64,000 nt of DNA from Burkholderia ubonensis (GTDB lineage: Bacteria; Pseudomonadota; Gammaproteobacteria; Burkholderiales; Burkholderiaceae): contig NZ_CADFEB010000007.1 in assembly GCF_902833085.1 (NCBI RefSeq), forward strand, positions 124,001-188,000. Reading direction: 5' to 3'. The translations under genes and the position numbers were made by a program. The notes below the pieces were generated by a model, which saw only the letters and a list, made by a program, of their open reading frames with translations, was not told the origin of the DNA and searched no databases. Shown here piece after piece: positions 1-64,000 of this stretch. Position 1 is the first letter of the stretch; each line of letters begins with the position of its first letter.

Positions 1-42
1 ACGAGCCTGAACGCCGTTCAGCAGTTCAAGAGCCGGGGGTAA
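1..42 (+). CDS. hemX: HemX C-terminal end (partial)
   Basis: The window opens inside a reading frame that ends at TAA, two bases before the hemY ATG. Only 13 residues (TSLNAVQQFKSRG) are visible. The identity rests on position: in beta- and gammaproteobacteria the gene directly upstream of hemY and nearly touching it is hemX, the membrane-anchored protein of the hemCDXY cluster. The visible residues alone would not identify it. Confidence 0.6.
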   Translation, partial: TSLNAVQQFKSRG

Positions 43-44
43 CG

Positions 45-1232
45 ATGACGCTTCGAGGAATCGTTTGGCTCGCGGTCCTGTTCGCGATCGCCGCGGCGCT
101 CGCCACCGTCGGCCGCTTCGATACCGGCCAGGTGCTGCTCGTCTATCCGCCGTACCGGGTCGACCTGTCGCTGAACCTGTTCGTGGTCGGCATCGTCGTG
201 CTGTTCATCGTCGTCTACGCGCTGATGCGCATCGTGCGCAACATCTGGCGCATGCCGCAGCGGGTCGCCGCGTATCGCGCCCGCTCGCGCAACGAGAAGG
301 CGCAGGCGTCGCTGCGCGACGCGATCGCGAACCTGTACGCGGGCCGCTTCTCGCGCGCCGAGAAGGCCGCGCGCGACGCGCTGTCGATCGACGCGAACCA
401 GGGCGCGGCGAGCCTCGTCGCGGCCACCGCCGCGCATCGGATGCATGAATACGCGCGCCGCGACGACTGGCTGTCGAAGGTCGGCGCGCCGGAGTGGCAG
501 GATGCGCGCCTGCTAGCCGCGGCCGACATGCGCGCCGACGCGCGCGATGCCGACGGCGCGCTCGCCGCGCTGTCCGAGATGCAGGCGGGCGGCAAGCGCA
601 TCCACGCGCAGCAGGTCGCGCTGCGCGCGCAGCAGCAGCTGAAGAACTGGGCCGAGGTGCTGAAGCTCGCGAAGGCGCTGGAAAAGCGCGAGGCGCTGCA
701 TCCGGCCGCGGCGGTGCGGCTGCGCCAGCAGGCGGCCGAGAACCTGCTGCGCGAGCGCCGTCACGATCCCGATGCGCTGCTCGAGGTGTGGCAGTCGCTG
801 TCGACGACGGAGCGGCAGTCGCCGCGTCTCGCCGATCTCGCGGCGGACCTGCTCGTGTCGCTCGAACGCCGGCCGGAAGCGCGCCGCATCGTCGAGGACG
901 CGCTCGCGCACAACTGGGATGCGCGCCTGCTGCGCCGCTACCCGGATACCGCCGGCGCGGACGCGCTGCCGCTGATCCAGAAGGCGGAAGGGTGGAAGAA
1001 GGATCACCCGGACGACGCGGACCTGCTGTTCGCGCTCGGCCGCCTCTGCCAGCAGCAGCAGCTGTGGGGCAAGGCGCAGTCGTTCCTCGAATCGGCGCTC
1101 AAGCTTGCCGACAACGAGGCGCTCAGGGTGCGCGCACATCGTGCGCTCGCGCGCCTGTTCGAGCATCTCGGCGAAACCGACAAGGCGGCGAAGCACTACC
1201 GCGAAAGCGCGCTCGCGATCACCGTGGTCTGA
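45..1232 (+). CDS. hemY: HemY-like inner-membrane TPR protein of the heme cluster
   Basis: The protein has 395 residues. Two hydrophobic segments near residues 5-20 and 42-62 form the N-terminal HemY_N membrane hairpin. An Arg/Ala-rich helical region follows, with TPR-like repeats between about 80 and 390, for example around the ANLYAGRFSRAEKAARDAL stretch and again near the C terminus. This HemY is not the protoporphyrinogen oxidase that carries the same name in Bacillus. It is an accessory protein of unsettled role in late porphyrin metabolism. It follows hemX with a 2-base gap, so the two are probably translated from one message, and a strong hairpin terminator follows its stop. Confidence 0.92.
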   Translation: MTLRGIVWLAVLFAIAAALATVGRFDTGQVLLVYPPYRVDLSLNLFVVGIVVLFIVVYALMRIVRNIWRMPQRVAAYRARSRNEKAQASLRDAIANLYAGRFSRAEKAARDALSIDANQGAASLVAATAAHRMHEYARRDDWLSKVGAPEWQDARLLAAADMRADARDADGALAALSEMQAGGKRIHAQQVALRAQQQLKNWAEVLKLAKALEKREALHPAAAVRLRQQAAENLLRERRHDPDALLEVWQSLSTTERQSPRLADLAADLLVSLERRPEARRIVEDALAHNWDARLLRRYPDTAGADALPLIQKAEGWKKDHPDDADLLFALGRLCQQQQLWGKAQSFLESALKLADNEALRVRAHRALARLFEHLGETDKAAKHYRESALAITVV

Positions 1233-1256
1233 CGCGCCGCCGCGCCGCGCGCACGC

Positions 1257-1293
1257 AAAACCCCGAACACCGGCCGGCGTTCGGGGTTTTTTT
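1257..1293. terminator. Bidirectional rho-independent terminator
   Basis: The perfect stem CCCCGAAC/GTTCGGGG (1261-1268 with 1279-1286) is flanked by AAAA on the left and seven T on the right. It can therefore end transcripts from both the rightward hemY and the leftward MFS gene, whose stops face each other. Confidence 0.9.
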
Positions 1294-1305
1294 CATGGGG
1301 GCGCG

Positions 1306-2610
1306 TCACTTGTCGACCAGCCGCTTCGGTACCGACAGCGCGAGCAGGCCGCCGAGCACGAGGAACCCGGCGAGCATGTACATGCCCGAGTCGTTCGCGC
1401 CCGTCGCCTGCTTGAGCCAGCCCATCAGGTAAGGGCTCAGGAAGCCCGCGAGGTTGCCGATCGAGTTGATCATCGCGATGCCCGCCGCGGCCGCCGTGCC
1501 GCCGAGGAACGCGGTCGGCAGGCTCCAGAACAGCGGCAGCGTGGTCAGGATGCCCATCGTCGCGAGCGTGAGGCCGAGCATCGCGAGCGCGGTCTCGTGT
1601 GCCCAGATCACCGACAGCACGAGCCCGAGCGCGCCGAGCGCGGCGGGGATCGCGAGATGCCAGCGGCGCTCGCGGCGCTTGTCCGCGCTGCGCGCGATCA
1701 GGATCATCGCGACCACCGCAGCCGCATACGGCACCGCCGACAGCAGGCCGATCGCGAACGTATCGGTGACGCCGGTCGCCTTGATGATCGTCGGCAGCCA
1801 GAAGCCGACGCCGTAGAGCCCCATCACGAACGAGAAGTAGATGAGCGCCATCAGCCATACGCGCGGGCTCGCCATCACGGTGCTGAGTGACGGATCTTCC
1901 TTGGTCGCCTCCTCCGCGTCGACGTTGCGGGCGAGCAGCGCCTTTTCCTCGTCGGTGAGCCAGGTCGCCTTCGCGATCCGGTCGTCGAGCGCGAAGAACA
2001 CCAGCACGCCGACCAGCACCGACGGCGTGCCTTCGAGCAGGAACAGCCACTGCCAGCCGTGCCAGCCGCTCAGCCCGTCGAACGTCTTCAGGATGAAGCC
2101 CGAGATCGGCCCGCCGACCACGCCGGACAGCGCGACCGCCGTCATGAAGAACGTCGTCATCCGGCCGCGCCGGTGCGCGGGATACCAGTAGGTCAGATAG
2201 AGGATCACGCCGGGAAAGAAACCCGCTTCGGCGACGCCGAGCAGGAAGCGCATCACGTAGAACATCGTGGGTGTCGTGACGAACATCGTCAGGATCGAGA
2301 TCACGCCCCACGTCGCCATGATGCGCGCGATCCACAGGCGCGCGCCGACCTTGTGCAGGATGAGGTTGCTCGGCACTTCGAACAGGAAATAGCCGAAGAA
2401 GAAGATCCCGGCGCCGAAGCCGTAGACGGTGTCGCTGAGGTTCAGGTCGCTCGCCATCTGCAGCTTCGCGAAGCCGACGTTCACGCGGTCGAGGTACGCG
2501 ACCACGTAGCACAGCAGCAGGAGCGGCGTGAGCCGCCACGACACCTTGCGGTAGGTCGCTTCCTCGAACGCGCCGGACGCGCCCGGCAGCGAATGCGTCG
2601 GTGATGCCAT
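1306..2610 (-). CDS. MFS transporter, anion/cation symporter (ACS) type
   Basis: The 434-residue protein has about 12 hydrophobic segments. The N-terminal signature CYVVAYLDRVNVGFAKLQM is typical of the ACS family, whose members import organic anions such as tartrate, phthalate, 4-hydroxyphenylacetate and glucarate. The start at 2610 is preceded by GGAGACAAC, a good ribosome-binding site. The gene lies just downstream of an SDR and an aldehyde dehydrogenase in the same direction, so a role in importing their carbon source is likely. The substrate cannot be read from sequence. Confidence 0.9.
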   Translation of the reverse strand: MASPTHSLPGASGAFEEATYRKVSWRLTPLLLLCYVVAYLDRVNVGFAKLQMASDLNLSDTVYGFGAGIFFFGYFLFEVPSNLILHKVGARLWIARIMATWGVISILTMFVTTPTMFYVMRFLLGVAEAGFFPGVILYLTYWYPAHRRGRMTTFFMTAVALSGVVGGPISGFILKTFDGLSGWHGWQWLFLLEGTPSVLVGVLVFFALDDRIAKATWLTDEEKALLARNVDAEEATKEDPSLSTVMASPRVWLMALIYFSFVMGLYGVGFWLPTIIKATGVTDTFAIGLLSAVPYAAAVVAMILIARSADKRRERRWHLAIPAALGALGLVLSVIWAHETALAMLGLTLATMGILTTLPLFWSLPTAFLGGTAAAAGIAMINSIGNLAGFLSPYLMGWLKQATGANDSGMYMLAGFLVLGGLLALSVPKRLVDK

Positions 2611-2655
2611 GTTGTCTCCTGTCGTCGTTTGTATGATGCGGGCCCGTGGGCCCGG

Positions 2656-2695
2656 TGCGGCTAGATGCGGCTAGATGCGGCTAGATGCGGCTAGA
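2656..2695. repeat. Four tandem 10-bp repeats (TGCGGCTAGA)
   Basis: Four exact copies of the decamer TGCGGCTAGA stand head to tail. Read on the minus strand they carry CTAG-centred TAG triplets every 10 bases, starting with the stop codon of the SDR gene. Because 10 is not a multiple of 3, the copies supply TAG in all three frames downstream of that gene. Confidence 0.95.
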
Positions 2696-3449
2696 TGCAG
2701 CGCCCGCCGTCCACCTCGAGGCAGACGCCGGTGATGAACTCCGCCTCGTCCGACGCGAGATAGAGCGCCGCGTTCGCGATGTCCTGCGGCGTCGAGAAGC
2801 GGCCGAGCGGGATCGTCGCGAGAAAGCGCTGGCGGTTTTCGGGGGTGTCCTCGCAGCCCATGAACTCGGTCATCAGGCCGGTCTCGCCGAGCACCGGGTT
2901 GATGCAGTTCACGCGGATGCGGTCCGCGCCGAGCTCGGCGGCGAGCGACTTGCTCGCGGTGATCATCGCGCCCTTCGTGCTGTTGTACCAGACGAGGCCG
3001 GGGCGCGGCCGCACGCCGGCCGTCGACGCGACGTTCACGAACACGCCGCCGCCTTGCTCGCGGAAATACGGCACGAAGGTCTGCACGCACCAGTAGAGGC
3101 TCTTCATGTTGACCGCGTAGACGCGGTCGAACTCCGCTTCGGTCACGTCGAGCACCGGCTTGTTGCGGTGCGTGGTGCCGGCGTTGTTGACGACGATCTG
3201 CACCGCGTGAAAGTCGTCGAGCGCGGCGGCGAGCAGCGCCTGCCAGTCGTCGCGGCGCGACACGTCGCCCGCGACCGCGATCGCCTTGCCGCCCGCGAGC
3301 GCGATCTCGCTCGCGACGCGCTCGGCCGCCGCGCCGTTCAGGTCGTTGACGACGACGTTCGCGCCTTCGCGCGCGTACGTCTTCGCGATGCCTTCGCCGA
3401 AGCCCGAGCCGCCGCCCGTGACGATTGCCGTCTTGCCGTTCAGCCGCAT
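2691..3449 (-). CDS. SDR-family NAD(P)-dependent oxidoreductase
   Basis: This is a classical short-chain dehydrogenase/reductase of 252 residues. The cofactor-binding glycine motif TGGGSGFG is at residues 11-18, NNAG at 88-91, the catalytic Ser near 142, and the Tyr-x-x-x-Lys pair at Y155 and K159. The C-terminal GxxLEVDGG segment is typical of the FabG-like group. The start at 3449 was chosen because it gives the canonical N terminus MRLNGKTAIVTGG and has AGGAGA upstream; a longer frame to 3497 would add an unlikely leader. It sits between an aldehyde dehydrogenase upstream and an MFS importer downstream, suggesting alcohol or hydroxy-acid oxidation. Substrate unknown. Confidence 0.92.
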   Translation of the reverse strand: MRLNGKTAIVTGGGSGFGEGIAKTYAREGANVVVNDLNGAAAERVASEIALAGGKAIAVAGDVSRRDDWQALLAAALDDFHAVQIVVNNAGTTHRNKPVLDVTEAEFDRVYAVNMKSLYWCVQTFVPYFREQGGGVFVNVASTAGVRPRPGLVWYNSTKGAMITASKSLAAELGADRIRVNCINPVLGETGLMTEFMGCEDTPENRQRFLATIPLGRFSTPQDIANAALYLASDEAEFITGVCLEVDGGRCI

Positions 3450-3534
3450 GCTGTGTCTCCTGATTGGTGTGTATGTGATGTGCTGCCGCGTTGCCATTTA
3501 CCGCATCGCCGTGCGCCGTCCCGGCGCCGAACCT

Positions 3535-4974
3535 TCAGCCGTGCCGGATCGCGATCGTCTTCAGCACGGTAAAGCCGTACAGCGCCTCGAAACCCTTCTC
3601 GCGGCCGTGGCCCGAATGGCCGACGCCGCCGAACGGCAGCTCGACGCCGCCGCCCGCGCCGTAATTGTTGACGAACACCTGGCCCGCGCGGACGCGCCGC
3701 GCGACGCGCAGCTGGCGCGCGCCGTCGCGCGTCCAGATGCCCGCGACGAGGCCGTACGGCGTGCCGTTCGCGAGCGCGACCGCTTCGTCCTCGTCGGCAA
3801 AGCGCATCGCGGCGAGCACCGGGCCGAACACTTCCTCCTGCGCGAGCCGGTGCGTGGGCGGCACGTCGCGCAGCAGCGCGGGCGCCTGGTAGAAGCCGCT
3901 TTCGGGCGCGTCCGGCACCACCTGGCCGTGCGCGGCCATCGGAATGCCGTCGTGCTGCGCATCGGACAGGAAATCCCATACGCGCTGCTGCTGCTTCGCG
4001 TTGATCAGCGGGCCGCAGTCGAGATCCGCGCGGCTCGGGCCGACCCGCAGGCCGTTGAACGCGGTCGCGAGCCGCTCGACGAGCGGCTCATAGACGGCAC
4101 GGTCGATCAGCACGCGGCTGCCCGCCGAGCAGGTCTGGCCGCCGTTCTGCACGATCGCGTTGACGAGCACCGGCAGTGCCGCATCGAGGTCGGCGTCCGC
4201 GAACACGAGCTGCGGCGACTTGCCGCCGAGTTCGAGCGTGACGGGCACGTGATTTTCCGCGGCCATCTGCGCGACGAGCTTGCCGGTCGCGGGCGAGCCG
4301 GTAAACGAGATGTGGTCGATGCCCGGATGGCGGGCGAGCGCCGCGCCGGCCTCGTGGCCGTAGCCGGTGACGACGTTCAGCGCGCCGGCCGGCAGCCCGG
4401 CTTCGGCTGCCAGTTCGGCGACCCGCAGCACCGACAGGCACGCGTCCTCGGCCGGCTTCACGACGCACGCGTTGCCGGCCGCGAGCGCCGCGCCGACGCT
4501 GCGCCCGAAGATCTGCATCGGATAGTTCCACGGCACGATGTGGCCGGTGACGCCGTGCGGCTCGCGCACGGTGAGCACCATGTAGCCGGCCTGGTAGGGG
4601 AGGGTCTCGCCGTGCAGCTTGTCGGCGGCGCCCGCGTAGAACTCGAAGTAGCGCGCGAGCGCGGCCGCGTCGGCGCGCGCCTGCCTGAGCGGCTTGCCGG
4701 TGTCGCGCGCCTCGATGACGGCAAGTTCCTCGAGACGGGCCGAGACGAGCGCCGACAGCCGGTGCAGCACGCGGCCGCGCTCGGCGGCGCTCGCGGCGCC
4801 CCACGCGCCCGCGAATGCGTCGCGGGCCGCGGCGACCGCGCGCTCGACGTCGGCGGCGGAGCCGCGCGCGATCGCCGCGAACGGCTGGCCGTCGGACGGA
4901 TCGATGACCGGGATCGTTTCGAGCTGCGCGGGCGATGTCCATTCGCCCGCGATGAAGTGCCTTGCCTCTTCCAT
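3535..4974 (-). CDS. NAD(P)-dependent aldehyde dehydrogenase
   Basis: The length of 479 residues is normal for the ALDH superfamily. N150 in the PWNYP motif, general base E248 in LELGGKSP and nucleophile C282 in [10 protein letters not shown] are all present, so the enzyme should oxidise an aldehyde to the acid. The sequence resembles the betaine/phenylacetaldehyde/gamma-aminobutyraldehyde-type branch, but the substrate is not determinable. GGAGCAAGC precedes the ATG. It appears to be the first gene of a leftward set with the SDR (85-bp gap) and the MFS transporter (80-bp gap), which together look like uptake plus two-step oxidation of one compound. Confidence 0.93.
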
Positions 4975-5074
4975 GCTTGCTCCGATTCCATGCAGCGCTG
5001 CATATTGTTCGATGGCCGGACGGTCAGCGCGATTATCGCGCCGTTCGTCATCCGGACGCCACCGGTCGATTGGC

Positions 5075-5080
5075 TATAAT
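5075..5080 (+). promoter_or_regulatory. Candidate -10 hexamer of ppa
   Basis: A perfect TATAAT stands 88 bp upstream of the ppa ATG, in a GC-rich gap where such a hexamer is unlikely by chance. No good -35 is visible at 17 bp (TCCGGA region), so the promoter assignment is tentative. Confidence 0.45.
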
Positions 5081-5168
5081 GGCGCATTCTTTCCGGACAT
5101 GCCGGCGGCGCGTGCCTCGACCGCGGCGTGCCCTGTCCCGAATTCCCTTCGACCAACAGAGAACGCAC

Positions 5169-5696
5169 ATGAGCTTCAACCATGTTCCGGCCGGCAAGGA
5201 CCTGCCGCAAGATTTCAACGTCATCATCGAGATTCCCGCGCAAAGCGATCCGGTGAAGTACGAAGCGGACAAGGAGCTCGGCCTCCTCGTCGTCGACCGC
5301 TTCATCGGCACGGGCATGCGCTACCCGGTGAACTACGGCTACATTCCGCAGACGCTGTCGGGCGACGGCGATCCGGTCGACGTGCTGGTGATCACGCCGT
5401 TCCCGCTGCTGGCCGGCTCGATCGTGCGTTCGCGCGTGCTCGGCATGCTGCAGATGACCGACGAGTCGGGCGTCGACGCGAAGCTCGTCGCGGTCCCGCA
5501 CGACAAGGTCTGCCCGATGACGGCGAACCTGAAGTCGATCGACGACGTGCCCGAGTACCTGAAGGACCAGATCAAGCACTTCTTCGAGCAGTACAAGGCG
5601 CTCGAGAAGGGCAAGTGGGTGAAGGTCGAAGGCTGGGCGGGCATCGACGCCGCGCACAAGGAAATCACCGACGGCGCCGCGAACTACAAGAAGTAA
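5169..5696 (+). CDS. ppa: Inorganic pyrophosphatase, family I
   Basis: The cytoplasmic 175-residue enzyme hydrolyses pyrophosphate to two phosphates and so pulls nucleotide polymerisation and activation reactions forward. The family I signature with the catalytic aspartates is intact (DGDPVDVLV near residues 65-73), as are the YPVNYGYIP segment and the C-terminal KVEGW block. The length matches the E. coli enzyme (176). The start MSFNHVPAG was chosen over an upstream in-frame extension because the upstream part has no family resemblance. A bidirectional terminator follows. Confidence 0.97.
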
Positions 5697-5733
5697 GCGG
5701 CGTGCCGGCCGCGACGGCCGGTCCGTTCGATGC

Positions 5734-5778
5734 AAAAAACCGCGCGAGCCTCGTTACGAGGCCGCGCGGTTTTGTTTT
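5734..5778. terminator. Bidirectional terminator whose loop is a stop codon
   Basis: The arm AAACCGCGCG (5737-5746) pairs with CGCGCGGTTT, and an inner GCCTCG/CGAGGC stem encloses a three-base loop TTA. A-rich sequence on the left and T-rich sequence on the right let it work in both directions. The loop TTA (5754-5756) is exactly the TAA stop codon, read on the minus strand, of the GIY-YIG gene. Confidence 0.9.
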
Positions 5779-6365
5779 GCGCGGGCGGTTTTCTTCGGCG
5801 CGGGCGTGGGCGCGGGGGTATGGGCGCTCGCGGGCCGGGGCTTCGCGGCAGGACGCGTGCGTGCCTTCGGCGTAGCCTTTGCGGCCGGGCCCGTGCGGGT
5901 CGGCGATTGCTTGGCCGCGGCGCGTCCACGCTTCGGCGCGTCGCCGTTCGGGGCGGCTTGATCGACAGCGACTGCGACGGCGGCGTCCGTTGCCGTCACG
6001 TCGCCCTTCGGCGCGCGCTTGCGCGATGCGCGGGCCGGTGCGGCCTGTTCTTCGCCATCGCCGTCGCCGTCGGCGTCATCTGCGACAGCTGCCACCACCG
6101 GCAGCACCGATTCGAGCGTCCTCATCCCCGCAGCCAGCTCGCGCTTTTGCTTCGGGCTCAGCTGCTTGACCCAGTACTCCGCGCGCGACGCGCTCGACCG
6201 GTCGGCGAGCGGGAACGACGCGAGCACCGCGCGCGGCTTGCGCGAGCGCGTATAGCGCGCGCCCTTGCCGGCCGCGTGCTCGTCGAAGCGCGCCGCGACG
6301 TCGGTCGTGATGCCGGTGTAGACGCTGCCGTCGGCGCATTCGATCAGATACAGGAACCAGGACAT
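5754..6365 (-). CDS. GIY-YIG domain protein with long basic low-complexity tail
   Basis: Residues 1-85 form a compact GIY-YIG nuclease-like domain of the YhbQ/UPF0213 kind: WFLYLIECADGSVYTGITTD, then the arginine-containing helix (AARFDEHAAGKGARYTRSRKP). From about residue 90 to 203 the protein is a low-complexity Ala/Pro/Lys/Arg tail (repeated AKA/RPAAKP/APKK patterns), resembling histone H1-like or AlgP-like tails and probably binding DNA. The plain YhbQ family is about 100 residues, so the tail doubles the length. The final codons and stop lie inside the terminator shared with ppa. Cellular role unknown; DNA repair or nucleoid association are guesses. Confidence 0.88.
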   Translation of the reverse strand: MSWFLYLIECADGSVYTGITTDVAARFDEHAAGKGARYTRSRKPRAVLASFPLADRSSASRAEYWVKQLSPKQKRELAAGMRTLESVLPVVAAVADDADGDGDGEEQAAPARASRKRAPKGDVTATDAAVAVAVDQAAPNGDAPKRGRAAAKQSPTRTGPAAKATPKARTRPAAKPRPASAHTPAPTPAPKKTARAKQNRAAS

Positions 6366-6425
6366 GACAGGGCGGCAGGATGTGGCGAAATTCGGCGAAG
6401 CCGCCAGTGTCTCAGAAAAGGCGCG

Positions 6426-7613
6426 CTAATCCGCGTCGCGCTTGAACGGGTTGTGGTCCTGCAATTCGTCGACGTACGCGTGGATGTGGTTCGTCTCGCG
6501 TTCCAGGAAGCGCGACACCGCGTCCGAGAACGCCGGATGCGCGAGCCAGTGCGCGGAATGCGTGACGGTCGGCAGGAAGCCGCGCGCGAGCTTGTGCTCG
6601 CCCTGCGCGCCGCCTTCGAACGTATCGAGCCCGGCTTCGATGCAGAACTCGAGCAGCTGATAGTACGCAGTCTCGAAATGCAGGCAGGGTACGTGCTCGA
6701 CCGCGCCCCAGTAGCGGCCGTACAGCGTGCCGCCGCCGCCGGCGTCACGCTGGTAGACGGCGAGCGCGCTCGCGATCGGCTTGCCGTCGGCTTCGGCGAT
6801 CACGAGCAGCAGATTGTCCGGCATCGTCTGGCCGATCGTGCGGAAGAACTCGAGGTTCAGGTACGGGCTCGAATAGTGGTCGCGATAGGTCTGCCGGTAG
6901 CAGCGCGAGAAGAAGCGCCAGTCGGCGTCGCGGATCGCGTCGCCCGTCAGGCGCCGGAACGTCACGCCCGCGTCGTGCACCTTGCGCCGCTCGGCGCGGA
7001 TGTTCTTGCGCTTCTTCTGCTCGAGCGTGCCGAGGAAATCGTCGAAGTGGCGATAGCCGTCGTTGATCCAGTGGAACTGCACGCCCTGGCGCAGCATCAT
7101 CCCCATCGAGTCGAACAGCTGCGCTTCGGCTTCGGTCGGGAACAGCACGTGCAGCGACGACACGTCGCTCTGCTCGGCGAGCGCGAGCAGCGTGGCCGCG
7201 AGGCGGCGGCGCGCGTCGTCGTCGGCCGCGAGCACGCGCGTGCCCTGCACCGGCGTGAACGGCACCGCGCACAGCAGCTTCGGGTAATACGGCACGCCGT
7301 TGCGCTGGTACGCGTCTGCCCACGCCCAGTCGAACACGTATTCGCCGTACGAATGGGTCTTCAGGTAGACGGGCGCGGCGGCCGCGAGCCGGCCGGTGCG
7401 CTCGTCGGTCAGCGTGACGAAGCGCGGCGACCAGCCGGTCGCGTCCACCGCGCAGCGCGCGACGTGCAGCGCGTCGAGGAATTCGTGGCGCAGGAACGGC
7501 GTCGGGCGCGCGTCGCGGGCGACGAGCGCGTTCCATTCGGCAGCCGGCACTTCGGCCGGGGACGACAGGATGCCCGTGCGATAATCGATGCGTTCGTGTT
7601 TCAACCGTGTCAA
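6426..7613 (-). CDS. FemAB/GNAT-fold protein (COG3146 type)
   Basis: The protein of about 395 residues belongs to the family annotated as 'peptidogalycan biosynthesis protein' or GNAT-like DUF482. Recognisable blocks include PTPFLRHEFLDAL near residue 37, HSYGEYVFDWAWADAYQRNG near 105, and LYGRYWGAVEHVPCLHFETAYYQ with EGGAQGEHKLARGF in the C-terminal half. Family members are conserved but their substrate is not established. The reading frame has no ATG at its 5' end; a TTG at 7613 is the first start available, so the exact start is uncertain. It is divergent from nadE with about 115 bp between. Confidence 0.85.
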   Translation of the reverse strand: MTRLKHERIDYRTGILSSPAEVPAAEWNALVARDARPTPFLRHEFLDALHVARCAVDATGWSPRFVTLTDERTGRLAAAAPVYLKTHSYGEYVFDWAWADAYQRNGVPYYPKLLCAVPFTPVQGTRVLAADDDARRRLAATLLALAEQSDVSSLHVLFPTEAEAQLFDSMGMMLRQGVQFHWINDGYRHFDDFLGTLEQKKRKNIRAERRKVHDAGVTFRRLTGDAIRDADWRFFSRCYRQTYRDHYSSPYLNLEFFRTIGQTMPDNLLLVIAEADGKPIASALAVYQRDAGGGGTLYGRYWGAVEHVPCLHFETAYYQLLEFCIEAGLDTFEGGAQGEHKLARGFLPTVTHSAHWLAHPAFSDAVSRFLERETNHIHAYVDELQDHNPFKRDAD

Positions 7614-7728
7614 CCGTTTGAATGCGTACCGTTGGATGTCGCCGGGGGCGCGCCGCCTGCCGCGGCACGCCCCCGGGACGATTTCGTCAGCCGTTCATGG
7701 CGCGCCGCCGGGCAGCGCCGATCCCGTC

Positions 7729-9414
7729 ATGAAGACCCGTATCGCTCTCGCTCAAATCAACGTCACCGTCGGCGATTTCGCCGGCAACGTCGCGCGGATC
7801 GTCGCGGCCGCGCGCGCGGCGCACAACGATGGTGCGCAGCTGATGATCGCGCCCGAACTCGCGCTGTCCGGCTATCCGCCCGAAGACCTGCTGCTGCGGC
7901 CCGCGTTCTACGCGGCGTCGGCGGCGGCGCTCGACGCGCTCGCGGCCGAGCTGAAGGCGTTCGACGGGCTCGCGGTGCTGGTCGGCCATCCGCTGCGGGT
8001 GCCAGGCGTCGATGGTAATGCAAACCGCCCGATCGAGCGCGGCGTGCCGCCGTCGGACACCTACAACGCGGCGTCGCTGATCGTCGGCGGCGAGATCGTC
8101 GGCACCTACCGCAAGCAGGACCTGCCGAACGCCGAGGTGTTCGACGAGAAGCGCTACTTCGCGACCGACGCCGAGCCGCTCGTGTTCGACCTGAACGGCG
8201 TGAAGTTCGGCGTGATCATCTGCGAGGACGCATGGCACGCATCGGCCGCGCAGATCGCGAAGGCGGCCGGCGCGCAGGTGCTGCTGATCCCGAACGGCTC
8301 CCCGTATCACATGAACAAGGAAGCGGTGCGCATGGAGATCCTGCGCGCGCGGATCCGCGAGACCGGGCTGCCGATGGTGTACGTGAACCTCATCGGCGCG
8401 CAGGACGAGCTCGTGTTCGACGGCGGCTCGTTCGTGCTCGACGCGGCGGGCGCGCTGGTCGCGAAAATGCCGCAGTTCGAGGAGGGGCATGCGATCGTCG
8501 AATTCGACGGCGCGCGGCCGCTGCCCGGCGCGATCGCGCCGGAGCTGTCGCTGGAAGCGCAGGTGTACCGCGCACTCGTGCTGGGCGTGCGCGACTACAT
8601 CGGCAAGAACGGCTTCCCGGGCGCGCTCGTCGGCCTGTCGGGCGGCGTCGATTCCGCGCTGGTGCTCGCGGTCGCATGCGACGCGCTCGGGTCCGAACGC
8701 GTGCGCGCGGTGATGATGCCGTCGCGCTACACCGCCGACATCTCGACGACCGACGCGGCCGACATGGCGCGGCGCGTCGGCGTGCGCTACGACGAGATCG
8801 CGATCGCGCCGATGTTCGATGCGTTCCGCGCGTCGCTCGCGGGCGAATTCGCGGGCCGCGCGGAGGACGCGACCGAGGAGAACATCCAGGCGCGCATCCG
8901 CGGCACGCTGCTGATGGCGCTGTCGAACAAGTTCGGCTCGATCGTGCTGACGACCGGCAACAAGAGCGAGATGGCGGTCGGCTACTGCACGCTGTACGGC
9001 GACATGGCGGGCGGCTTCGCGGTGATCAAGGACATCGCGAAGACGCTCGTCTACCGGCTCTGCCATTACCGCAACGCGGCGGCCGAATATGCGACGCGCG
9101 ACATCATTCCGGAGCGGATCCTGACGCGCGCGCCGTCCGCGGAGCTGCGCGAGAACCAGACCGACCAGGACAGCCTGCCGCCGTACGACGTGCTCGACGC
9201 GATCATGCGCATGTACATGGAGGAAGACCGCCCGCTCGCCGAGATCGTCGCGGCGGGCTATGCCGAGGCGGACGTGCAGCGCGTCACGCGGCTCATCAAG
9301 ATCAACGAATACAAGCGGCGCCAGGCGCCGATCGGCATCCGCGTCACGCATCGCGCGTTCGGCCGCGACTGGCGCTACCCGATCACGTCGCGCTTCGCCG
9401 AGCGCCTCGATTGA
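7729..9414 (+). CDS. nadE: Glutamine-dependent NAD+ synthetase
   Basis: The 561-residue fusion enzyme performs the last step of NAD synthesis: amidation of nicotinate adenine dinucleotide with ATP and glutamine. The N-terminal nitrilase-like glutaminase domain (residues 1-260) has its catalytic triad E43, K129 and C165 (in GVIICEDAW). The C-terminal synthetase domain carries the ATP pyrophosphatase loop SGGVDS at residues 304-309, plus the NKSE motif. The start MKTRIALAQINVTVGDF fits the family; an upstream in-frame extension to 7588 has no homology. glnB follows 65 bp later, an arrangement common in betaproteobacteria. Confidence 0.96.
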   Translation: MKTRIALAQINVTVGDFAGNVARIVAAARAAHNDGAQLMIAPELALSGYPPEDLLLRPAFYAASAAALDALAAELKAFDGLAVLVGHPLRVPGVDGNANRPIERGVPPSDTYNAASLIVGGEIVGTYRKQDLPNAEVFDEKRYFATDAEPLVFDLNGVKFGVIICEDAWHASAAQIAKAAGAQVLLIPNGSPYHMNKEAVRMEILRARIRETGLPMVYVNLIGAQDELVFDGGSFVLDAAGALVAKMPQFEEGHAIVEFDGARPLPGAIAPELSLEAQVYRALVLGVRDYIGKNGFPGALVGLSGGVDSALVLAVACDALGSERVRAVMMPSRYTADISTTDAADMARRVGVRYDEIAIAPMFDAFRASLAGEFAGRAEDATEENIQARIRGTLLMALSNKFGSIVLTTGNKSEMAVGYCTLYGDMAGGFAVIKDIAKTLVYRLCHYRNAAAEYATRDIIPERILTRAPSAELRENQTDQDSLPPYDVLDAIMRMYMEEDRPLAEIVAAGYAEADVQRVTRLIKINEYKRRQAPIGIRVTHRAFGRDWRYPITSRFAERLD

Positions 9415-9467
9415 GCCGCGCGCGGCGTAGAATCGGGCTCAGGTCTTTTCATCCAAACGAGCATTGA

Positions 9468-9818
<351 letters not shown>

Positions 9819-9847
9819 CGCCGCCGGCGTCAATTGCCCGCGCCAAT

Positions 9848-9883
9848 AAAAAACGGTGCGATACCCTGTCGGGTACCGCACCG
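9848..9883 (-). terminator. Rho-independent terminator of the porin gene
   Basis: The stem CGGTGCG..TACCC/GGGTA..CGCACCG has a 4-base loop. Read on the minus strand it is followed by TTTTTT (9853 to 9848), so it terminates the leftward porin transcript. It also lies just after glnB, but has no T-run in that direction. Confidence 0.88.
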
Positions 9884-9946
9884 ATACGCGCCTCTCGCAG
9901 CAGCGTGGAAAACGTCGTCGAATCGATTCCTTGAGTCGTGCCCTGA

Positions 9947-11026
9947 TCAGAACAGGTGCTGGATGCCGGCGTAGAAGCCGGTCTGGCTGTGGCCGAGCTT
10001 CGGGTTGCCGGTCGAAACGTCGGTGCCTGCCGCATTCGCATTCAGGCCGAAGTTCGCCGTCTTGCTGTTGCGAGCCGTCGCGACCTGGAAGTCGAGCAGC
10101 GTGCGCTTCGACAGGTTGTACGTGCCGCCGAGCGTGTAGATGTTCGCGTTGCCGCCGCCGTGGTTCGCGTTCACGTGATACACGGCCGCGATCAGCGCGG
10201 CAGCCGGCGTGGCTTGCCACGTCACGCCGCCCCAGACCTGCTGGGTCGACGTAATGCCGTTGTTCTTCAAGTTGCCCGCATCCGAATCGGCGTGCGAGGT
10301 CTGGTAGGCCGCCTGCAGCTTGAACGGACCGAGGAACACGTTCGCGCCGACGAAGTATTCGCGCGAGTAGTTGAACACGTCGTCGAGCTGGCCGTTCGCC
10401 GGGTTGCGCGCTTCGTCGTAGATGCCGCGCAGCTGGAACAGCGACGTGGTGTAGGTCAACTGGCCGCCGACGCTGCGGCCCTGGCCGGTCGTGCCGTTGC
10501 CGTTCCAGTTCGTCGCGTTCGACAGCGCGTACTGGCCGTAGAAGTCGAAGCCGTAGAGCTTCGGCGACTGATACGAAATGTTGTTGCTGGTCTTGTTCCA
10601 GTTGCGGCCGCGCACCAGCGACGCCGTCGACCAGGCCGACTGCCCGAACGGGTCGAAGTCCCACACGCCGTTCGCGATCGCGAGTTCGCGGCCGAGCAGC
10701 AGCGTACCGTACGCATCGTTCGCGATACCGACGGTCGCCCAGCGATTCCACAGGCCGCCGTTGCCCGGGCCGTTGCCGTTCATCGTGTCGAAGCTGCCTT
10801 CCAGCTGGAAGACCACCTTGTTGCCGCCGCCGATGTCCTCGGCGCCCTTGAGGCCCCACAGGCTCGTGCCCCAGTCGCCGCTTTCCGCGCGCCAGCGGGA
10901 GCCGTTCTGCATCCCGTTCAAGTACTCGATGCCGGCATCCAGACGGCCGTACAGCGTGACGCTGCTTTGTGCGTGAGCTGCGACTCCAGCAGCCATCAGC
11001 GCTGCGGCGACCAAAGCTTTCTTCAT
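9947..11026 (-). CDS. Outer-membrane porin, Gram-negative (Burkholderia) type
   Basis: The 359-residue porin has a Sec signal peptide MKKALVAAALMAAGVAAHA, then QSSVTLYGRLDAGIEY, the usual mature start of neisserial/Burkholderia trimeric porins (Porin_4). Alternating beta-strand sequence continues to the C-terminal QTGFYAGIQHLF, whose final aromatic Phe is the outer-membrane assembly signal. The start at 11026 was chosen because GGAGGAG ends three bases upstream; the in-frame ATG at 11038 would place the ribosome-binding site inside the gene. A long leader of AT-rich sequence lies upstream. Such porins let small hydrophilic solutes through. Confidence 0.95.
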   Translation of the reverse strand: MKKALVAAALMAAGVAAHAQSSVTLYGRLDAGIEYLNGMQNGSRWRAESGDWGTSLWGLKGAEDIGGGNKVVFQLEGSFDTMNGNGPGNGGLWNRWATVGIANDAYGTLLLGRELAIANGVWDFDPFGQSAWSTASLVRGRNWNKTSNNISYQSPKLYGFDFYGQYALSNATNWNGNGTTGQGRSVGGQLTYTTSLFQLRGIYDEARNPANGQLDDVFNYSREYFVGANVFLGPFKLQAAYQTSHADSDAGNLKNNGITSTQQVWGGVTWQATPAAALIAAVYHVNANHGGGNANIYTLGGTYNLSKRTLLDFQVATARNSKTANFGLNANAAGTDVSTGNPKLGHSQTGFYAGIQHLF

Positions 11027-11520
11027 CATCTCCTCCATACCCTGTCAAAAAGTCAACCCAGAACTGCACGAGATGCACGACGCCGCGAGCGCCGGGCAAA
11101 AGCGGGTAACTACGGAGACCTCGTGCGAAGCCGGTCGGGCGCAGCACGCGGGCGAACAGACGGGTGGCCGTTGAGCGGGCCCGCGTGGCCGGGTCGGCCT
11201 GGCGGGGTCTCCTTGTCGTCATGAAACTAAACTACATTTCATGAACTTCGTTTTGCTACTTTGGTTACTAATTTAGCAAAAATACACTTTTGTGGCGACG
11301 GAAATCGTTGTTTGACTAACACGTGTGTCGAAATTGCCATGCAACACGGCGCGCGGCACCGTGGCACGCACCGGCGAATCGCCGGCAACGCCTTGTGCGG
11401 CAAGGGAGACACGGTTTTCGGGAAGTTGCGTCAAGGATTGCCACTATTGACGCAGGAGAAACGGAGACGTAAGCGCGCGATGCGCCGAATTGGTAAGTAT
11501 TTCGTAATGATCGGCGCGCA
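11027..11520. other. Intergenic region with AT-rich porin upstream sequence
   Basis: About 490 bp lie between the porin start and the end of the LysR gene. The part from 11220 to 11345 is markedly AT-rich against the surrounding sequence, and contains the short palindrome TTCATGAA (11238-11245). It probably holds the porin promoter and leader. No convincing gene or hairpin terminator was seen. Confidence 0.6.
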
Positions 11521-12462
11521 TTACCCAATGCCTGCGATGCCTGCGCTGTCCGGCCGCGCCTCGAGCAGCCGGGCGCGAATCCAGCGGTGCGCGTCGGTGC
11601 GCGCATGCTTCGCGTGCGAGTAGACCTTCAGCGTGTAGTGCGGGATCTCGAACGGCGCCGGAAAGATCCGGATCGGCGCCGCATGCCGCAGCGCCTGCGC
11701 GGCGCGGTTCGGCACGGTCATCAGGAGCCCTGATTCCGCGATGATGAACGGCGCGGCGAGCACGCTCGGCAACTGCACCGCGACCTGCCGCGCGAGGCCG
11801 AGCCGGTCGAGCACGTGGTCGACGACGCCGCGCGTCTCGTTCCACGGCGTGACGACGACGTGCCGCGCCGTGAGGTACTGCTCGAGCGTGAGGCGGCGCC
11901 GGACCTGCGGATGGCGCTCGCTCGCGATCACGACGTAGTCGTCGGAGAACCAGTCGAATTCCTCGATCCCCGGCGCGTCGACTGCCGCTTCCTCGTGATA
12001 GCCGAGCGCGAAGTCGATGCGGCCCGCCGCGAGCTCGTCGGTCGAGATCTTGCGGTCCGAGTGGACGACCCGGAAGCGCAGTTGCGGCGCGACGTGCTGG
12101 ATCCGCGCGATGAACGCGGGCAGCACGGCGAACGTCGTGTAGTCGGTTGCAGCGAATACGAAGGTGCGCTCGCTCTGCGCCGGGTCGAAGCGGCGGGCGC
12201 GTGCGAGCCCCTTCGACATCGCGTCGAGCGCGTCGCCGGCCCAGGTCGCGATGTCGTCGGCGCGCACGGTCGGCTGCATCTCGTTGCCGAGCCGCACGAA
12301 CAGCGCGTCGCCGATCGCCGTGCGCAGCCGCGCGAGCGCGTGGCTCAGCGCGGACGGGCTCATCGCCAGCTCGTTCGCCGCCGCGGCGACCGACCGGTGG
12401 CGGTACAACGCGTCGAACACGAGCAGCAGGTTCAGGTCGAGGCGGCGCAGATCAGGATGCAT
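11521..12462 (-). CDS. LysR-family transcriptional regulator
   Basis: The 313-residue protein has an N-terminal winged helix-turn-helix (LDLNLLLVFDALYRHRSVAAAANELAMSPSALSHALARLR, residues about 5-42) and a periplasmic-binding-like effector domain after residue 90. The HTH resembles the NodD/NahR-like subgroup. The ATG at 12462 was preferred over a GTG at 12492 because it gives the usual MHPDLRRLDLNLL start, but neither has a strong ribosome-binding site. Its neighbours are a porin gene in the same direction 495 bp downstream and a divergent acetyltransferase; the target is not evident. Confidence 0.9.
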   Translation of the reverse strand: MHPDLRRLDLNLLLVFDALYRHRSVAAAANELAMSPSALSHALARLRTAIGDALFVRLGNEMQPTVRADDIATWAGDALDAMSKGLARARRFDPAQSERTFVFAATDYTTFAVLPAFIARIQHVAPQLRFRVVHSDRKISTDELAAGRIDFALGYHEEAAVDAPGIEEFDWFSDDYVVIASERHPQVRRRLTLEQYLTARHVVVTPWNETRGVVDHVLDRLGLARQVAVQLPSVLAAPFIIAESGLLMTVPNRAAQALRHAAPIRIFPAPFEIPHYTLKVYSHAKHARTDAHRWIRARLLEARPDSAGIAGIG

Positions 12463-12595
12463 AGTGTTCAGGTGTGGATGAATAAACTGCACTTCCTGCA
12501 GTAGCTCGACGAACGTAGCATGACGTCTTCATCGGCGCCAGCGCGCGTGCGCGGCGCCGCCGTTTGCTGCATGCCGGCCGGGGAGGGCCTTTACC

Positions 12596-13108
12596 GTGCA
12601 TATCGACATCCGTTCCGCCACCGTTGCCGACGCGTCGCTGATCCTGCGCTTCATCACCGAGCTGGCGATCTACGAGAAAGCCGAGGACCAGGTGGTCGCG
12701 ACCGTCGCGTCGCTCGAGCGCAGCCTGTTCGGCGACGCGTCGCCGGCGCGCGCGCTGATCTGCGAGGTCGACGGCGAGCCGGCGGGCTTCGCCGTGTACT
12801 TCCTTTCGTATTCGACGTGGCTCGGCCGGCAGGGGCTGTATCTCGAGGACCTGTACGTGTCGCCGCGCTTTCGCGGCGCGGGGGCCGGCCTGCGCTTGCT
12901 GAAGGCGCTCGCGCGGATCGCGGTCGATGCCGGCTGCGGGCGCTTCGAGTGGAGCGTGCTCGACTGGAACGAACCGGCGATCCGCTTCTACGAGAGCGTC
13001 GGCGCCGAGCCGCAGAGCGAATGGGTGCGCTACCGGCTCGCGGGCGATGCGCTGCGCGCATTCGCCGATGCGGCACCCGTGGACGCCGCGCCGTCCGGCC
13101 GCGCGTAA
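12596..13108 (+). CDS. SSAT-like GNAT N-acetyltransferase
   Basis: The protein has 170 residues. The acetyl-CoA-binding segment LYLEDLYVSPRFRGAGAGLRLLKAL (near residues 80-105) contains the R-x-x-G-x-G-type loop, and the stretch GFAVYFLSYSTWLGRQGLYLEDLYV closely resembles spermidine/spermine and thialysine N-acetyltransferases. WNEPAIRFYESVGA is the usual C-terminal GNAT motif. A diamine, polyamine or thialysine substrate is therefore likely but not proven. The GTG start is supported by GGGAGGG nine bases upstream. The stop codon opens a run of degenerate 10-bp repeats. Confidence 0.9.
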   Translation: MHIDIRSATVADASLILRFITELAIYEKAEDQVVATVASLERSLFGDASPARALICEVDGEPAGFAVYFLSYSTWLGRQGLYLEDLYVSPRFRGAGAGLRLLKALARIAVDAGCGRFEWSVLDWNEPAIRFYESVGAEPQSEWVRYRLAGDALRAFADAAPVDAAPSGRA

Positions 13109-13144
13109 ACGGAAGTAAGCGCAAGTATGCGCAAGTAAACGCAA
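13105..13144. repeat. Four degenerate tandem 10-bp repeats at a stop codon
   Basis: The units GTAAACGGAA, GTAAGCGCAA, GTATGCGCAA and GTAAACGCAA follow one another. The first unit contains the TAA stop of the acetyltransferase. Copies two and four repeat TAA in other frames. A GGGCGCC/GGCGCCC-type hairpin without a T-run follows at about 13148-13178. Confidence 0.85.
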
Positions 13145-13205
13145 CCGGGCGCCGCGCGGCGAACCGCGGGGCGCCCGGCGTCGGCGCATCGAAGCGGATT
13201 CGGGC

Positions 13206-13985
13206 TTACTTGAGGCTGCCCGACAGGAACCCGCGCAGGCGCTCGCTCTTCGGGTTCGCGAAGACCTCGGCGGGCACGCCTTCTTCCTCGACGCGCCCCT
13301 GGTGCAGGAACATCACGTGGTTCGACACGTTGCGCGCGAAGCCCATCTCGTGCGTGACGACGACCATCGTCCGGCCTTCCTCGGCCAGCTTCTGCATCAC
13401 CTTCAGCACTTCGCCGACGAGTTCGGGATCGAGCGCGGAGGTCGGCTCGTCGAACAGCATCACGTCCGGATGCATCGCCAGCGCCCGCGCGATCGCGACG
13501 CGCTGCTGCTGGCCGCCCGACAGGTGCGACGGATACTGCTTCTCGACCCGCGGCGCCAGCCCGACCTTCTCCAGGTACTCGCGCGCGCGCTCCTCGGCTT
13601 CGCGCTTGCCGAGCTTCAGCACGTTGACCGGCGCTTCGATCACGTTCTCGAGCACGTTCATGTGCGACCACAGGTTGAAGTGCTGGAACACCATCGCGAG
13701 CTTGGTGCGCACGCGCTGCAGCTGCTTCGGCTCGGCGGCGCGCAGCGCGCCCGTCTTGTCGAGCGCGGTGCGCACTTCCTCGCCGTCGACGAAGATGCGG
13801 CCCGCATTCGGCTGCTCGAGGAAGTTGATGCAGCGGAGCATCGTGCTCTTGCCGGAGCCGGACGAGCCGATCACGCTGATCACGTCGCCCGCGTTCGCCT
13901 TCAGCGACACGCCCTTGAGCACTTCGTTGCTGCCGTACCGCTTGTGGAGGTCGTCGACGAAAAGCTTTTGAGTCTGGGAGTTCAT
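13206..13985 (-). CDS. hisP: HisP-like amino-acid ABC transporter ATPase
   Basis: The 259-residue ATPase energises import of a basic or polar amino acid across the inner membrane. It has Walker [10 protein letters not shown] (near residues 38-46), Q-loop in MVFQHFNLW, signature LSGGQQQR, Walker [13 protein letters not shown] and the switch histidine in VVTHEMGFA. The sequence closely follows the HisP/OccP group. The ATG at 13985 was chosen over the TTG at 13988 because AGGA lies at the right distance. It ends the leftward operon J-Q-M-P and starts 18 bp after hisM. Confidence 0.95.
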
Positions 13986-14003
13986 CAATAGTCCTGCGGA
14001 AAC

Positions 14004-14717
14004 TTACTTGCCCTGCGGGCGCAGATACGCGAGCCAGCGGCGCTCGGCCTGGCGGAACAGCCAGACGAGCGTGAACGAGATCACGAGATAGAGCAGCGCG
14101 GCGATGCCGAACGCGTGGAACGACATGTAGGTCGCCGAGTTGACGTCGCGGGCGATCTTCAGGATGTCCGGCACCGTCGCCGTGAACGCGACCGTCGTCG
14201 CGTGCAGCATCAGGATCACCTCGTTGCTGTACAGCGGCAGCGCGCGGCGCAGCGCCGACGGCAGGATCACGCGGCGGTACATCGTGAAGGTCGACATCCC
14301 GTACGCGCGCGCGGCCTCGATCTCGCCGTAGGAGGTCGCCTTGATCGCGCCCGCGAAGATCTCGGTCGTGTACGCGCAGGTGTTCAGCGTGAACGCGAGC
14401 AGCGTGCAGTTCATCCCTTCGCGGAAGAACGCGTCGAGCATCGGCGTGCCGCGCACGGCCTGCAGGCTGTAGAGGCCCGTGTAGCAGAGCAGCAGCTGCA
14501 CGTAGAGCGGCGTGCCGCGGAACACGTACGTATAGAGCCACACCGCGCCCGACAGCCACTTCTTCTTCGACACGCGCGCGACCGCGAGCGGCACCGACAG
14601 GCAGAAGCCGAGCCCGATCGACACGACGAGCAGCCACAGCGTGATCGCGACGCCGGTGAGGCGGTAGCCGTCGGTGTAGAGATAGTTGCGCCAGTATTCT
14701 TGGATGAGATCGATCAT
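14004..14717 (-). CDS. hisM: HisM-like amino-acid ABC transporter permease
   Basis: The 237-residue inner-membrane permease has about five membrane segments and the permease EAA loop (GEIEAARAYGMSTFTMYRRVILP near residue 131) that docks on the ATPase. It pairs with the HisQ-like permease as the heterodimeric channel. Its ATG overlaps the stop of hisQ by the four bases ATGA (14714-14717), so translation is coupled. Confidence 0.94.
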   Translation of the reverse strand: MIDLIQEYWRNYLYTDGYRLTGVAITLWLLVVSIGLGFCLSVPLAVARVSKKKWLSGAVWLYTYVFRGTPLYVQLLLCYTGLYSLQAVRGTPMLDAFFREGMNCTLLAFTLNTCAYTTEIFAGAIKATSYGEIEAARAYGMSTFTMYRRVILPSALRRALPLYSNEVILMLHATTVAFTATVPDILKIARDVNSATYMSFHAFGIAALLYLVISFTLVWLFRQAERRWLAYLRPQGK

Positions 14718-15403
14718 AGGTCTGCCTTGCGGACGCCGGTCGAATAGCGCTTTTCAAGCCACATCAGCACGAAGTTCGAAATCGTCGTGATGGCCAGGTA
14801 GATCGCTCCCGCGATCAGCGTGAAGAAGAAGAACCGCAGCGTGCCCTTGCCGGCGTCCTGCGACGCCTTCACGACGTCGGCGAGGCCGATGATCGACACG
14901 AGCGCGGTCGATTTCACGAGCACCTGCCAGTTGTTGCCGATACCCGGCAGCGCGAAGCGCATCATCTGCGGGAACATGATGCGCGAGAACACCTGCCAGC
15001 TCGTCATCCCGTACGCGCTGCCGGCCTCGAGCTGGCCGCGCGGCACCGACAGGAACGCGCCGCGGAACGTCTCGGTGAAGTACGCGCCGTAGATGAAGCC
15101 GAGCACGAGCACGCCGGCGAGGAACGGATCGATGTCGATCTGGTCCCAGCCCGCGAGGTCGGTCAGCTGATTCAGCCAGATCTGGATGCTGTAGAACAGC
15201 AGCAGCATCAGCACGAGGTCGGGCACGCCGCGGATCAGCGTCGTGTAGACGGTGCCGACGCCGTTCGTGACGCGGTTGCGGGACAGCTTCGCGGCCGCGC
15301 CGAGGAGCCCCAGCAGGAACGACAGCGCGAGCGAGAGCACCGCCAGTTTGACGGTTTGCCAGGTGCCTGCGAAGATCAGCGGGCCGTAACCTTGAAGAAA
15401 CAT
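14714..15403 (-). CDS. hisQ: HisQ-like amino-acid ABC transporter permease
   Basis: The 229-residue permease has five predicted membrane segments and an EAA loop (RGQLEAGSAYGMTSWQVF). The start at 15403 was chosen because AAGGA stands seven bases upstream and MFLQGYGPLIFAGTWQTVKLAV is the family-like N terminus; the frame opens earlier at 15454 without support. It overlaps hisM by four bases. It lies about 208 bp downstream of the binding-protein gene with a hairpin between them. Confidence 0.94.
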   Translation of the reverse strand: MFLQGYGPLIFAGTWQTVKLAVLSLALSFLLGLLGAAAKLSRNRVTNGVGTVYTTLIRGVPDLVLMLLLFYSIQIWLNQLTDLAGWDQIDIDPFLAGVLVLGFIYGAYFTETFRGAFLSVPRGQLEAGSAYGMTSWQVFSRIMFPQMMRFALPGIGNNWQVLVKSTALVSIIGLADVVKASQDAGKGTLRFFFFTLIAGAIYLAITTISNFVLMWLEKRYSTGVRKADL

Positions 15404-15580
15404 ATGTGGTCCTTGACGGCGCACCGGGTGCGCCGCGAAAGACGCGCTCCGCATGTTGCGCGGAACGCCCCGTGCGTATCATGACCGTCCGCCCGGCGAG
15501 GGCGCCGGACCTGCCTGCCGCGGTGGGCGGCGGGCGAGGGGGCGGGCGGCGCGTGGTTTGACTGCCTGTACTGCGCGAAC

Positions 15581-15596
15581 GCGGGGCGTGCCCCGC
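15581..15596. other. Hairpin in the gap between the binding-protein gene and hisQ
   Basis: A perfect GCGGGG/CCCCGC stem with loop CGTG lies 16 bp past the stop of the binding-protein gene and lacks a T-run. By analogy with the REP hairpin between hisJ and hisQ in enteric bacteria, it may protect the upstream mRNA and help make more binding protein than permease. That role is inferred. Confidence 0.6.
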
Positions 15597-15611
15597 ATTC
15601 TTACCCGGCGT

Positions 15612-16388
15612 TCAGCGGGCCGAGTAGACGCTGAACGCGAAATACTTGTGCGACAGGCGGTCGTACGTGCCGTCCTTGTGCATGTCGGCCAGCGCCTGGT
15701 TGATCTTCAGCTTCAGGTCGGTGTCCTCCTTGCGCAGGCCGATCGCCGTGCCGTCGCCGATCGTCTTCGGATCCTTCACTTCCGGCCCCGCGAACGCGAA
15801 GCCCTTGCCGCGCGGCGTGCGCAGGAAGCCGTAGTCGGCCTGCAGCTCGTCCTGCAGCGTCGCATCGAGGCGGCCCGAGCCGAGGTCGGCGTAGACCTGG
15901 TCCTGATTCTGGTACGGAATGACGGTCACGCCCTGCGGCTCCCAGTACGCCTTCGCATAGGTTTCCTGGGTCGAACCCTGCTCGACGCCGACGCGCTTGC
16001 CCTTCAGCGACGCGACCGTCGGCAAGAGCGGCGAGCCGGTCTTCGCGATCATCCGCGCCGGCGCGTCGTACACCTTGTCGGAGAAGTCGATCTGTTCGCG
16101 GCGCTTGTCCGTCACGGTCAGCGACGACACGATCACGTCGTATTTCTTCGCCTTCAGCGCCGGGATGATCCCGTCGAGATCCTGCGCCACCCACACGCAT
16201 TTGACGTTGATCCGCTTGCAGATTTCCTTGGTGAGATCGACGTCGAAACCGACGATCTCGCCGCTCGGCGCGGTCGACTCGAACGGCGGGTAGCTGGCGT
16301 CGACGCCGATCCGCACGGTCTTCCACTCCTTCGCGAAGGCGCTGCCCGCCACGAGGGCGAGGGCGGCGCACAGGGCGGCCTTCTTCAT
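15612..16388 (-). CDS. HisJ/ArgT-like periplasmic amino-acid binding protein
   Basis: The 258-residue substrate-binding protein has a signal peptide MKKAALCAALALVAGSAFA, then KEWKTVRIGVDASYPPFES, the classical start of family 3 solute-binding proteins. The GFDVDLTKEICKRI signature follows. The KCVWVAQDLDGIIPALKAKKYD segment is close to HisJ/ArgT/LAO proteins, so histidine, arginine, lysine or ornithine are the likely ligands. ATG 16388 was preferred to 16394 because AAAGGA is then correctly spaced. First gene of the importer operon. Confidence 0.93.
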   Translation of the reverse strand: MKKAALCAALALVAGSAFAKEWKTVRIGVDASYPPFESTAPSGEIVGFDVDLTKEICKRINVKCVWVAQDLDGIIPALKAKKYDVIVSSLTVTDKRREQIDFSDKVYDAPARMIAKTGSPLLPTVASLKGKRVGVEQGSTQETYAKAYWEPQGVTVIPYQNQDQVYADLGSGRLDATLQDELQADYGFLRTPRGKGFAFAGPEVKDPKTIGDGTAIGLRKEDTDLKLKINQALADMHKDGTYDRLSHKYFAFSVYSAR

Positions 16389-16770
16389 TTCCATCCTTTA
16401 ATACTGAGATTCCGTGGCGGCGCGCTGGGCCTGTCGGGCCATGCGCCGCGCCGTATTCTAGATAGCCAAAATTCGAGTTCGGCGGCCTGGCGGCGGCAAC
16501 CGCCGGACAGGCGGGCGCCAAAAGCGCGGTATTTTACCCGAACGCGCTACCCGGGCAGCGCACAAGCGCGCTTCCGGCCGGATCCGTTGGCGGCGAGCGA
16601 CGCCGGCGGCCCGGATCGGCGCCGCTGTTGCGGCATTCGATGCAGTCTCGACGAACATTGCGTGAATTGCGTTCGTGCATGCAACGATCCGGTGCGCGCG
16701 AATGGATTGTTGCGGGCTCGGCGAGCCCCTACATTGGCGGCATTTCGACCCACCGCCCCACGGACCGCCC
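16389..16770. other. Divergent promoter region, amino-acid importer / pirin
   Basis: About 380 bp separate two genes that point away from each other. It must carry both promoters. No gene, tRNA, terminator or clear operator could be recognised in it. Confidence 0.5.
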
Positions 16771-17469
16771 ATGTTCCAGATCCGCCGCGCCGCCGACCGT
16801 GGCCATGCCAACCACGGCTGGCTCGTATCCCGTCACAGCTTCCCGATCGACGGCGCCGGCGACGACGCACATCCGCCGTTCGGCGCGCTGTGCGTGCTGA
16901 ACGACGACCGGATCGCGCCGACGCGCGGCTTCGGCATGCATCCGCACCGCGACATGGAGATCGTCACCTACGTGCTGGAGGGCGCGCTCGCGCACCGCGA
17001 CAGCATGGGCAACGGGTCGATCATCCGGCCCGGGGACGTGCAGCGGATGAGCGCCGGCACGGGAATCGTGCACAGTGAGTACAACGCGTCGCGCGACCGG
17101 CCGCTGCATCTGCTGCAGATCTGGCTGCTGCCGACCGAGCGGGGCGGCCGGCCGGGCTACGAGGAGCGGCGCTTCGGCGAGGACGAGAAGCGCGGCCGGC
17201 TGCGGCTCATCGCGTCGCCTGACGGGCGCGACGGCTCGATGTCGATGCGCGCGGACGCGCGGATCCATGCGGGGCTGTTCGATGGCGGCGAAGCGGCGGT
17301 GTTCGACGTGCCGGCCGGGCGACGGGTGTACGTGCACGTCGCGCGCGGTGCGCTGGAGGTCAACGGCGAGCCGCTGGAGAGCGGCGACGGGGTGCGGATC
17401 GGCGGGGTAGCGTCGGTCATGCTGGCGAGCGGACGGGGCGCCGAGGTGCTGCTGTTCGATCTCGCCTGA
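16771..17469 (+). CDS. Pirin family protein (YhhW-like)
   Basis: The 232-residue bicupin carries the conserved metal-binding His pattern in its N-terminal cupin (GFGMHPHRDMEIVTYVLEG, then GNGSIIRPGDVQRMSAGTGIVHSEYN) and the PLHLLQIWLLP stretch. Bacterial relatives such as YhhW have quercetin 2,3-dioxygenase activity in vitro; the physiological role is unsettled. The gene is monocistronic, convergent with the Spy-like gene. Confidence 0.93.
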   Translation: MFQIRRAADRGHANHGWLVSRHSFPIDGAGDDAHPPFGALCVLNDDRIAPTRGFGMHPHRDMEIVTYVLEGALAHRDSMGNGSIIRPGDVQRMSAGTGIVHSEYNASRDRPLHLLQIWLLPTERGGRPGYEERRFGEDEKRGRLRLIASPDGRDGSMSMRADARIHAGLFDGGEAAVFDVPAGRRVYVHVARGALEVNGEPLESGDGVRIGGVASVMLASGRGAEVLLFDLA

Positions 17470-17491
17470 ACGGGCAGGACGAGGAGGAGGC

Positions 17492-17520
17492 GGGGACGCA
17501 GGCCGGGCGCCCGCGTCCCC
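17492..17520. terminator. Hairpin between convergent pirin and Spy-like genes
   Basis: GGGGACGC (17492-17499) pairs perfectly with GCGTCCCC (17513-17520). There is no T-run, so this may be a transcription block or 3'-end stabiliser rather than a classical terminator. Confidence 0.5.
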
Positions 17521-17563
17521 GTCTCCACCGCGCCGCCGCATCGGGGAGGGCGGCGCGGCCGGC

Positions 17564-18115
17564 TTACTGCGCCGGCGCCGATGCGGCCTTGCCCGCCTGG
17601 CGGTGCTGCTCCCAGCGCTCCTTCATCTTCTCGCGGCGCTGCTCCATCCGCGCGTACTGCTGCTTGATCGCCGTGCTGACCGTCGTCTTCTGCTGGTCGT
17701 TCAGCCCGTTGTAGAACGCGAGCCACGCGGCCGACGTCTGCTCGCGCAGCTGCGCGTTCTGCTGCTCGGCCTGCTGGCGCGCGGCATGCATCGCGTTCAG
17801 GTCGAGGATCGGCTGGTTCTGCTGCGCGTTGAACTGCTCGCGCATCTGCTCGTGGCTCTTGCGCATCGCGTCGCGGTTCTGCTTCATCGTATTGACCGCG
17901 GTCTGCCACTGCTGCTCCTGCGCGGCCGTGAGCTTGAGCTGGTCGTGCAGGCGCAGGATCGCGCCGAACGGGCCGCCCTCGTGGCCGTGCATCTGGTGCA
18001 TGCCCGGGCCGCCCGGCGGCGGCGCGTCGGCCGGGGGCGCGGCATGCGCGGCGCCGAAGGCGAGAGCGAGCATGGTGGCGGCCGCAATGGCCACCCGGGA
18101 CGTCTTCTTATACAT
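17564..18115 (-). CDS. Spy/CpxP-family periplasmic protein
   Basis: The protein has 183 residues. A signal peptide ending AFGAAHA is followed by a Pro/Gly/His-rich segment (GGPGMHQMHGHEGGPFG) that may bind metal, then a helical, Gln/Glu/Arg-rich body. The LTxxQ motif (LTAAQEQQW near residue 62) and a second LNDQQ block near 139 define the Spy/CpxP/ZraP group of periplasmic chaperones and envelope stress sensors. It is divergent from a response regulator/sensor pair with only 223 bp between, the usual placement of an LTxxQ protein controlled by, and possibly feeding back on, its two-component system. Confidence 0.88.
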   Translation of the reverse strand: MYKKTSRVAIAAATMLALAFGAAHAAPPADAPPPGGPGMHQMHGHEGGPFGAILRLHDQLKLTAAQEQQWQTAVNTMKQNRDAMRKSHEQMREQFNAQQNQPILDLNAMHAARQQAEQQNAQLREQTSAAWLAFYNGLNDQQKTTVSTAIKQQYARMEQRREKMKERWEQHRQAGKAASAPAQ

Positions 18116-18217
18116 TTCAGAAACTCCTGTTCGAAGGGTCCGGCGACGCGGCGGCGGGCGAAACCGCGGGGCCGCATCCGGTAAGACGCAGGTTAGCGGC
18201 GCGTGCGGCGGCCGGTG

Positions 18218-18280
18218 TTACGGCGTCCGGCGGCCGGGTTACCGCGCATTACAGTTCGCTTGCGCGGTAATCCGCAGTAA
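18218..18280. promoter_or_regulatory. Candidate response-regulator operator (paired TTAC/GTAA repeats)
   Basis: The gap between the Spy-like gene and the two-component operon contains TTAC at 18218, 18239 and 18249 and the reverse GTAA at 18267 and 18277. The pairs 18239/18249 and 18267/18277 are exactly 10 bp apart, as OmpR-family dimers require, and they face each other; TTACCGCGCA (18239-18248) is a perfect inverted repeat of TGCGCGGTAA (18261-18270). Confidence 0.65.
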
Positions 18281-18338
18281 CCCTTTCGTCCCTTTGTATC
18301 GTTCTTTGCGGCCGCCCTCGCGCGGTAAACTTCGAGCC

Positions 18339-19064
18339 ATGACTACCCAGATCCTCATCGTCGACGACGACCAAGAACTGCGCGACCTGCTGCGCGACTA
18401 CCTCGTACGCCAGGGCATGGAAGTGTCCGTACTGCACGACGCGGCGACGCTCGAGAAGCGCCTCGAGCGCGAACGCCCCGACCTGATCGTGCTGGACCTG
18501 ATGATGCCGGGCGTGGACGGCCTCACCGCGCTGCGGCAGCTGCGCGCGGCGGGCGACGACATCCCCGTGATCATGCTGACCGCGCGCGCCGACGACGTGG
18601 ACCGCATCGTCGGGCTCGAGCTCGGCGCGGACGACTACCTCGGCAAGCCGTTCAACCCGCGCGAGCTGCTCGCGCGCGTGCAGGCGGTGCTCAGGCGGCG
18701 CCGCGCGACGCCGTCGGCCGCGGCGCCCGAACAGCGCGAGCCTTACGCGTTCGGCCGCTTCCTGCTCGATTTCCAGGCGCGCACGCTGTCGGTCGACGGC
18801 AAGCCGGCCACGCTGTCGAGCAGCGAATTCGCGCTGCTGAAGATCTTCGTCAACCACGCGCTGCGCACGCTCACGCGCGAGCGGCTGCTCGAGCTGCTGC
18901 ACGGGCCGGAATACGACGGCACCGACCGCGGCATCGACGTCCAGGTATGGCGCCTGCGCCGCATTCTCGAGTCGGATCCGTCGTCGCCGCGCTTCATCCA
19001 GACGGTGCGGGGGCGCGGCTACGTGTTCGTGCCCGACGGCGAGGCCCATGCGCAAGCCCATTGA
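18339..19064 (+). CDS. OmpR-family response regulator
   Basis: The 241-residue regulator has a receiver domain (acidic pocket DDD at 9-11, phospho-acceptor D53 in VLDLMMPG, the conserved T and K in MLTARA and GKPFNPREL) and a C-terminal winged-helix DNA-binding domain (SSSEFALLKIFVNH, then RGIDVQVWRLRRILE and TVRGRGYVF). It overlaps the kinase gene by 17 bases, so the two are one system of RstAB/EnvZ-OmpR type. It probably binds the paired TTAC repeats just upstream and controls itself and the divergent Spy-like gene. Confidence 0.95.
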   Translation: MTTQILIVDDDQELRDLLRDYLVRQGMEVSVLHDAATLEKRLERERPDLIVLDLMMPGVDGLTALRQLRAAGDDIPVIMLTARADDVDRIVGLELGADDYLGKPFNPRELLARVQAVLRRRRATPSAAAPEQREPYAFGRFLLDFQARTLSVDGKPATLSSSEFALLKIFVNHALRTLTRERLLELLHGPEYDGTDRGIDVQVWRLRRILESDPSSPRFIQTVRGRGYVFVPDGEAHAQAH

Positions 19065-20361
19065 TTCGCTGTTCGGCCGGCTGGCGCTGCTCGTCATCGG
19101 CGTGCTGCTGCTGTCGCACTTCGCGTGGTATTTCGCGATGCGGCTCGAGCGCAACCAGATGCAGACGCGCTATGCGGTCGAGGAAGCGTCGTTCCTCGTC
19201 GATGCGGTGCGCCAGCACGTCGCCCGCACGCCGGACCAGCCGCTGCCGTCGCGCGTGCGGCTCGTCCCGCCCGACAGCCCCGACGTGCCGCAGGGGCACG
19301 CCGGCCTGCCGCCGCCGCTCAAGCGCTTCCGCGACGACGTGAGCGAGCGCATGCCGGCCGGCACGCGCGTCGAGATCGGCGTGCCGGGCCATCCTCCCGT
19401 GCTGTGGGTCAAGGAGCCGGCCGACCGCAACTGGATCGTCGTGCCGGTGCAGCCGCTGCGGCCGCCGCGCTCGCTGGACCGGATGCTGATCTGGCTCGGG
19501 ACGATCTTCTCCGCCGGCGTGGTCGCCGCGCTGTTCGCGGCCTGGCAGCTGCAGCAGCCGCTGCGCTCGCTCGCGCGCGCGGTCGCCCGCTTCGGCCGCG
19601 GCCAGCCGGTGCCGCCGCTGCGCGAGCGCGGCCCGCGTGAGCTGCGACAGCTCACGCACGGCTTCAACCAGATGGTGGAACAGGTGTCGCGCGCGGAGAA
19701 CGACCGCGCGGTGATGCTGGCCGGCGTCGCGCACGACCTGCGCACGCCGCTCGCGCGGATGCGCCTGCGCGCCGAGATGATGGACGACGCGCGCCTGCGC
19801 GATGGCGTCGTGCGCGACGTGGACTCGATGTCGCACATCGTCGACCAGTTCCTCGTGTTCGCGCACGGCGGCAACGACCGCAGCGAGCCGGTGGCGGTCG
19901 ACCAGGCCTGCGAGCGGATCGCGCGCACCTATCGCGCGGTCGCGCCCAACGCGCCGACGGTCCAGACCCGGCTCGCCGCCGATCCGGGCTTCCGCCTGCC
20001 GACCGCGACGCTCGACCGGATCCTGTCGAACCTGCTCGACAACGCGCATGCGTACGGCGCGCCGCCCGTCGTCGTCGAAACCGAACGCACCGCGACCGGC
20101 TACCTGCTGGCGGTGAGCGACCACGGCGGCGGCATCGCGCCGCGCGATCTCGCGGCCGCGACGCGGCCGTTCGTCCGTCTCGACCCCGCGCGCGGCGGCA
20201 ACGGGCACAGCGGCCTCGGGCTCGCGATCGTCGAGCGGCTGGTGCTGCGGCTGGGCGGGACGTGCGAGATCGGCAACCGGCCGGAAGGCGGCCTGCGCGT
20301 CGCGATGCAGTTCCCGTACGACGCGGTGCCGAAGCCCGAACCGCACGCGCAGGCCGCGTGA
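19048..20361 (+). CDS. Membrane sensor histidine kinase
   Basis: The 437-residue kinase has membrane segments at about residues 10-30 and 146-166 that enclose a periplasmic sensor loop of roughly 115 residues rich in Pro and Arg. A HAMP linker follows, then the phospho-acceptor H229 in GVAHDLRTPLARMR, and the ATPase domain with N-box NLLDNAHAYG, G1 DHGGGI and G2 GHSGLGLAIV. The proline-rich periplasmic loop suggests sensing of envelope or metal stress. It overlaps the response regulator gene by 17 bases. Confidence 0.95.
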   Translation: MRKPIDSLFGRLALLVIGVLLLSHFAWYFAMRLERNQMQTRYAVEEASFLVDAVRQHVARTPDQPLPSRVRLVPPDSPDVPQGHAGLPPPLKRFRDDVSERMPAGTRVEIGVPGHPPVLWVKEPADRNWIVVPVQPLRPPRSLDRMLIWLGTIFSAGVVAALFAAWQLQQPLRSLARAVARFGRGQPVPPLRERGPRELRQLTHGFNQMVEQVSRAENDRAVMLAGVAHDLRTPLARMRLRAEMMDDARLRDGVVRDVDSMSHIVDQFLVFAHGGNDRSEPVAVDQACERIARTYRAVAPNAPTVQTRLAADPGFRLPTATLDRILSNLLDNAHAYGAPPVVVETERTATGYLLAVSDHGGGIAPRDLAAATRPFVRLDPARGGNGHSGLGLAIVERLVLRLGGTCEIGNRPEGGLRVAMQFPYDAVPKPEPHAQAA

Positions 20362-20402
20362 GCAAAGCGCGCGGCGCCGGCCTGGCTAGGCCCGGCGGCG
20401 CG

Positions 20403-20669
20403 TCATTCGCCGAACAGCGAGCCGAGCGTCTCGGCGGCGTTGCTGTCGATCGTGTTGTACGTCACGCTGGTGGCCTCGAAGATGTACACGGTCGTGTACC
20501 GGCCGAGGCGCTCGAGAATCTCGTCCTGCAGCGATTCCGGCACGATGTTCATGTTCAGGTACCAGGCCGTCGACGACAGCCGCGTCTGGAACGAACCGTA
20601 CTCCTGCATCAGCTCGTAGAACGCGTCGGCATCCTGATCGCGGCAGACGATCACCAAGTTTCCTGCCAT
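20403..20669 (-). CDS. Conserved small protein, possible ferredoxin-like fold
   Basis: The 88-residue cytoplasmic protein has no assigned family that I can name with certainty. It starts MAGNLVIVCRDQDADAFYELM; GGAGGAAAGGA upstream strongly supports this start over a longer frame to 20807. The order strand (NLVIVCRD), helix (AFYELMQEYG), S-x-x-W strand (STAWYLNMNI), helix (ESLQDEILERLG), strand (TTVYIFEAT) resembles the beta-alpha-beta-beta-alpha-beta layout of small SinR/Cas2-like proteins. That fold similarity is a guess from pattern only. It is divergent from an ABC transporter operon and convergent with the kinase gene. Confidence 0.8.
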   Translation of the reverse strand: MAGNLVIVCRDQDADAFYELMQEYGSFQTRLSSTAWYLNMNIVPESLQDEILERLGRYTTVYIFEATSVTYNTIDSNAAETLGSLFGE

Positions 20670-21158
20670 TCCTTTCCTCCCGCTCGTCGATCGATCCCCG
20701 TGGGGGCCAGCCCCGATCATACCTGCTTCGCGGTGTCCCGCTCCTGACGGGGCGCACGGTTTTGCCCGCCGCGCGCGGCGGGCGGGTTCACGGGCGGGCC
20801 GGATCACGGCATAATTCGGGCCTGCATGCTGGCCGGCGCGTTGCGCGCCGCTGCGTCCCGCGCCGATCCGTCAGCCGCCGGCCCGTTCCGGGCCCGATTC
20901 GCCCGCGCGGCGGCGGATTCCACCGTTTCGATCCGGAAGGTTGTGCCTGAAATACAGGTTGTAGTAGTGTCGTGCCGTTTGCGGACCGACTCGGCCGGAA
21001 ATCCGCGCGGCGATGCCGTCGGCACGGATGCGCCGCATTGCGCCTGCCTTGCATCGTGAGTCAAAACGAATTACCGCGCCCGCGCGCTTTGCCATGAATC
21101 AACATCGTCTGCCGGTCATATTCTTCGATTCGATCGGCCTTACCGGGGAGAGCGCCTG
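20670..21158. other. Divergent intergenic region
   Basis: About 490 bp separate the 88-aa gene from the ABC permease. A perfect 20-bp palindrome of Gs and Cs lies at 20764-20783 (GCCCGCCGCG and its complement), and CCTG-AAATA-CAGG at 20946-20958 is a second small dyad. ORFs here are short, GC-biased and lack ribosome-binding sites, so I call no gene. Confidence 0.5.
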
Positions 21159-22913
21159 ATGGACATCGGATTCGATCCGAACCGGATCGCCAATGCATCG
21201 GCATGGCGCGTCCTGCCGAACCGCTGGGATTTCATTGCCTTTCCGCTGATCATCTGCGTGATCGCGATGGCGGTGGTCGGGTTTCATGAAACGATGGCAC
21301 CGATCACGACCCTCAATACGCAGAAGATCTCGCTGGATCCGTCGAACCTGCCCGAATATGCGCTGCGCACGACGCTGCGGATGCTCGCGGCGATGGTCGC
21401 GTCGCTCGCGTTCACGCTCGTATACGGCACGCTTGCCGCGAAGAGCCGCCGCGCCGGCATGGTGCTCGTGCCGATTCTCGACATCCTGCAGTCGGTGCCG
21501 GTGCTCGGCTATATCTCGTTTACGGTGACGTTCTTCCTCGCGCTGTTCCCGAGCCGCGTGCTCGGCGCCGAGCTGGCCGCGATCTTCGCGATCTTCACGA
21601 GCCAGGCGTGGAACATGACGTTCAGCTTCTACCAGTCGCTGCGCACGGTGCCGCGCGATCTGGACGAAGTGTCGCGCGGCTTTCACCTGACGTCGTGGCA
21701 GCGCTTCTGGAAGCTCGAGGTGCCGTTCTCGATGCCGGGCCTGATCTGGAACATGATGATGTCGATGTCGGGCGGCTGGTTCTTCGTCGTCGCGTCGGAG
21801 GCGATCACGGTCGGCAACCACACGATCACGCTGCCGGGCATCGGCGCGTATCTCGCGCAGGCGATCGGCGACAAGAACCTCGGCGCGATCGGCTGGGTGA
21901 TCCTCGCGATGACCGTCGTGATCCTCGCGTACGACCAGCTGCTGTTCCGCCCGCTCGTCGCGTGGGCCGACAAGTTCCGGATGGAAACCACGAGTTCCGG
22001 CAACGCGCCCGAATCGTGGCTGCTCGATCTCGTGCGCCGCACGCGCCTGATCCACCAGCTGCTGGTGCCGGCCGGCTGGCTCTTCGCGAAGGCCGCGCGG
22101 ATCCCGCTGCGCCTGCCGCTGTCGGGCGCGGTGCGCTTTACGCTGCCGCGCGTCGAGAAGAAGGCGTCGTTCGCCGCCGACATCGCGTGGGCGCTCCTCG
22201 TGCTGGCCGGCACGGCCTACGTCGTCTGGCGCGTCGTCAGCTTCGTGGCGAGCGGCGTGACGATGGCCGAAGTCGGCCACGTCTTCACGCTGGGGCTCAT
22301 CACGCTGCTGCGGGTGATCGTGCTGATCGCGATCGCGTCGGTGATCTGGGTGCCGATCGGCGTGTGGATCGGGCTGCGCCCGGCGCTCGCCGAGAAGATG
22401 CAGCCGCTCGCGCAGTTCCTGGCCGCGTTCCCCGCGAACCTGCTGTTCCCGGCGTTCGTGATCGTGATCGCGCATTTTCACCTGAACCCCGACATCTGGC
22501 TGTCGCCGCTGATCGTGCTCGGCACCCAGTGGTATATCCTGTTCAACGTGATTGCCGGCGCGACGTCCTATCCGAACGACTACCGCGAGGCGGCGACGAA
22601 CTTCCGCATCCGCGGCTGGCAATGGTGGCGCCAGGCGATCCTGCCGGGCATCTTCCCGTATTACGTGACGGGCGCGATCACCGCGTCGGGCGGCGCATGG
22701 AACGCGAGCATCGTGTCGGAAGCGGTGCAGTGGGGCAATACCAAGATCGAGGCGCACGGCCTCGGCGCGTATATCGCCCAGACGACGGCCGCCGGCGATT
22801 TCCCGAAGATCATCCTGGGCATCACGGTGATGTCCCTGTTCGTGACCCTGTTCAACCGCCTGCTGTGGCGTCCGCTGTATGCCTATGCCGAATCGAAGCT
22901 GCGACTTGACTGA
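21159..22913 (+). CDS. Fused tandem ABC permease (NitT/TauT-like)
   Basis: The 584-residue inner-membrane protein is two BPD_transp_1 permeases in one chain. The first half has its EAA loop near residue 167 (VPRDLDEVSRGFHLTSWQRFWKLEVP) and the second near 477 (YREAATNFRIRGWQWWRQAILP). Both resemble SsuC/TauC-type permeases, but the substrate is unknown. Separate homodimeric permeases are usual, so this is an internal duplication and fusion that makes a pseudo-heterodimer. GGGGAG upstream supports the start. No periplasmic binding protein is encoded beside it; the ATPase follows 22 bp later. Confidence 0.93.
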   Translation: MDIGFDPNRIANASAWRVLPNRWDFIAFPLIICVIAMAVVGFHETMAPITTLNTQKISLDPSNLPEYALRTTLRMLAAMVASLAFTLVYGTLAAKSRRAGMVLVPILDILQSVPVLGYISFTVTFFLALFPSRVLGAELAAIFAIFTSQAWNMTFSFYQSLRTVPRDLDEVSRGFHLTSWQRFWKLEVPFSMPGLIWNMMMSMSGGWFFVVASEAITVGNHTITLPGIGAYLAQAIGDKNLGAIGWVILAMTVVILAYDQLLFRPLVAWADKFRMETTSSGNAPESWLLDLVRRTRLIHQLLVPAGWLFAKAARIPLRLPLSGAVRFTLPRVEKKASFAADIAWALLVLAGTAYVVWRVVSFVASGVTMAEVGHVFTLGLITLLRVIVLIAIASVIWVPIGVWIGLRPALAEKMQPLAQFLAAFPANLLFPAFVIVIAHFHLNPDIWLSPLIVLGTQWYILFNVIAGATSYPNDYREAATNFRIRGWQWWRQAILPGIFPYYVTGAITASGGAWNASIVSEAVQWGNTKIEAHGLGAYIAQTTAAGDFPKIILGITVMSLFVTLFNRLLWRPLYAYAESKLRLD

Positions 22914-22935
22914 AACTGATTGAGAGCGAAACGCG

Positions 22936-24276
22936 ATGCACAATCCGAATGCTGTAAACGCCCCCGTTCAGACGCAGCCGGCGCCGCCGAAGCTCGGTGA
23001 CGAGATCCTGCGCGTCGCCGACGTCAGCCGCGGCTTCAACAAGACCCAGGGCGAGCTGCTCGTGCTCGACGGCGCGAACCTGTCGCTGCGCGAGGGCGAA
23101 ATCGTCGGGCTGCTCGGCCGCTCGGGCTCGGGCAAGTCGACGCTGTTGCGCATCATCGCCGGCCTGATCGAGCCGACGGGCGGCGAGGTCAGCTACCTGG
23201 GCAAGCCGCTGGACGGCCCGGCCGAAGGCGTCGCGATGGTGTTCCAGACCTTCGCGCTGTTTCCGTGGCTCACCGTGCTGCAGAACGTGGAAGCGGGCCT
23301 CGAGGCGCTCGGCGTCGGCGCGCGCGAGCGGCGCGAGCGCGCGCTCGCGGCGATCGACCTGATCGGTCTCGACGGCTTCGAGAACGCGTATCCGCGCGAG
23401 CTGTCGGGCGGCATGCGCCAGCGCGTCGGCTTCGCGCGCGCGCTCGTCGTCGATCCGACGATCCTGCTGATGGACGAGCCGTTCTCGGCGCTCGACGTGC
23501 TGACCGCCGAGACGCTGCGTACCGACCTGCTCGACCTGTGGACGCAGGGCCGCATGCCGATCAAGTCGGTGCTGATCGTCACGCACAACATCGAGGAAGC
23601 GGTCTTCATGTGCGACCGGATCCTCGTGCTGTCGTCGAACCCGGGCCGCGTGATCGCCGAGATCAAGGTGCCGTTCAAGCATCCGCGCAACCGTCTCGAC
23701 CCGGCGTTCCGCCGGCTGGTCGACGACATCTACGCGAAGATGACGGCCCGCCAGATCGGCGAGGCGACCAAGAAGGGGCTCGAGCTCGGCAGCTGGCTGC
23801 CGCAGGTGTCGACCAACCTGATGGCCGGTCTGATCGAGACGCTGGCCGCGCCGCCGTACCACGGCCGCGCGGACATGCCGGAAATCGCGCGTACGCTGCA
23901 TCTGGAGGTCGACGACCTGTTCCCGATCGCCGAAGTGCTGCAGTACCTCGGCTTCGCCGACGTGCGGGAAGGGGACGTGTTCCTGACGCCGCCGGGGCGC
24001 GTGTTCGCCGAGTTCGGCACGCAGGAGCGCAAGCTGATGTTCGCGGATCATCTGCTGAAGCACGTGCCGCTCGCCGCGCGGATCAAGAAGGTGCTCAACG
24101 AGCGGCCGGGCCATCGCGCGCCGCGCGTGCGCTTCGAGCAGGAGCTGGAGGATTTCCTGTCCGACGGCGCCGCGGAGGAGACGCTCGACGCGGTGATCGA
24201 CTGGGGCCGTTACGGCGAGATCTTCTCGTATAACGACCAGACCGAGATTTTCAGTCTCGAGGACGTCGAGTCCTGA
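22936..24276 (+). CDS. ABC transporter ATPase with AAA-associated C-terminal domain
   Basis: The protein has 446 residues. The N-terminal 270 form a NitT/TauT-type ATPase: Walker A GRSGSGKST, Q-loop VFQTFALFPW, signature LSGGMRQR, Walker B ILLMDEPFSALD, switch VTHNIEEA. The C-terminal 150 residues (MPEIARTLHLEVDDLFPIAEVLQYLGFADVR and on) match the AAA_assoc_C domain found on a subset of these ATPases and thought to regulate them. It partners the fused permease upstream. The family is often annotated nitrate/sulfonate transport, which should not be taken literally here. Confidence 0.93.
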   Translation: MHNPNAVNAPVQTQPAPPKLGDEILRVADVSRGFNKTQGELLVLDGANLSLREGEIVGLLGRSGSGKSTLLRIIAGLIEPTGGEVSYLGKPLDGPAEGVAMVFQTFALFPWLTVLQNVEAGLEALGVGARERRERALAAIDLIGLDGFENAYPRELSGGMRQRVGFARALVVDPTILLMDEPFSALDVLTAETLRTDLLDLWTQGRMPIKSVLIVTHNIEEAVFMCDRILVLSSNPGRVIAEIKVPFKHPRNRLDPAFRRLVDDIYAKMTARQIGEATKKGLELGSWLPQVSTNLMAGLIETLAAPPYHGRADMPEIARTLHLEVDDLFPIAEVLQYLGFADVREGDVFLTPPGRVFAEFGTQERKLMFADHLLKHVPLAARIKKVLNERPGHRAPRVRFEQELEDFLSDGAAEETLDAVIDWGRYGEIFSYNDQTEIFSLEDVES

Positions 24277-24282
24277 CCGGCG

Positions 24283-24304
24283 TGCCGGGCCGTCCGGCCC
24301 GGCA
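24283..24304. terminator. Hairpin after the ABC operon
   Basis: A perfect 9-bp stem TGCCGGGCC/GGCCCGGCA with loop GTCC lies 6 bp past the ATPase stop, between convergent genes. It has no T-run. Confidence 0.5.
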
Positions 24305-24338
24305 GCAGCGCGCGCCGCGCGTCACGCGGCGCGGCTCA

Positions 24339-24833
24339 TCACTGCAGATTGCCCCAGCGGTCGACGGCCGGCTCGGCCGCGGCCCACTTCCAGCGCGCAC
24401 CTTGCTGGCACGCGCTCGCAAAATACCAGTCCGCCTTCGCGCCGTCCTTCATCGAGAACGCGAATTCCTTGCACAGCGCGAGCGACGTCGAATAGGCGCG
24501 CGTGACGCGCACCTCGCCTTCGCCGTTCTCGAGCGGAAGCGTGTTCTTCGCCTTCCACGGCTTCACTTCGCCGACCGCGAGGCTGCCGGCCGCCTGCGCG
24601 ATCGCATCCTGCTGGTTCTGGTGGAGCTGCTTCATCGTGCGCTTCACGGCCTCGTCGGTCGCGGCCTGCACGGCGATGCCGACGCCGACGCCGACGGCCG
24701 GGTTGGCGGTCACGAGGCCCGTCGCCGCGCCCGCGAGCGCGCCGCTTGCCGCGCCGACCGACCCGCAGCCCGACAGCGCGGCGCCGGCCGCGCACAGCGC
24801 GCCGAGCCATGCGACGCGAATCGCGACGCTCAT
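24339..24833 (-). CDS. Glycine-zipper lipoprotein, paralogue B
   Basis: The 164-residue protein has a lipoprotein signal with lipobox ALSGC and a small-residue glycine-zipper-like stretch (GAASGALAGAATGLVTANPAVGVGVG). The C-terminal domain contains VKPWKAKNTLPLENGEGEVRVTRAYS, a Cys (LALCKEF) and a second Cys (ASACQQG), and ends KWAAAEPAVDRWGNLQ. The gene upstream ends WKWASAEPATERWGALQ and shares the same block order, so the two are tandem paralogues; they overlap by ATGA (24830-24833). Outer-membrane anchored by inference. Function unknown. Confidence 0.85.
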   Translation of the reverse strand: MSVAIRVAWLGALCAAGAALSGCGSVGAASGALAGAATGLVTANPAVGVGVGIAVQAATDEAVKRTMKQLHQNQQDAIAQAAGSLAVGEVKPWKAKNTLPLENGEGEVRVTRAYSTSLALCKEFAFSMKDGAKADWYFASACQQGARWKWAAAEPAVDRWGNLQ

Positions 24834-25381
24834 TGCAGCGCACCCCAGCGTTCTGTCGCCGGCTCGGCCGACGCCCATTTCCACACCGGGCCGTCGCGGC
24901 AGATGGTCGCGACGAAGAACGCGGATTGCGCGGCGGCATCGGCCTTGGCCGGCGCATCGACGGAGAACACGATTTCCTTGCAGTCGAGCGGACCGACGCT
25001 GATCATCCGGCTGACCGTCACGCGGCCGCGCTCGTCGTCCTCGATCGGAAACGCGTGGTTCGTCGACCACGGCGCGACGCCGCCGACGTCGAGCGGTCCG
25101 GCCGCCGTGGCGATCTGCTGCTGCGTGTAGCGGTGCGCGACGCGCTGCGTGTACTGGACGCCCGCACGCGCGCCGGCGACCGCGCCGAGGCCGATGCCCG
25201 TCGCAACGGCGGCGTTGTTGGTGACCTTGGACGCGATCGCGGCGCCCGCGATGCCGGCGCCGGCCGTCGCGCCTTCGCTGTACAGCGAGTTGCAGCCGGA
25301 CAGCAGTGCCGCCGCGGCAGCCGTGGCCAGCACGATGCGCGCCGGCATGGCCCGGCGCGGCGGTTCGAAACGTAAGTTCAT
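24830..25381 (-). CDS. Glycine-zipper lipoprotein, paralogue A
   Basis: The protein has about 183 residues. Lipobox LLSGC follows a short Arg-containing leader. A glycine-zipper segment (GATAGAGIAGAAIASKV, then GIGLGAVAGARAGVQYTQR) leads into a domain shared with the next gene (VGGVAPWSTNHAFPIEDDERGRVTVSR, two Cys, WKWASAEPATERWGALQ). The start is uncertain: ATG 25381 gives a leader of about 27 residues before the lipobox Cys, while 25348 would give a shorter one. Translationally coupled to its paralogue. Function unknown. Confidence 0.82.
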   Translation of the reverse strand: MNLRFEPPRRAMPARIVLATAAAAALLSGCNSLYSEGATAGAGIAGAAIASKVTNNAAVATGIGLGAVAGARAGVQYTQRVAHRYTQQQIATAAGPLDVGGVAPWSTNHAFPIEDDERGRVTVSRMISVGPLDCKEIVFSVDAPAKADAAAQSAFFVATICRDGPVWKWASAEPATERWGALQ

Positions 25382-25653
25382 CCCTGAGTGCGTGTCCTGT
25401 CTGGGTGAGCGGCGAGGCATGCGCGCGCTCATGCCGTGCCATTGTTTCGCAATTGTCATACGGAAACTGCAAAGCTTTGACAAATCGCCGGCGGCCGGCC
25501 TCGCGCACGCGCGCGGCGCTATTGTCTGGCAGATGGTGGGCGAGGGGTCGAAACGTTACAAATTGAAGGTAATTGTTACGCTGGCGTGCAAGCTTCGCAC
25601 CTAGACTGTTTTGTTATGGAATGTTTCGACGACGGTAGTGCGCCGTTCAACCC

Positions 25654-25866
25654 ATGAGACACCCAGCCATGCGCCGTTCCAGACGGCCTTCGCAGCAACC
25701 GTCCGACACGGGCGCTGACCGCCCGCGGCCGCGCACCGATGCGCCATCCGCGCCGCCTGCCGGCGCGCCCGCCACGACGCCGTCCGACGGCGATCACAAC
25801 CAGGGCGGGGCCCGCCCGGAAGGGCTCGACTATCAACGCGACCTCGGCGTCGATCAGGACGCGTGA
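25654..25866 (+). CDS. Small hydrophilic Pro/Arg-rich protein (uncertain)
   Basis: This 70-codon frame (or 65 from a second ATG at 25669) encodes a disordered-looking Pro/Arg/Asp-rich peptide with the ordered-looking tail PEGLDYQRDLGVDQDA. No family recognised. No strong ribosome-binding site is visible. It stands alone upstream of otsA. It may be real because the C-terminal part looks constrained, but chance cannot be excluded in this GC-rich DNA. Confidence 0.4.
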   Translation: MRHPAMRRSRRPSQQPSDTGADRPRPRTDAPSAPPAGAPATTPSDGDHNQGGARPEGLDYQRDLGVDQDA

Positions 25867-25895
25867 CGTCCTTCTCGTTGTTGCGTTTCGTTGCC

Positions 25896-25931
25896 GCATT
25901 TATCGCATTTATCGCATTTATCGCATTTCTC
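25896..25931. repeat. Four tandem 9-bp repeats (GCATTTATC)
   Basis: Three exact copies and one variant (GCATTTCTC) of the nonamer GCATTTATC stand in tandem about 95 bp upstream of otsA. The run is AT-richer than its surroundings and could vary in copy number by slippage. Confidence 0.9.
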
Positions 25932-26026
25932 ACGTCTGAACCGCCGCGCGGCAGCCTTCGGGTTGCCGCGCCCGTCACGGCGCGCGCTTTACGCGCCGGC
26001 CATTCGAATCCTGGAGGGGAAGCCGC

Positions 26027-27445
26027 ATGAGCAGATTGATCGTGGTATCGAACCGTGTCGCCATCGGCGAGGACACGCGCCCGAGCGCGGGCGGCCTTGC
26101 GGTCGGCGTGATGGACGCGCTGCAGGAAACCGGCGGCATGTGGTTCGGCTGGAGCGGCGAGATCGTCGGCGCGCCCGATGCGCCCGCAGTCCGGCGCGAC
26201 GGCAACGTGACCTACGCGACGGTCGGCCTGACCCGCCGCGACTACGATCAGTACTACCGCGGTTTCTCGAACGCGACACTGTGGCCGGTGTTCCACTATC
26301 GCGGCGACCTCGCGCGCTTCGACCGCCAGGAATACGCGGGCTATCTGCGCGTGAACGCCGCGCTCGCGAAACAGCTCGCCGCGCTGCTGAAGCCCGACGA
26401 CCTGATCTGGGTGCACGACTACCACCTGCTGCCGTTCGCGCATTGCCTGCGCGAGCTCGGCGTGAAGAACCCGATCGGCTTCTTCCTGCACATCCCGTTT
26501 CCGTCGCCCGACGTGCTGCGCATGGTGCCGCCGCACGACGAGCTGGTGAAATTCATGTGCGCGTACGACGTCGCCGGCTTCCAGACCGACGCCGACAAGC
26601 AGGCGTTCGTCGACTACATCGAACGGCGCGGGATCGGCGCGTCGAGCGACGACGGGATGCTGCATGCGCACGGGCGGGTCGTGAAGGTTGCCGCGTATCC
26701 GATCGGCGTGTATCCGGACGCGATCGCGCAGGCGGCGGTGCAGTACGGCGCGCGCAAGCCGGTGAAGGTGCTGCGCGACGCGCTCGGCGGCCGCAAGCTG
26801 GTGATGAGCGTCGATCGTCTCGATTACTCGAAGGGGCTCGTCGAGCGCTTCCAGGCGTTCGAGCGGATGCTCGCGAACGCGCCCGGCTGGCAGGGCCGCG
26901 TGTCGCTCGTGCAGATCGCGCCGCCGACGCGCACCGACGTGCAGACCTACCAGCGCATCCGCGAGACGCTCGAAGGCGAGGCGGGCCGCATCAACGGGCG
27001 CTTTTCGCAGCTCGACTGGACGCCGATCCAGTATCTGAACCGCAAGTACGAGCGCAACCTGCTGATGGCGTTCTTCCGGATGTCGCAGGTCGGCTACGTG
27101 ACGCCGCTGCGCGACGGGATGAATCTCGTCGCGAAGGAGTACGTCGCTTCGCAGGACGCGGCCGATCCGGGTGTGCTCGTGCTGTCCGAGTTCGCGGGCG
27201 CGGCGGCCGAGCTGCCGGGCGCGCTGCTCGTCAATCCGTTCGACTTGTCGCAGATGGCCGAGGCGCTCGAGCGCGCGCTGTCGATGCCGCTCGCCGAGCG
27301 GCAGGCGCGTCACGACGAGAACCTCGCGCGGCTGCGCGCGAACGACCTGTCGGTCTGGCGCGACACGTTCGTCGCGGATCTGCGCAGCGTTGCGACGGCC
27401 GCGTCGGTGACGCGGCGGGCCGGCCGGCGGGTCGCGCATGTCTGA
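26027..27445 (+). CDS. otsA: Trehalose-6-phosphate synthase
   Basis: The 472-residue GT20 glycosyltransferase joins UDP-glucose and glucose-6-phosphate to trehalose-6-phosphate, the first step of osmoprotectant trehalose synthesis. Recognisable blocks are SNRVA and GGLAVGV at the N terminus, [10 protein letters not shown] (near residue 128), [20 protein letters not shown] (near 262), and [15 protein letters not shown] with [10 protein letters not shown] in the C-terminal nucleotide-sugar site. GGAGGGG precedes the ATG. No otsB phosphatase is present beside it; a P-loop gene overlaps its 3' end by eight bases. Confidence 0.96.
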
Positions 27446-28031
27446 GCGCGCGCGGGTGGGCGGCGGCTCGGACGACGGGGCAGACGAGGCCGCCCGGCGC
27501 TTCTTCGTCGTGACGGGTGGGCCCGGCTCGGGCAAGAGCACGCTGATCGATGCGCTCGAGCGCGCCGGCTTCGCGCGTTCACAGGAAGCGGGGCGCGGGG
27601 TGATCCAGGACCAGATGGCGGTCGACGGCCCCGCGCTGCCGTGGCGCGACCGGAGCGCGTTCGCCGAGCTGATGCTGGGCTGGGAGATGCGTTCGCACCA
27701 TCTTGCGCGGAAGGCGCGCGGGCCGGTGTTCTTCGATCGCGGCGTGCCGGACGTGATCGGCTACCTGCGCCTGTCGGGGCTCGCGGTGCCCGCGCACGCG
27801 GAGGCTGCTGCGCGGCGCTTTCGCTATCACCGGCGCGTGTTCATCGCGCCGCCGTGGCCCGACATCTACGCGCAGGATGCCGAGCGCCGGCAGGATTTCG
27901 CGGAAGCGGTGCGCACTTATGAAGCGATGGTCGAATGCTATGCGTCGTACGGCTATCGGCTGATCGAGCTGCCGCGCGCGAGCGTGACGGTGCGCGTGCG
28001 TTTCGTGCTGGATGCGCTCGACGCGACATGA
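27438..28031 (+). CDS. AAA_28-type P-loop ATPase/kinase
   Basis: The 197-residue protein has Walker A VTGGPGSGKST near residue 25 and a Walker B-like VFFDRGVPDVIGYL near 97, the pattern of the AAA_28 family of small predicted kinases or ATPases. The family is widespread and its substrate is not established. The eight-base overlap with otsA suggests translational coupling, so a role around trehalose or sugar metabolism is possible but unsupported by motif. Confidence 0.88.
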   Translation: MSERARVGGGSDDGADEAARRFFVVTGGPGSGKSTLIDALERAGFARSQEAGRGVIQDQMAVDGPALPWRDRSAFAELMLGWEMRSHHLARKARGPVFFDRGVPDVIGYLRLSGLAVPAHAEAAARRFRYHRRVFIAPPWPDIYAQDAERRQDFAEAVRTYEAMVECYASYGYRLIELPRASVTVRVRFVLDALDAT

Positions 28032-28052
28032 TGCGCGCCGGCGCCGGCCCGG

Positions 28053-29420
28053 TCAGGCCGATGCGTTCGGCTGCGGCGCCGCGATGCGCAGCGTGCTGAC
28101 GACGGCGGCGCAGGCCGCGAACGCGGCGGCGACGTAGAGCGCGACGGTCGGCCCGTGCGCGGGCGCGATCCCGAAGATCAGCGCAACGAGCGCGGCGCCG
28201 AGCGTCTGGCCGGTCAGCCGCGCGGTGCTGAGCATGCCGCCCGCGCCGCCGGCGCGCGAGCGCGGCGCCGACGACAGGATCGCGCGGTTGTTCGGCGACT
28301 GGAACAGGCCGAAGCCCGCGCCGCACAGCGCCATCCGCCACGCGATGTCGACGCTGTCCGGATGCGCGCCGATCGTCGCGAGCGACAGCAGGCCCGCCGC
28401 GAACAGCGCGAGCCCGATCCCGCCCAGCATGCCGGCCGAGTAGCGGTCCGACAGCACGCCGGAGAGCGGCGCGGCCACGACGATCACGAGCGGCCACGGC
28501 GTCATGTAGAGGCCCGTCTGCACCTGCGAGAAGCCGAGCGAATGCTGCAGCCAGAACGGCAGCGCGACGAACGCGAGCATCTGCGACGTAAACGACGCGA
28601 TCGACGTGCAGATCGACAATGCGAACAGCGGGATGCGCATCAGGTCGACCGGCAGCAGCGGCGCCGGCTGCGACAGCTGCCGCTTCACGAAGAACCAGCC
28701 GACGACGAGCGCGACCGTCAGCTCCGCCGCGACGTATGCGCCGCGCTCGCCGTGGCCGAGCCCGTCGACGGCCATGATCAGCAGCCCGAACACGCACGCG
28801 TTCATCAGCGCGCTCGGGATGTCGTACGGCGCATCGTGCAGCGGATTGGCGGGGAGTGCGCGCATGCTGCCGAGCACCGCGGCGATGCCGATCGGCACGT
28901 TGATCGCGAACAGCCACGGCCACGGCGCGACCGACAGCACCGCCGACGCGACGGTCGGACCGACGGCCGACGACAGCGCGACCACCATCGCATTGATCGA
29001 CAGGCCGCGCCCGAGCATCGACGTCGGATAGATCATCCGCACGAGCGCGGCGTTGACGCTCATGATGCCCGCCGCGCCGAATCCCTGGATTACGCGCATT
29101 ACCGCGAGCGTCGGCAGCGAACCGGCGAGCGCGCAGCCGAGCGACGCGGCGGTGAACAGCGCGAGGCCCGCGATGTAAACGCGCCGGTAGCCGATGCGCT
29201 CGCCGAGCGACGCGAGCGGCAGCAGCGTGATCGTGACCGCGAGCTGGTACGCGTTGACGATCCAGATCGATGCGGCATCGGACGCGCGCAGGTCATGCGC
29301 GATGGTCGGCAGCGCGACGTTGGCGATCGCGCCGTCGAGCACGGCGAGCGTGATGCCCAGCGCGACGCAGACGATCGCCCAGTAGCGTTGCGGAAGGGGC
29401 AGGCCGGTATCGGGATTCAT
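28053..29420 (-). CDS. MFS drug efflux pump, DHA2 (EmrB/QacA) type
   Basis: The 455-residue protein has about 14 hydrophobic segments. The N terminus QRYWAIVCVALGITLAVLDGAIANVALPTIAHDL is the DHA2 motif D1, the LGERIGYRRVYIAGL stretch is motif A, and RVIQGFGAAGIMSVNAALV is motif B. Such proteins export hydrophobic drugs or metabolites by proton antiport. The gene appears monocistronic and convergent with the AAA_28 gene. Substrate unknown. Confidence 0.92.
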   Translation of the reverse strand: MNPDTGLPLPQRYWAIVCVALGITLAVLDGAIANVALPTIAHDLRASDAASIWIVNAYQLAVTITLLPLASLGERIGYRRVYIAGLALFTAASLGCALAGSLPTLAVMRVIQGFGAAGIMSVNAALVRMIYPTSMLGRGLSINAMVVALSSAVGPTVASAVLSVAPWPWLFAINVPIGIAAVLGSMRALPANPLHDAPYDIPSALMNACVFGLLIMAVDGLGHGERGAYVAAELTVALVVGWFFVKRQLSQPAPLLPVDLMRIPLFALSICTSIASFTSQMLAFVALPFWLQHSLGFSQVQTGLYMTPWPLVIVVAAPLSGVLSDRYSAGMLGGIGLALFAAGLLSLATIGAHPDSVDIAWRMALCGAGFGLFQSPNNRAILSSAPRSRAGGAGGMLSTARLTGQTLGAALVALIFGIAPAHGPTVALYVAAAFAACAAVVSTLRIAAPQPNASA

Positions 29421-29585
29421 GGCGAAAGCGTGTCGGCCCCGGGCCGGGATGCGGCGCTGGGGCGTCCTTGTGGGGTTCGACGGCGGGAAGGCGCGGGCGG
29501 CGCGGACCCTTGCGGGTGCGAGCCGGCCGAGTGTATCACCGGGCCGCGCAACGCGTTGTCGACGCCGGCCGTGGGGCCTGCGCGG

Positions 29586-29966
29586 TCATCCCTCGAAGTC
29601 GAGGCCGCCGAGCCGCACGACCGGATCGGCCTGCGTGCGTGACGCGAGATCGACGTCGCGCGCGCTCTGCCACGCGGACAGCTTTCTCGGCAGCGCGGCC
29701 AGGTAGTGCTCGAAGCGCGCTTCGCCTTCCGGCGCCATCAGCCGTTCGATTTCGTCGGTATCCCAGGTCAGCTCGAGGTTCAGCGGATGCACGAAGCCGC
29801 TCACGTGTTCGTGCGGCGCGCTGCGGACGCGGACCTGCGACGGGTGGCCGTGACCGCCATACGGGACGACTTCGGTCTGCACATGGTCGGCGAAGAAGGC
29901 GGCGATCGCGTGCGCGATGCGCGGCGCGAATTCGGTATCGAAACGGCGGGCGGTCTCGGGCTGCAT
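29586..29966 (-). CDS. Conserved hypothetical protein, 126 aa
   Basis: The protein is soluble and acidic and starts MQPETARRFDTEFAPRIAHAIAAFF, with AGGAGA upstream deciding the start. It contains a His/Gly-rich turn (VPYGGHGHPSQVRV) and an LELTWDTDEIERLMAPEGEARFEHYLAALPRKL helix pair. There is no signal peptide or membrane segment. Related proteins are, as far as I recall, confined to Burkholderia and relatives. No function can be suggested. Confidence 0.82.
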   Translation of the reverse strand: MQPETARRFDTEFAPRIAHAIAAFFADHVQTEVVPYGGHGHPSQVRVRSAPHEHVSGFVHPLNLELTWDTDEIERLMAPEGEARFEHYLAALPRKLSAWQSARDVDLASRTQADPVVRLGGLDFEG

Positions 29967-30121
29967 GCAGGCGTCTCCTTGGTCCCGAAAATGTAGCACG
30001 GCGCTTGTGCGTTTTGGCTCGCCGGTTCGGCGTAAACGTGCGTTACCACTTGCTGCATCTATTACCGCGGGCCGCGTCCACAATGCATCGCATCCCGTAC
30101 CACTTCGCGTGGGAGTGCAAC

Positions 30122-30505
30122 ATGAAAAAGATCGCTGCAGTGTGTGTCCTCGCCGGTTCGCTCGCCGTCGCCGGCCCCGCGTCCGCGCATGATCGCGGCG
30201 GTGCCGTCATCGGCGCGCTGATCGGCGGCGCGGTGCTGGGCGCCATCGTGACGTCCGCGCTGAATCCGCCGGTCGCGTACGCCGCGCCGGTGTATCAGGC
30301 GCCCGCCTATCAGCCGCCGACGTATTACCAGGCGCCGGCGTATCAACCGCCGGCCTATGCGCCGGGTTATCAGCAGGCGCAGTACCAGGACGATGACGGC
30401 TATGGCGGCCAGCCCCGCTATTGCTACGATCGCTACCAGCGCGCGTACGTGTGCGGCGCGCCGGCGTCGGGCGGTTACGGCTATGCGCAGCCGGGCGGAT
30501 GGTGA
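30122..30505 (+). CDS. Secreted glycine-zipper protein with YQ/AP repeats
   Basis: The 127-residue protein has a Sec signal peptide MKKIAAVCVLAGSLAVAGPASA, a glycine-zipper hydrophobic stretch (GGAVIGALIGGAVLGAIV), and then short repeats of the form YQAPAYQPP. It ends in a tyrosine-rich segment with two Cys (RYCYDRYQRAYVCG). It is probably associated with the envelope. Function unknown. A strong hairpin follows about 65 bp downstream. Confidence 0.85.
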   Translation: MKKIAAVCVLAGSLAVAGPASAHDRGGAVIGALIGGAVLGAIVTSALNPPVAYAAPVYQAPAYQPPTYYQAPAYQPPAYAPGYQQAQYQDDDGYGGQPRYCYDRYQRAYVCGAPASGGYGYAQPGGW

Positions 30506-30571
30506 GCGTGGTGGCCGGCGCGTGAGCGGTAGTCGCGACGCGGTGTCGTGATTCGTGCCGTTGAAAAGCGG

Positions 30572-30603
30572 AAGGCCCTCGCATCGAGCGAGGGCCTTGT
30601 TCG
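30572..30603. terminator. Hairpin terminator between convergent genes
   Basis: An 11-bp perfect stem AAGGCCCTCGC/GCGAGGGCCTT with loop ATCGA is followed by TTGTTCGTT-like T-rich sequence. Convergent genes face it from both sides. Confidence 0.8.
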
Positions 30604-30709
30604 TTGGTGGGGCGCCGGTGTCGCGGCAATTGCGCGGTCATGGCGCGCATGCCGAGTCATTCGCGTCGCTGCACGGCGCCCGCGCCGGATACAAACGGTT
30701 GCAATTGCG

Positions 30710-31093
30710 TCAGTGCCAGCGGCCGTTGCCGCGGTCGTTGTCGCCCTGGCCGCCGCGCCAATCCCGGGCGCCGCCGCTCGCGCGATTGCCTTCGGTCGGG
30801 CGGTTGCCGCGATTCCAGCCGCCGTTGCCGTTGCCGCGATCGCCCCAGTTGCGATCGCCCCAGCCACGGTCGCGTCGCCAGTCGCGGTCGTCGCGCCGGT
30901 AATCGTGGCGATCCCAATCCCGACCGCCGCCCCAGACGTTGACCGTGCCGTACACGGGTGCATACGCGGGGCCGTACGCGTAGCCGGGGTCCGAGTAATA
31001 GGTTTGTCCGTAGCCGTAGCCGGCGTCCGGCGCGACGACGCAGCCGGCCAGCAGCGTGGCGACGGCGGCGGTGGTGGCGATGAGCTTGATCAT
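30710..31093 (-). CDS. Lipoprotein with Gly/Asn/Asp/Arg/Trp-rich tail
   Basis: The protein has 127 residues. The leader MIKLIATTAAVATLLAGC is a clear lipobox. The mature part is Tyr/Gly-rich (DAGYGYGQTYYSDPGYAYGPAYAPVYG), then a low-complexity tail of D, R, W, G and N residues (for example DWDRHDYRRDDRDWRRDRGWG). GGGAGA precedes the ATG. Probably surface or outer-membrane associated and disordered. Function unknown. Confidence 0.82.
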   Translation of the reverse strand: MIKLIATTAAVATLLAGCVVAPDAGYGYGQTYYSDPGYAYGPAYAPVYGTVNVWGGGRDWDRHDYRRDDRDWRRDRGWGDRNWGDRGNGNGGWNRGNRPTEGNRASGGARDWRGGQGDNDRGNGRWH

Positions 31094-31232
31094 GGCGTTC
31101 TCCCTTGGCGCGAATCATAAGAGGCGGAACGCCGCGCATCTGCCACCAATTGTGTCTCAAAATTACAGCGAAGTAAGGTCGGCGGGCGGAAGTGTTAGCA
31201 TCTGGAACTCATTGTTTTTCAGGAGCACATCG

Positions 31233-31733
31233 ATGAAATTCGCGATCCGGGCCGCACTGGCCGCCATTTGCGTGACGAGCGCCGCCGCGTGCGCGGCAGG
31301 GCCGGCGTCGGAGGCCGCCGTGACGGCCGAGTCGATCAAGATGTTCCCGCAGGCCGCGGCTGGCCAGCAGCGCGCGGTGATCGCGCTGCCCGCGCTCACC
31401 GATGAAGCCGGCGCGCGCGTCGAGCTGATGATCGGCAAGACGCTGCAGACCGACTGCAACCAGCAGTGGTTCGGCGGCGAGTTGAGCGCCGAGACCGTAC
31501 AGGGCTGGGGCTATACGTACTACCGGCTGTCCGATGTGAAGGGACCGGCGTCGACGCTGATGGCCTGCCCGGGACAGGCGCCGCGCGAGCGGTTCGTGCA
31601 GGTGCGCGGCGACGATCAACTGCTGCGCTACAACAGCCGGCTGCCGATCGTCGTGTACGTGCCGGACGGGTTCGAGGTGCGGTATCGCGTGTGGCGCGCG
31701 TCGGATGACGTGAAGCGCGCGGCCGTGCAGTAA
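31233..31733 (+). CDS. eco: Ecotin, periplasmic serine protease inhibitor
   Basis: The 166-residue protein is exported by an N-terminal signal peptide. The ecotin fold is clear: IKMFPQAAAGQQRAVIAL, VELMIGKTLQTDCN, GWGYTYYRLSDVKGPASTLMACPG, LLRYNSRLPIVVYVPDGFEVRYRVWRA. The reactive-site P1 residue is M110 in STLMAC, as in E. coli ecotin, and the stabilising disulfide would be C75-C112. Ecotin dimers inhibit trypsin-like proteases such as neutrophil elastase, a plausible host defence function. AGGAG upstream supports the start. Confidence 0.95.
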   Translation: MKFAIRAALAAICVTSAAACAAGPASEAAVTAESIKMFPQAAAGQQRAVIALPALTDEAGARVELMIGKTLQTDCNQQWFGGELSAETVQGWGYTYYRLSDVKGPASTLMACPGQAPRERFVQVRGDDQLLRYNSRLPIVVYVPDGFEVRYRVWRASDDVKRAAVQ

Positions 31734-31903
31734 CGCGTTGGAGTGACGGGCCGCGTGGGCGTCGCGGAACGGCGATGCCTGCGTGGCTCCACGAGGACTT
31801 TAGTTGCCGCCGCAGGAGCGGGCTCGGACTGAGGTGGGCTCGCATCTGGCCGATGCCATTGCATGTCCGCGAAACGGGGCATGCAAGTTGCAGCGGATAA
31901 AAC

Positions 31904-31935
31904 AAAAAGCCCGCTTGCGTTCGCATAGCGGGCTT
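31904..31935 (-). terminator. Terminator of tRNA-fMet
   Basis: The stem AAGCCCGCT/AGCGGGCTT, read on the minus strand, is followed by TTTTTGTTTT. It starts six bases beyond the tRNA 3' end. Confidence 0.92.
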
Positions 31936-31941
31936 CGATGT

Positions 31942-32018
<77 letters not shown>

Positions 32019-32024
32019 GCGCGA

Positions 32025-32053
32025 ATTGTACTCATACCCGGACACCGCGTCAA
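32025..32053 (-). promoter_or_regulatory. Promoter of tRNA-fMet
   Basis: On the minus strand TTGACG (32053-32048) is separated by exactly 17 bases from TACAAT (32030-32025), which ends seven bases before the mature tRNA 5' end. Confidence 0.85.
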
Positions 32054-32340
32054 ACGAATCGTCCTGACGAGAACGTTGCGGACTCAACGTTGCTTGGTGG
32101 GATGCTACGCGTTCGAAATGGCTGCGTCGTCGGATCTGCTCATTTGCGTTCGGCATCAATCACTTTGGACGGACAGCCTGCCTGATTGGCATCCGGGTGT
32201 CGACTGAAGTCGTTCGTCGCGTGCGGTTGCGCGTCAGGTTGGAAATCGTGTGTCGATGGGCGGCTGGATTGTCGCGACCCCCAGAACACCCCGAGGCAAG
32301 GGGTTGTTCGTGCTGGCGGTCGAGTGCGGAAGCGTGCAAC

Positions 32341-32372
32341 AAAAAACCCCGCAAAGCCAAGCCTGGCGGGGG
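32341..32372 (-). terminator. Orphan minus-strand terminator, probably displaced from tRNA-Arg
   Basis: CCCCGC (32347-32352) pairs with GCGGGG (32366-32371) and on the minus strand is followed by TTTTTT. No gene ends just upstream of it. It lies 36 bp beyond an att-like copy of the tRNA-Arg 3' end, exactly where the original tRNA-Arg terminator would be left after island insertion. Confidence 0.8.
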
Positions 32373-32407
32373 TCTCTTGTGACACGCTGCAAAGCCCTGA
32401 AGGATGT

Positions 32408-32425
32408 CTGGTCCCCGACAGAATT
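32408..32425. other. Candidate attL (decayed tRNA-Arg 3' end copy)
   Basis: CTGGTCCCCGACAGAATT matches the 3' end of tRNA-Arg at 35650-35669 (CTGGTCCCCCCGACAGGAAT) except for missing CC and one missing G. This is expected for the chromosomal 3' end displaced by integration and then free to drift. Confidence 0.6.
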
Positions 32426-32470
32426 CATATCTCACGGCCGGGTGGGCTCAGCGGGTTCAGATTATCCGTA

Positions 32471-32492
32471 GATACCAACAAAAATACCAACA
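32471..32492. repeat. Integrase arm-like direct repeat, left copy
   Basis: The 22-bp sequence beginning GATACCAACA and ending ATACCAACA is identical to 35517-35538 near the other island end. It lies about 45 bp inside the att-like site. Confidence 0.85.
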
Positions 32493-32569
32493 GGCGTATC
32501 GGCGTAGGCTGGATTAGCCGAAGGGGACGTTGTGCGTAAGCTTGTCGTGCCGCCGGAAGCAAAAATATC

Positions 32570-32683
32570 TGGAGATTTGGAGATATACACTCGTTTCGGC
32601 TTGTGAGCCTTGTGCGGCAAGGCTGTGGTTATCTCCAAGTCTATCTCCAAAGTACACATTTTCTTGGAGACAAATCTGGAGAT
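32570..32683. repeat. Cluster of six TGGAGAT-type heptamers
   Basis: TGGAGAT occurs forward at 32570, 32578 and 32677, TGGAGAC at 32665, and the reverse ATCTCCA at 32631 and 32643. Pairs are spaced 8, 12 and 12 bp apart. The pattern resembles a multi-site protein-binding region such as excisionase or iteron sites. Confidence 0.75.
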
Positions 32684-33011
32684 ACGCGGCAGGCCGTCGG
32701 GTATCGTCTCGGGCATTTTGCAAACTGCACCCGCCGGCTGGAACGCTCGCGCAAAGGAATCCCCCGCCGCCGCGTTACTCGCGGCCCGTCAACCGCCATG
32801 CGGCGTGACATCCCAAAGGTACTTTCCGCTTGTCGTGCTTGAGGTTAGGGCAGGCGACTACTGCCGTACGCTCCGTCATCACATCGCATAATATGGCTCG
32901 CGCCGGCGTATCCGTTACGGCAGGCATTGGGCTGGCGGGACAGCCCTAATCGCACAATCAGACAGCAAGATACAACTGTTTGCGCAATAAGAAGATGCAT
33001 CGATTAAGACA

Positions 33012-34496
33012 ATGTTGAGTCAATTCTCTGCGCTTAACGCGCTCAAGAACAGTGGGCAATGGAAACGTTGGTCTCATTATCGGGCGTTCATGCGAGACAA
33101 GGCCGACTCGCTGCTCAACGATCGTGATTCGGAGGAAAACGAGGCTAGCCGGCTACCGACAGGCGAGAGCGTTCGCTTGGCAGCTGTGTGGGTCTCCGAG
33201 CTGTACACCCCATCACAAATTGGGGGCTTGTTCGAAGGATTGTCACGCCTCGGTTGGGAACACGGGCTAAGTCGTGACGACAGTATCGTCGCCTGGACAA
33301 ATGACGTCAGGCAAGGACGAAGCGCGGGCTGGGTAAGTCTCGGCATGGTGACGTCCTCTGGCCGCTTCGGGAGCGAGCGTATCGCAGAGTTACCTTCCGG
33401 CATCGGGTCTGCTCACCCAATTCTGATGTCGTTGACGCCAAGCATTACCGCACTTGTCATCACGTTCTATATGAACGATGACACGTCACGGGCGCTGGAT
33501 CGACCTCTACGGGAAGACTATTCGACCTGCTACGAGGAAGGACCCGGCCTAGAATGGTGGAATATTGCTGCCTATGTGCTGCTCGGGAAAAAAACTCGTT
33601 TCAGTCGAACTATTCACAATCCTGATTCGCAAAGGCGACGATCCGTGGCCGCCTGTGTCTCCCAGATCGAGGCCGGCTGTACAGCCTGGGTCCGCCGGAA
33701 TCTTCCCGGTGTATTTGCTTCCGGATTGCGCGGGGGATTCTTCCCGACAGCCACGTTGATGGTTACGGAGGAGGTTAATCCGGGTACCGAAAACTTGCGC
33801 CCCATTCGTGCGCTCGAAGGGCTCTCAATTGACCGTGACTTTGATGCTTGGGTATCGGATCACTGGCCGTGCGCGCGCCTCGTACTGCCCGGACCCTACG
33901 ACGACAACGACTTGCGCCTCACGTTTGCTTGTAGGCGCAGGGATGCATTTCCGGAAACACCTGGATACGTCGACCCGACCTCCGATGGGACGATCGCATA
34001 TCGTGCAAACGAAATGATTCGAGGGCTGCTTTCTCGTTGGGCTATCACCGGCATGTTGGACGGATATCACGAACAACTGTCAAGGCTTCGTGATAAGTCG
34101 GCAGGCGCACGTTCTTACCGGCCAGTCAGGGACCTAAAGCAGCTACGTTCACTGGTACGCACTCAACTGTACGACGTGGAACTCTCTGCCCACGAGATTA
34201 CCCAGTTCACAAAGGACGTGTGGTATCGCGTCAATATCCCAAATATGCGTCTGATGGAATCTCGCCATGGCAGACAGTCGAATTTGGTCGATAGCCTACG
34301 AAATGCGCAACACCAACGCGCTGCACAGGTTTCAAGGGAAAGTGAACTGCTCAAGTCTGTCTTGTCGTTGAGCAGCGATCTGTCCCAGACGATCACAAAT
34401 CTTCGAATTCAGTGGTTTATCGTCCTCCTGACGCTGGTTTCGATTGGTATCGCCATTGCCGCCTTGTATGTGGCGGAGTTAGCTCTGCCGAAATAG
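33012..34496 (+). CDS. Unknown island cargo protein with C-terminal membrane anchor
   Basis: The 494-residue protein belongs to no family I recognise. Residues 1-420 look soluble and globular, rich in Trp and Arg, with no signal peptide and no visible nucleotide-binding, nuclease or protease motif. Residues about 425-465 are helical and coiled-coil-like (RNAQHQRAAQVSRESELLKSV and on), and 468-490 form one hydrophobic segment (WFIVLLTLVSIGIAIAAL), giving a tail-anchored layout with the bulk in the cytoplasm. Codon use is clearly less GC-biased than in the neighbours. It is the only intact gene between the att-like sites. The start lacks a good ribosome-binding site. Phage defence or island maintenance are guesses. 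Confidence 0.85.
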   Translation: MLSQFSALNALKNSGQWKRWSHYRAFMRDKADSLLNDRDSEENEASRLPTGESVRLAAVWVSELYTPSQIGGLFEGLSRLGWEHGLSRDDSIVAWTNDVRQGRSAGWVSLGMVTSSGRFGSERIAELPSGIGSAHPILMSLTPSITALVITFYMNDDTSRALDRPLREDYSTCYEEGPGLEWWNIAAYVLLGKKTRFSRTIHNPDSQRRRSVAACVSQIEAGCTAWVRRNLPGVFASGLRGGFFPTATLMVTEEVNPGTENLRPIRALEGLSIDRDFDAWVSDHWPCARLVLPGPYDDNDLRLTFACRRRDAFPETPGYVDPTSDGTIAYRANEMIRGLLSRWAITGMLDGYHEQLSRLRDKSAGARSYRPVRDLKQLRSLVRTQLYDVELSAHEITQFTKDVWYRVNIPNMRLMESRHGRQSNLVDSLRNAQHQRAAQVSRESELLKSVLSLSSDLSQTITNLRIQWFIVLLTLVSIGIAIAALYVAELALPK

Positions 34497-34560
34497 CCAC
34501 TAATTCGATGAGGCAACACGCGAAAAAGGGTCCTCGGAAGTGGGCTTGACTGATAGAGCT

Positions 34561-35011
34561 TTACTCTGCGTTACGCACTCGCATGATGGTCTGCACGGCT
34601 CGTGCCGTACTGCTTTGCGAGGCCGGCAACAGTCGCCCCTTCGCCGAGGCGCCGCCGAACTTCGGCTTGCTGCAGTTTGGAAAGTGCGGGCGGTCGGCCC
34701 ATCGACTTCCCTTCCGCCTTTGCCCGCGCGATGCCAGCCTGCGTCCGCTCGATCAATAAGTCGCGTTCAAACTCGGCGACGGCGTTCAATACCTGCATCG
34801 TCATCCGGCCGGCCGCGCTGGTCAGATCAACACCGCCAAGCGCGAGACAATGAATCCGAATGCCGCGATCCGCCAGAGCCTCCACAGTCGCGCGTACGTC
34901 CATCGCGTTGCGGCCGAGCCGGTCGAGCTTCGTTACTATCAGTACGTCGCCTTCCTCCATCCTGCGGAGCAAGTCTGCGAACCCCGGCCGTTGCTCTGCG
35001 CTGACGCTACC
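34561..35011 (-). pseudogene. Serine resolvase remnant (5'-truncated, frameshifted)
   Basis: The readable part begins with GSVSAEQRPGFADLLRRMEEGD, then VLIVTKLDRLGRNAMDV, the core of Tn3-family resolvases, then the helix ERDLLIERTQAGIARAKAEG and the HTH start (GATVAGLAKQYGTSR). The N-terminal catalytic Ser region (about 50-60 residues) is missing, replaced by integrase sequence. One extra G after TSR shifts the frame near 34595: the annotated frame ends RADHHASA, while the other frame continues QTIMRVRNAE to a TAA at 34561, the expected resolvase ending. The gene cannot make an active recombinase. Confidence 0.88.
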
Positions 35012-35487
35012 CCGCGCGCTTCGACCTCACGCACGATGCTCAGCATCTGCGGCGAATCGATCTCCGCGATCGGGCGAGGGCCGATCTTCGGAAACACGTC
35101 GACCTCAAGCGAATTCAGCACCTTCTCCGCGTAGCCGTCGCTCCAGCCCGGACGCTGAGAGTCGAACCACTCGCGGGCTACCGCTTCGAACGAGTTGGCC
35201 GCTGCGATCTCGGCGGCCCGTCTGGCTTCCTTCTTCGCCTCGCCCGGATCGATGCCGGCCGCGATCTGCTCGCGCGCCTCGTCGCGCTTCTTCCGTACCG
35301 TCGCGAGCGTGACGGCGGGATAGACGCCGAGGGCGAGCGTCTTCTGCTTGCCAAGGAAGCGGTAGGACAAGCGCCAGTACTTCGCGCCGTTCGGTTGGAC
35401 GAGCAAGAACATTCCGTTGCCGTCCGTGAGTTTGTACGGGGCCGCGCTGGCCTTCGCGTTCCGTACCTGCACGTCAGTGAGAGGCAT
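34939..35487 (-). pseudogene. P4-type tyrosine integrase, 3'-truncated
   Basis: The start MPLTDVQVRNAKASAAPYKL and the blocks GMFLLVQPNGAKYWRLSYRF and LALGVYPAVTLATVRKKRDEA are the DUF4102 arm-binding domain of P4-like integrases, followed by the core-binding SAM-like domain (FEAVAREWFDSQRPGWSDGYAEKVLNSLE). After about EARG (residue 157) homology stops and the frame reads resolvase DNA out of frame to a stop at 34939. The whole catalytic domain with the R-H-R-Y residues (about 220 aa) is gone. The gene lies beside tRNA-Arg in the usual orientation for such islands. Confidence 0.9.
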
Positions 35488-35489
35488 TG

Positions 35490-35538
35490 TTGGTATCTGT
35501 GTTGTTGGTATCTGCTGATACCAACAAAAATACCAACA
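35490..35538. repeat. Integrase arm-like repeats, right end
   Basis: TTGGTATCTG occurs at 35490 and 35505, followed by the inverted GATACCAACA at 35517 and ATACCAACA at 35530. The last two are the 22-bp repeat shared with 32471-32492. They overlap the integrase leader, as arm-type sites commonly do. Confidence 0.8.
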
Positions 35539-35650
35539 CTTTCTCCGGCTGTCACTGAGCAACCTTGGGTAACGATGGGAGCGAGAAGTCCGCCAGACGG
35601 GCCTGAGCGGGCGATTTCTTGTGAATCTTGGGGATGGTTTGGGGCTTGGC

Positions 35651-35725
35651 TGGTCCCCCCGACAGGAATCGAACCTGTATCTAGCGCTTAGGAGGCGCTT
35701 GTTCTATCCATTGAACTACGGGGAG
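35651..35725 (-). tRNA. tRNA-Arg (CCU)
   Basis: The 75-nt cloverleaf includes an encoded CCA. The anticodon stem-loop AGCGC-CTCCTAA-GCGCT gives anticodon CCU for AGG. The T-arm ACAGG-TTCGATT-CCTGT is intact. The 3' end faces the decayed integrase gene, so this is the insertion target. A TATACT-like -10 lies about 60 bp upstream (35793-35788). Confidence 0.95.
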
Positions 35726-35852
35726 AGCCTGCGATTCCGGCGTATCGCGCACGGCGCGCACCGGACAGCGGTATGGACAGCGCGCAGAGTATAGCAAACG
35801 CGCGTTCGCACCGGCACACGGAAATCCATGCGCGCGCGAACGCGCCGCGCGA

Positions 35853-36035
35853 TCAGAAATCGACGACGACGAAGTCGTCCTTGCCCACGTCGCACAGCGG
35901 GCAGCGCCAGTCGGCGGGGATGTCGGCGAAGCGGGTGCCGGGCGCGATGCCCTCGTCGGGCAGCCCTTCCGCCTCGTTGTAGACCCACCCGCAAATCAGG
36001 CAGACCCAGCTTTGATATTCGGTCACTTCGCTCAT
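35853..36035 (-). CDS. Rubredoxin
   Basis: The 60-residue iron protein has two CxxC knuckles, CLICG near residue 12 and CPLCDVGKDDF near 45, which ligate one Fe in a tetrahedral site. The spacing and the aromatic core residues (Y, W, F) are typical of single-domain rubredoxins. It carries electrons for oxidoreductases in the cytoplasm; the partner is not encoded nearby. Confidence 0.95.
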   Translation of the reverse strand: MSEVTEYQSWVCLICGWVYNEAEGLPDEGIAPGTRFADIPADWRCPLCDVGKDDFVVVDF

Positions 36036-36234
36036 GTTGCGCTCACGATATTGAAATCAGGGTGATGCCGTCCGCGGCCCGGCCGGCGGACGAAACGCGC
36101 AATGGTACCGGAATTTCGCCGAACTCGGCCGCAACGTCGTTTTAAACGTGCGCATCGCGAACAATGCGACCAAGGCACGCGTGCCATGCGTGCGGTGTAT
36201 GCTTCCCGGGCTGTCCAATCATCAGGAGAAAAGG

Positions 36235-36642
36235 ATGCTCAACAGAAAGTGGATCGCAGGTGCCGTGTGCGTGGCGGCGATGGCCGTATCGACGATCGCG
36301 CGGGCCGAAGCGCGCGTGTATTTCGTCGAGCCGGCGGAAGGCGCGACGGTATCGAACCCGGTGCACGTGAAGTTCGGTCTCGAAGGCGACATGCTGCTCC
36401 GGCCGGCCGGCGACATGACGCCGCACACCGGTCATCATCACTTGCTGATCGACGGCAGACCGATTCCGACCGGCGACGTGATCCCGGCGAGTGAACGCTC
36501 GCTGCACTTCGGCAAGGCCCAGACCGAAACCGACATCAGGCTGCCGCCGGGTCAGCATACGCTGACGCTGCAGTTCGGCGATGGCGCACACCGGTCGTAT
36601 GGTCCCGAGATGAGCCAGACGATCATCGTCAACGTCAAGTAA
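36235..36642 (+). CDS. DUF4399-type secreted protein
   Basis: The 135-residue protein has a signal peptide ending STIARA. The mature domain contains VYFVEPAEGATVSNPVHVKFGLEGD, a His-rich loop MTPHTGHHHLLID and the C-terminal LTLQFGDGAHRSYGPEMSQTIIVNV. This matches the DUF4399 family, a periplasmic immunoglobulin-like domain; the HTGHHH cluster may bind metal. AGGAGAAAAGG before 36235 decides the start. Stand-alone gene. Function unknown. Confidence 0.88.
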   Translation: MLNRKWIAGAVCVAAMAVSTIARAEARVYFVEPAEGATVSNPVHVKFGLEGDMLLRPAGDMTPHTGHHHLLIDGRPIPTGDVIPASERSLHFGKAQTETDIRLPPGQHTLTLQFGDGAHRSYGPEMSQTIIVNVK

Positions 36643-36853
36643 GCGGGCGCACCCGTGCGGGCGGCCCGGCCGTCCTTGCGAGACGCGCCCGTCCGCCGTC
36701 CGCAACCAGTCGTCGCGAGTCCTCCGCCCGCGCGCGGCGGCCGGCAGCCGGCCCGCACGGCCGGCCTTGCGGCATCATCCGTTCGGCCAGACCGGTGGCG
36801 GCGTCCGCCACCGGTACAATGAGCGCTTCCGATTTCTCTTCGCCGTCTTCCCC

Positions 36854-38800
<1,947 letters not shown>

Positions 38801-38995
38801 CGCGGCGCGGGGCGGCCCGTCGCGCGTGCGTGCGCCGCCGTGCTGCACCGCCGCGCATTTCGTCCGATGGCGCGCCGCGCGGAACCAGTAGAATACGGCG
38901 CGTTTCGGGCTCTCGCGGCGTGCGCCGCGCGCCCGCTTTCGGAGCACTCCAAGCACACCGTTGTTTCGATTCGCTTTTTTGCGGAACTCAACGTT

Positions 38996-39030
38996 TTGTC
39001 CACGACGTTATCCACACGAGGTGTGGACAA
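38996..39030. promoter_or_regulatory. DnaA-box cluster upstream of parE
   Basis: TTGTCCACG (38996-39004), the perfect box TTATCCACA (39008-39016) and reverse TGTGGACAA (39022-39030) lie in 35 bp. The last two form a near-perfect dyad TTATCCACAC-GAG-GTGTGGACAA. The cluster ends 30 bp before the parE ATG. Confidence 0.8.
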
Positions 39031-39060
39031 CGTCCCGATGAATGACGAAATTCAGCGCCT

Positions 39061-41043
39061 ATGTCAACGAAGAAGCCCAGCGCGGCCTATAGCGAAGCAT
39101 CGATCAAGGTGCTCAAGGGTCTCGAGCCGGTCAAGCAGCGGCCCGGCATGTACACCCGTACCGAGAATCCGCTGCACATCATCCAGGAAGTCATCGACAA
39201 CGCTTCGGACGAGGCGCTCGGCGGCTACGGCAAGCAGATCACCGTGACGCTGCATGCCGATCATTCGGTGTCCGTCGAGGACGACGGCCGCGGCATTCCG
39301 TTCGGCCTGCACCCGGAAGAAGGCGTGCCGGTCGTCGAGATCGTGTTCACGCGCCTGCACGCGGGCGGCAAGTTCGACAAGGCCGCGGGCGGCGCCTATA
39401 CGTTCTCGGGCGGCCTGCACGGCGTCGGCGTGTCGGTGACGAACGCGCTCGCGACGCGCCTCGACGTGACCGTCTGGCGCGACGGCAAGATCGCCGAGCT
39501 CGGCTTTGCCGAAGGCGACGTCGTGAAGCCGTTGTCCACGCAGGCTGCGGGCCGCGGCGAGAAGAAGTCCGGCACGCGCGTGCAGGTCTGGCCGAACCCG
39601 AAATACTTCGATTCGCCCAACCTGCCGCTCGGCGAGCTGCAGCGCCTGTTGCGCTCGAAGGCCGTGCTGCTGCCGGGCGTCGAGGTCGTGCTCGTCAACG
39701 AGAAGACCGGCGAGCGGCAGGCCTGGAAGTACGAGGACGGCCTGCGCGGCTACCTGCTCGACGAGATGAACGGCAGCGAGCTGCTGATCCCGCTGTTCGA
39801 AGGCGAGCGCTTCGCCGATTCGCGTTCGGGCGACGACACGTTCGCCGAAGGCGAGGGCGCATCGTGGGTCGTTGCATGGAGCGAGGAAGGCTCGCTCGTG
39901 CGCGAGTCGTACGTGAACCTGATCCCGACGCCGGCCGGTGGCACGCATGAATCGGGGCTGCGCGACGGCCTCTATCAGGCGGTGAAGAGCTTCGTCGAGC
40001 TGCACAACCTGCAGCCGAAGGGCGTGAAGCTGCTCGCGGAAGACGTGTTCGCGCGCGTGTCGTTCGTGCTGTCCGCGAAGGTGCTCGATCCGCAGTTCCA
40101 AGGCCAGATCAAGGAGCGCCTGAACAGCCGCGACGCGGTCAAGCTCGTGTCGTCGTTCTCGCGCCCGGCGCTCGAGCTGTGGCTGAACCAGCACGTCGAG
40201 CACGGCAAGAAGCTCGCCGAACTGGTGATCAAGCAGGCGCAGGCGCGCACCCGCGCGGGCCAGAAGGTCGAGAAGCGCAAGAGCTCGGGCGTCGCGGTGC
40301 TGCCCGGCAAGCTGACCGACTGCGAGACCGAGGATATTGCACGCAACGAGCTGTTCCTGGTCGAGGGCGACTCGGCGGGCGGTTCCGCGAAGATGGGCCG
40401 CGACAAGGAATACCAGGCGATCCTGCCGCTGCGCGGCAAGGTGCTGAACACCTGGGAAACCGAGCGCGACCGCCTGTTCGCGAACAACGAGGTGCACGAC
40501 ATCTCGGTCGCGATCGGCGTCGATCCGCACAGCCCGGACGACGGCGTCGACCTGTCGAACCTGCGCTACGGCAAGATCTGCATCCTGTCGGACGCGGACG
40601 TCGACGGCTCGCACATCCAGGTGCTGCTGCTGACGCTGTTCTTCAAGCACTTCCCGCAGCTGATCGAGCGCGGCAACGTGTTCGTCGCGCGTCCGCCGCT
40701 GTTCCGCGTCGACGCGCCGGCGCGCGGCAAGAAGCCCGCGCAGAAGCTGTACGCGCTCGACGAAGGCGAGCTCGAAGCGATCCTCGACAAGCTGCGCAAG
40801 GACGGCGTGCGCGACACCCAGTGGAGCATCAGCCGCTTCAAGGGTCTCGGCGAAATGAGCGCCGAGCAGCTGTGGGACACGACGATGAACCCCGACACCC
40901 GCCGCCTGATGCCGGTGAAGCTCGGCGAGCTCGACTACGAGTCGACGGTCGCGCGGATGACGATGCTGATGGGCAAGGGCGAGGCGGCCGCACGGCGCGG
41001 CTGGCTCGAGGAAAAGGGCAACGAGGTCGAAGCGGATATTTGA
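39061..41043 (+). CDS. parE: DNA topoisomerase IV subunit B
   Basis: The 660-residue ATPase subunit works with ParC to decatenate daughter chromosomes. The GHKL ATPase domain is at the N terminus (EVIDNASDEALGG, DDGRGIPFGLHPEEGVPVVE, GGLHGVGVSVTNAL), then the transducer, then the TOPRIM domain with FLVEGDSAGGSAKMGRDKE near residue 435 and the metal-binding DADVDGSHI near 515. The short length and lack of a GyrB insertion favour ParE over GyrB, and parC follows 58 bp downstream. Confidence 0.96.
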   Translation: MSTKKPSAAYSEASIKVLKGLEPVKQRPGMYTRTENPLHIIQEVIDNASDEALGGYGKQITVTLHADHSVSVEDDGRGIPFGLHPEEGVPVVEIVFTRLHAGGKFDKAAGGAYTFSGGLHGVGVSVTNALATRLDVTVWRDGKIAELGFAEGDVVKPLSTQAAGRGEKKSGTRVQVWPNPKYFDSPNLPLGELQRLLRSKAVLLPGVEVVLVNEKTGERQAWKYEDGLRGYLLDEMNGSELLIPLFEGERFADSRSGDDTFAEGEGASWVVAWSEEGSLVRESYVNLIPTPAGGTHESGLRDGLYQAVKSFVELHNLQPKGVKLLAEDVFARVSFVLSAKVLDPQFQGQIKERLNSRDAVKLVSSFSRPALELWLNQHVEHGKKLAELVIKQAQARTRAGQKVEKRKSSGVAVLPGKLTDCETEDIARNELFLVEGDSAGGSAKMGRDKEYQAILPLRGKVLNTWETERDRLFANNEVHDISVAIGVDPHSPDDGVDLSNLRYGKICILSDADVDGSHIQVLLLTLFFKHFPQLIERGNVFVARPPLFRVDAPARGKKPAQKLYALDEGELEAILDKLRKDGVRDTQWSISRFKGLGEMSAEQLWDTTMNPDTRRLMPVKLGELDYESTVARMTMLMGKGEAAARRGWLEEKGNEVEADI

Positions 41044-41101
41044 GCGCGGCCGGGCATGACGCCCGGTCCTGACTCGCGCCACCTACGAATACGGATTTCA
41101 G

Positions 41102-43423
41102 ATGGACGACAACACTCCCGATCTCTTTACCGGGTCGGACGCGCCCGCGGGCGACGCGCTGACGCTCGGCAACTACGCGGAGCAGGCGTACCTCAGCTAC
41201 GCGGTCAGCGTCGTGAAGGGCCGCGCGCTGCCGGACGTCTGCGACGGCCAGAAGCCGGTGCAGCGCCGCATCCTGTTCGCGATGAACGAAATGGGCCTCG
41301 GTCCCGACGCGAAGCCGGTGAAGTCGGCACGCGTGGTCGGCGACGTGCTCGGCAAATACCACCCGCACGGCGACCAGTCGGCGTACGACGCGCTCGTGCG
41401 TCTCGCGCAGGACTTTTCGCTGCGCTACCCGCTGATCGACGGGCAGGGCAACTTCGGCTCGCGCGACGGCGACGGCGCGGCGGCGATGCGCTATACCGAA
41501 GCGCGGCTCACGCCGATCTCGAAGCTGCTGCTCGACGAGATCGACCAGGGCACCGTCGATTTCATGCCGAACTACGACGGCTCGTTCGAGGAGCCGAAGC
41601 TGCTGCCGGGCCGCCTGCCGTTCGTGCTGCTGAACGGCGCATCGGGCATCGCGGTCGGTCTCGCAACGGAAATTCCGTCGCACAACCTGCGCGAAGTCGC
41701 GGCGGCGGCGGTCGCGCTGATCCGCCATCCGCATCTCACGCACGCGGAGCTGATGGGGCTGATTCCCGGGCCCGACTTCCCGGGCGGCGGCCAGATCATC
41801 TCGAGCGACGCGGAAATCTCGACGGCCTACGAGAGCGGCCGCGGCAGCCTGAAGGTGCGCGCGCGCTGGAAGATCGAGGATCTCGCGCGCGGCCAGTGGC
41901 AGCTCGTCGTGACCGAGCTGCCGCCGAGCACGTCGTGCCAGAAGGTGCTCGAGGAAATCGAGGAGCTGACCAACCCGAAGCTCAAGCTCGGCAAGAAGAC
42001 GCTGACGCCCGAGCAGCTCAACACGAAGAAGGCGATGCTCGACCTGCTCGACGCGGTGCGCGACGAGTCGGGCAAGGAGGCGCCGGTGCGGCTCGTGTTC
42101 GAGCCGAAGTCGCGCACGATCGACCAGACCGAGTTCGTGAATTCGCTGCTCGCGCACACGAGCCTCGAATCGAACGCGACGCTGAACCTCGTGATGGTCG
42201 GCGCCGACGGCCGGCCGGGCCAGAAGGGGCTGCTGACGATCCTCAGTGAATGGGTGAAGTTCCGCCAGCTGACGATGACGCGGCGCTGCCGCCACCGTCT
42301 CGGCAAGGTCGACGACCGGATTCACATCCTCGAAGGCCGGATGATCGTCTTCCTGAACATCGACGAGGTGATCCGCATCATCCGCGAGTCGGACGAGCCG
42401 AAGGCCGCGCTGATGAGCGCGTTCGGCCTCTCCGAGCGGCAGGCCGAGGACATCCTCGAAATCCGTCTGCGTCAGCTCGCGCGGCTCGAGAAGATCAAGA
42501 TCGAGAAGGAGCTCGACGCGCTGCGCGACGAGAAGGCGAAGCTCGAGGAGCTGCTCGCGAACGAAAGCGCGATGAAGCGGCTGATGATCAAGGAGATCGA
42601 GGCCGACGCGAAGCAATACGGCGACGATCGCCGCACGCTGATCCAGCAGGAAAAGCGCGCGACGTTCGAGGCGAAGGTCGTCGACGAGCCGGTGACGGTC
42701 GTCGTGTCGCAGAAGGGCTGGGTGCGTGCGCTGAAGGGCCACGGTCTCGACCCGGCGGGCTTCTCGTTCAAGGCCGGCGACAGCCTGTACGCGGCGTTCC
42801 AGTGCCGCACACCGGACCGCCTGATCGCGTGGGGCAGCCGCGGCCGCGTGTATTCGGTCGACGTGTCGGTGCTGCCGGGCGGGCGGGGTGACGGCGTCCC
42901 CGTCACGTCGCTGATCGAGCTCGAATCCGGTACGCACCTGATGCATTACTTCGCCGCAGCGGCCGACCAGCAACTGCTGCTCGCGTCGAGCAACGGCTTC
43001 GGCTTCCTCGCGAAGGTCGGCGACATGGTGAGCCGCGTGAAGGCCGGCAAGGCGTTCATGACCATCGACGAAGGCGCAGCGCCGCTCGCGCCGATGCCGG
43101 TGCTGCCGAACGCGAAGCAGGTCGCGTGCCTGTCGGGCGGCGGCCGGCTGCTGGTGTTCGGCATGGACGAGATGAAGACGCTGTCGGGCGGCGGCCGCGG
43201 CGTGATCCTGATGGCGCTCGACGACAAGGAAACGCTCGTGCAGGCGCTCGCGATCGATCCGGCCGGCGTCGTACTGATCGGCACCGGCCGCGGCGGCAAG
43301 GCAATGGACGAGACGCTGTCGTACGCGGCGCTCGCGCCGCACGTCGGCAAGCGCGCGCGCAAGGGCCGCGCGCCGGACACGAAGCTCAAGGTCGTCAGCG
43401 AGCTGCGTCCGCTGCTCGGCTGA
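41102..43423 (+). CDS. parC: DNA topoisomerase IV subunit A
   Basis: The 773-residue subunit cuts and rejoins DNA. Catalytic tyrosine Y131 lies in [12 protein letters not shown]. The quinolone-resistance region reads [16 protein letters not shown], with the Ser and acidic residues of sensitive enzymes in place. After the coiled-coil arm the C-terminal domain is a degenerate beta-pinwheel without the GyrA box, as expected for ParC. A strong terminator 24 bp after the stop ends the parE-parC operon. Confidence 0.96.
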
Positions 43424-43446
43424 GCACGCGTTCCGGCGGCATCACG

Positions 43447-43483
43447 GGCCGCACGGCCGCTTCGGCGGGCGTGCGGCCTTTTT
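43447..43483 (+). terminator. Rho-independent terminator of parEC
   Basis: GGCCGCAC (43447-43454) pairs with GTGCGGCC (43471-43478) and is followed directly by TTTTTC. Confidence 0.92.
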
Positions 43484-43675
43484 CATGCGCGGCGCGCGAC
43501 ACTTGCAAAATATTGTGAAATCCCGCCACGGGCCTGAACCGCGCGAGGCCGCGCCTGTCGAACGTCGCTTGATGTCGCGTGCGTGCCGGTTGGCGCGCAA
43601 CCCGTTCGCGCATCGCGCAGGCCCGTCGCGTGCCCGGCCGGTCCGCCGTATTCAACTCATAACAGGATGCTCGCC

Positions 43676-44134
43676 ATGTCCCACGCAATCGCCGTCGCGC
43701 TGTTTCTTCACCTGCTGGCCGTCGCCGTGTGGGTGGGCGGGATGGTGTTCGCCAACTTCTGCCTGCGCCCGGCGCTGTCCGACCTGTCGCCGCAGCTGCG
43801 GCTGCCGCTGATCGAGGGCGTGTTCGGCCGTTTCTTCAACTGGGTCGCGGGGTCGGTGATCGTGATCCTGCTCACCGGCGGCTTCCTGCTGATGCAGTTC
43901 GGCGGCGCGCACGCGACCTGGGCGCTGCACGCGATGGCGGGGCTCGGCGTCGTGATGATGCTGATCTTCGGCCATGTGCGGTTCGCGCTGTTTCCGCGCA
44001 TCCGCCGCGCGGTGCAGGCGCAGAACTGGCCGGACGGCGCGCGCGCGGTGAACGCGGTGCGCCTGCTCGTCGTCGTCAATATCGTGCTCGGCGTCGTGAC
44101 GATCGGCGCGGCCGTGCTGTCGCGCGGCTTCTGA
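43676..44134 (+). CDS. CopD-like inner-membrane protein
   Basis: The 152-residue protein has four membrane segments (about 5-25, 55-76, 82-103 and 125-147). LFLHLLAVAVWVGGMVFANFCLRPAL and the later ALHAMAGLGVVMMLIFGHVRFALFP carry conserved His residues, as in the CopD/HtpX-neighbour heme- or copper-related membrane family. AGGA eight bases upstream of 43676 fixes the start. Role unproven. Confidence 0.85.
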   Translation: MSHAIAVALFLHLLAVAVWVGGMVFANFCLRPALSDLSPQLRLPLIEGVFGRFFNWVAGSVIVILLTGGFLLMQFGGAHATWALHAMAGLGVVMMLIFGHVRFALFPRIRRAVQAQNWPDGARAVNAVRLLVVVNIVLGVVTIGAAVLSRGF

Positions 44135-44188
44135 CGGCAGCGCCCGGCCGCGTTCGCGGCCCGACCGAGCGGTGCGTGACAGCGCGGC

Positions 44189-45073
44189 TCAGTCGGCGAG
44201 CATCGCGTCGAGCAGCCACGCGCCGGCGGGGCCGAGCGGCCGGCTGCGCGACCACACCGCATCGACCCGCACCCGGCGCGGCCAGCCGCGGGCGCGCAGC
44301 TCGCAGAGCCGGTCGCGCGCGAAATGCTCGACCATCCAGCGGGGCAGTTCCGCCCATCCGAATCCCAGCACCGCCATCTCCAGCAGCATCAGGTAGCTCG
44401 GCGCCGACCAGCGGTGGGCGCCGGCGACGATCCGGCCGTCTTCGCCGCGCCCGTCCGGCATCGCATAGGTGTTGAGCCGCAGTTCGCGCGCATCGCGCAG
44501 CGCGCCATGCGGCACCTCGGCGTCGCCGGAAGCCGCGAGCGGGTGCGTGCGCCCGACGAACAGGCCGAACTCCGACTCCTCCGCGATCGTCGCCGCGCCG
44601 ATGTCGGCGGGGTAGGCCGCGCGCGCGGCCATCAGCCCGAGCTGCGCGCGGCCCTGCTGGATCAGGTCCAGCACGTCCTCGTGCTCCGCGATCTGGCATT
44701 CGAGCTCCAGCGCCGGGAAGCGCCGTTCGAGCGCGGTCAGCGTCTCCTCGTAGCGCTTCGACTGGTAGGTGTCGGACACCACCAGCGTCAGCCGCGCCTC
44801 CTCGCCGCGCGCGAGCCGCGCGGCGATGCGGTCGATCGCCGCGCCGGCCTCCAGCGCGCGCTGCACCTGCGGCAGCAGCGCGCGCCCGGCGTCGGTCAGC
44901 GTCGGCGTGCGCGTCGCGCGGTCGAACAGCTGCACGCCGAGATCGATCTCGAGGTTCGCGATCGCCTCGGAGACGGTCGACTGGCGCTTGCCGAGCTTGC
45001 GCGCGGCGGCGGTGAAGGAGCCGAGCAGCGCGGCCTCGGCGAACGCGAGCAACGCTTCGGGGGCGTGGCGCAT
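44189..45073 (-). CDS. LysR-family regulator divergent from PACE pump
   Basis: The 294-residue regulator has an N-terminal HTH (LLAFAEAALLGSFTAAARKLGKRQSTVSEAIANLE) and an effector-binding domain after residue 90. The ATG has AGGAGA upstream. It is divergent from a PACE-family efflux gene with 112 bp between, and that gap contains an ATC-N9-GAT LysR-type box, so it most likely controls the pump in response to its substrate. Confidence 0.93.
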   Translation of the reverse strand: MRHAPEALLAFAEAALLGSFTAAARKLGKRQSTVSEAIANLEIDLGVQLFDRATRTPTLTDAGRALLPQVQRALEAGAAIDRIAARLARGEEARLTLVVSDTYQSKRYEETLTALERRFPALELECQIAEHEDVLDLIQQGRAQLGLMAARAAYPADIGAATIAEESEFGLFVGRTHPLAASGDAEVPHGALRDARELRLNTYAMPDGRGEDGRIVAGAHRWSAPSYLMLLEMAVLGFGWAELPRWMVEHFARDRLCELRARGWPRRVRVDAVWSRSRPLGPAGAWLLDAMLAD

Positions 45074-45096
45074 ACGGGGTCTCCTGGCATCGTCTT

Positions 45097-45111
45097 ATCG
45101 GAAAAACCGAT
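45097..45111. promoter_or_regulatory. LysR-type operator box
   Basis: ATCGG-AAAAA-CCGAT is a perfect dyad of the ATC-N9-GAT (T-N11-A) class in the divergent promoter region, 24 bp from the regulator start and 75 bp from the pump start. Confidence 0.75.
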
Positions 45112-45185
45112 GATAACCAATTGGAATCATCCGGTCAGGCCGATCAGAATGGCGTGCATGGATCACACAGGACCCGAGGTTTGCG

Positions 45186-45623
45186 ATGAAACATACGAAT
45201 AAAACGATGACGGAACGGCTCGTGCACGCGCTGACGTTCGAACTGGTCGCGATCGCGCTGTGCGCGCCGCTCGGCGCGTGGCTGCTCGACATGCCGGTGA
45301 CGCACGTCGGCGCGCTGACGGTGATGGTGTCGCTGATCGCGATGGCGTGGAACATGACGTTCAACACGCTGTTCGACCGGCTCGAGCGGCGCTTCGGCTG
45401 GACGCGCAACGTGGGCCTGCGGATCGTGCACGCGGTCGCGTTCGAGCTGGGGCTCGTCGCGATGGTCGTGCCGCTTGCCGCATGGTGGCTCGGCATCGGC
45501 CTCGTCGAGGCGCTGCTGCTCGACCTCGGCATCGTGCTGTTCTTCCTGCCTTATACGTTCTGCTTCAACCTCGCGTACGACAGCCTGCGGGCGCGCCGGC
45601 TCGCGCGACGCGTTGCCGCGTGA
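45186..45623 (+). CDS. PACE-family multidrug efflux transporter (AceI-like)
   Basis: The 145-residue inner-membrane protein is built of two bacterial-transmembrane-pair repeats. Each has an FELVAI/FELGLV motif with a membrane Glu (near residues 20 and 88), the proton-binding residue of PACE pumps, followed by WNMTFNTLFDRLERRFG or FNLAYDSLRARR. Four membrane helices. Relatives export chlorhexidine, acriflavine and short-chain diamines such as cadaverine and putrescine. Regulated by the divergent LysR protein, by inference. Confidence 0.93.
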   Translation: MKHTNKTMTERLVHALTFELVAIALCAPLGAWLLDMPVTHVGALTVMVSLIAMAWNMTFNTLFDRLERRFGWTRNVGLRIVHAVAFELGLVAMVVPLAAWWLGIGLVEALLLDLGIVLFFLPYTFCFNLAYDSLRARRLARRVAA

Positions 45624-45641
45624 GCCACGGGCGGCCGGCGG

Positions 45642-46844
45642 TCAGTGCGCGGCCGCCCAGAGCCACGCGCCGCACGCGATCGCGACCGTGCCGTACACCG
45701 CGTAGACGGGCAACTTGAAGCGCGCGAAGCACAGGGTCGCGAACGCGCCGGTGAGCCAGTAGACGGGGTCGGCCGGTTCGCGGTGCAGGATCTTCACGAC
45801 GGCGACGACGAGAAACCCGGTCGTCGCCGCGCGCAGCAGCCGCATCCCGTGCTCGAAGCGGGAATGGCGCCTGAGGCGGAACAGGTGACGCTGCGCGAAC
45901 ACGACGAGGCAGCCGGACGGGATGAACAGGGCGGCGGTCGCGAGGAGCGCGCCGCGCCAGCCGTCGGTCAGGTAGCCGAGAAACGGCACGACGTTCAGCA
46001 GCGGCCCCGGCGACACCGGCGACAGCGCGAACGCGAGCATGAAGTCGTGATCGGAGATGCCGGTCTCGGGCGTGACGAACAGCGCCTTGAGCACCGGCAG
46101 CGCGGAAAAGCCCCCGCCGAACAGCGTCATGCCGGCGCCCGCGAGCCGCGCCCACAGCAGCGTCGCCTGATAGTCGCCGGGAATCGGCAGCGCGAACAGC
46201 GCGACGAACGCCGCGAGCACGACGAGCAGCTTGCGGTCGCGCTTCGCCAGCGTGAAGTTGACCCGCTTGTCCTGCGACGGCCCGGTCAGCCAGCCGGCGG
46301 CGAACGCGGCGAACAGGGTCACGACGAACGATGCGGGGCTGTGCGCGAACGCGAGCAGAAGCGTCGACACCGCCGCGATCGCCTGCTCGAGCCGCGCGCG
46401 CACCAGCGTGCGCAGCTGCTTGACCCAGGTGACGCCGATCAGCGCGGCGAGCACCATGCTGAAGTGGTTGAGCATCACGGGCGCCGCGAGCGTGCGCACG
46501 AACGGCGTGCGGTAGAAGACCGCGAACAGCGTCATCATCACGAAGAACGGCAGCACGCTCGCGAAGCCGGCGATCCATGCACCGATGCGGCCGTGCAGCG
46601 TCTGGCCGACCTGGATCGCGACGTTGCAGCCCACGGGGCCGGGCATGAGCCAGGCCAGCGACACGATGTCGCCGAACGCGGGCGGCTCGATGCGCTGCAG
46701 GCGTTCGACGTAGCGGCGCTCGAGCTGCGCCATCATCGCGAGCCCGCCCCAGGACACGGCGGAAATGCCCGTGACGACCTTGAAAAAGGCCCACAGGGAT
46801 TCCTGTTCCACGTGCCGGGCGGCTGCGACTTCGACGCTCATCAT
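45642..46844 (-). CDS. chrA: Chromate transporter, long-chain (two-domain)
   Basis: The 400-residue membrane protein contains two CHR repeats. The first has SWGGLAMMAQLERRYVE and LAWLMPGPVGCNVAIQVG; the second has LFGGGFSALPVLKALFV and FALSPVSPGPLLNVVPFLGYL. The GGxxxx and PGP motifs mark each half. ChrA exports chromate by proton or sulfate exchange. No chrB regulator or other chr gene is nearby, so the true physiological anion is uncertain. Confidence 0.93.
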   Translation of the reverse strand: MMSVEVAAARHVEQESLWAFFKVVTGISAVSWGGLAMMAQLERRYVERLQRIEPPAFGDIVSLAWLMPGPVGCNVAIQVGQTLHGRIGAWIAGFASVLPFFVMMTLFAVFYRTPFVRTLAAPVMLNHFSMVLAALIGVTWVKQLRTLVRARLEQAIAAVSTLLLAFAHSPASFVVTLFAAFAAGWLTGPSQDKRVNFTLAKRDRKLLVVLAAFVALFALPIPGDYQATLLWARLAGAGMTLFGGGFSALPVLKALFVTPETGISDHDFMLAFALSPVSPGPLLNVVPFLGYLTDGWRGALLATAALFIPSGCLVVFAQRHLFRLRRHSRFEHGMRLLRAATTGFLVVAVVKILHREPADPVYWLTGAFATLCFARFKLPVYAVYGTVAIACGAWLWAAAH

Positions 46845-47025
46845 GGCGTGTATAGAGGCGTAGGCCCGTCGTCACTCGCGCGAACGGGCCCTGAATATAG
46901 GACGTCTGGCCATGGACGTACCTGCCTTGGGCATTGTCTGGCCGATGGCGTGCGGCGACCATGCGCGAAAACGCTAAGTAAACAAGCTGGTCGGACAACG
47001 AAACAACGCGTCCGGGCGGCGTTGT

Positions 47026-49365
47026 TCAGGCGCCGGTGCTGCCCGTCGCGCGATGCGGGACGACTTTCGCGCGGCCGCCGCGCACGCCGTAGCGTGCGAG
47101 CAGCGCCGGGATCGCGTCGGCCGGCACCGGACGCGAGAACAGGAACCCCTGCGCTTCGATCTCGCCGAGCGCCGACAGCCACGCGACTTGTTCCTCGGTC
47201 TCAGTGCCTTCGACGACGACCGTCAGGCCGAGCGAGCGCGCGAGATGCACGATCGACGACACCATCACGCACACGCTGCGGTCGTTCGGGATCGCCTGCA
47301 CGAACGAGCGGTCGACCTTCAGCGTGTCGACCGAAAAACGGTGCAGGTACGACAGCGACGAGTAGCCGGTGCCGAAATCGTCGAGCGCGATGCGGATGCC
47401 GAGCTTCTTGAGCGCGACGATCTTCTCGGAGACGAGCTCCGGATACTCCATCATCGCGGTCTCGGTGATCTCGAGTTCGAGGCGGCCGGCGTCGATGCCG
47501 GTTTCCTGCAGCGTGCGCGAGATCGTCTCGATCAGGTCGCCGCGCCAGAACTGCACCGGCGAAATGTTGACCGCGAGCGTCAGCGTGTCGTGCCCTTCGT
47601 CGCGCCAGCGCGCGATCTGCTCGCACGCGGTGCGGATCACGAAATCGCCGATCGGAACGATGAGGCCCGTCGATTCGGCGATCGAGATGAATTCGTTCGC
47701 GGAGATGATCCCGTGTTCCGGGTGGTCCCAGCGCGCGAGCGCCTCGAAGCCGGTGATGTGGCGGTGGGTGAGGTCGATCTTCGGCTGGTATGCGAGGAAC
47801 AGCTGCCCTTCGGCGAGCGCGACGCGCAGCTGCTGTTCCCAGCGCATCAGGTGATCGGCGCGGTGCGACAGGTGCGGCGCATAGAACTGGTAGCAGTTCT
47901 TGCCGGCGTCCTTCGCGCTGTACATCGCGAGGTCGGCCTTCTTCAGCAGGTCGATCTCGCTCTCGTTCGCGACCGTGTGCAGCGCGATGCCGATGCTCGC
48001 GTGCAGCACGAACGAGCTGCCGCGCACGTCGAACGGTTCGCCGAACATCCGGATGATCGCCTCGGCGAGCCGCACCGCGCGCCGCTCGACGTCGTCGCCC
48101 TTCATCACGACGACGAACTCGTCGCCGCCGATGCGCGACAGCGCGCCTTCGTCGCCGACCGCGTCGGCGAGGCGCGACGCCGTCATCTGCAGCACGATGT
48201 CGCCGGCGTTGTGGCCGAGCGTATCGTTGACCGTCTTGAAATTGTCGAGGTCGATGAACAGCAGGCCGAGCCGCGACAGGCTCGACGGCATCGACACGTC
48301 GTTGCGCAGCCCGCGCAGCGTCGCGTAGCGGTTCGCGAGGCCGGTGAGCAGGTCGTATTCGGCGAGCTGGGTCATTTCGCGCTCGCGGCCGAGCAGCTTG
48401 CCGATGAGCCCCGTCGCGACGCCGAAGAACGCAAGCATCGCGAGCGTGATGAAGCTCGTCATCAGCAGGTAGACGTTGCGCGTATGGTTGTAGTCGGCGA
48501 ATTCCTCGGCCTGCGACAGGCCGACCATCACCGCGAGCGGATAGCCGTCGAGATGGCGGTACGACACGATGCGCGTCACGTTGTCGATCGGGTCGACGAT
48601 CGTGCCCGAGACCCGCTCGGCGAGCGGGTACACGCCCGATGCCGAGAACGCGCCCGGCGCGTTGTTGAGCAGGCCGGTGCGGCGCGCGAGCACGGCGCCG
48701 GTGTCGGAGACGACCGCGATCACGCCTTCCTTGCCGATCGCCGCGTTGTTGTAGAAATCGTTCGTGAAGTAGCTCGGATCCTCGGACACGACCACCACGC
48801 CCGCGAAACTGCCGTCGGGATTGTTCAGGCGGCGCGTCATCTGCAGCGTCCAGTGGCTCGACACGCGGCCGAGCACGGGCCTGCTGATGTAGAGCTGGTC
48901 GTCGTTGCGATTCACGTGCACCTTGAAGTGCTCGCGGTCGGACAGGTCGATCGGTTGCGGATGGCGTTCGGAGGTGTTCGCGAACAGGATGCCCTTCGCG
49001 TTGAGGAGCGAGACCTGGATCAGCGTGTCGCTCGGCACGACGCCTTTCTCGACGGCGCTTGCGAGATTGAAGTTCGCCGGCGACTTCTCGAATTCGAACT
49101 TGACGAAGCGGGTGATCTGGTCGACCTGGTGGATCGCCTTGACGGTGTGCTGCTCGAGCGCGGACGACAGGATCGCCGCGGAAGCCGCCGCTTCCTTGTA
49201 CGCGCTGTCCTTTTCGACGGACATCCGCGCGACGATGACCGCCCACAGCAGCGCGAGCGCGAGCATCCCGAGCAGCGGGATCGCGAACAGCGCGCGGCGG
49301 CGCGACTTGCGCGGCGCGCGCAGCGGTCGGGTCGGCGGCGTATGGGATGACCGGGCGGAGCTCAT
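47026..49365 (-). CDS. Membrane-bound GGDEF-EAL cyclic-di-GMP protein with Cache sensor
   Basis: The protein has 779 residues. Membrane segments at about 27-48 and 298-322 enclose a periplasmic double-Cache-like sensor domain. The diguanylate cyclase domain has an intact RIGGDEFVV active site near residue 425, and the phosphodiesterase domain has GFEALARWDHP (the EAL motif) near 560 with NISPVQF, ETAMM and DDFGTGYSSL. Both catalytic sites look complete, so it could make or break c-di-GMP depending on signal. ATG 49365 was preferred over the TTG at 49368. Monocistronic. Confidence 0.94.
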   Translation of the reverse strand: MSSARSSHTPPTRPLRAPRKSRRRALFAIPLLGMLALALLWAVIVARMSVEKDSAYKEAAASAAILSSALEQHTVKAIHQVDQITRFVKFEFEKSPANFNLASAVEKGVVPSDTLIQVSLLNAKGILFANTSERHPQPIDLSDREHFKVHVNRNDDQLYISRPVLGRVSSHWTLQMTRRLNNPDGSFAGVVVVSEDPSYFTNDFYNNAAIGKEGVIAVVSDTGAVLARRTGLLNNAPGAFSASGVYPLAERVSGTIVDPIDNVTRIVSYRHLDGYPLAVMVGLSQAEEFADYNHTRNVYLLMTSFITLAMLAFFGVATGLIGKLLGREREMTQLAEYDLLTGLANRYATLRGLRNDVSMPSSLSRLGLLFIDLDNFKTVNDTLGHNAGDIVLQMTASRLADAVGDEGALSRIGGDEFVVVMKGDDVERRAVRLAEAIIRMFGEPFDVRGSSFVLHASIGIALHTVANESEIDLLKKADLAMYSAKDAGKNCYQFYAPHLSHRADHLMRWEQQLRVALAEGQLFLAYQPKIDLTHRHITGFEALARWDHPEHGIISANEFISIAESTGLIVPIGDFVIRTACEQIARWRDEGHDTLTLAVNISPVQFWRGDLIETISRTLQETGIDAGRLELEITETAMMEYPELVSEKIVALKKLGIRIALDDFGTGYSSLSYLHRFSVDTLKVDRSFVQAIPNDRSVCVMVSSIVHLARSLGLTVVVEGTETEEQVAWLSALGEIEAQGFLFSRPVPADAIPALLARYGVRGGRAKVVPHRATGSTGA

Positions 49366-49547
49366 CAAAAAGGGGCGGCGTCCTGGCGCGCGTGCGCCAT
49401 CCCGCAGGATGGCTGAATATGGGGTCGCGTCAGCGGCTGTTCATCTGCGGAAAACGCATCTGTGGACAGACCCTCAAGCGACGGATTAGGCCCGATATTA
49501 CTGGCTGGATCGTTTTTGCGATAGCTGGGTAAGCATAGCGCCGGCAG

Positions 49548-49572
49548 TCGCGGTGCGCATGGCGCACCGCGA
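49548..49572. terminator. Long hairpin downstream of the phzF-like gene
   Basis: An 11-bp perfect inverted repeat TCGCGGTGCGC/GCGCACCGCGA with a 3-base loop lies 12 bp beyond the phzF-like stop. It has no clear T-run, so it may be a terminator aided by other factors. Confidence 0.6.
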
Positions 49573-49584
49573 AATATCCGATGA

Positions 49585-50466
49585 TCAGACGGAAAGCCGG
49601 AAACTGCCGTCGACGATCGTGACGGTGCTGCCGCCGATCCACGTCGTGCCGTCGTCGTCGTAGGCGACGGAAATGCGGCCTTCGCGGCCGATGGCCGTGC
49701 CCTGGCGGGCCGTGTACGACGGGCCGGGGCGGCGCTGCTGGCGGGTCAGCACGCCGGCCAGCGCGGCGTTTGCGCTGCCGGTCACGGGATCCTCGCCGAA
49801 GCCGAAGTTGCCGCCCGTCATCAGGCAGCGTATTTCGAACGTCGCGGGGCCGCCTTCGGCGTGCGGCGCGTAGACCGCGAGGCCGTCCATGCCGTAGCGG
49901 TGCGTGAGCGCCGCCAGCGCGGCCGGATCGGGCGACAGGCCGATGCACGCGTCGGCCGACTTCAGCCGCACGACCAGCCACGGCGCGCCGTTGTCGACCG
50001 CGCACGGCTCGGCTTCCAGGTCGATCGCGTCGCTGCGCAACGCGGCAGCCAGCACCGGGTAGTCCGAACGGTCGAGCGGCGTGACGCGGGCCGGCGGCGC
50101 GGCGAACGCCCAGCCGCCGGCCTGCTCGCGCAGCGCGACCCGGCCGACCCCGCATTGCTGGATCAGCCGGCCCGGCGTGCGCGGCCGCGCGCCGCTTTCC
50201 AGGAACGCGTGCGCGGTGCCGAGCGTCGGGTGGCCGGCGAACGGCAGTTCGCCGGCCGTCGTGAAGATCCGTACGCGGTAGTCGGCTTCCGGGTCGGTCG
50301 GCGTGCAGACGAACGTCGTTTCCGACAGGTTGGTCCAGCGGGCGATCGCGAGCATGTCGTCGTCGCCGAGCGAATCGGCGTCGAAGATCACGGCGAGCGG
50401 GTTGCCCATGAACGGCACCGACGTGAACACGTCGACCTGCCTGAAGCGGACGAGGCGGCCGGGCAT
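49585..50466 (-). CDS. PhzF-family isomerase/epimerase-like protein
   Basis: The 293-residue protein has the duplicated diaminopimelate-epimerase fold of the PhzF family: FRQVDVFTSVPFMGNPLAVI, the conserved catalytic Glu E49 in NLSETTFV, and GNFGFGEDPVTGSANAAL in the second half. Family members isomerise phenazine intermediates or unknown substrates; no phenazine genes are here. It starts 13 bp after ridA and is the last gene of a set with a PLP aminotransferase. Confidence 0.92.
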   Translation of the reverse strand: MPGRLVRFRQVDVFTSVPFMGNPLAVIFDADSLGDDDMLAIARWTNLSETTFVCTPTDPEADYRVRIFTTAGELPFAGHPTLGTAHAFLESGARPRTPGRLIQQCGVGRVALREQAGGWAFAAPPARVTPLDRSDYPVLAAALRSDAIDLEAEPCAVDNGAPWLVVRLKSADACIGLSPDPAALAALTHRYGMDGLAVYAPHAEGGPATFEIRCLMTGGNFGFGEDPVTGSANAALAGVLTRQQRRPGPSYTARQGTAIGREGRISVAYDDDGTTWIGGSTVTIVDGSFRLSV

Positions 50467-50479
50467 CGCGGCGCTTGCG

Positions 50480-50938
50480 TTACGCGACTTCGGCGATCAG
50501 CTCGATCTCGACGCACGCGCCGAGCGGGATCTGCGCGACGCCGAAGGCCGAACGCGCGTGCTTGCCCGCGTCGCCGAACACTTCCGCGATCAGTTCCGAC
50601 GCGCCGTTCGTCACGACGTGCTGCTCGGTGAAGTCGAGCGTCGAGTTGACGAGGCTCATCAGCTTGACGATGCGCGTGACCTTGTTCAGGTCGCCCGTGT
50701 GCGCGTGCAGCGTCGCGAGCAGGTCGATCGCGATCGACCGCGCGGCCGCCTTGCCGTCCTCGGTCGTGAGGTCGGCGCCGAGCTTGCCGGCCCAGACCTT
50801 GCCGTCCTTCTTCGCGATGTGGCCGGACAGGTAGACCGTGTTGCCGCTTTGCGCGCTCATCACGTAGGCGGCGGCCGGGGCGCCGGCGGTCGGGAGTTCG
50901 ATGCCGAGCGACTTCAGTTTGTCGTAGACGTTTGCCAT
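50480..50938 (-). CDS. RidA/YjgF-family enamine/imine deaminase
   Basis: The 152-residue protein is about 20 residues longer than E. coli RidA and of the long-form subgroup. It keeps the key Arg (R129 in KHARSAFGVAQIP) and the closing VEIELIAEV strand. RidA proteins hydrolyse reactive enamines and imines released by PLP enzymes. Its gene lies 41 bp after a PLP aminotransferase and 13 bp before the phzF-like gene, in keeping with that clean-up role. GAGGAA precedes the start at 50938. Confidence 0.93.
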   Translation of the reverse strand: MANVYDKLKSLGIELPTAGAPAAAYVMSAQSGNTVYLSGHIAKKDGKVWAGKLGADLTTEDGKAAARSIAIDLLATLHAHTGDLNKVTRIVKLMSLVNSTLDFTEQHVVTNGASELIAEVFGDAGKHARSAFGVAQIPLGACVEIELIAEVA

Positions 50939-50979
50939 CTGTTCGATTCCTCGTTGCGAGTCGTGAAGGGAAAGGGAGA

Positions 50980-52161
50980 TCAGAGACGCTCGCGCAGCAG
51001 CTTGCCGAGCCGCGCGACGCCTTCCTCGATCTGCTCGGGCGGCACCGTGACGAACGACAGGCGCAGCGTGTTCTGCTGCGCGTCGTTTGCGAAAAACGGC
51101 GCGCCGGGCACGAACGCGACGTGGTTGGCCACGGCCGCTTCGAGCAGCTTCATGCTGTCGATCTGCTGCGGCAGGTTCACCCAGATGAACATCCCGCCTT
51201 CCGGGCGGTTCCACGTCACGCCTTCGGGCATGTGGCGCGCGAGCGCGGCGTGCATCGCCTCGCATTGCGCGCCGTACAGCTGACGGATCGTCGGGATGTG
51301 CTCGTCGAGGAAGCCGTCCTTGATCACTTCGTGCGCGATGCGCTGCGTGAGCGTCGGCGTGTGCAGGTCGGTCGCCTGCTTGGCCTGCACGAGCTTGAAG
51401 TGGAGTTCCTCGGGGGCGATGATGTAGCCGATCCGCAGGCCCGGTGCGAGCACCTTCGAGAACGTGCCGAGATGCACGATGTGATCGGGCGCCATCGACA
51501 GCATCGTCGGCAGCGGCTCGCCCTGATAGTTGAGCGCGCCGTACGGATCGTCCTCCAGCACCGGGAACGGGCTCGTCTGCGCGAACGCGGCGAGCGCGCG
51601 GCGGCGCTCGACGGGCAGGCGGCGGCCGGTCGGGTTCTGGAAATTCGGCTGCGCGTACAGCAGGCGCGCGCCTTGCGTCAGGTCGGGCGTGAGGCCCTCG
51701 GGCAGCAGGCCCTGCTCGTCGGTCGGCACCTGCACGTAGCGCGGCTCGTACAGCGAGAACGACTGCAGCGCGCCGAGGTAGGTCGGGGTTTCGACGAGGA
51801 CCGGGCTGCCCGGGTCGACGAGCGCCTTGCCGAGCAGGTCGAGCGCCTGCTGCGAGCCGGTCGTGATCAGCACCTGCGACACGCGCACGCTGTAGCGCTC
51901 GGCGATCCACTCGCGCAGCGGCAGGTAGCCTTCGGTCGCGCTGTACTGCAGCGCCGCGGCCGGCGCATCGCGCAGCACGCGGTCGGCGGCGGCGCGCATG
52001 CGCTCGGCCGGGAACGTCGAGGGGGCGGGCAGGCCGCCGGCGAACGAGATGACCTCGGGGCGCTCCGTGACCTTCAGGATCTCGCGGATCGCAGAGCTCG
52101 TCAGCTTGCGGGCGCGTTCGGAAAGCTGCCAGTGCGGCGGATGCAGGTCGCTCGGATTCAT
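50980..52161 (-). CDS. PLP-dependent aminotransferase, fold type I (2-aminoadipate type)
   Basis: The 393-residue enzyme belongs to aminotransferase class I/II, the group that includes LysN and multi-substrate transaminases. The PLP-binding K236 lies in HLGTFSKVLAPGLRIGY; NFQNPTG (174-180), LEDDPYG (202-208) and the substrate-carboxylate Arg in NTLRLSFV are present. AGGAGA precedes 52161, which decides the start. There is no GntR domain, unlike the MocR paralogue nearby. It heads the AT-ridA-phzF set. Confidence 0.93.
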   Translation of the reverse strand: MNPSDLHPPHWQLSERARKLTSSAIREILKVTERPEVISFAGGLPAPSTFPAERMRAAADRVLRDAPAAALQYSATEGYLPLREWIAERYSVRVSQVLITTGSQQALDLLGKALVDPGSPVLVETPTYLGALQSFSLYEPRYVQVPTDEQGLLPEGLTPDLTQGARLLYAQPNFQNPTGRRLPVERRRALAAFAQTSPFPVLEDDPYGALNYQGEPLPTMLSMAPDHIVHLGTFSKVLAPGLRIGYIIAPEELHFKLVQAKQATDLHTPTLTQRIAHEVIKDGFLDEHIPTIRQLYGAQCEAMHAALARHMPEGVTWNRPEGGMFIWVNLPQQIDSMKLLEAAVANHVAFVPGAPFFANDAQQNTLRLSFVTVPPEQIEEGVARLGKLLRERL

Positions 52162-52313
52162 ATGTCTCCTCGTTCGGATATCAGGGTCGGTCATGATGGT
52201 CGGCCGGGCCGGTCGGTGCGGCGCAGCCGGGTAGGCTGGGTCGACGGCGATCGGTCAGGCGCGGCCGGGTGGGCAAAATCAGACGGGCAAAACGGCCATT
52301 ATGGCGCACCAAT

Positions 52314-53222
52314 TCAGCCAGCGCGAGCGGGTTGCGGCGCGGGGGCCACCGCGGCCCGCCGGCCGAGCATCACGGTCGCGATCACGGCGGCCGCGAACAG
52401 CCACGTCGACGGCGCGACGGTCTCGCCGAACAGCAGCGCCGAAAACGCGATCGTGAAGAAGATCTGCAGCAGCTGCACCTGGCCGACGCGCGCGGTGCCG
52501 CCCATCGCGAGGCCCGCGTACCACGCGAAGAAGCCGATGAACTGCGAGAACAGCGTCACGTAGCCGAACGCGAGCCAGGTGCGCGGCGCGAGCGGGCCCG
52601 GGTGCGCCGCGTGCTGCATCCATGCGAGCCAGCCGACCGGCAGCACCAGGAACGGCGCGGATACGACGAGCGCCCAGCAGATCACCTGCCAGCCGCCGAT
52701 CTGGCGCGCGAGGCGCGCGCCTTCCGCATAACCGAGCGCGCCGATGCCGACCGCGGCGAGCATCAGCGCGTCGCCCGCCTGCAGCGCGCCGCCGCCGTCG
52801 CGCAGCGCGAACGCGATCACGAGCGCGCTGCCCGTCACCGCGCTGACCCAGAACGCCTTCGACGGCCGTTCGCGCGACAGCCACGCCGCGTACAGCGCGA
52901 CCAGCAGCGACTGCAGCCCGTTGACGACCGCGCCGTGGGACGCGGGCACCGTCTTCATCGCCCACGCGGAGAACACCGGATACCCGACGATCACGCCGGA
53001 CGACACGATCGCGAGGCTTTTCAGCTGCGCGCGGGTCGGCAGCGGCTCGCGCCGCCACCACAGCAGCAGGGCCGCCGGCACCGCGGCGGCGAGCGCGCGG
53101 CCGAGCCCGTTGAGGAGCGGGTGCAGTTCGGCGACGACGATGCGCGTCATCGGCAGCGTCAGGCTGAAGATCATCACGCCGATGAGGCCGAGCAGCATGC
53201 CCCGGGTTTCGCGCGAATTCAT
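52314..53222 (-). CDS. EamA/DMT-family exporter
   Basis: The 302-residue membrane protein has ten predicted segments arranged as two EamA repeats. GMLLGLIGVMIFSLTLPMTRIVV opens the first, and LMLAAVGIGALGYAEGARLARQIGG the second. Members export amino acids or metabolites such as threonine, cysteine or riboflavin. Here it lies between a VOC protein upstream (33-bp gap) and the aminotransferase downstream, so it may export or import the metabolite these enzymes handle. Confidence 0.9.
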   Translation of the reverse strand: MNSRETRGMLLGLIGVMIFSLTLPMTRIVVAELHPLLNGLGRALAAAVPAALLLWWRREPLPTRAQLKSLAIVSSGVIVGYPVFSAWAMKTVPASHGAVVNGLQSLLVALYAAWLSRERPSKAFWVSAVTGSALVIAFALRDGGGALQAGDALMLAAVGIGALGYAEGARLARQIGGWQVICWALVVSAPFLVLPVGWLAWMQHAAHPGPLAPRTWLAFGYVTLFSQFIGFFAWYAGLAMGGTARVGQVQLLQIFFTIAFSALLFGETVAPSTWLFAAAVIATVMLGRRAAVAPAPQPARAG

Positions 53223-53255
53223 GTCGAGGGTGTCTCCTTGCGTCGTGTGAGCGGC

Positions 53256-53942
53256 TCAGCGCAGCGTGCGCGTGCCTTGGGGCGTGTCGAACTCGGCGAC
53301 GAGCGCGGGCGTGCCGTCGCCGGCTTCGAGGCCGAGCAGGTGAGCGGCGCCGAGCCAGTCGAGCTGTTCGCGCACCGTATCCGCGCGCGGATGGATGCCC
53401 TTGAGCGCTTTCAGCGCGACGCCGTCGCGCGGCAGCGCGTCGGACGGATGGCGCGGGCTGTCCCACTGGATCAGCGACGGCACGAGGCCGTCGCCGGCGC
53501 CTTGCCACGCGGGGAACGCGCCGTCGTCGGGCACCGTCAGGCCCCAGCTCAGGTCGCCGCGCCGCATCGCGACGACGGGCGGGATGCGGGCCGGGTACTG
53601 GCGCTGCCACAGCGCGAGCTGGCGCGGCCGGTCGACTCGCGCGACCCAGTGCGCGAGGAACGGGCCGTGCGCGAGCCGCGCCTGCAGCGCCGGATCGTCG
53701 AGCGCGAACAGGCGCGTGCGCGGCGGCGCGCCGGCGTCGGCCGGCGCGTCGGGATCGATCGCGATCACCTCCAGGTAAAGGCCGCCCCAGGCGCCGAACA
53801 GCGCGTTGTGGGTGCGCATCAGCGGGTGCCGGCCGCCGCCGGCAGGCTCGATGCCGAGCGCGCCGGCGACGTGGCGCACGCCTTCGTCGAGCGTGCGCGC
53901 GGCGACGACCAGATGGTCGAGTGTCAGGGAATGGGCTGCCAT
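53256..53942 (-). CDS. VOC-fold (glyoxalase_3-like) protein
   Basis: The 228-residue protein starts MAAHSLTLDHLVVAARTLDEGV, the usual opening of the glyoxalase-like domain, and contains TRTHNALFGAWGGLYLEVIAIDP-like metal-site sequence with a conserved His and Glu. VOC proteins are metal-dependent lyases, dioxygenases or binding proteins. Reaction unknown. It is divergent from the MocR regulator with about 220 bp between, and first in the leftward set. Confidence 0.85.
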   Translation of the reverse strand: MAAHSLTLDHLVVAARTLDEGVRHVAGALGIEPAGGGRHPLMRTHNALFGAWGGLYLEVIAIDPDAPADAGAPPRTRLFALDDPALQARLAHGPFLAHWVARVDRPRQLALWQRQYPARIPPVVAMRRGDLSWGLTVPDDGAFPAWQGAGDGLVPSLIQWDSPRHPSDALPRDGVALKALKGIHPRADTVREQLDWLGAAHLLGLEAGDGTPALVAEFDTPQGTRTLR

Positions 53943-54087
53943 GAAGATCGGAGGTCGGAAAAAATCAAAGTGTCGCGGTGGCAGGGCGCTCTGCCGGCCG
54001 GCGCGTCGAGCTTGCGCGGCGCCTGCGGGCTGCCCTGTCCGGCAGGCAGCGCCGCCGGAAGCGGCGGCCGCGCGCCGCATGGTCCGA

Positions 54088-54154
54088 CCAACTGTAATCG
54101 TGCCGACCGGCACAGTAACGGTACAATCGCGGCGATACCCTTCGGTACAGTTGG
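54088..54154. promoter_or_regulatory. Candidate MocR operator region
   Basis: CCAACTGTA (54088-54096) and TACAGTTGG (54146-54154) are perfect inverted copies. Between them are the dyad GTGCCGACCGGCAC, and CGGTACA repeated directly at 54119 and 54143 (24 bp apart). Repeats of this kind flank the promoters controlled by MocR-type regulators. Confidence 0.65.
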
Positions 54155-54163
54155 AGCCTTGCC

Positions 54164-55627
54164 ATGTCGACCGTTCCGCTCGATCAGATCCCCGTCCCGC
54201 ACGACACCGCCACCCTCACGCTCGTCGAGCAGCTCGTCCAGTGGGCGCGGCGGCGCATCGACGAGCGGGTGTTCCGGCCCGGCATGCGGATGCCGTCGAT
54301 CCGCAAGCTCGCGCTCGACAAGAGCGTGTCGCGTTTCACCGTCGTCGAGGCGTACGAGCGGCTCGTCGCGCAGGGCTACCTGGATTCGCGGCGCGGCTCG
54401 GGCTTCTACGTGCGCGAGCGGGTCGCCGGCCCGCAGCCGCTCGATCCGGCGTCGCGCGGCGCCGAGGCGGCGCCCGTCCACAATACGATCGACGTCGTCT
54501 GGCTGCTGCGCAACATGCTGCACACCGTCAGCCCGGAAAAGGGGCCGGGGCTCGGCTACCTGCCGAGCCGCTGGCTCGACGGCGAGCTGATCACCGGCGC
54601 GCTGCGCGCGCTCGGGCGGCAGGCCGGCGCGCACATGCTCGGCTTGGGCACCGCGCAGGGCTTCCTGCCGCTGCGCCAGCAGCTGCAGACGCGGCTCGCG
54701 GAAGTCGAGATCGGCGCGACGCCCGACCAGCTCGTGCTCGTGTCGGGCATCACGCAGGCGATCGACCTGATCGCGCGGATCTACGTGCGGCCGGGCGATG
54801 CGGTGATCGTCGGCGATCCGGCCTGGTTCCAGATGTTCGGCCGCTTCGCGGCGCAGGGCGCGCAGCTCGTCGGCATGCCGTACACGCCGGACGGCCCCGA
54901 TCTCGATGCGCTCGAGACGCTCGTGCAGATGTGGCGGCCGAAGATGCTCGTGATCAACTCGGTGCTGCAGAACCCGACCGGCACGTCGTTGTCGGCCGCG
55001 CAGGCGTTCCGGATCCTGAAGCTTGCGGAGGCGTACGACTTCCTCGTCGTCGAGGACGACGTGTACGGCGACCTGTGCCCGCCGAGCTATCCGGCGACGC
55101 GGCTCGCGAGCCTCGACCAGTTGAAGCGCGTGATCTACCTCGGCAGCTATTCGAAGACGCTCGCCGCGAACCTGCGGGTCGGCTATGTCGCGTGCGCGCC
55201 GGAGATCGCGAAGGCGGTGACCGACCAGAAGATGCTGGTCGGCATGACGACGCCGGAGCTCAACGAGCGCGTGCTGTACAAGATCCTGACCGAAGGGCAT
55301 TACCGCCGCCACGTCGAGCGGCTGCGCGCACGGCTCGACGGCGTGCGCGACAAGACTGCGCGGATGCTGGAGCGCACGGGCCTGCGCCTGTTCACGATGC
55401 CCGCGTCGGGGATGTTCCTGTGGGCCGACACGGGCGTCGATTCGGACGCGCTCGCGGCCGCCGCGCACGAGGCGGGCTTCCTGCTGACGCCGGGCAGCCT
55501 GTTCTCGCCGCAGCAGTCGCCGTCGACGTGGACGCGGTTCAATATCGCGAATTGCGGTGATCCGGCGCTGGCGCCGTTTCTCGGCGAGTATCTGGGGACG
55601 GTGTCGAGGCGCGGGGCGGGTGGGTGA
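54164..55627 (+). CDS. MocR-type GntR/aminotransferase fusion regulator
   Basis: The 487-residue protein has an N-terminal GntR winged helix (FRPGMRMPSIRKLALDKSVSRFTVVEAYERLVAQGYLDSRRGSGFYV, residues 38-83) and a C-terminal fold type I aminotransferase-like domain with PLP Lys K331 in LGSYSKTLAANLRVGY, NPTG at 270-273 and EDDVYGD. MocR proteins sense PLP or PLP adducts with amino compounds and control transport and transamination genes. The divergent VOC-EamA-aminotransferase-ridA-phzF set is the obvious target. Confidence 0.93.
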   Translation: MSTVPLDQIPVPHDTATLTLVEQLVQWARRRIDERVFRPGMRMPSIRKLALDKSVSRFTVVEAYERLVAQGYLDSRRGSGFYVRERVAGPQPLDPASRGAEAAPVHNTIDVVWLLRNMLHTVSPEKGPGLGYLPSRWLDGELITGALRALGRQAGAHMLGLGTAQGFLPLRQQLQTRLAEVEIGATPDQLVLVSGITQAIDLIARIYVRPGDAVIVGDPAWFQMFGRFAAQGAQLVGMPYTPDGPDLDALETLVQMWRPKMLVINSVLQNPTGTSLSAAQAFRILKLAEAYDFLVVEDDVYGDLCPPSYPATRLASLDQLKRVIYLGSYSKTLAANLRVGYVACAPEIAKAVTDQKMLVGMTTPELNERVLYKILTEGHYRRHVERLRARLDGVRDKTARMLERTGLRLFTMPASGMFLWADTGVDSDALAAAAHEAGFLLTPGSLFSPQQSPSTWTRFNIANCGDPALAPFLGEYLGTVSRRGAGG

Positions 55628-55680
55628 GGCCGCGCAGCGTGCCGAGTGATACTTTGCAGCCGCGCGGCAAGTTGCACGCG

Positions 55681-56079
55681 TTACTTCCGCGCGTGCGCGA
55701 CGCTGCAGCTTAGTGCGTCCGCGCTATCGTGCCGGTAGCCATCCAGATTCCTGTAGCCTTTTGCGATCCAGTAATCGGGATAGGCTGGATCGAAATGCAG
55801 CGATATCACGCCGAAATCACACGCCCGTCCTTTCAGCAAGAACGCGATTTTCGGCTTGGCGGAGGCCGGATCGCTGTCAATCGCTTGATAGGGGCGCTTC
55901 GTGCAATGGGCGAAAGGCGTGCGCCATTCGATCGTTTTTTCGGTCACGCGAAGTTGGCCATCGCATTGCCGGCCATGACCGACGAAAGTCCCCGTAAATG
56001 GTTGATTGCCGGCATATGCAGCACTTGCCAGCAACGCGGCAAGAAGACCAAACCCGCGGTAAATTCTCACGGCGCGCAT
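55681..56079 (-). CDS. Small secreted protein of unknown function
   Basis: The 132-residue protein has a signal peptide ending SAAYA, then GNQPFTGTFVGHGRQCDGQL. Four Cys in the mature part could form two disulfides. Its base composition is noticeably less GC-rich than that of its neighbours. AAGGAG precedes the ATG. No family recognised. It stands alone, leftward, between the MocR gene and htpG. Confidence 0.75.
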   Translation of the reverse strand: MRAVRIYRGFGLLAALLASAAYAGNQPFTGTFVGHGRQCDGQLRVTEKTIEWRTPFAHCTKRPYQAIDSDPASAKPKIAFLLKGRACDFGVISLHFDPAYPDYWIAKGYRNLDGYRHDSADALSCSVAHARK

Positions 56080-56381
56080 GCCGACTCCTTGGTCTGCTGA
56101 ATTGCCTCCAGTGCATAGTCGGCGTACGTATGCCGCCTTCTAATAGCGAAGGCGCCATTGAAACAAATTTCCGGCGGTGGAAACATTGGACGTGTTCGAA
56201 TTGATGCGGTTTGGCGGCCGGATCGGACCGGCCGCACGTGACGCATGTACCATCCGCACGCTGCGATTGTCCGGCCCCCTTGAAATCGCTTCGCCCGTCC
56301 CCAGATAGGCGCGCAATACCCGCCCGGCATCGCGCGCCGCGCAACGGGGACACACCATTCAAGTAAGAGGAAACTGAATCC
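56080..56381. other. Intergenic region upstream of htpG
   Basis: About 300 bp lie between the divergent small secreted protein and htpG. The right half carries the sigma-32 promoter listed separately; the left half (56080-56230) is AT-richer and shows no gene. Confidence 0.6.
56279..56307 (+). promoter_or_regulatory. Sigma-32 heat-shock promoter of htpG
   Basis: CTTGAAA (56279-56285), a 13-base spacer, and CCCCAGATA (56299-56307) match the heat-shock consensus CTTGAAA-N(11-16)-CCCCATNT at nearly every position, about 75 bp before the htpG ATG. Confidence 0.9.
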
Positions 56382-58280
56382 ATGGCACACGAAACGATGA
56401 GCTTTCAGGCAGAGGTCAAGCAACTCCTCCACCTGATGATTCATTCGCTTTACAGCAACAAGGAAATCTTCCTGCGCGAACTGGTGTCGAACGCGTCCGA
56501 CGCCGCCGACAAGCTGCGCTTCGAGGCGCTCGCGAACAACGCGCTGTACGAGAACGATCCGAACCTGCGCATCCGCATCGGCTACGACAAGGCCGCGCGC
56601 ACGATCACCATCGAAGACAACGGCATCGGCATGAGCCGCGACGAGGCGATCGCGAACCTCGGCACGATCGCGCGCTCGGGCACCAAGGAATTCTTCTCGA
56701 AGCTGTCCGGCGACCAGCAGAAGGACGCCGCGCTGATCGGCCAGTTCGGCGTCGGCTTCTACTCGGGCTTCATCGTCGCGGACAAGATCAGCGTCGAGAC
56801 CCGCCGCGCGGGCCTGCCGGCCTCGGAAGGCGTGCGCTGGGAAAGCGCGGGCGAGGGCGACTTCACGGTCGACGCGATCGAGCGCGCGCAGCGCGGCACG
56901 ACGATCACGCTGCATCTGCGCGAAGGCGAGGACGAGCTGCTGTCGTCGTACCGCCTGAAGTCGATCATCCAGAAGTACTCGGACCACATCGCGCTGCCGA
57001 TCCTGATGCAGAAGGAAGAATGGGATCAGGAAAAGGGCGAGATGGTCCTGAAGGACGAGGACGAGACCGTCAACCAGGCCAGCGCGCTGTGGACCCGCTC
57101 GAAGAGCGACGTCACCGACGAGCAGTACAAGCAGTTCTACCAGCACGTCGCGCACGACCACCAGGACCCGCTCACGTGGACGCACAACCGCGTCGAGGGC
57201 CGCAGCGAATACACGCAGCTGCTGTTCGTGCCGGCGCACGCGCCGTTCGACCTGTGGAACCGCGACTACCGCGGCGGCCTGAAGCTGTACGTGAAGCGCG
57301 TGTTCATCATGGACGACGCGGAGCAACTGCTGCCGCAGTACCTGCGCTTCGTGAAGGGCGTGGTCGATTCGGCGGACCTGCCGCTCAACGTGTCGCGTGA
57401 AATCCTGCAGGAAAGCCGCGACGTGAAGGCGATCCGCGAAGGCGTGACGAAGCGCGCGCTGTCGATGCTCGAGGAGCTCGCGAACGCAGAGGACGATGCG
57501 GGCAAGGAGAAGTTCACGACGTTCTGGCGCGCGTTCGGCCAGGTGCTGAAGGAAGGGCTCGGCGAGGATCAGGCGAACCGCGAGCGCATCGCGAAGCTGC
57601 TGCGCTTCGCGTCGACGCACGGCGATACCGCCGAGCAGGACGTGGCGCTCGCCGACTACGTCGCGCGCATGAAGCCCGAGCAGAGCAAGATCTACTACGT
57701 GACGGCCGATACGTGGCAGGCCGCGAAGAACAGCCCGCATCTCGAGGTGTTCCGCAAGAAGGGCGTCGAGGTGCTGCTGCTGACCGACCGCGTCGACGAA
57801 TGGATGCTGTCGTTCCTGCACGAATTCGACGGCAAGCCGCTCGCGAGCGTTGCGCGCGGCGACCTCGATCTCGGCGAGCTGAACGACGACGAGAAGAAGG
57901 CGCAGGAGCAGGCAAGCGACGCGATCAAGCCGGTCGTCGACAAGATGAAGGAAGCGCTCGGCGACAAGGTGAAGGACGTGCGCGTCACGTTCCGCCTGAC
58001 CGATTCGCCGTCGTGCCTCGTCGCGGACGACAACGACATGAGCGGCTACCTGCAGCGGATGCTGAAGGCGGCCGGCCAGTCGGCCCCGTCGTTCCAGCCG
58101 ATCCTCGAGATCAATCCCGAGCATGCGCTCGTCAAGCAACTGAACGCCGACAGCGCCGATTTCGGCGACTGGTGCCACCTGCTGTTCGACCAGGCGCTGC
58201 TCGCGGAGGGCGGCATGCTGGACGATCCGGCGAGCTTCGTGAAGCGGACCAACGCGCTGCTGCTGTCGCGCGCCGCGTGA
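56382..58280 (+). CDS. htpG: Chaperone HtpG (Hsp90)
   Basis: The 632-residue cytoplasmic ATP-dependent chaperone shows the GHKL ATP site: [18 protein letters not shown] (N-box near residue 35), DNGIGM near 85, [11 protein letters not shown], and GQFGVGFYS near 125. The middle and C-terminal dimerisation domains follow. The length matches E. coli HtpG (624). It is transcribed from a textbook sigma-32 promoter. ubiC and a mug-like gene follow closely and could be co-transcribed. Confidence 0.97.
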
Positions 58281-58288
58281 GCGCGCGA

Positions 58289-58876
58289 ATGCGCTTCGAC
58301 GGCGCTCAGTCGGGCTGGCGCGAGACGCCGCGGCCCGGCTGCACGCTCGACCAGCGCGACTGGCTGACGCGCGGCGGCTCGCTGACCGCGCATCTCGCGC
58401 GGCTCGGCCGCGTGAGCGTGCGCGTGACGCGCGAGGCGGTCGATGGCCCGTGGTTCGACGAGCACGCGGCGCTCGCGTGCGTGCCGCGCGCGCCGATGTG
58501 GGTGCGCGAGGTGATCCTGTCGGTCGACGGCACGCCGTACGTCGCCGCGCACAGCATTGCGCCGCTCGCCGCGAGCAAGGGCATCTGGCAGGCGATGCGG
58601 CGGCTGCGCACGCGGCCGCTCGCGGAGCTGCTGTACAGCGATCCGCAGGTCGAGCGCTCGGCGCTCGTCAGCCGGCGCGTGATCGCCGGCCATCCGCTGT
58701 ATGCGCTCGCGAGCCATGCGCTCGGCGGCGTGCGCGCGCCGCACGCGTTCGCCGCGCGGCGCTCGGTGTTTCAGCGGCACGGCGCGCCGCTGATGGTGAC
58801 CGAATGCATGCTGCCCGCGCTGTGGCGGCATGTCGAAGCGTATGGCGACGCTCTGCGCCCGTCGGGAGCCGCGTGA
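58289..58876 (+). CDS. ubiC: Chorismate--pyruvate lyase
   Basis: The protein of about 195 residues removes pyruvate from chorismate to give 4-hydroxybenzoate, the ring precursor of ubiquinone. The family pattern is visible in [20 protein letters not shown] (active-site Arg), PLAELLYSD and [20 protein letters not shown]. The start at 58289 was preferred, but a GTG at 58277 overlapping the htpG stop (GTGA) would add four residues. It ends with TGATG shared with the next gene. Confidence 0.9.
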
Positions 58877-59352
58877 TGCTGCAAGGCTTTGCGCCGGTCG
58901 TCGGGCCGGCCACCCATACGATGATCCTCGGCAGCTTTCCGGGTGAGGCGTCGCTGGACGCCGCGCAGTACTACGCGCATCCGCGCAACCAGTTCTGGCG
59001 GTTGCTCGGTGCGGTGCTCGGCGAGCCGGGGCTGCACGAGCTTGCGTACGACGCGCGGCTCGAACGCGTGCTGTCGCACGGGATCGGCATCTGGGACGTC
59101 CTCGACGCATGCCATCGCCAGGGCAGTCTCGATTCGGCGATTCGCCATGCGAAGCCGAATGATTTCGATGCGCTGCGCGAGCATGCGCCGCTGCTGAAGA
59201 GGGTGTGTTTCAACGGGAAGACGGCAGGGCGGTTTGCCGAAGTGATCGGGGCTGCCGGGTATGAAACGCTCGTGCTGCCTTCGTCGAGCCCCGCGAATGC
59301 GATGCTGTCGTTCGAGCAGAAGCTGGTCTTTTGGCGGGGAATTCGCGGCTGA
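58876..59352 (+). CDS. Mug-like uracil/hypoxanthine-DNA glycosylase
   Basis: The 158-residue protein belongs to the uracil-DNA glycosylase superfamily. Motif 1 reads ILGSFPGEASLDAAQYYAHPRNQFWRLLG, with the Tyr/Ala and Asn residues typical of family 6 (DNA-deoxyinosine glycosylase) and Mug-type enzymes; motif 2 is LPSSSPAN. It probably removes deaminated bases from DNA. Its ATG overlaps the ubiC stop by one base. The specific lesion cannot be read. Confidence 0.9.
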   Translation: MLQGFAPVVGPATHTMILGSFPGEASLDAAQYYAHPRNQFWRLLGAVLGEPGLHELAYDARLERVLSHGIGIWDVLDACHRQGSLDSAIRHAKPNDFDALREHAPLLKRVCFNGKTAGRFAEVIGAAGYETLVLPSSSPANAMLSFEQKLVFWRGIRG

Positions 59353-59447
59353 CTGCGCGCGGCTGACTGCGGCGAATCCCCGTCATCGCGCGTGGGCGGT
59401 ACGGCGCGGTCGAACCGTCGTTCGTTTCAGCCGCGCCGTGCATGCGC

Positions 59448-60035
59448 CTATTTTTGCAATTCGGGCGCCTTGGCCAGCGCGGATTGCAGTTTGGACACCG
59501 CATCGGCCGTAGCAAGCTGGCCGGCAAGGCCGAAGTTGCGCTTGAATTCGCTGAACTCCGCGTGGCCGGTACCCGTCACGTCCGCGGTGGTCACGGTCTG
59601 ACCGCTCGGGTCCGCCACCGTGCAAGCGAGGTTGACCGAGAAATTCGTGGGCGGCCACGTGAAGGGGCTCGGGGACGACGACGTCGTCTTGATCGTCGGC
59701 GTGATCACGTAATCAAGATGCTTGGCCTGAATCGTTGCTGCGTCCGGCGCACTCTTGAGCTTGGTCACATTCTTGAATACGTGGCCGAGACCGATGTAGA
59801 TCGGCAATTCAAGGTCGTGGTATGGGCGATAGCTCACCTTGTCACCGCCCCCGCCGGGCGTAATCACTTCCTTCGACAACTGTTCATCCGTGATGACAAG
59901 GCCCACCGTCTTGTCGAGTGGCGATGTCGACAGGGTCGGAATTTTGTTCGCGTCGCCGGTCAGCGAAATTTCGTGCGCGCAGCCGGATAATGCCGCGACC
60001 ACGCTTGCTGCTGCAATCATTCGAATCAATGCCAT
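59448..60035 (-). CDS. Lipoprotein of unknown function (195 aa)
   Basis: Lipobox ALSGC follows a 16-residue leader. The mature protein has KTVGLVITDEQLSKEVITPGGGGDKVSYRPYHDLELPIYIGLG and a beta-rich C-terminal half; there is no membrane helix. It lies 33 bp downstream of another lipoprotein gene. Both have lower GC than neighbours. Possibly envelope stress or surface assembly factors; no family recognised. Confidence 0.82.
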   Translation of the reverse strand: MALIRMIAAASVVAALSGCAHEISLTGDANKIPTLSTSPLDKTVGLVITDEQLSKEVITPGGGGDKVSYRPYHDLELPIYIGLGHVFKNVTKLKSAPDAATIQAKHLDYVITPTIKTTSSSPSPFTWPPTNFSVNLACTVADPSGQTVTTADVTGTGHAEFSEFKRNFGLAGQLATADAVSKLQSALAKAPELQK

Positions 60036-60068
60036 TATTCTTGGTCTCTCGTGTTGTGGTTGGTAACG

Positions 60069-60629
60069 TTATTGAATTGCCTCGAGGAAGGCGGGATCGG
60101 CGTATAGCTCGCCGAGCAACTTCTGCACGACGAGCGGATATTCTTCGCGTGCTTTCGGTACGGCGATCATTGCCGCGAATGCCGAATCCCATTGCGTGTG
60201 CGCGGATTTGACCTGGTCGTAACGCACTGCGCCGGCGCGCATCACGATGAAGCGTGCCGACATTCTCGCGGCGCCGGTTGCCAAGCCGACGTCGATGTCG
60301 TTTTCCAATAGCGTTGCCTTGATCTCGACATCGCTTTGTGGAGAAAGCTTGCCGGCCAACTGCAATTCCTTCGTCATCGCGTCGGCAAGATAGGCGCCGA
60401 ACGAATCTCCAACCGGGGATTTCATCAAGTTTGCGCGCAACGGGAGCGGGTACCGATTGGTGGTATCCGAGCGCGATTCGAATGCACCGATTTTCGCGTG
60501 CGCGGTCGTGACGTTCTTGAGCGACTGAATGTTGTCGACAGCGGGGGAATACGGCGGAGCGACCATCGAACAGGCGGCCAATAACACAATCGGCGTGATC
60601 AGGCCGACTGCTCGGACAACGTTGCGCAT
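60069..60629 (-). CDS. Lipoprotein of unknown function (186 aa)
   Basis: MRNVVRAVGLITPIVLLAAC is a lipoprotein signal. The body contains YPLPLRANLMKSPVGDSFGAYLADAMTKELQLAGKLSPQSDVEIKATLLENDID, resembling the LptE/YajI-type shallow lipoprotein layout of an export partner, though I cannot name a family. AGAGG upstream of 60629 fixes the start. First gene of a two-lipoprotein set. Confidence 0.82.
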   Translation of the reverse strand: MRNVVRAVGLITPIVLLAACSMVAPPYSPAVDNIQSLKNVTTAHAKIGAFESRSDTTNRYPLPLRANLMKSPVGDSFGAYLADAMTKELQLAGKLSPQSDVEIKATLLENDIDVGLATGAARMSARFIVMRAGAVRYDQVKSAHTQWDSAFAAMIAVPKAREEYPLVVQKLLGELYADPAFLEAIQ

Positions 60630-60837
60630 AGTTGAACTACCTCTGATTATTAAAATCGGCTTACACGGGGGCAGGGAAGCCATGCCGCCCGGTGCGCGAT
60701 CGGCGGGTGTTATAGCGTGAGGTCTTGTCTGATGGGAGCCGAATCGGCCACCGTTCGGGAATATCGGCACGGAACGGCGAATCTTGAATCGTAAGGAAAA
60801 CGGCGCACGGGGATTAAGGCGGGCAGGCCGGCCGCGG

Positions 60838-61092
60838 TCAATCGTCTTTGCCCCATCTCCATTTCGGCTTTTCGCCCTTCAGCCAGCACACGACGACCAG
60901 CGCCGCGGTCAGCAGCGCAACGCATGAGCCGAATGCGAATGGCGCCTCGTGCGGCGGCAGAAGCCACGCGCTCGCGACGACGCCGAGCAGGTACAGAAGG
61001 AGCGCCACCCAGCCTTGCCAGGTGACCGGCAAACCCCATCCCCATCCATAGCGTTTGGCCGGGAACCAGATTTTCTTGCCGTTCGATGCCAT
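60838..61092 (-). CDS. Small two-helix membrane protein
   Basis: The 84-residue protein starts MASNGKKIWFPAKRYGWGWGLP, with GGAGA upstream deciding the start. Two membrane helices (VTWQGWVALLLYLLGVVASAWLL and FGSCVALLTAALVVVCWL) are followed by a basic tail KGEKPKWRWGKDD. This form occurs as a DUF-type small protein in many proteobacteria. Function unknown. Confidence 0.85.
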   Translation of the reverse strand: MASNGKKIWFPAKRYGWGWGLPVTWQGWVALLLYLLGVVASAWLLPPHEAPFAFGSCVALLTAALVVVCWLKGEKPKWRWGKDD

Positions 61093-61250
61093 GCGATCTC
61101 CGGTCGTCAATGGATGCAGCGTAGCGCCAACAGGCGGCGAAGTCATGCGCGATCGAAGCGCTTCGCTATAGCGCTGTCGAGGGTCGTCCCCCGCCGCGAA
61201 TGCTATCCTCTCGTCCGCAAAACCCGCCTCACCCCCTGCGAGATTCATTC

Positions 61251-62168
61251 ATGACCCGACTGATCAAGCGCGCGTCCGCCGAGGCGCGCGCATTCAAGCG
61301 CGACGAGCCGTCCGCGTACAACGGCTCCTCGAAACTCAAGCCGCCGCGCGTGAAGCGCCGCGCGGACATCGACGAACACGACGACGTGCCCGTCCTCGAA
61401 GCGCCGCGCAAGCCGCGCTTCGCGCCGGTGACGTTCTCCGAGGAGCGCGGCGTGCGCTACCTGCACTTCGGCACCGAATGGGTGCAGGGTGCGATGCGGA
61501 TCTCGAAGCCGCTCCATATCGAGCTCGAGTATGCGCAGCAGATGATGGCCTGGCTGCTGTTCCTCGAAACGCCCGCGCGCATCGTGCAGCTCGGGCTCGG
61601 CACGGGCGCCCTGACCAAGTTCGCGCACCGCTTCCTGCCGCACGCGAAGGTCGAGGCGGTCGAGCTGAACCCGGCCGTGATCGTCGCCGCGCGCACGATG
61701 TTCGCGCTGCCGTCCGACGACGCGCGCCTCGCCGTCCACGAAGCGGACGCGTGGGACTTCGTCAACGACGCGGCCAACCGCGGCACCACGGGCGCGATCC
61801 AGATCGACCTGTACGATGCGACCGCGCGCGGCCCGGTGCTCGACAGCGTCGCGTTCTACCGCGCGGTGCGCGGCTGCCTCGCCGACGCGGGCATCGCGAC
61901 GATCAACCTGTTCGGCGATCATCCGAGCTTCGTGCGCAACATGAAGCACCTGAACGCGGCGTTCGACAATCGCGTGATCGCGCTGCCGGAAGTGCACGAC
62001 GGCAACCGCATCGCGCTCGCGTTCTCGGGACCCGCGCTCGACGTGACGTTCGCGGAGCTCGACGCGCGCGCGAAAGTGATCGAGGCGGCCGTCGACCTGC
62101 CCGCGCGCAAGTGGGTGAAAGCTTTGAAAGCATCGGTCGCGCCGAACGCGACGTCGTTCTCGATCTGA
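61251..62168 (+). CDS. Spermidine-synthase-like methyltransferase-fold protein
   Basis: The 305-residue protein has a basic, disordered N terminus (residues 1-55) and then a Rossmann methyltransferase-like core: VQLGLGTGALTKFAHRFLP is the SAM/dcSAM-binding loop, EAVELNPAVIVAARTMF the acidic strand-2 end, and IQIDLYDATARGPVL follows. Such SpeE-like proteins in Burkholderia are often annotated spermidine synthase, but the catalytic Asp pattern is not conclusive, so polyamine synthesis is unproven. Confidence 0.85.
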   Translation: MTRLIKRASAEARAFKRDEPSAYNGSSKLKPPRVKRRADIDEHDDVPVLEAPRKPRFAPVTFSEERGVRYLHFGTEWVQGAMRISKPLHIELEYAQQMMAWLLFLETPARIVQLGLGTGALTKFAHRFLPHAKVEAVELNPAVIVAARTMFALPSDDARLAVHEADAWDFVNDAANRGTTGAIQIDLYDATARGPVLDSVAFYRAVRGCLADAGIATINLFGDHPSFVRNMKHLNAAFDNRVIALPEVHDGNRIALAFSGPALDVTFAELDARAKVIEAAVDLPARKWVKALKASVAPNATSFSI

Positions 62169-62207
62169 CGCCTCATGCGCCGGCCGAATGCCGGCGCGAG
62201 CGCGCGA

Positions 62208-62236
62208 CAGGGACGGATCGTCCGGGTTCGTCCCTG
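62208..62236. terminator. Hairpin after the spermidine-synthase-like gene
   Basis: CAGGGACG (62208-62215) pairs with CGTCCCTG (62229-62236). A GCGCCGGC/GCCGGCGC hairpin precedes it at 62178-62197. Neither has a T-run. Confidence 0.45.
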
Positions 62237-62370
62237 CTTGACCGCGCTCACGCGGCTCCTATACTGGCGCGAAGCCAGGGGAGCCGCAGCTTACCCGTTT
62301 CGCCGCTCCTCTCGCCGCCGTACCCGTTCAAGACAAGAACTTCGATAACCGGGAATGATGAGGAGACGTC

Positions 62371-62613
62371 ATGGCTCACGATGCCGACGCCAACCGGGCC
62401 GCGAAGCGCTGGCTCTGGCTGCTGGTGCTGCCGCCGATCGCGATGGTCTGGGTGCCGTCGTACAACAAGGTCGATCCGCAATGGCTCGGCTTTCCGTTCT
62501 TCTACTGGTACCAGCTTCTGTGGGTGCTCATTAGCGCGGTGATCACCGCGTTCGTCTACCTCAAGACCAAGAACGCGTGGATGGGCGGCGGCACGCAAGG
62601 AGGCCGTCGATGA
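62371..62613 (+). CDS. DUF3311 small membrane protein, symporter partner
   Basis: The 80-residue protein has two membrane helices (WLWLLVLPPIAMVWVPSYNKV and YWYQLLWVLISAVITAFVYL) with the conserved FPFFYWYQLLW block of DUF3311. These genes nearly always precede a sodium:solute symporter, and here the stop overlaps the symporter start (ATGA, 62610-62613). It probably helps fold or regulate the transporter. Confidence 0.92.
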   Translation: MAHDADANRAAKRWLWLLVLPPIAMVWVPSYNKVDPQWLGFPFFYWYQLLWVLISAVITAFVYLKTKNAWMGGGTQGGRR

Positions 62614-64000
62614 ACCTTGCCGCGACTTTCGTTTTCGTCCTGCTCTTCATCGGCGTCACGATCATCGGCTTCCTCGCCGCGAACTGGCGGCGCGGCGATC
62701 TCGCGCATCTCGACGAGTGGGGTCTCGGCGGCCGCCGCTTCGGCACGATCGTCACGTGGTTCCTGCTCGGCGGCGACCTCTATACCGCCTACACGTTCGT
62801 CGCGGTGCCGGCGCTCGTGTTCGGCGCGGGCGCGATGGGCTTCTTTGCGCTGCCGTACACGATCGTCATCTATCCGTTCGCGTTCGTCGTGTTCCCGAAG
62901 CTGTGGAGCGTCGCGAAGCGCTACGGCTACGTGACCGCCGCCGACTTCGTCAATGCGCGCTACGGCAGCCGGATGCTCGCGCTCGCGATCGCGGTGACGG
63001 GCATCGTCGCGACGATGCCGTACATCGCGCTGCAGCTCGTCGGCATCGAGGTCGTGATCGGCGCGCTCGGCTTCGACACGACCGGCTTCGTCGGCGACCT
63101 GCCGCTCATCATCGCGTTCGCGATCCTCGCCGCGTACACGTACACGTCGGGCCTGCGCGCCCCCGCGATGATCGCGATCGTGAAGGACGTGCTGATCTAC
63201 ATCACGATCGCGGCGGCGGTCATCGTGATCCCGGCGAAGCTCGGCGGCTTCGGGCAGATCTTCGGCCACGTGCCGCCCGCGAAGCTGCTGCTCAAGGCGC
63301 CGGATGCGACAAGCCTGAACGGCTACAGCGCGTACGCAACGCTCGCGATCGGCTCGGCGCTCGCGCTGTTCCTGTATCCGCATTCGGTCACGGCGATCCT
63401 GTCGTCGTCGTCCGGCAACTCGATCCGCCGCAACATGGCGATGCTGCCCGCGTACTCGTTCGTGCTCGGCCTGCTTGCGCTGCTCGGCTACATGGCGCTT
63501 GCGTCGGGCGTGAAGGACATGCCGCAGTATGCGTCGTACTTCAAGGCGTTCGGCCCGAACTTCGCGGTGCCCGCGCTGTTCCTCGAGTATTTTCCGTCGT
63601 GGTTCGTCGGCGTCGCGTTCGCGGCGATCGGCATCGGCGCGCTGGTGCCGGCGGCGATCATGTCGATCGCGGCCTCGAACCTGTACACGCGCAACATCCA
63701 CCGCGAGTTCGTCAACCGCAACATGACGCACGACCAGGAGACCCACGTCGCGAAGCTGGTGTCGCTGATCGTGAAGGTCGGGGCGGTCGCGTTCGTCATC
63801 GGCTTGCCGCTGACCTACGCGATCCAGCTGCAGCTGCTCGGCGGGATCTGGATCATCCAGACGCTGCCCGCGATCGTGCTCGGCCTCTACACGCGCGTGC
63901 TCGACTATCGCGGCCTGCTGCTCGGCTGGGCGGCAGGCATCGTGTGCGGCACGTGGATGGCGGTCTCGCTGAAGCTCGCGAGCTCGATCTTCACGATCCA
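62610..64000 (+). CDS. Sodium:solute symporter (SSS family), partial
   Basis: At least 463 residues are visible before the window ends; the family runs to about 490-550. Features include LLFIGVTIIGFLAANWRR, the GGRRFGTIVTWFLLGGDLYTAYTFVA substrate helix, TYTSGLRAPAMIAIVKDVLIY (the family signature) and IGIGALVPAAIMSIAASNLYTRNI. It resembles the MctP/monocarboxylate (lactate, pyruvate, alanine) subgroup. The start is fixed by AAGGAGG-like sequence and the overlap with the DUF3311 gene. Confidence 0.92.
   Translation, partial: MNLAATFVFVLLFIGVTIIGFLAANWRRGDLAHLDEWGLGGRRFGTIVTWFLLGGDLYTAYTFVAVPALVFGAGAMGFFALPYTIVIYPFAFVVFPKLWSVAKRYGYVTAADFVNARYGSRMLALAIAVTGIVATMPYIALQLVGIEVVIGALGFDTTGFVGDLPLIIAFAILAAYTYTSGLRAPAMIAIVKDVLIYITIAAAVIVIPAKLGGFGQIFGHVPPAKLLLKAPDATSLNGYSAYATLAIGSALALFLYPHSVTAILSSSSGNSIRRNMAMLPAYSFVLGLLALLGYMALASGVKDMPQYASYFKAFGPNFAVPALFLEYFPSWFVGVAFAAIGIGALVPAAIMSIAASNLYTRNIHREFVNRNMTHDQETHVAKLVSLIVKVGAVAFVIGLPLTYAIQLQLLGGIWIIQTLPAIVLGLYTRVLDYRGLLLGWAAGIVCGTWMAVSLKLASSIFTI

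What the first reader, a model, noticed from the sequence alone, without database searches (positions are those of the whole stretch)
33012..34496. Unknown tail-anchored protein as sole island cargo
A 494-aa protein with a large soluble part, a coiled coil and one C-terminal membrane helix is the only intact gene of the island and matches no family I know. Single-gene cargo kept in a decayed island suggests selection, for example phage defence or a surface trait. This is the best candidate in the window for something undescribed; its function is pure inference.
Basis: inference. Interest (0 to 1): 0.72.

Follow-up and report, generated by a model that had tools for sequence, protein, structure and literature searches.

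The report
Candidate phage-defence gene in satellite remnant
A bacterial chromosome keeps one intact gene from an otherwise broken-down mobile element; its few known relatives sit mostly on viruses, satellite-like elements and plasmids, so it may be an undescribed membrane-anchored protein that protects cells against competing viruses, although nobody has tested it.

Summary
Window 33012-34496 (+) encodes an intact 494-aa protein with a C-terminal membrane segment. It is the only intact gene recognised in a 3.2-kb island (about 32422-35649) at the 3' end of a tRNA-Arg gene. Two of six relatives fetched lack the island, their left flank joined straight to the tRNA. The island's integrase is cut short and its resolvase lacks its start. 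Another relative has a complete integrase at this tRNA (94% identical where shared) beside a P4-type primase, so the island looks like a decayed P4-like satellite.

No Pfam, NCBIfam, PADLOC, PHROGs or PDB-sequence match was significant. I found 13 homologous loci, 10 with an open gene; the closest are 48-49% identical, most others 19-26%. The window copy is the only one in 65 genus genomes. Eleven of 13 loci are on or beside a mobile element, including the portal side of a P2-like prophage and a plasmid defence cluster.

Best reading: a single-gene, membrane-anchored anti-phage cargo. The association is shown; activity and mechanism are inferred. A faint resemblance of the C-terminal stalk and helix to CorA channels beats controls for the family, not for the window's subfamily, and is unproven. 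Probably a new family of a known kind of cargo.

The parts
33012..34496 (+). 494-aa protein P0001: N-terminal alpha/beta part, helical stalk, C-terminal membrane helix
   Evidence: homologues
34278..34415 (+). codons 423-468, long helix (stalk or coiled coil) leading to the membrane segment
   Evidence: model secondary structure
34416..34478 (+). codons 469-489, C-terminal membrane segment
   Evidence: hydropathy; strongest segment lies near the C-terminus in 10 of 10 members measured
32422..35649 (.). island segment absent at the same tRNA in two of six relatives fetched (G022/L056, G010/L057)
32408..32421 (.). left attachment core, CTGGTCCCCGACAG
35650..35665 (.). right attachment core, CTGGTCCCCCCGACAG, overlapping the tRNA 3' end
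35651..35725 (-). tRNA-Arg (CCT), integration target
34939..35562 (-). integrase fragment (arm domain and part of the central domain; match to L059/L060 stops at 35004-35008)
34571..34972 (-). serine resolvase/invertase fragment lacking its start
32463..32492 (.). subterminal 30-nt direct repeat, copy 1
35509..35538 (.). subterminal 30-nt direct repeat, copy 2 (90%)

Best explanation
P0001 is the cargo of a decayed P4-like satellite (or a close relative) integrated in tRNA-Arg, and it belongs to an undescribed, sparsely distributed family of single-gene anti-phage proteins. The N-terminal and middle part (about 420 residues, most likely cytoplasmic) would sense an infection cue and be held at the inner membrane by the helical stalk and the C-terminal helix; activation would assemble or shift the membrane helices and disturb the membrane or block phage development there (abortive infection or exclusion). 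Shown: intact gene, C-terminal membrane segment, island boundaries, broken mobility genes, homologues in phage, satellite-like, plasmid and defence contexts. Inferred: anti-phage activity, cytoplasmic orientation, sensing, membrane effect.
For: Island absent in L056/L057 with the left flank joined to the tRNA. L059 has a complete integrase (stretch shared with the window 93.7% identical) at the same tRNA plus a PriCT_2/Toprim/DUF927 primase-helicase. 11 of 13 homologous loci are on or beside a mobile element. L008 lies directly beside the portal gene of a P2-type prophage, the gpQ side of the hotspot where P2 itself carries old and tin (PMC9122126, passages). L004 lies beside Helicase and DUF2290, SIR2_2 and LmuB-like genes; a Helicase+DUF2290 system inhibited phage T7 in that paper. 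The strongest hydrophobic segment is C-terminal in 10 of 10 members measured.
Against: No phage challenge exists. Plasmid and viral collections are mobile by choice; outside them the count is 5 of 7 loci, the window included, and L018 (beside a gyrB-like gene, 15 kb seen) shows no mobile gene. PADLOC was given only to neighbours of L004 (seven), L023 (four, no match) and L012 (one, SIR2), to the L006 partner (no match) and to the window's two fragments (no match). The L012 copy is a broken fragment, so its SIR2 neighbour says little. No catalytic or pore motif was recognised. Orientation is open: several members have positive residues in the tail after the membrane segment (L007, L008, L011, L018). 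A second hydrophobic stretch is present in 9 of 9 members (1.3-2.1). Foldseek found nothing at E <= 0.001. No homologue in 50,697 phage records with three members as query.
Confidence: 0.5

Rival explanations
1. Entry or superinfection exclusion: a membrane-anchored lysogenic-conversion protein that blocks DNA injection or an early step of related phages, without killing the cell.
For: Phage-borne copies: beside the P2-type portal gene in L008 and near an amidase gene in L007 (Rz-like neighbours are read by eye). The gene looks single in most loci (by eye; L008 and L023 have a close same-strand neighbour).
Against: A soluble part of about 420 residues is large for known small exclusion proteins (recalled). 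Spread over plasmids and satellite-like elements is wider than expected for a self-immunity gene.
Confidence: 0.18
2. A CorA-derived membrane effector: the last part of a CorA-like stalk and its first membrane helix fused to a new sensing domain, comparable to the CRISPR-associated CorA effectors, forming an oligomeric pore.
For: Foldseek's best PDB matches for the P0001 model are CorA (37 of the top 50; best E 0.026, probability 0.96). Weak CorA matches of stalk plus helix: Pfam in 2 of 8 members scanned, best 0.006; PADLOC 0.0044-0.019 in 4 of 8 members scanned. A profile of 24 CorA proteins aligns with the family in register at stalk end and first membrane helix (probability 11-17%, P 0.0028-0.0015), and the score 29.6 exceeds 200 of 200 column shuffles, 50 of 50 stalk shifts and 120 of 120 partial shuffles.
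Against: The subfamily of P0001 (three members) alone does not align there (score 15.8, about the shuffle mean), and 27 of 200 shuffles of P0001 reach its CorA score (0-100 of 200 across the nine). A shift of the stalk by one heptad still gives 28.0, so coil periodicity explains much. TM-scores of the CorA matches are 0.1-0.24 and the second model has no CorA in its top 50. No second C-terminal helix and no GMN.
Confidence: 0.17
3. Element maintenance or helper-phage interference: the protein stabilises or mobilises the element, or lets a satellite interfere with its helper, rather than defending against phages in general.
For: Found on elements of different kinds, including an 8.5-kb mobilizable plasmid that also has a RelE/ParE-type pair and a satellite-like element in Comamonas.
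Against: No fixed partner gene was seen (by eye). Loci include a conjugative plasmid and phages, which do not share one transfer mechanism.
Confidence: 0.13
4. Passenger without a defence role, for example a stress or envelope protein picked up by mobile elements.
For: L018 stands beside a gyrB-like gene with no mobile gene in the 15 kb read. Function is untested.
Against: Patchy spread across Pseudomonadota and Actinomycetota with near-absence in the genus (1 of 65), and two loci near defence genes, fit defence better.
Confidence: 0.15

Closest known systems
Defence cargo of P2-like phage and P4-like satellite hotspots (Rousset et al. 2022, PMC9122126; passages seen)
   Same: Location: L008 at the portal (gpQ) side of the P2-type hotspot; the window gene in an island with a P4-type integrase remnant. 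Some cargos there are single genes, some include membrane proteins.
   Different: No match to PADLOC 2.0.0; activity untested; the window element is decayed.
CRISPR-associated CorA effectors (PMC10600005; passages seen)
   Same: Large soluble N-terminal part followed by C-terminal helices in the membrane; faint CorA-like stalk and first helix in the wider family.
   Different: No CRISPR gene recognised by eye near the window gene, no NrN partner seen, one C-terminal membrane helix; CorA likeness not seen in the window's own subfamily.
CorA magnesium channels (PF01544)
   Same: Long helix running into a membrane helix in one model.
   Different: No second C-terminal helix, no GMN, below the Pfam cut-off in the 8 members scanned; not replicated in the second model.

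Membership tests
CorA (PF01544) | Profile score over the curated cut-off (27 bits) | tested here: not met
   No match for P0001; best of 8 members scanned E 0.006 (16.4 bits for L006)
CorA (PF01544) | Two C-terminal membrane helices with a GMN-type loop | tested here: not met
   One C-terminal segment and tails of 3-41 residues without GMN in 9 of 9 members printed
CorA (PF01544) | Profile-profile relationship | tested here: inconclusive
   Family: probability 11-17%, above all shuffle and shift controls; P0001 subfamily alone: not aligned there
CorA (PF01544) | CorA fold in predicted structure | tested here: inconclusive
   37 of the top 50 for model 1, none of the top 50 for model 2; models of mean pLDDT 60 and 53
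CRISPR-associated CorA effector | Encoded with type III CRISPR genes and an NrN or lyase partner | tested here: inconclusive
   None recognised by eye among ORFs of window 28000-40000 or in the annotations around L002-L005; no profile search for cas genes was run
P2/P4 hotspot defence cargo | Lies between gpA and gpQ of a P2-like phage, or between psu and int of a P4-like satellite | tested here: inconclusive
   L008 homologue is adjacent to the portal gene, with terminase, scaffold and P2 capsid genes following; gpA and psu were not looked for
P2/P4 hotspot defence cargo | Confers phage resistance | not testable with these tools
   Needs phage challenge
P4-like satellite (the element) | tRNA-targeting integrase of the Arm-DNA-bind_3/Phage_int_M type | tested here: met
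   Both domains in the fragment (the second in part); insertion at the tRNA-Arg 3' end. The link of these domains to P4 is recalled
P4-like satellite (the element) | P4-type primase-helicase | tested here: not met
   No such gene recognised among the ORFs of the 3.2-kb window island; present beside the complete integrase in L059

The most novel reading that the evidence does not exclude
A new protein family of self-contained, one-gene immune proteins in which a new cytoplasmic alpha/beta sensing domain is wired through a (perhaps CorA-derived) helical stalk to a single C-terminal membrane helix that does the killing or the block, spread across Pseudomonadota and Actinomycetota on phages, satellite-like elements and plasmids, and in at least one phage placed next to a HEPN-like gene.
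Probability: 0.33. Interest if true: 0.68.

Novelty: new member of a known kind. Interest (0 to 1): 0.43.

Why it matters
If active, this is an undescribed defence family that the libraries searched here miss, with members that are rare and often only 19-26% alike to this one. One gene would carry sensor and effector, which makes it easy to test, and the Comamonas and prophage copies offer intact versions. It also shows that a decayed satellite can leave only its cargo behind in a chromosome.

Tried and rejected
CorA. I first built a CorA profile from 17 proteins and scored shuffles with it (65 of 200 shuffles reached P0001; 3-128 of 200 across the nine; profile-profile probability 2.3%, P 0.021). 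On checking I found that loci of minus-strand matches were not turned, so matches of minus-strand places were dropped or misread, at least one of the 17 (L070) among the misread. I repeated it with 24 of 26 CorA loci (L063 and L067 gave no frame) and added controls. The repeat is more favourable to CorA for the family but not for the P0001 subfamily. I therefore moved the CorA rival from 0.10 to 0.17, the exclusion rival from 0.20 to 0.18 and the best explanation from 0.52 to 0.50. The P0001 model's Foldseek viral search has an Mg2+ transporter of a Lactobacillus phage at rank 2 (E 0.18).

Other leads. The A6 profile against PDB sequences gave one chain, a cyclodipeptide synthase, E 0.039: not followed. 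The Paracoccus neighbour (452 aa) as relative of the L006 partner: BLASTP E 0.82, rejected. The L006/L008 upstream gene as HEPN: only a recalled R-x4-H motif (RSKIVH); no Pfam or PADLOC family at 0.1 that fits. The first genome-contig scan and four viral scans added no new homologue; 82 gave L007's contig again, and 113, with the partner gene, gave L008's. Phage records hold no relative of the partner. DUF6232: no paper in the library. The G401 match (65 residues, E 4.2e-4) was not counted and not examined further; Arthrobacter H11 (E 5e-4) was not examined. L003 diverges at its C-terminus and L002 is split in two annotated ORFs; neither was used after alignment A1, except that L003 was scanned against Pfam and PADLOC. 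Promoter scan: 2 sites against 1.2 in shuffles, none on the gene's strand; terminator scan 1 against 3.0.

Full report
1. The gene. Window 33012-34496 (+) is an open frame of 494 codons with stop. The longest stop-free run in the island is 501 codons, against a mean of 159 and a maximum of 343 in 500 base shuffles, and homologues are open elsewhere. GC is 0.551 in the gene and 0.575 in the island, against 0.685 and 0.676 in the flanks. Pfam, PADLOC, NCBIfam, PHROGs and PDB-sequence searches gave nothing meaningful for P0001 (best: Pfam 0.83, PHROGs 0.059, PDB 0.63).

2. The island. tRNA-Arg (CCT) lies at 35651-35725 (-). All 65 genus genomes have a match to 35640-36040; I fetched the region from six. 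In two of the six (L056 of G022, L057 of G010) the tRNA is followed directly by sequence matching window 32421 leftwards, so 32422-35649 is missing; the overlap is the attachment core CTGGTCCCC(CC)GACAG. L056 is not an empty site in full: another integrase follows there. In L058 sequence matching window 31766 leftwards starts 192 bases from the tRNA. L059, L060 and L061 carry sequence matching the window's integrase end at this tRNA.

3. Decay. The integrase frame has the arm domain and 63 of 96 positions of the central domain, and no catalytic domain; its match to L059 and L060 stops at 35004-35008. The resolvase frame starts at position 55 of 145 of its domain. L059 has a complete integrase (the stretch shared with the window, part of the tRNA included, is 93.7% identical over 697 bases) and a 957-aa PriCT_2/Toprim/DUF927 protein, which I recall as the P4-type replication gene. 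I read the window island as a decayed element of that kind.

4. The family. tblastn against 72,556 plasmid records gave 5 records with P0001, 7 with the L006 member, 4 with L004, 4 with L011 and 5 with L023. 50,697 phage records gave none with P0001, L006 and L011. Genome searches: 1 of 65 in the genus, the window's own; 2 of 249 in the family draw; 2 of 369 in the class draw, the own genome and a doubtful 65-residue match; 1 of 398 in the phylum draw, the own genome; 3 of 399 in the order draw, own genome included; 2 of 117 and 1 of 43 in two further families, each including a genome already found. These draws overlap and used different queries. Viral-contig scans gave two contigs; genome contigs gave none with P0001 and two loci with alignment A4. 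L006 and L008 hold the same prophage genes and are counted once. This gives 13 loci: the window, L019, L023, L011, L018, L006/L008, L007, L004, L005, L094, L003, L002 and L012. Ten have an open gene; L002 is split, L003 diverges at its end, L012 is a fragment. L019 and L023 are 48-49% identical to P0001; the others in alignment A6 are 19-21%.

5. Architecture. In 10 of 10 members measured the strongest hydrophobic segment lies near the C-terminus (nine, L094). In the nine it leaves 3-41 residues, and a second, weaker stretch (1.3-2.1) lies at residues 136-209 (L018 has two more above 1.2); in P0001 this overlaps two predicted strands. The P0001 model (4 sequences, mean pLDDT 60, pTM 0.61) shows an alpha/beta part, then long helices ending in the 423-491 helix. 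The L011 model (pLDDT 53, pTM 0.50) gives a similar order of strands and helices in the N-terminal part. Neither supports a fold claim: Foldseek gave no match at E <= 0.001.

6. CorA. For: 37 of the top 50 PDB matches of model 1 are CorA (best E 0.026), there are weak profile matches in some members (Pfam 2 of 8; PADLOC 4 of 8), and a profile of 24 CorA proteins aligns with the family at stalk end and first membrane helix (P 0.0028). The C-terminal part scores 29.6 against a maximum of 25.7 in 200 column shuffles, and none of 50 stalk shifts, 60 helix shuffles or 60 stalk shuffles reaches it (maxima 28.0, 28.0, 24.9). Against: the three-member subfamily of P0001 alone does not align there (15.8); 27 of 200 shuffles of P0001 reach its CorA score, and across the nine members the count is 0-100 of 200; model 2 has no CorA in its top 50; the second C-terminal helix and GMN are absent. 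An earlier version of these tests had misread loci in the profile and is replaced. I treat CorA as a faint resemblance of stalk and helix, unproven for the window gene.

7. Contexts. On or beside a mobile element, 11 of 13: the window island; L023 (tRNA-Lys, integrase, and a DUF6232 gene 31 bases before the homologue); L011 (tRNA-Phe, integrase and Toprim primase); L012 (integrase, MobA/MobL relaxase, SIR2 gene E 2.8e-172); L008 (P2-type prophage); L007 (phage contig, amidase gene near); and five plasmid loci, one on a 1.3-Mb non-mobilizable replicon. Not so: L018 (no mobile gene seen in 15 kb) and L019 (contig edge; downstream genes resemble those of L023 by eye). Six of the 13 (five plasmid loci and L007) come from collections that are mobile by choice; of the other seven, five qualify. 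As a yardstick, the own genome has 8 integrase matches in 7.77 Mb and G1438 has 18 in 3.7 Mb, so 10 kb either side of an integrase covers about 2% and at most 10% of these genomes.

8. Defence links. L008 sits beside the portal gene, with terminase, scaffold and P2-type capsid genes following. Rousset et al. place the P2 defence hotspot between gpA and the portal gpQ, where P2 carries old and tin, and write that membrane proteins of known systems are believed to be effectors of cell suicide (PMC9122126, passages). L004 lies near Helicase (E 9.7e-85) and DUF2290 (3.7e-12), an LmuB-like ATPase (4e-32) and SIR2_2 (1.4e-9). PADLOC was run on seven neighbours at L004, four at L023 (none matched), one at L012 and the L006 partner (none); neighbours of the other loci were not scanned.

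9. Mechanism. Location, C-terminal anchor and patchy spread fit a one-gene anti-phage protein. The 18 residues invariant in A6 are mostly W, G, P, F, L and a few polar ones (E63, R100, T146, Q467 of P0001), without a catalytic pattern that I recognise, so I prefer a sensor-plus-membrane effector over an enzyme. Orientation is not settled: an arginine precedes the helix in P0001 (R465) and in most members, but tails of L007, L008, L011 and L018 also hold positive residues. Purifying selection is visible in the pair L019/L023 (dN 0.156, dS 1.03 by NG86; 0.171 and 0.745 by YN00; 534 codons); for P0001 itself dS could not be estimated.

10. Verdict. The family appears undescribed: it is absent from the libraries searched, and the listings of six literature searches showed no paper that names it, though there is no name to search for. 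The kind of thing, membrane-linked defence cargo on phage-related elements, is known.

Noticed in passing
window 31942-32018: tRNA-Met lies in a segment (31767-32421) between the conserved chromosome and the island; none of the six relatives fetched shows a tRNA-Met in its 6.7-7.2 kb. 32260-32421 resembles the sequence between the tRNA and another integrase in L056, so it may be an older remnant.
   Followed up: partly
window 32463-32492 and 35509-35538: 30-nt direct repeat (90%) just inside both ends of the island; it also matches L059 and L060 near the integrase start. Possible integrase arm sites.
   Followed up: no
L059 1-7001: Apparently complete P4-like element at the same tRNA-Arg with a 232-aa gene (2147-2845) that matches no Pfam family.
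   Followed up: no
L008 3399-4721: 440-aa gene overlapping the start of the homologue in the P2-type prophage, with a recalled HEPN-like motif (RSKIVH) but no fitting Pfam or PADLOC match; possible partner.
   Followed up: partly
L023 8462-8833: DUF6232 gene (E 5.4e-18) 31 bases upstream of the homologue, same strand; possible two-gene unit.
   Followed up: no
tRNA-Arg to rubredoxin-like gene (named by eye), genus genomes: In at least 17 of 65 genomes the tRNA part and the downstream gene matched as separate places, some many kilobases apart (list cut), so the other side of this tRNA also varies.
   Followed up: no
Genome-search loci of minus-strand matches: Such loci (for example L065, L066, L070) are not turned to the plus strand; reading them as turned gave wrong proteins and was corrected.
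   Followed up: yes
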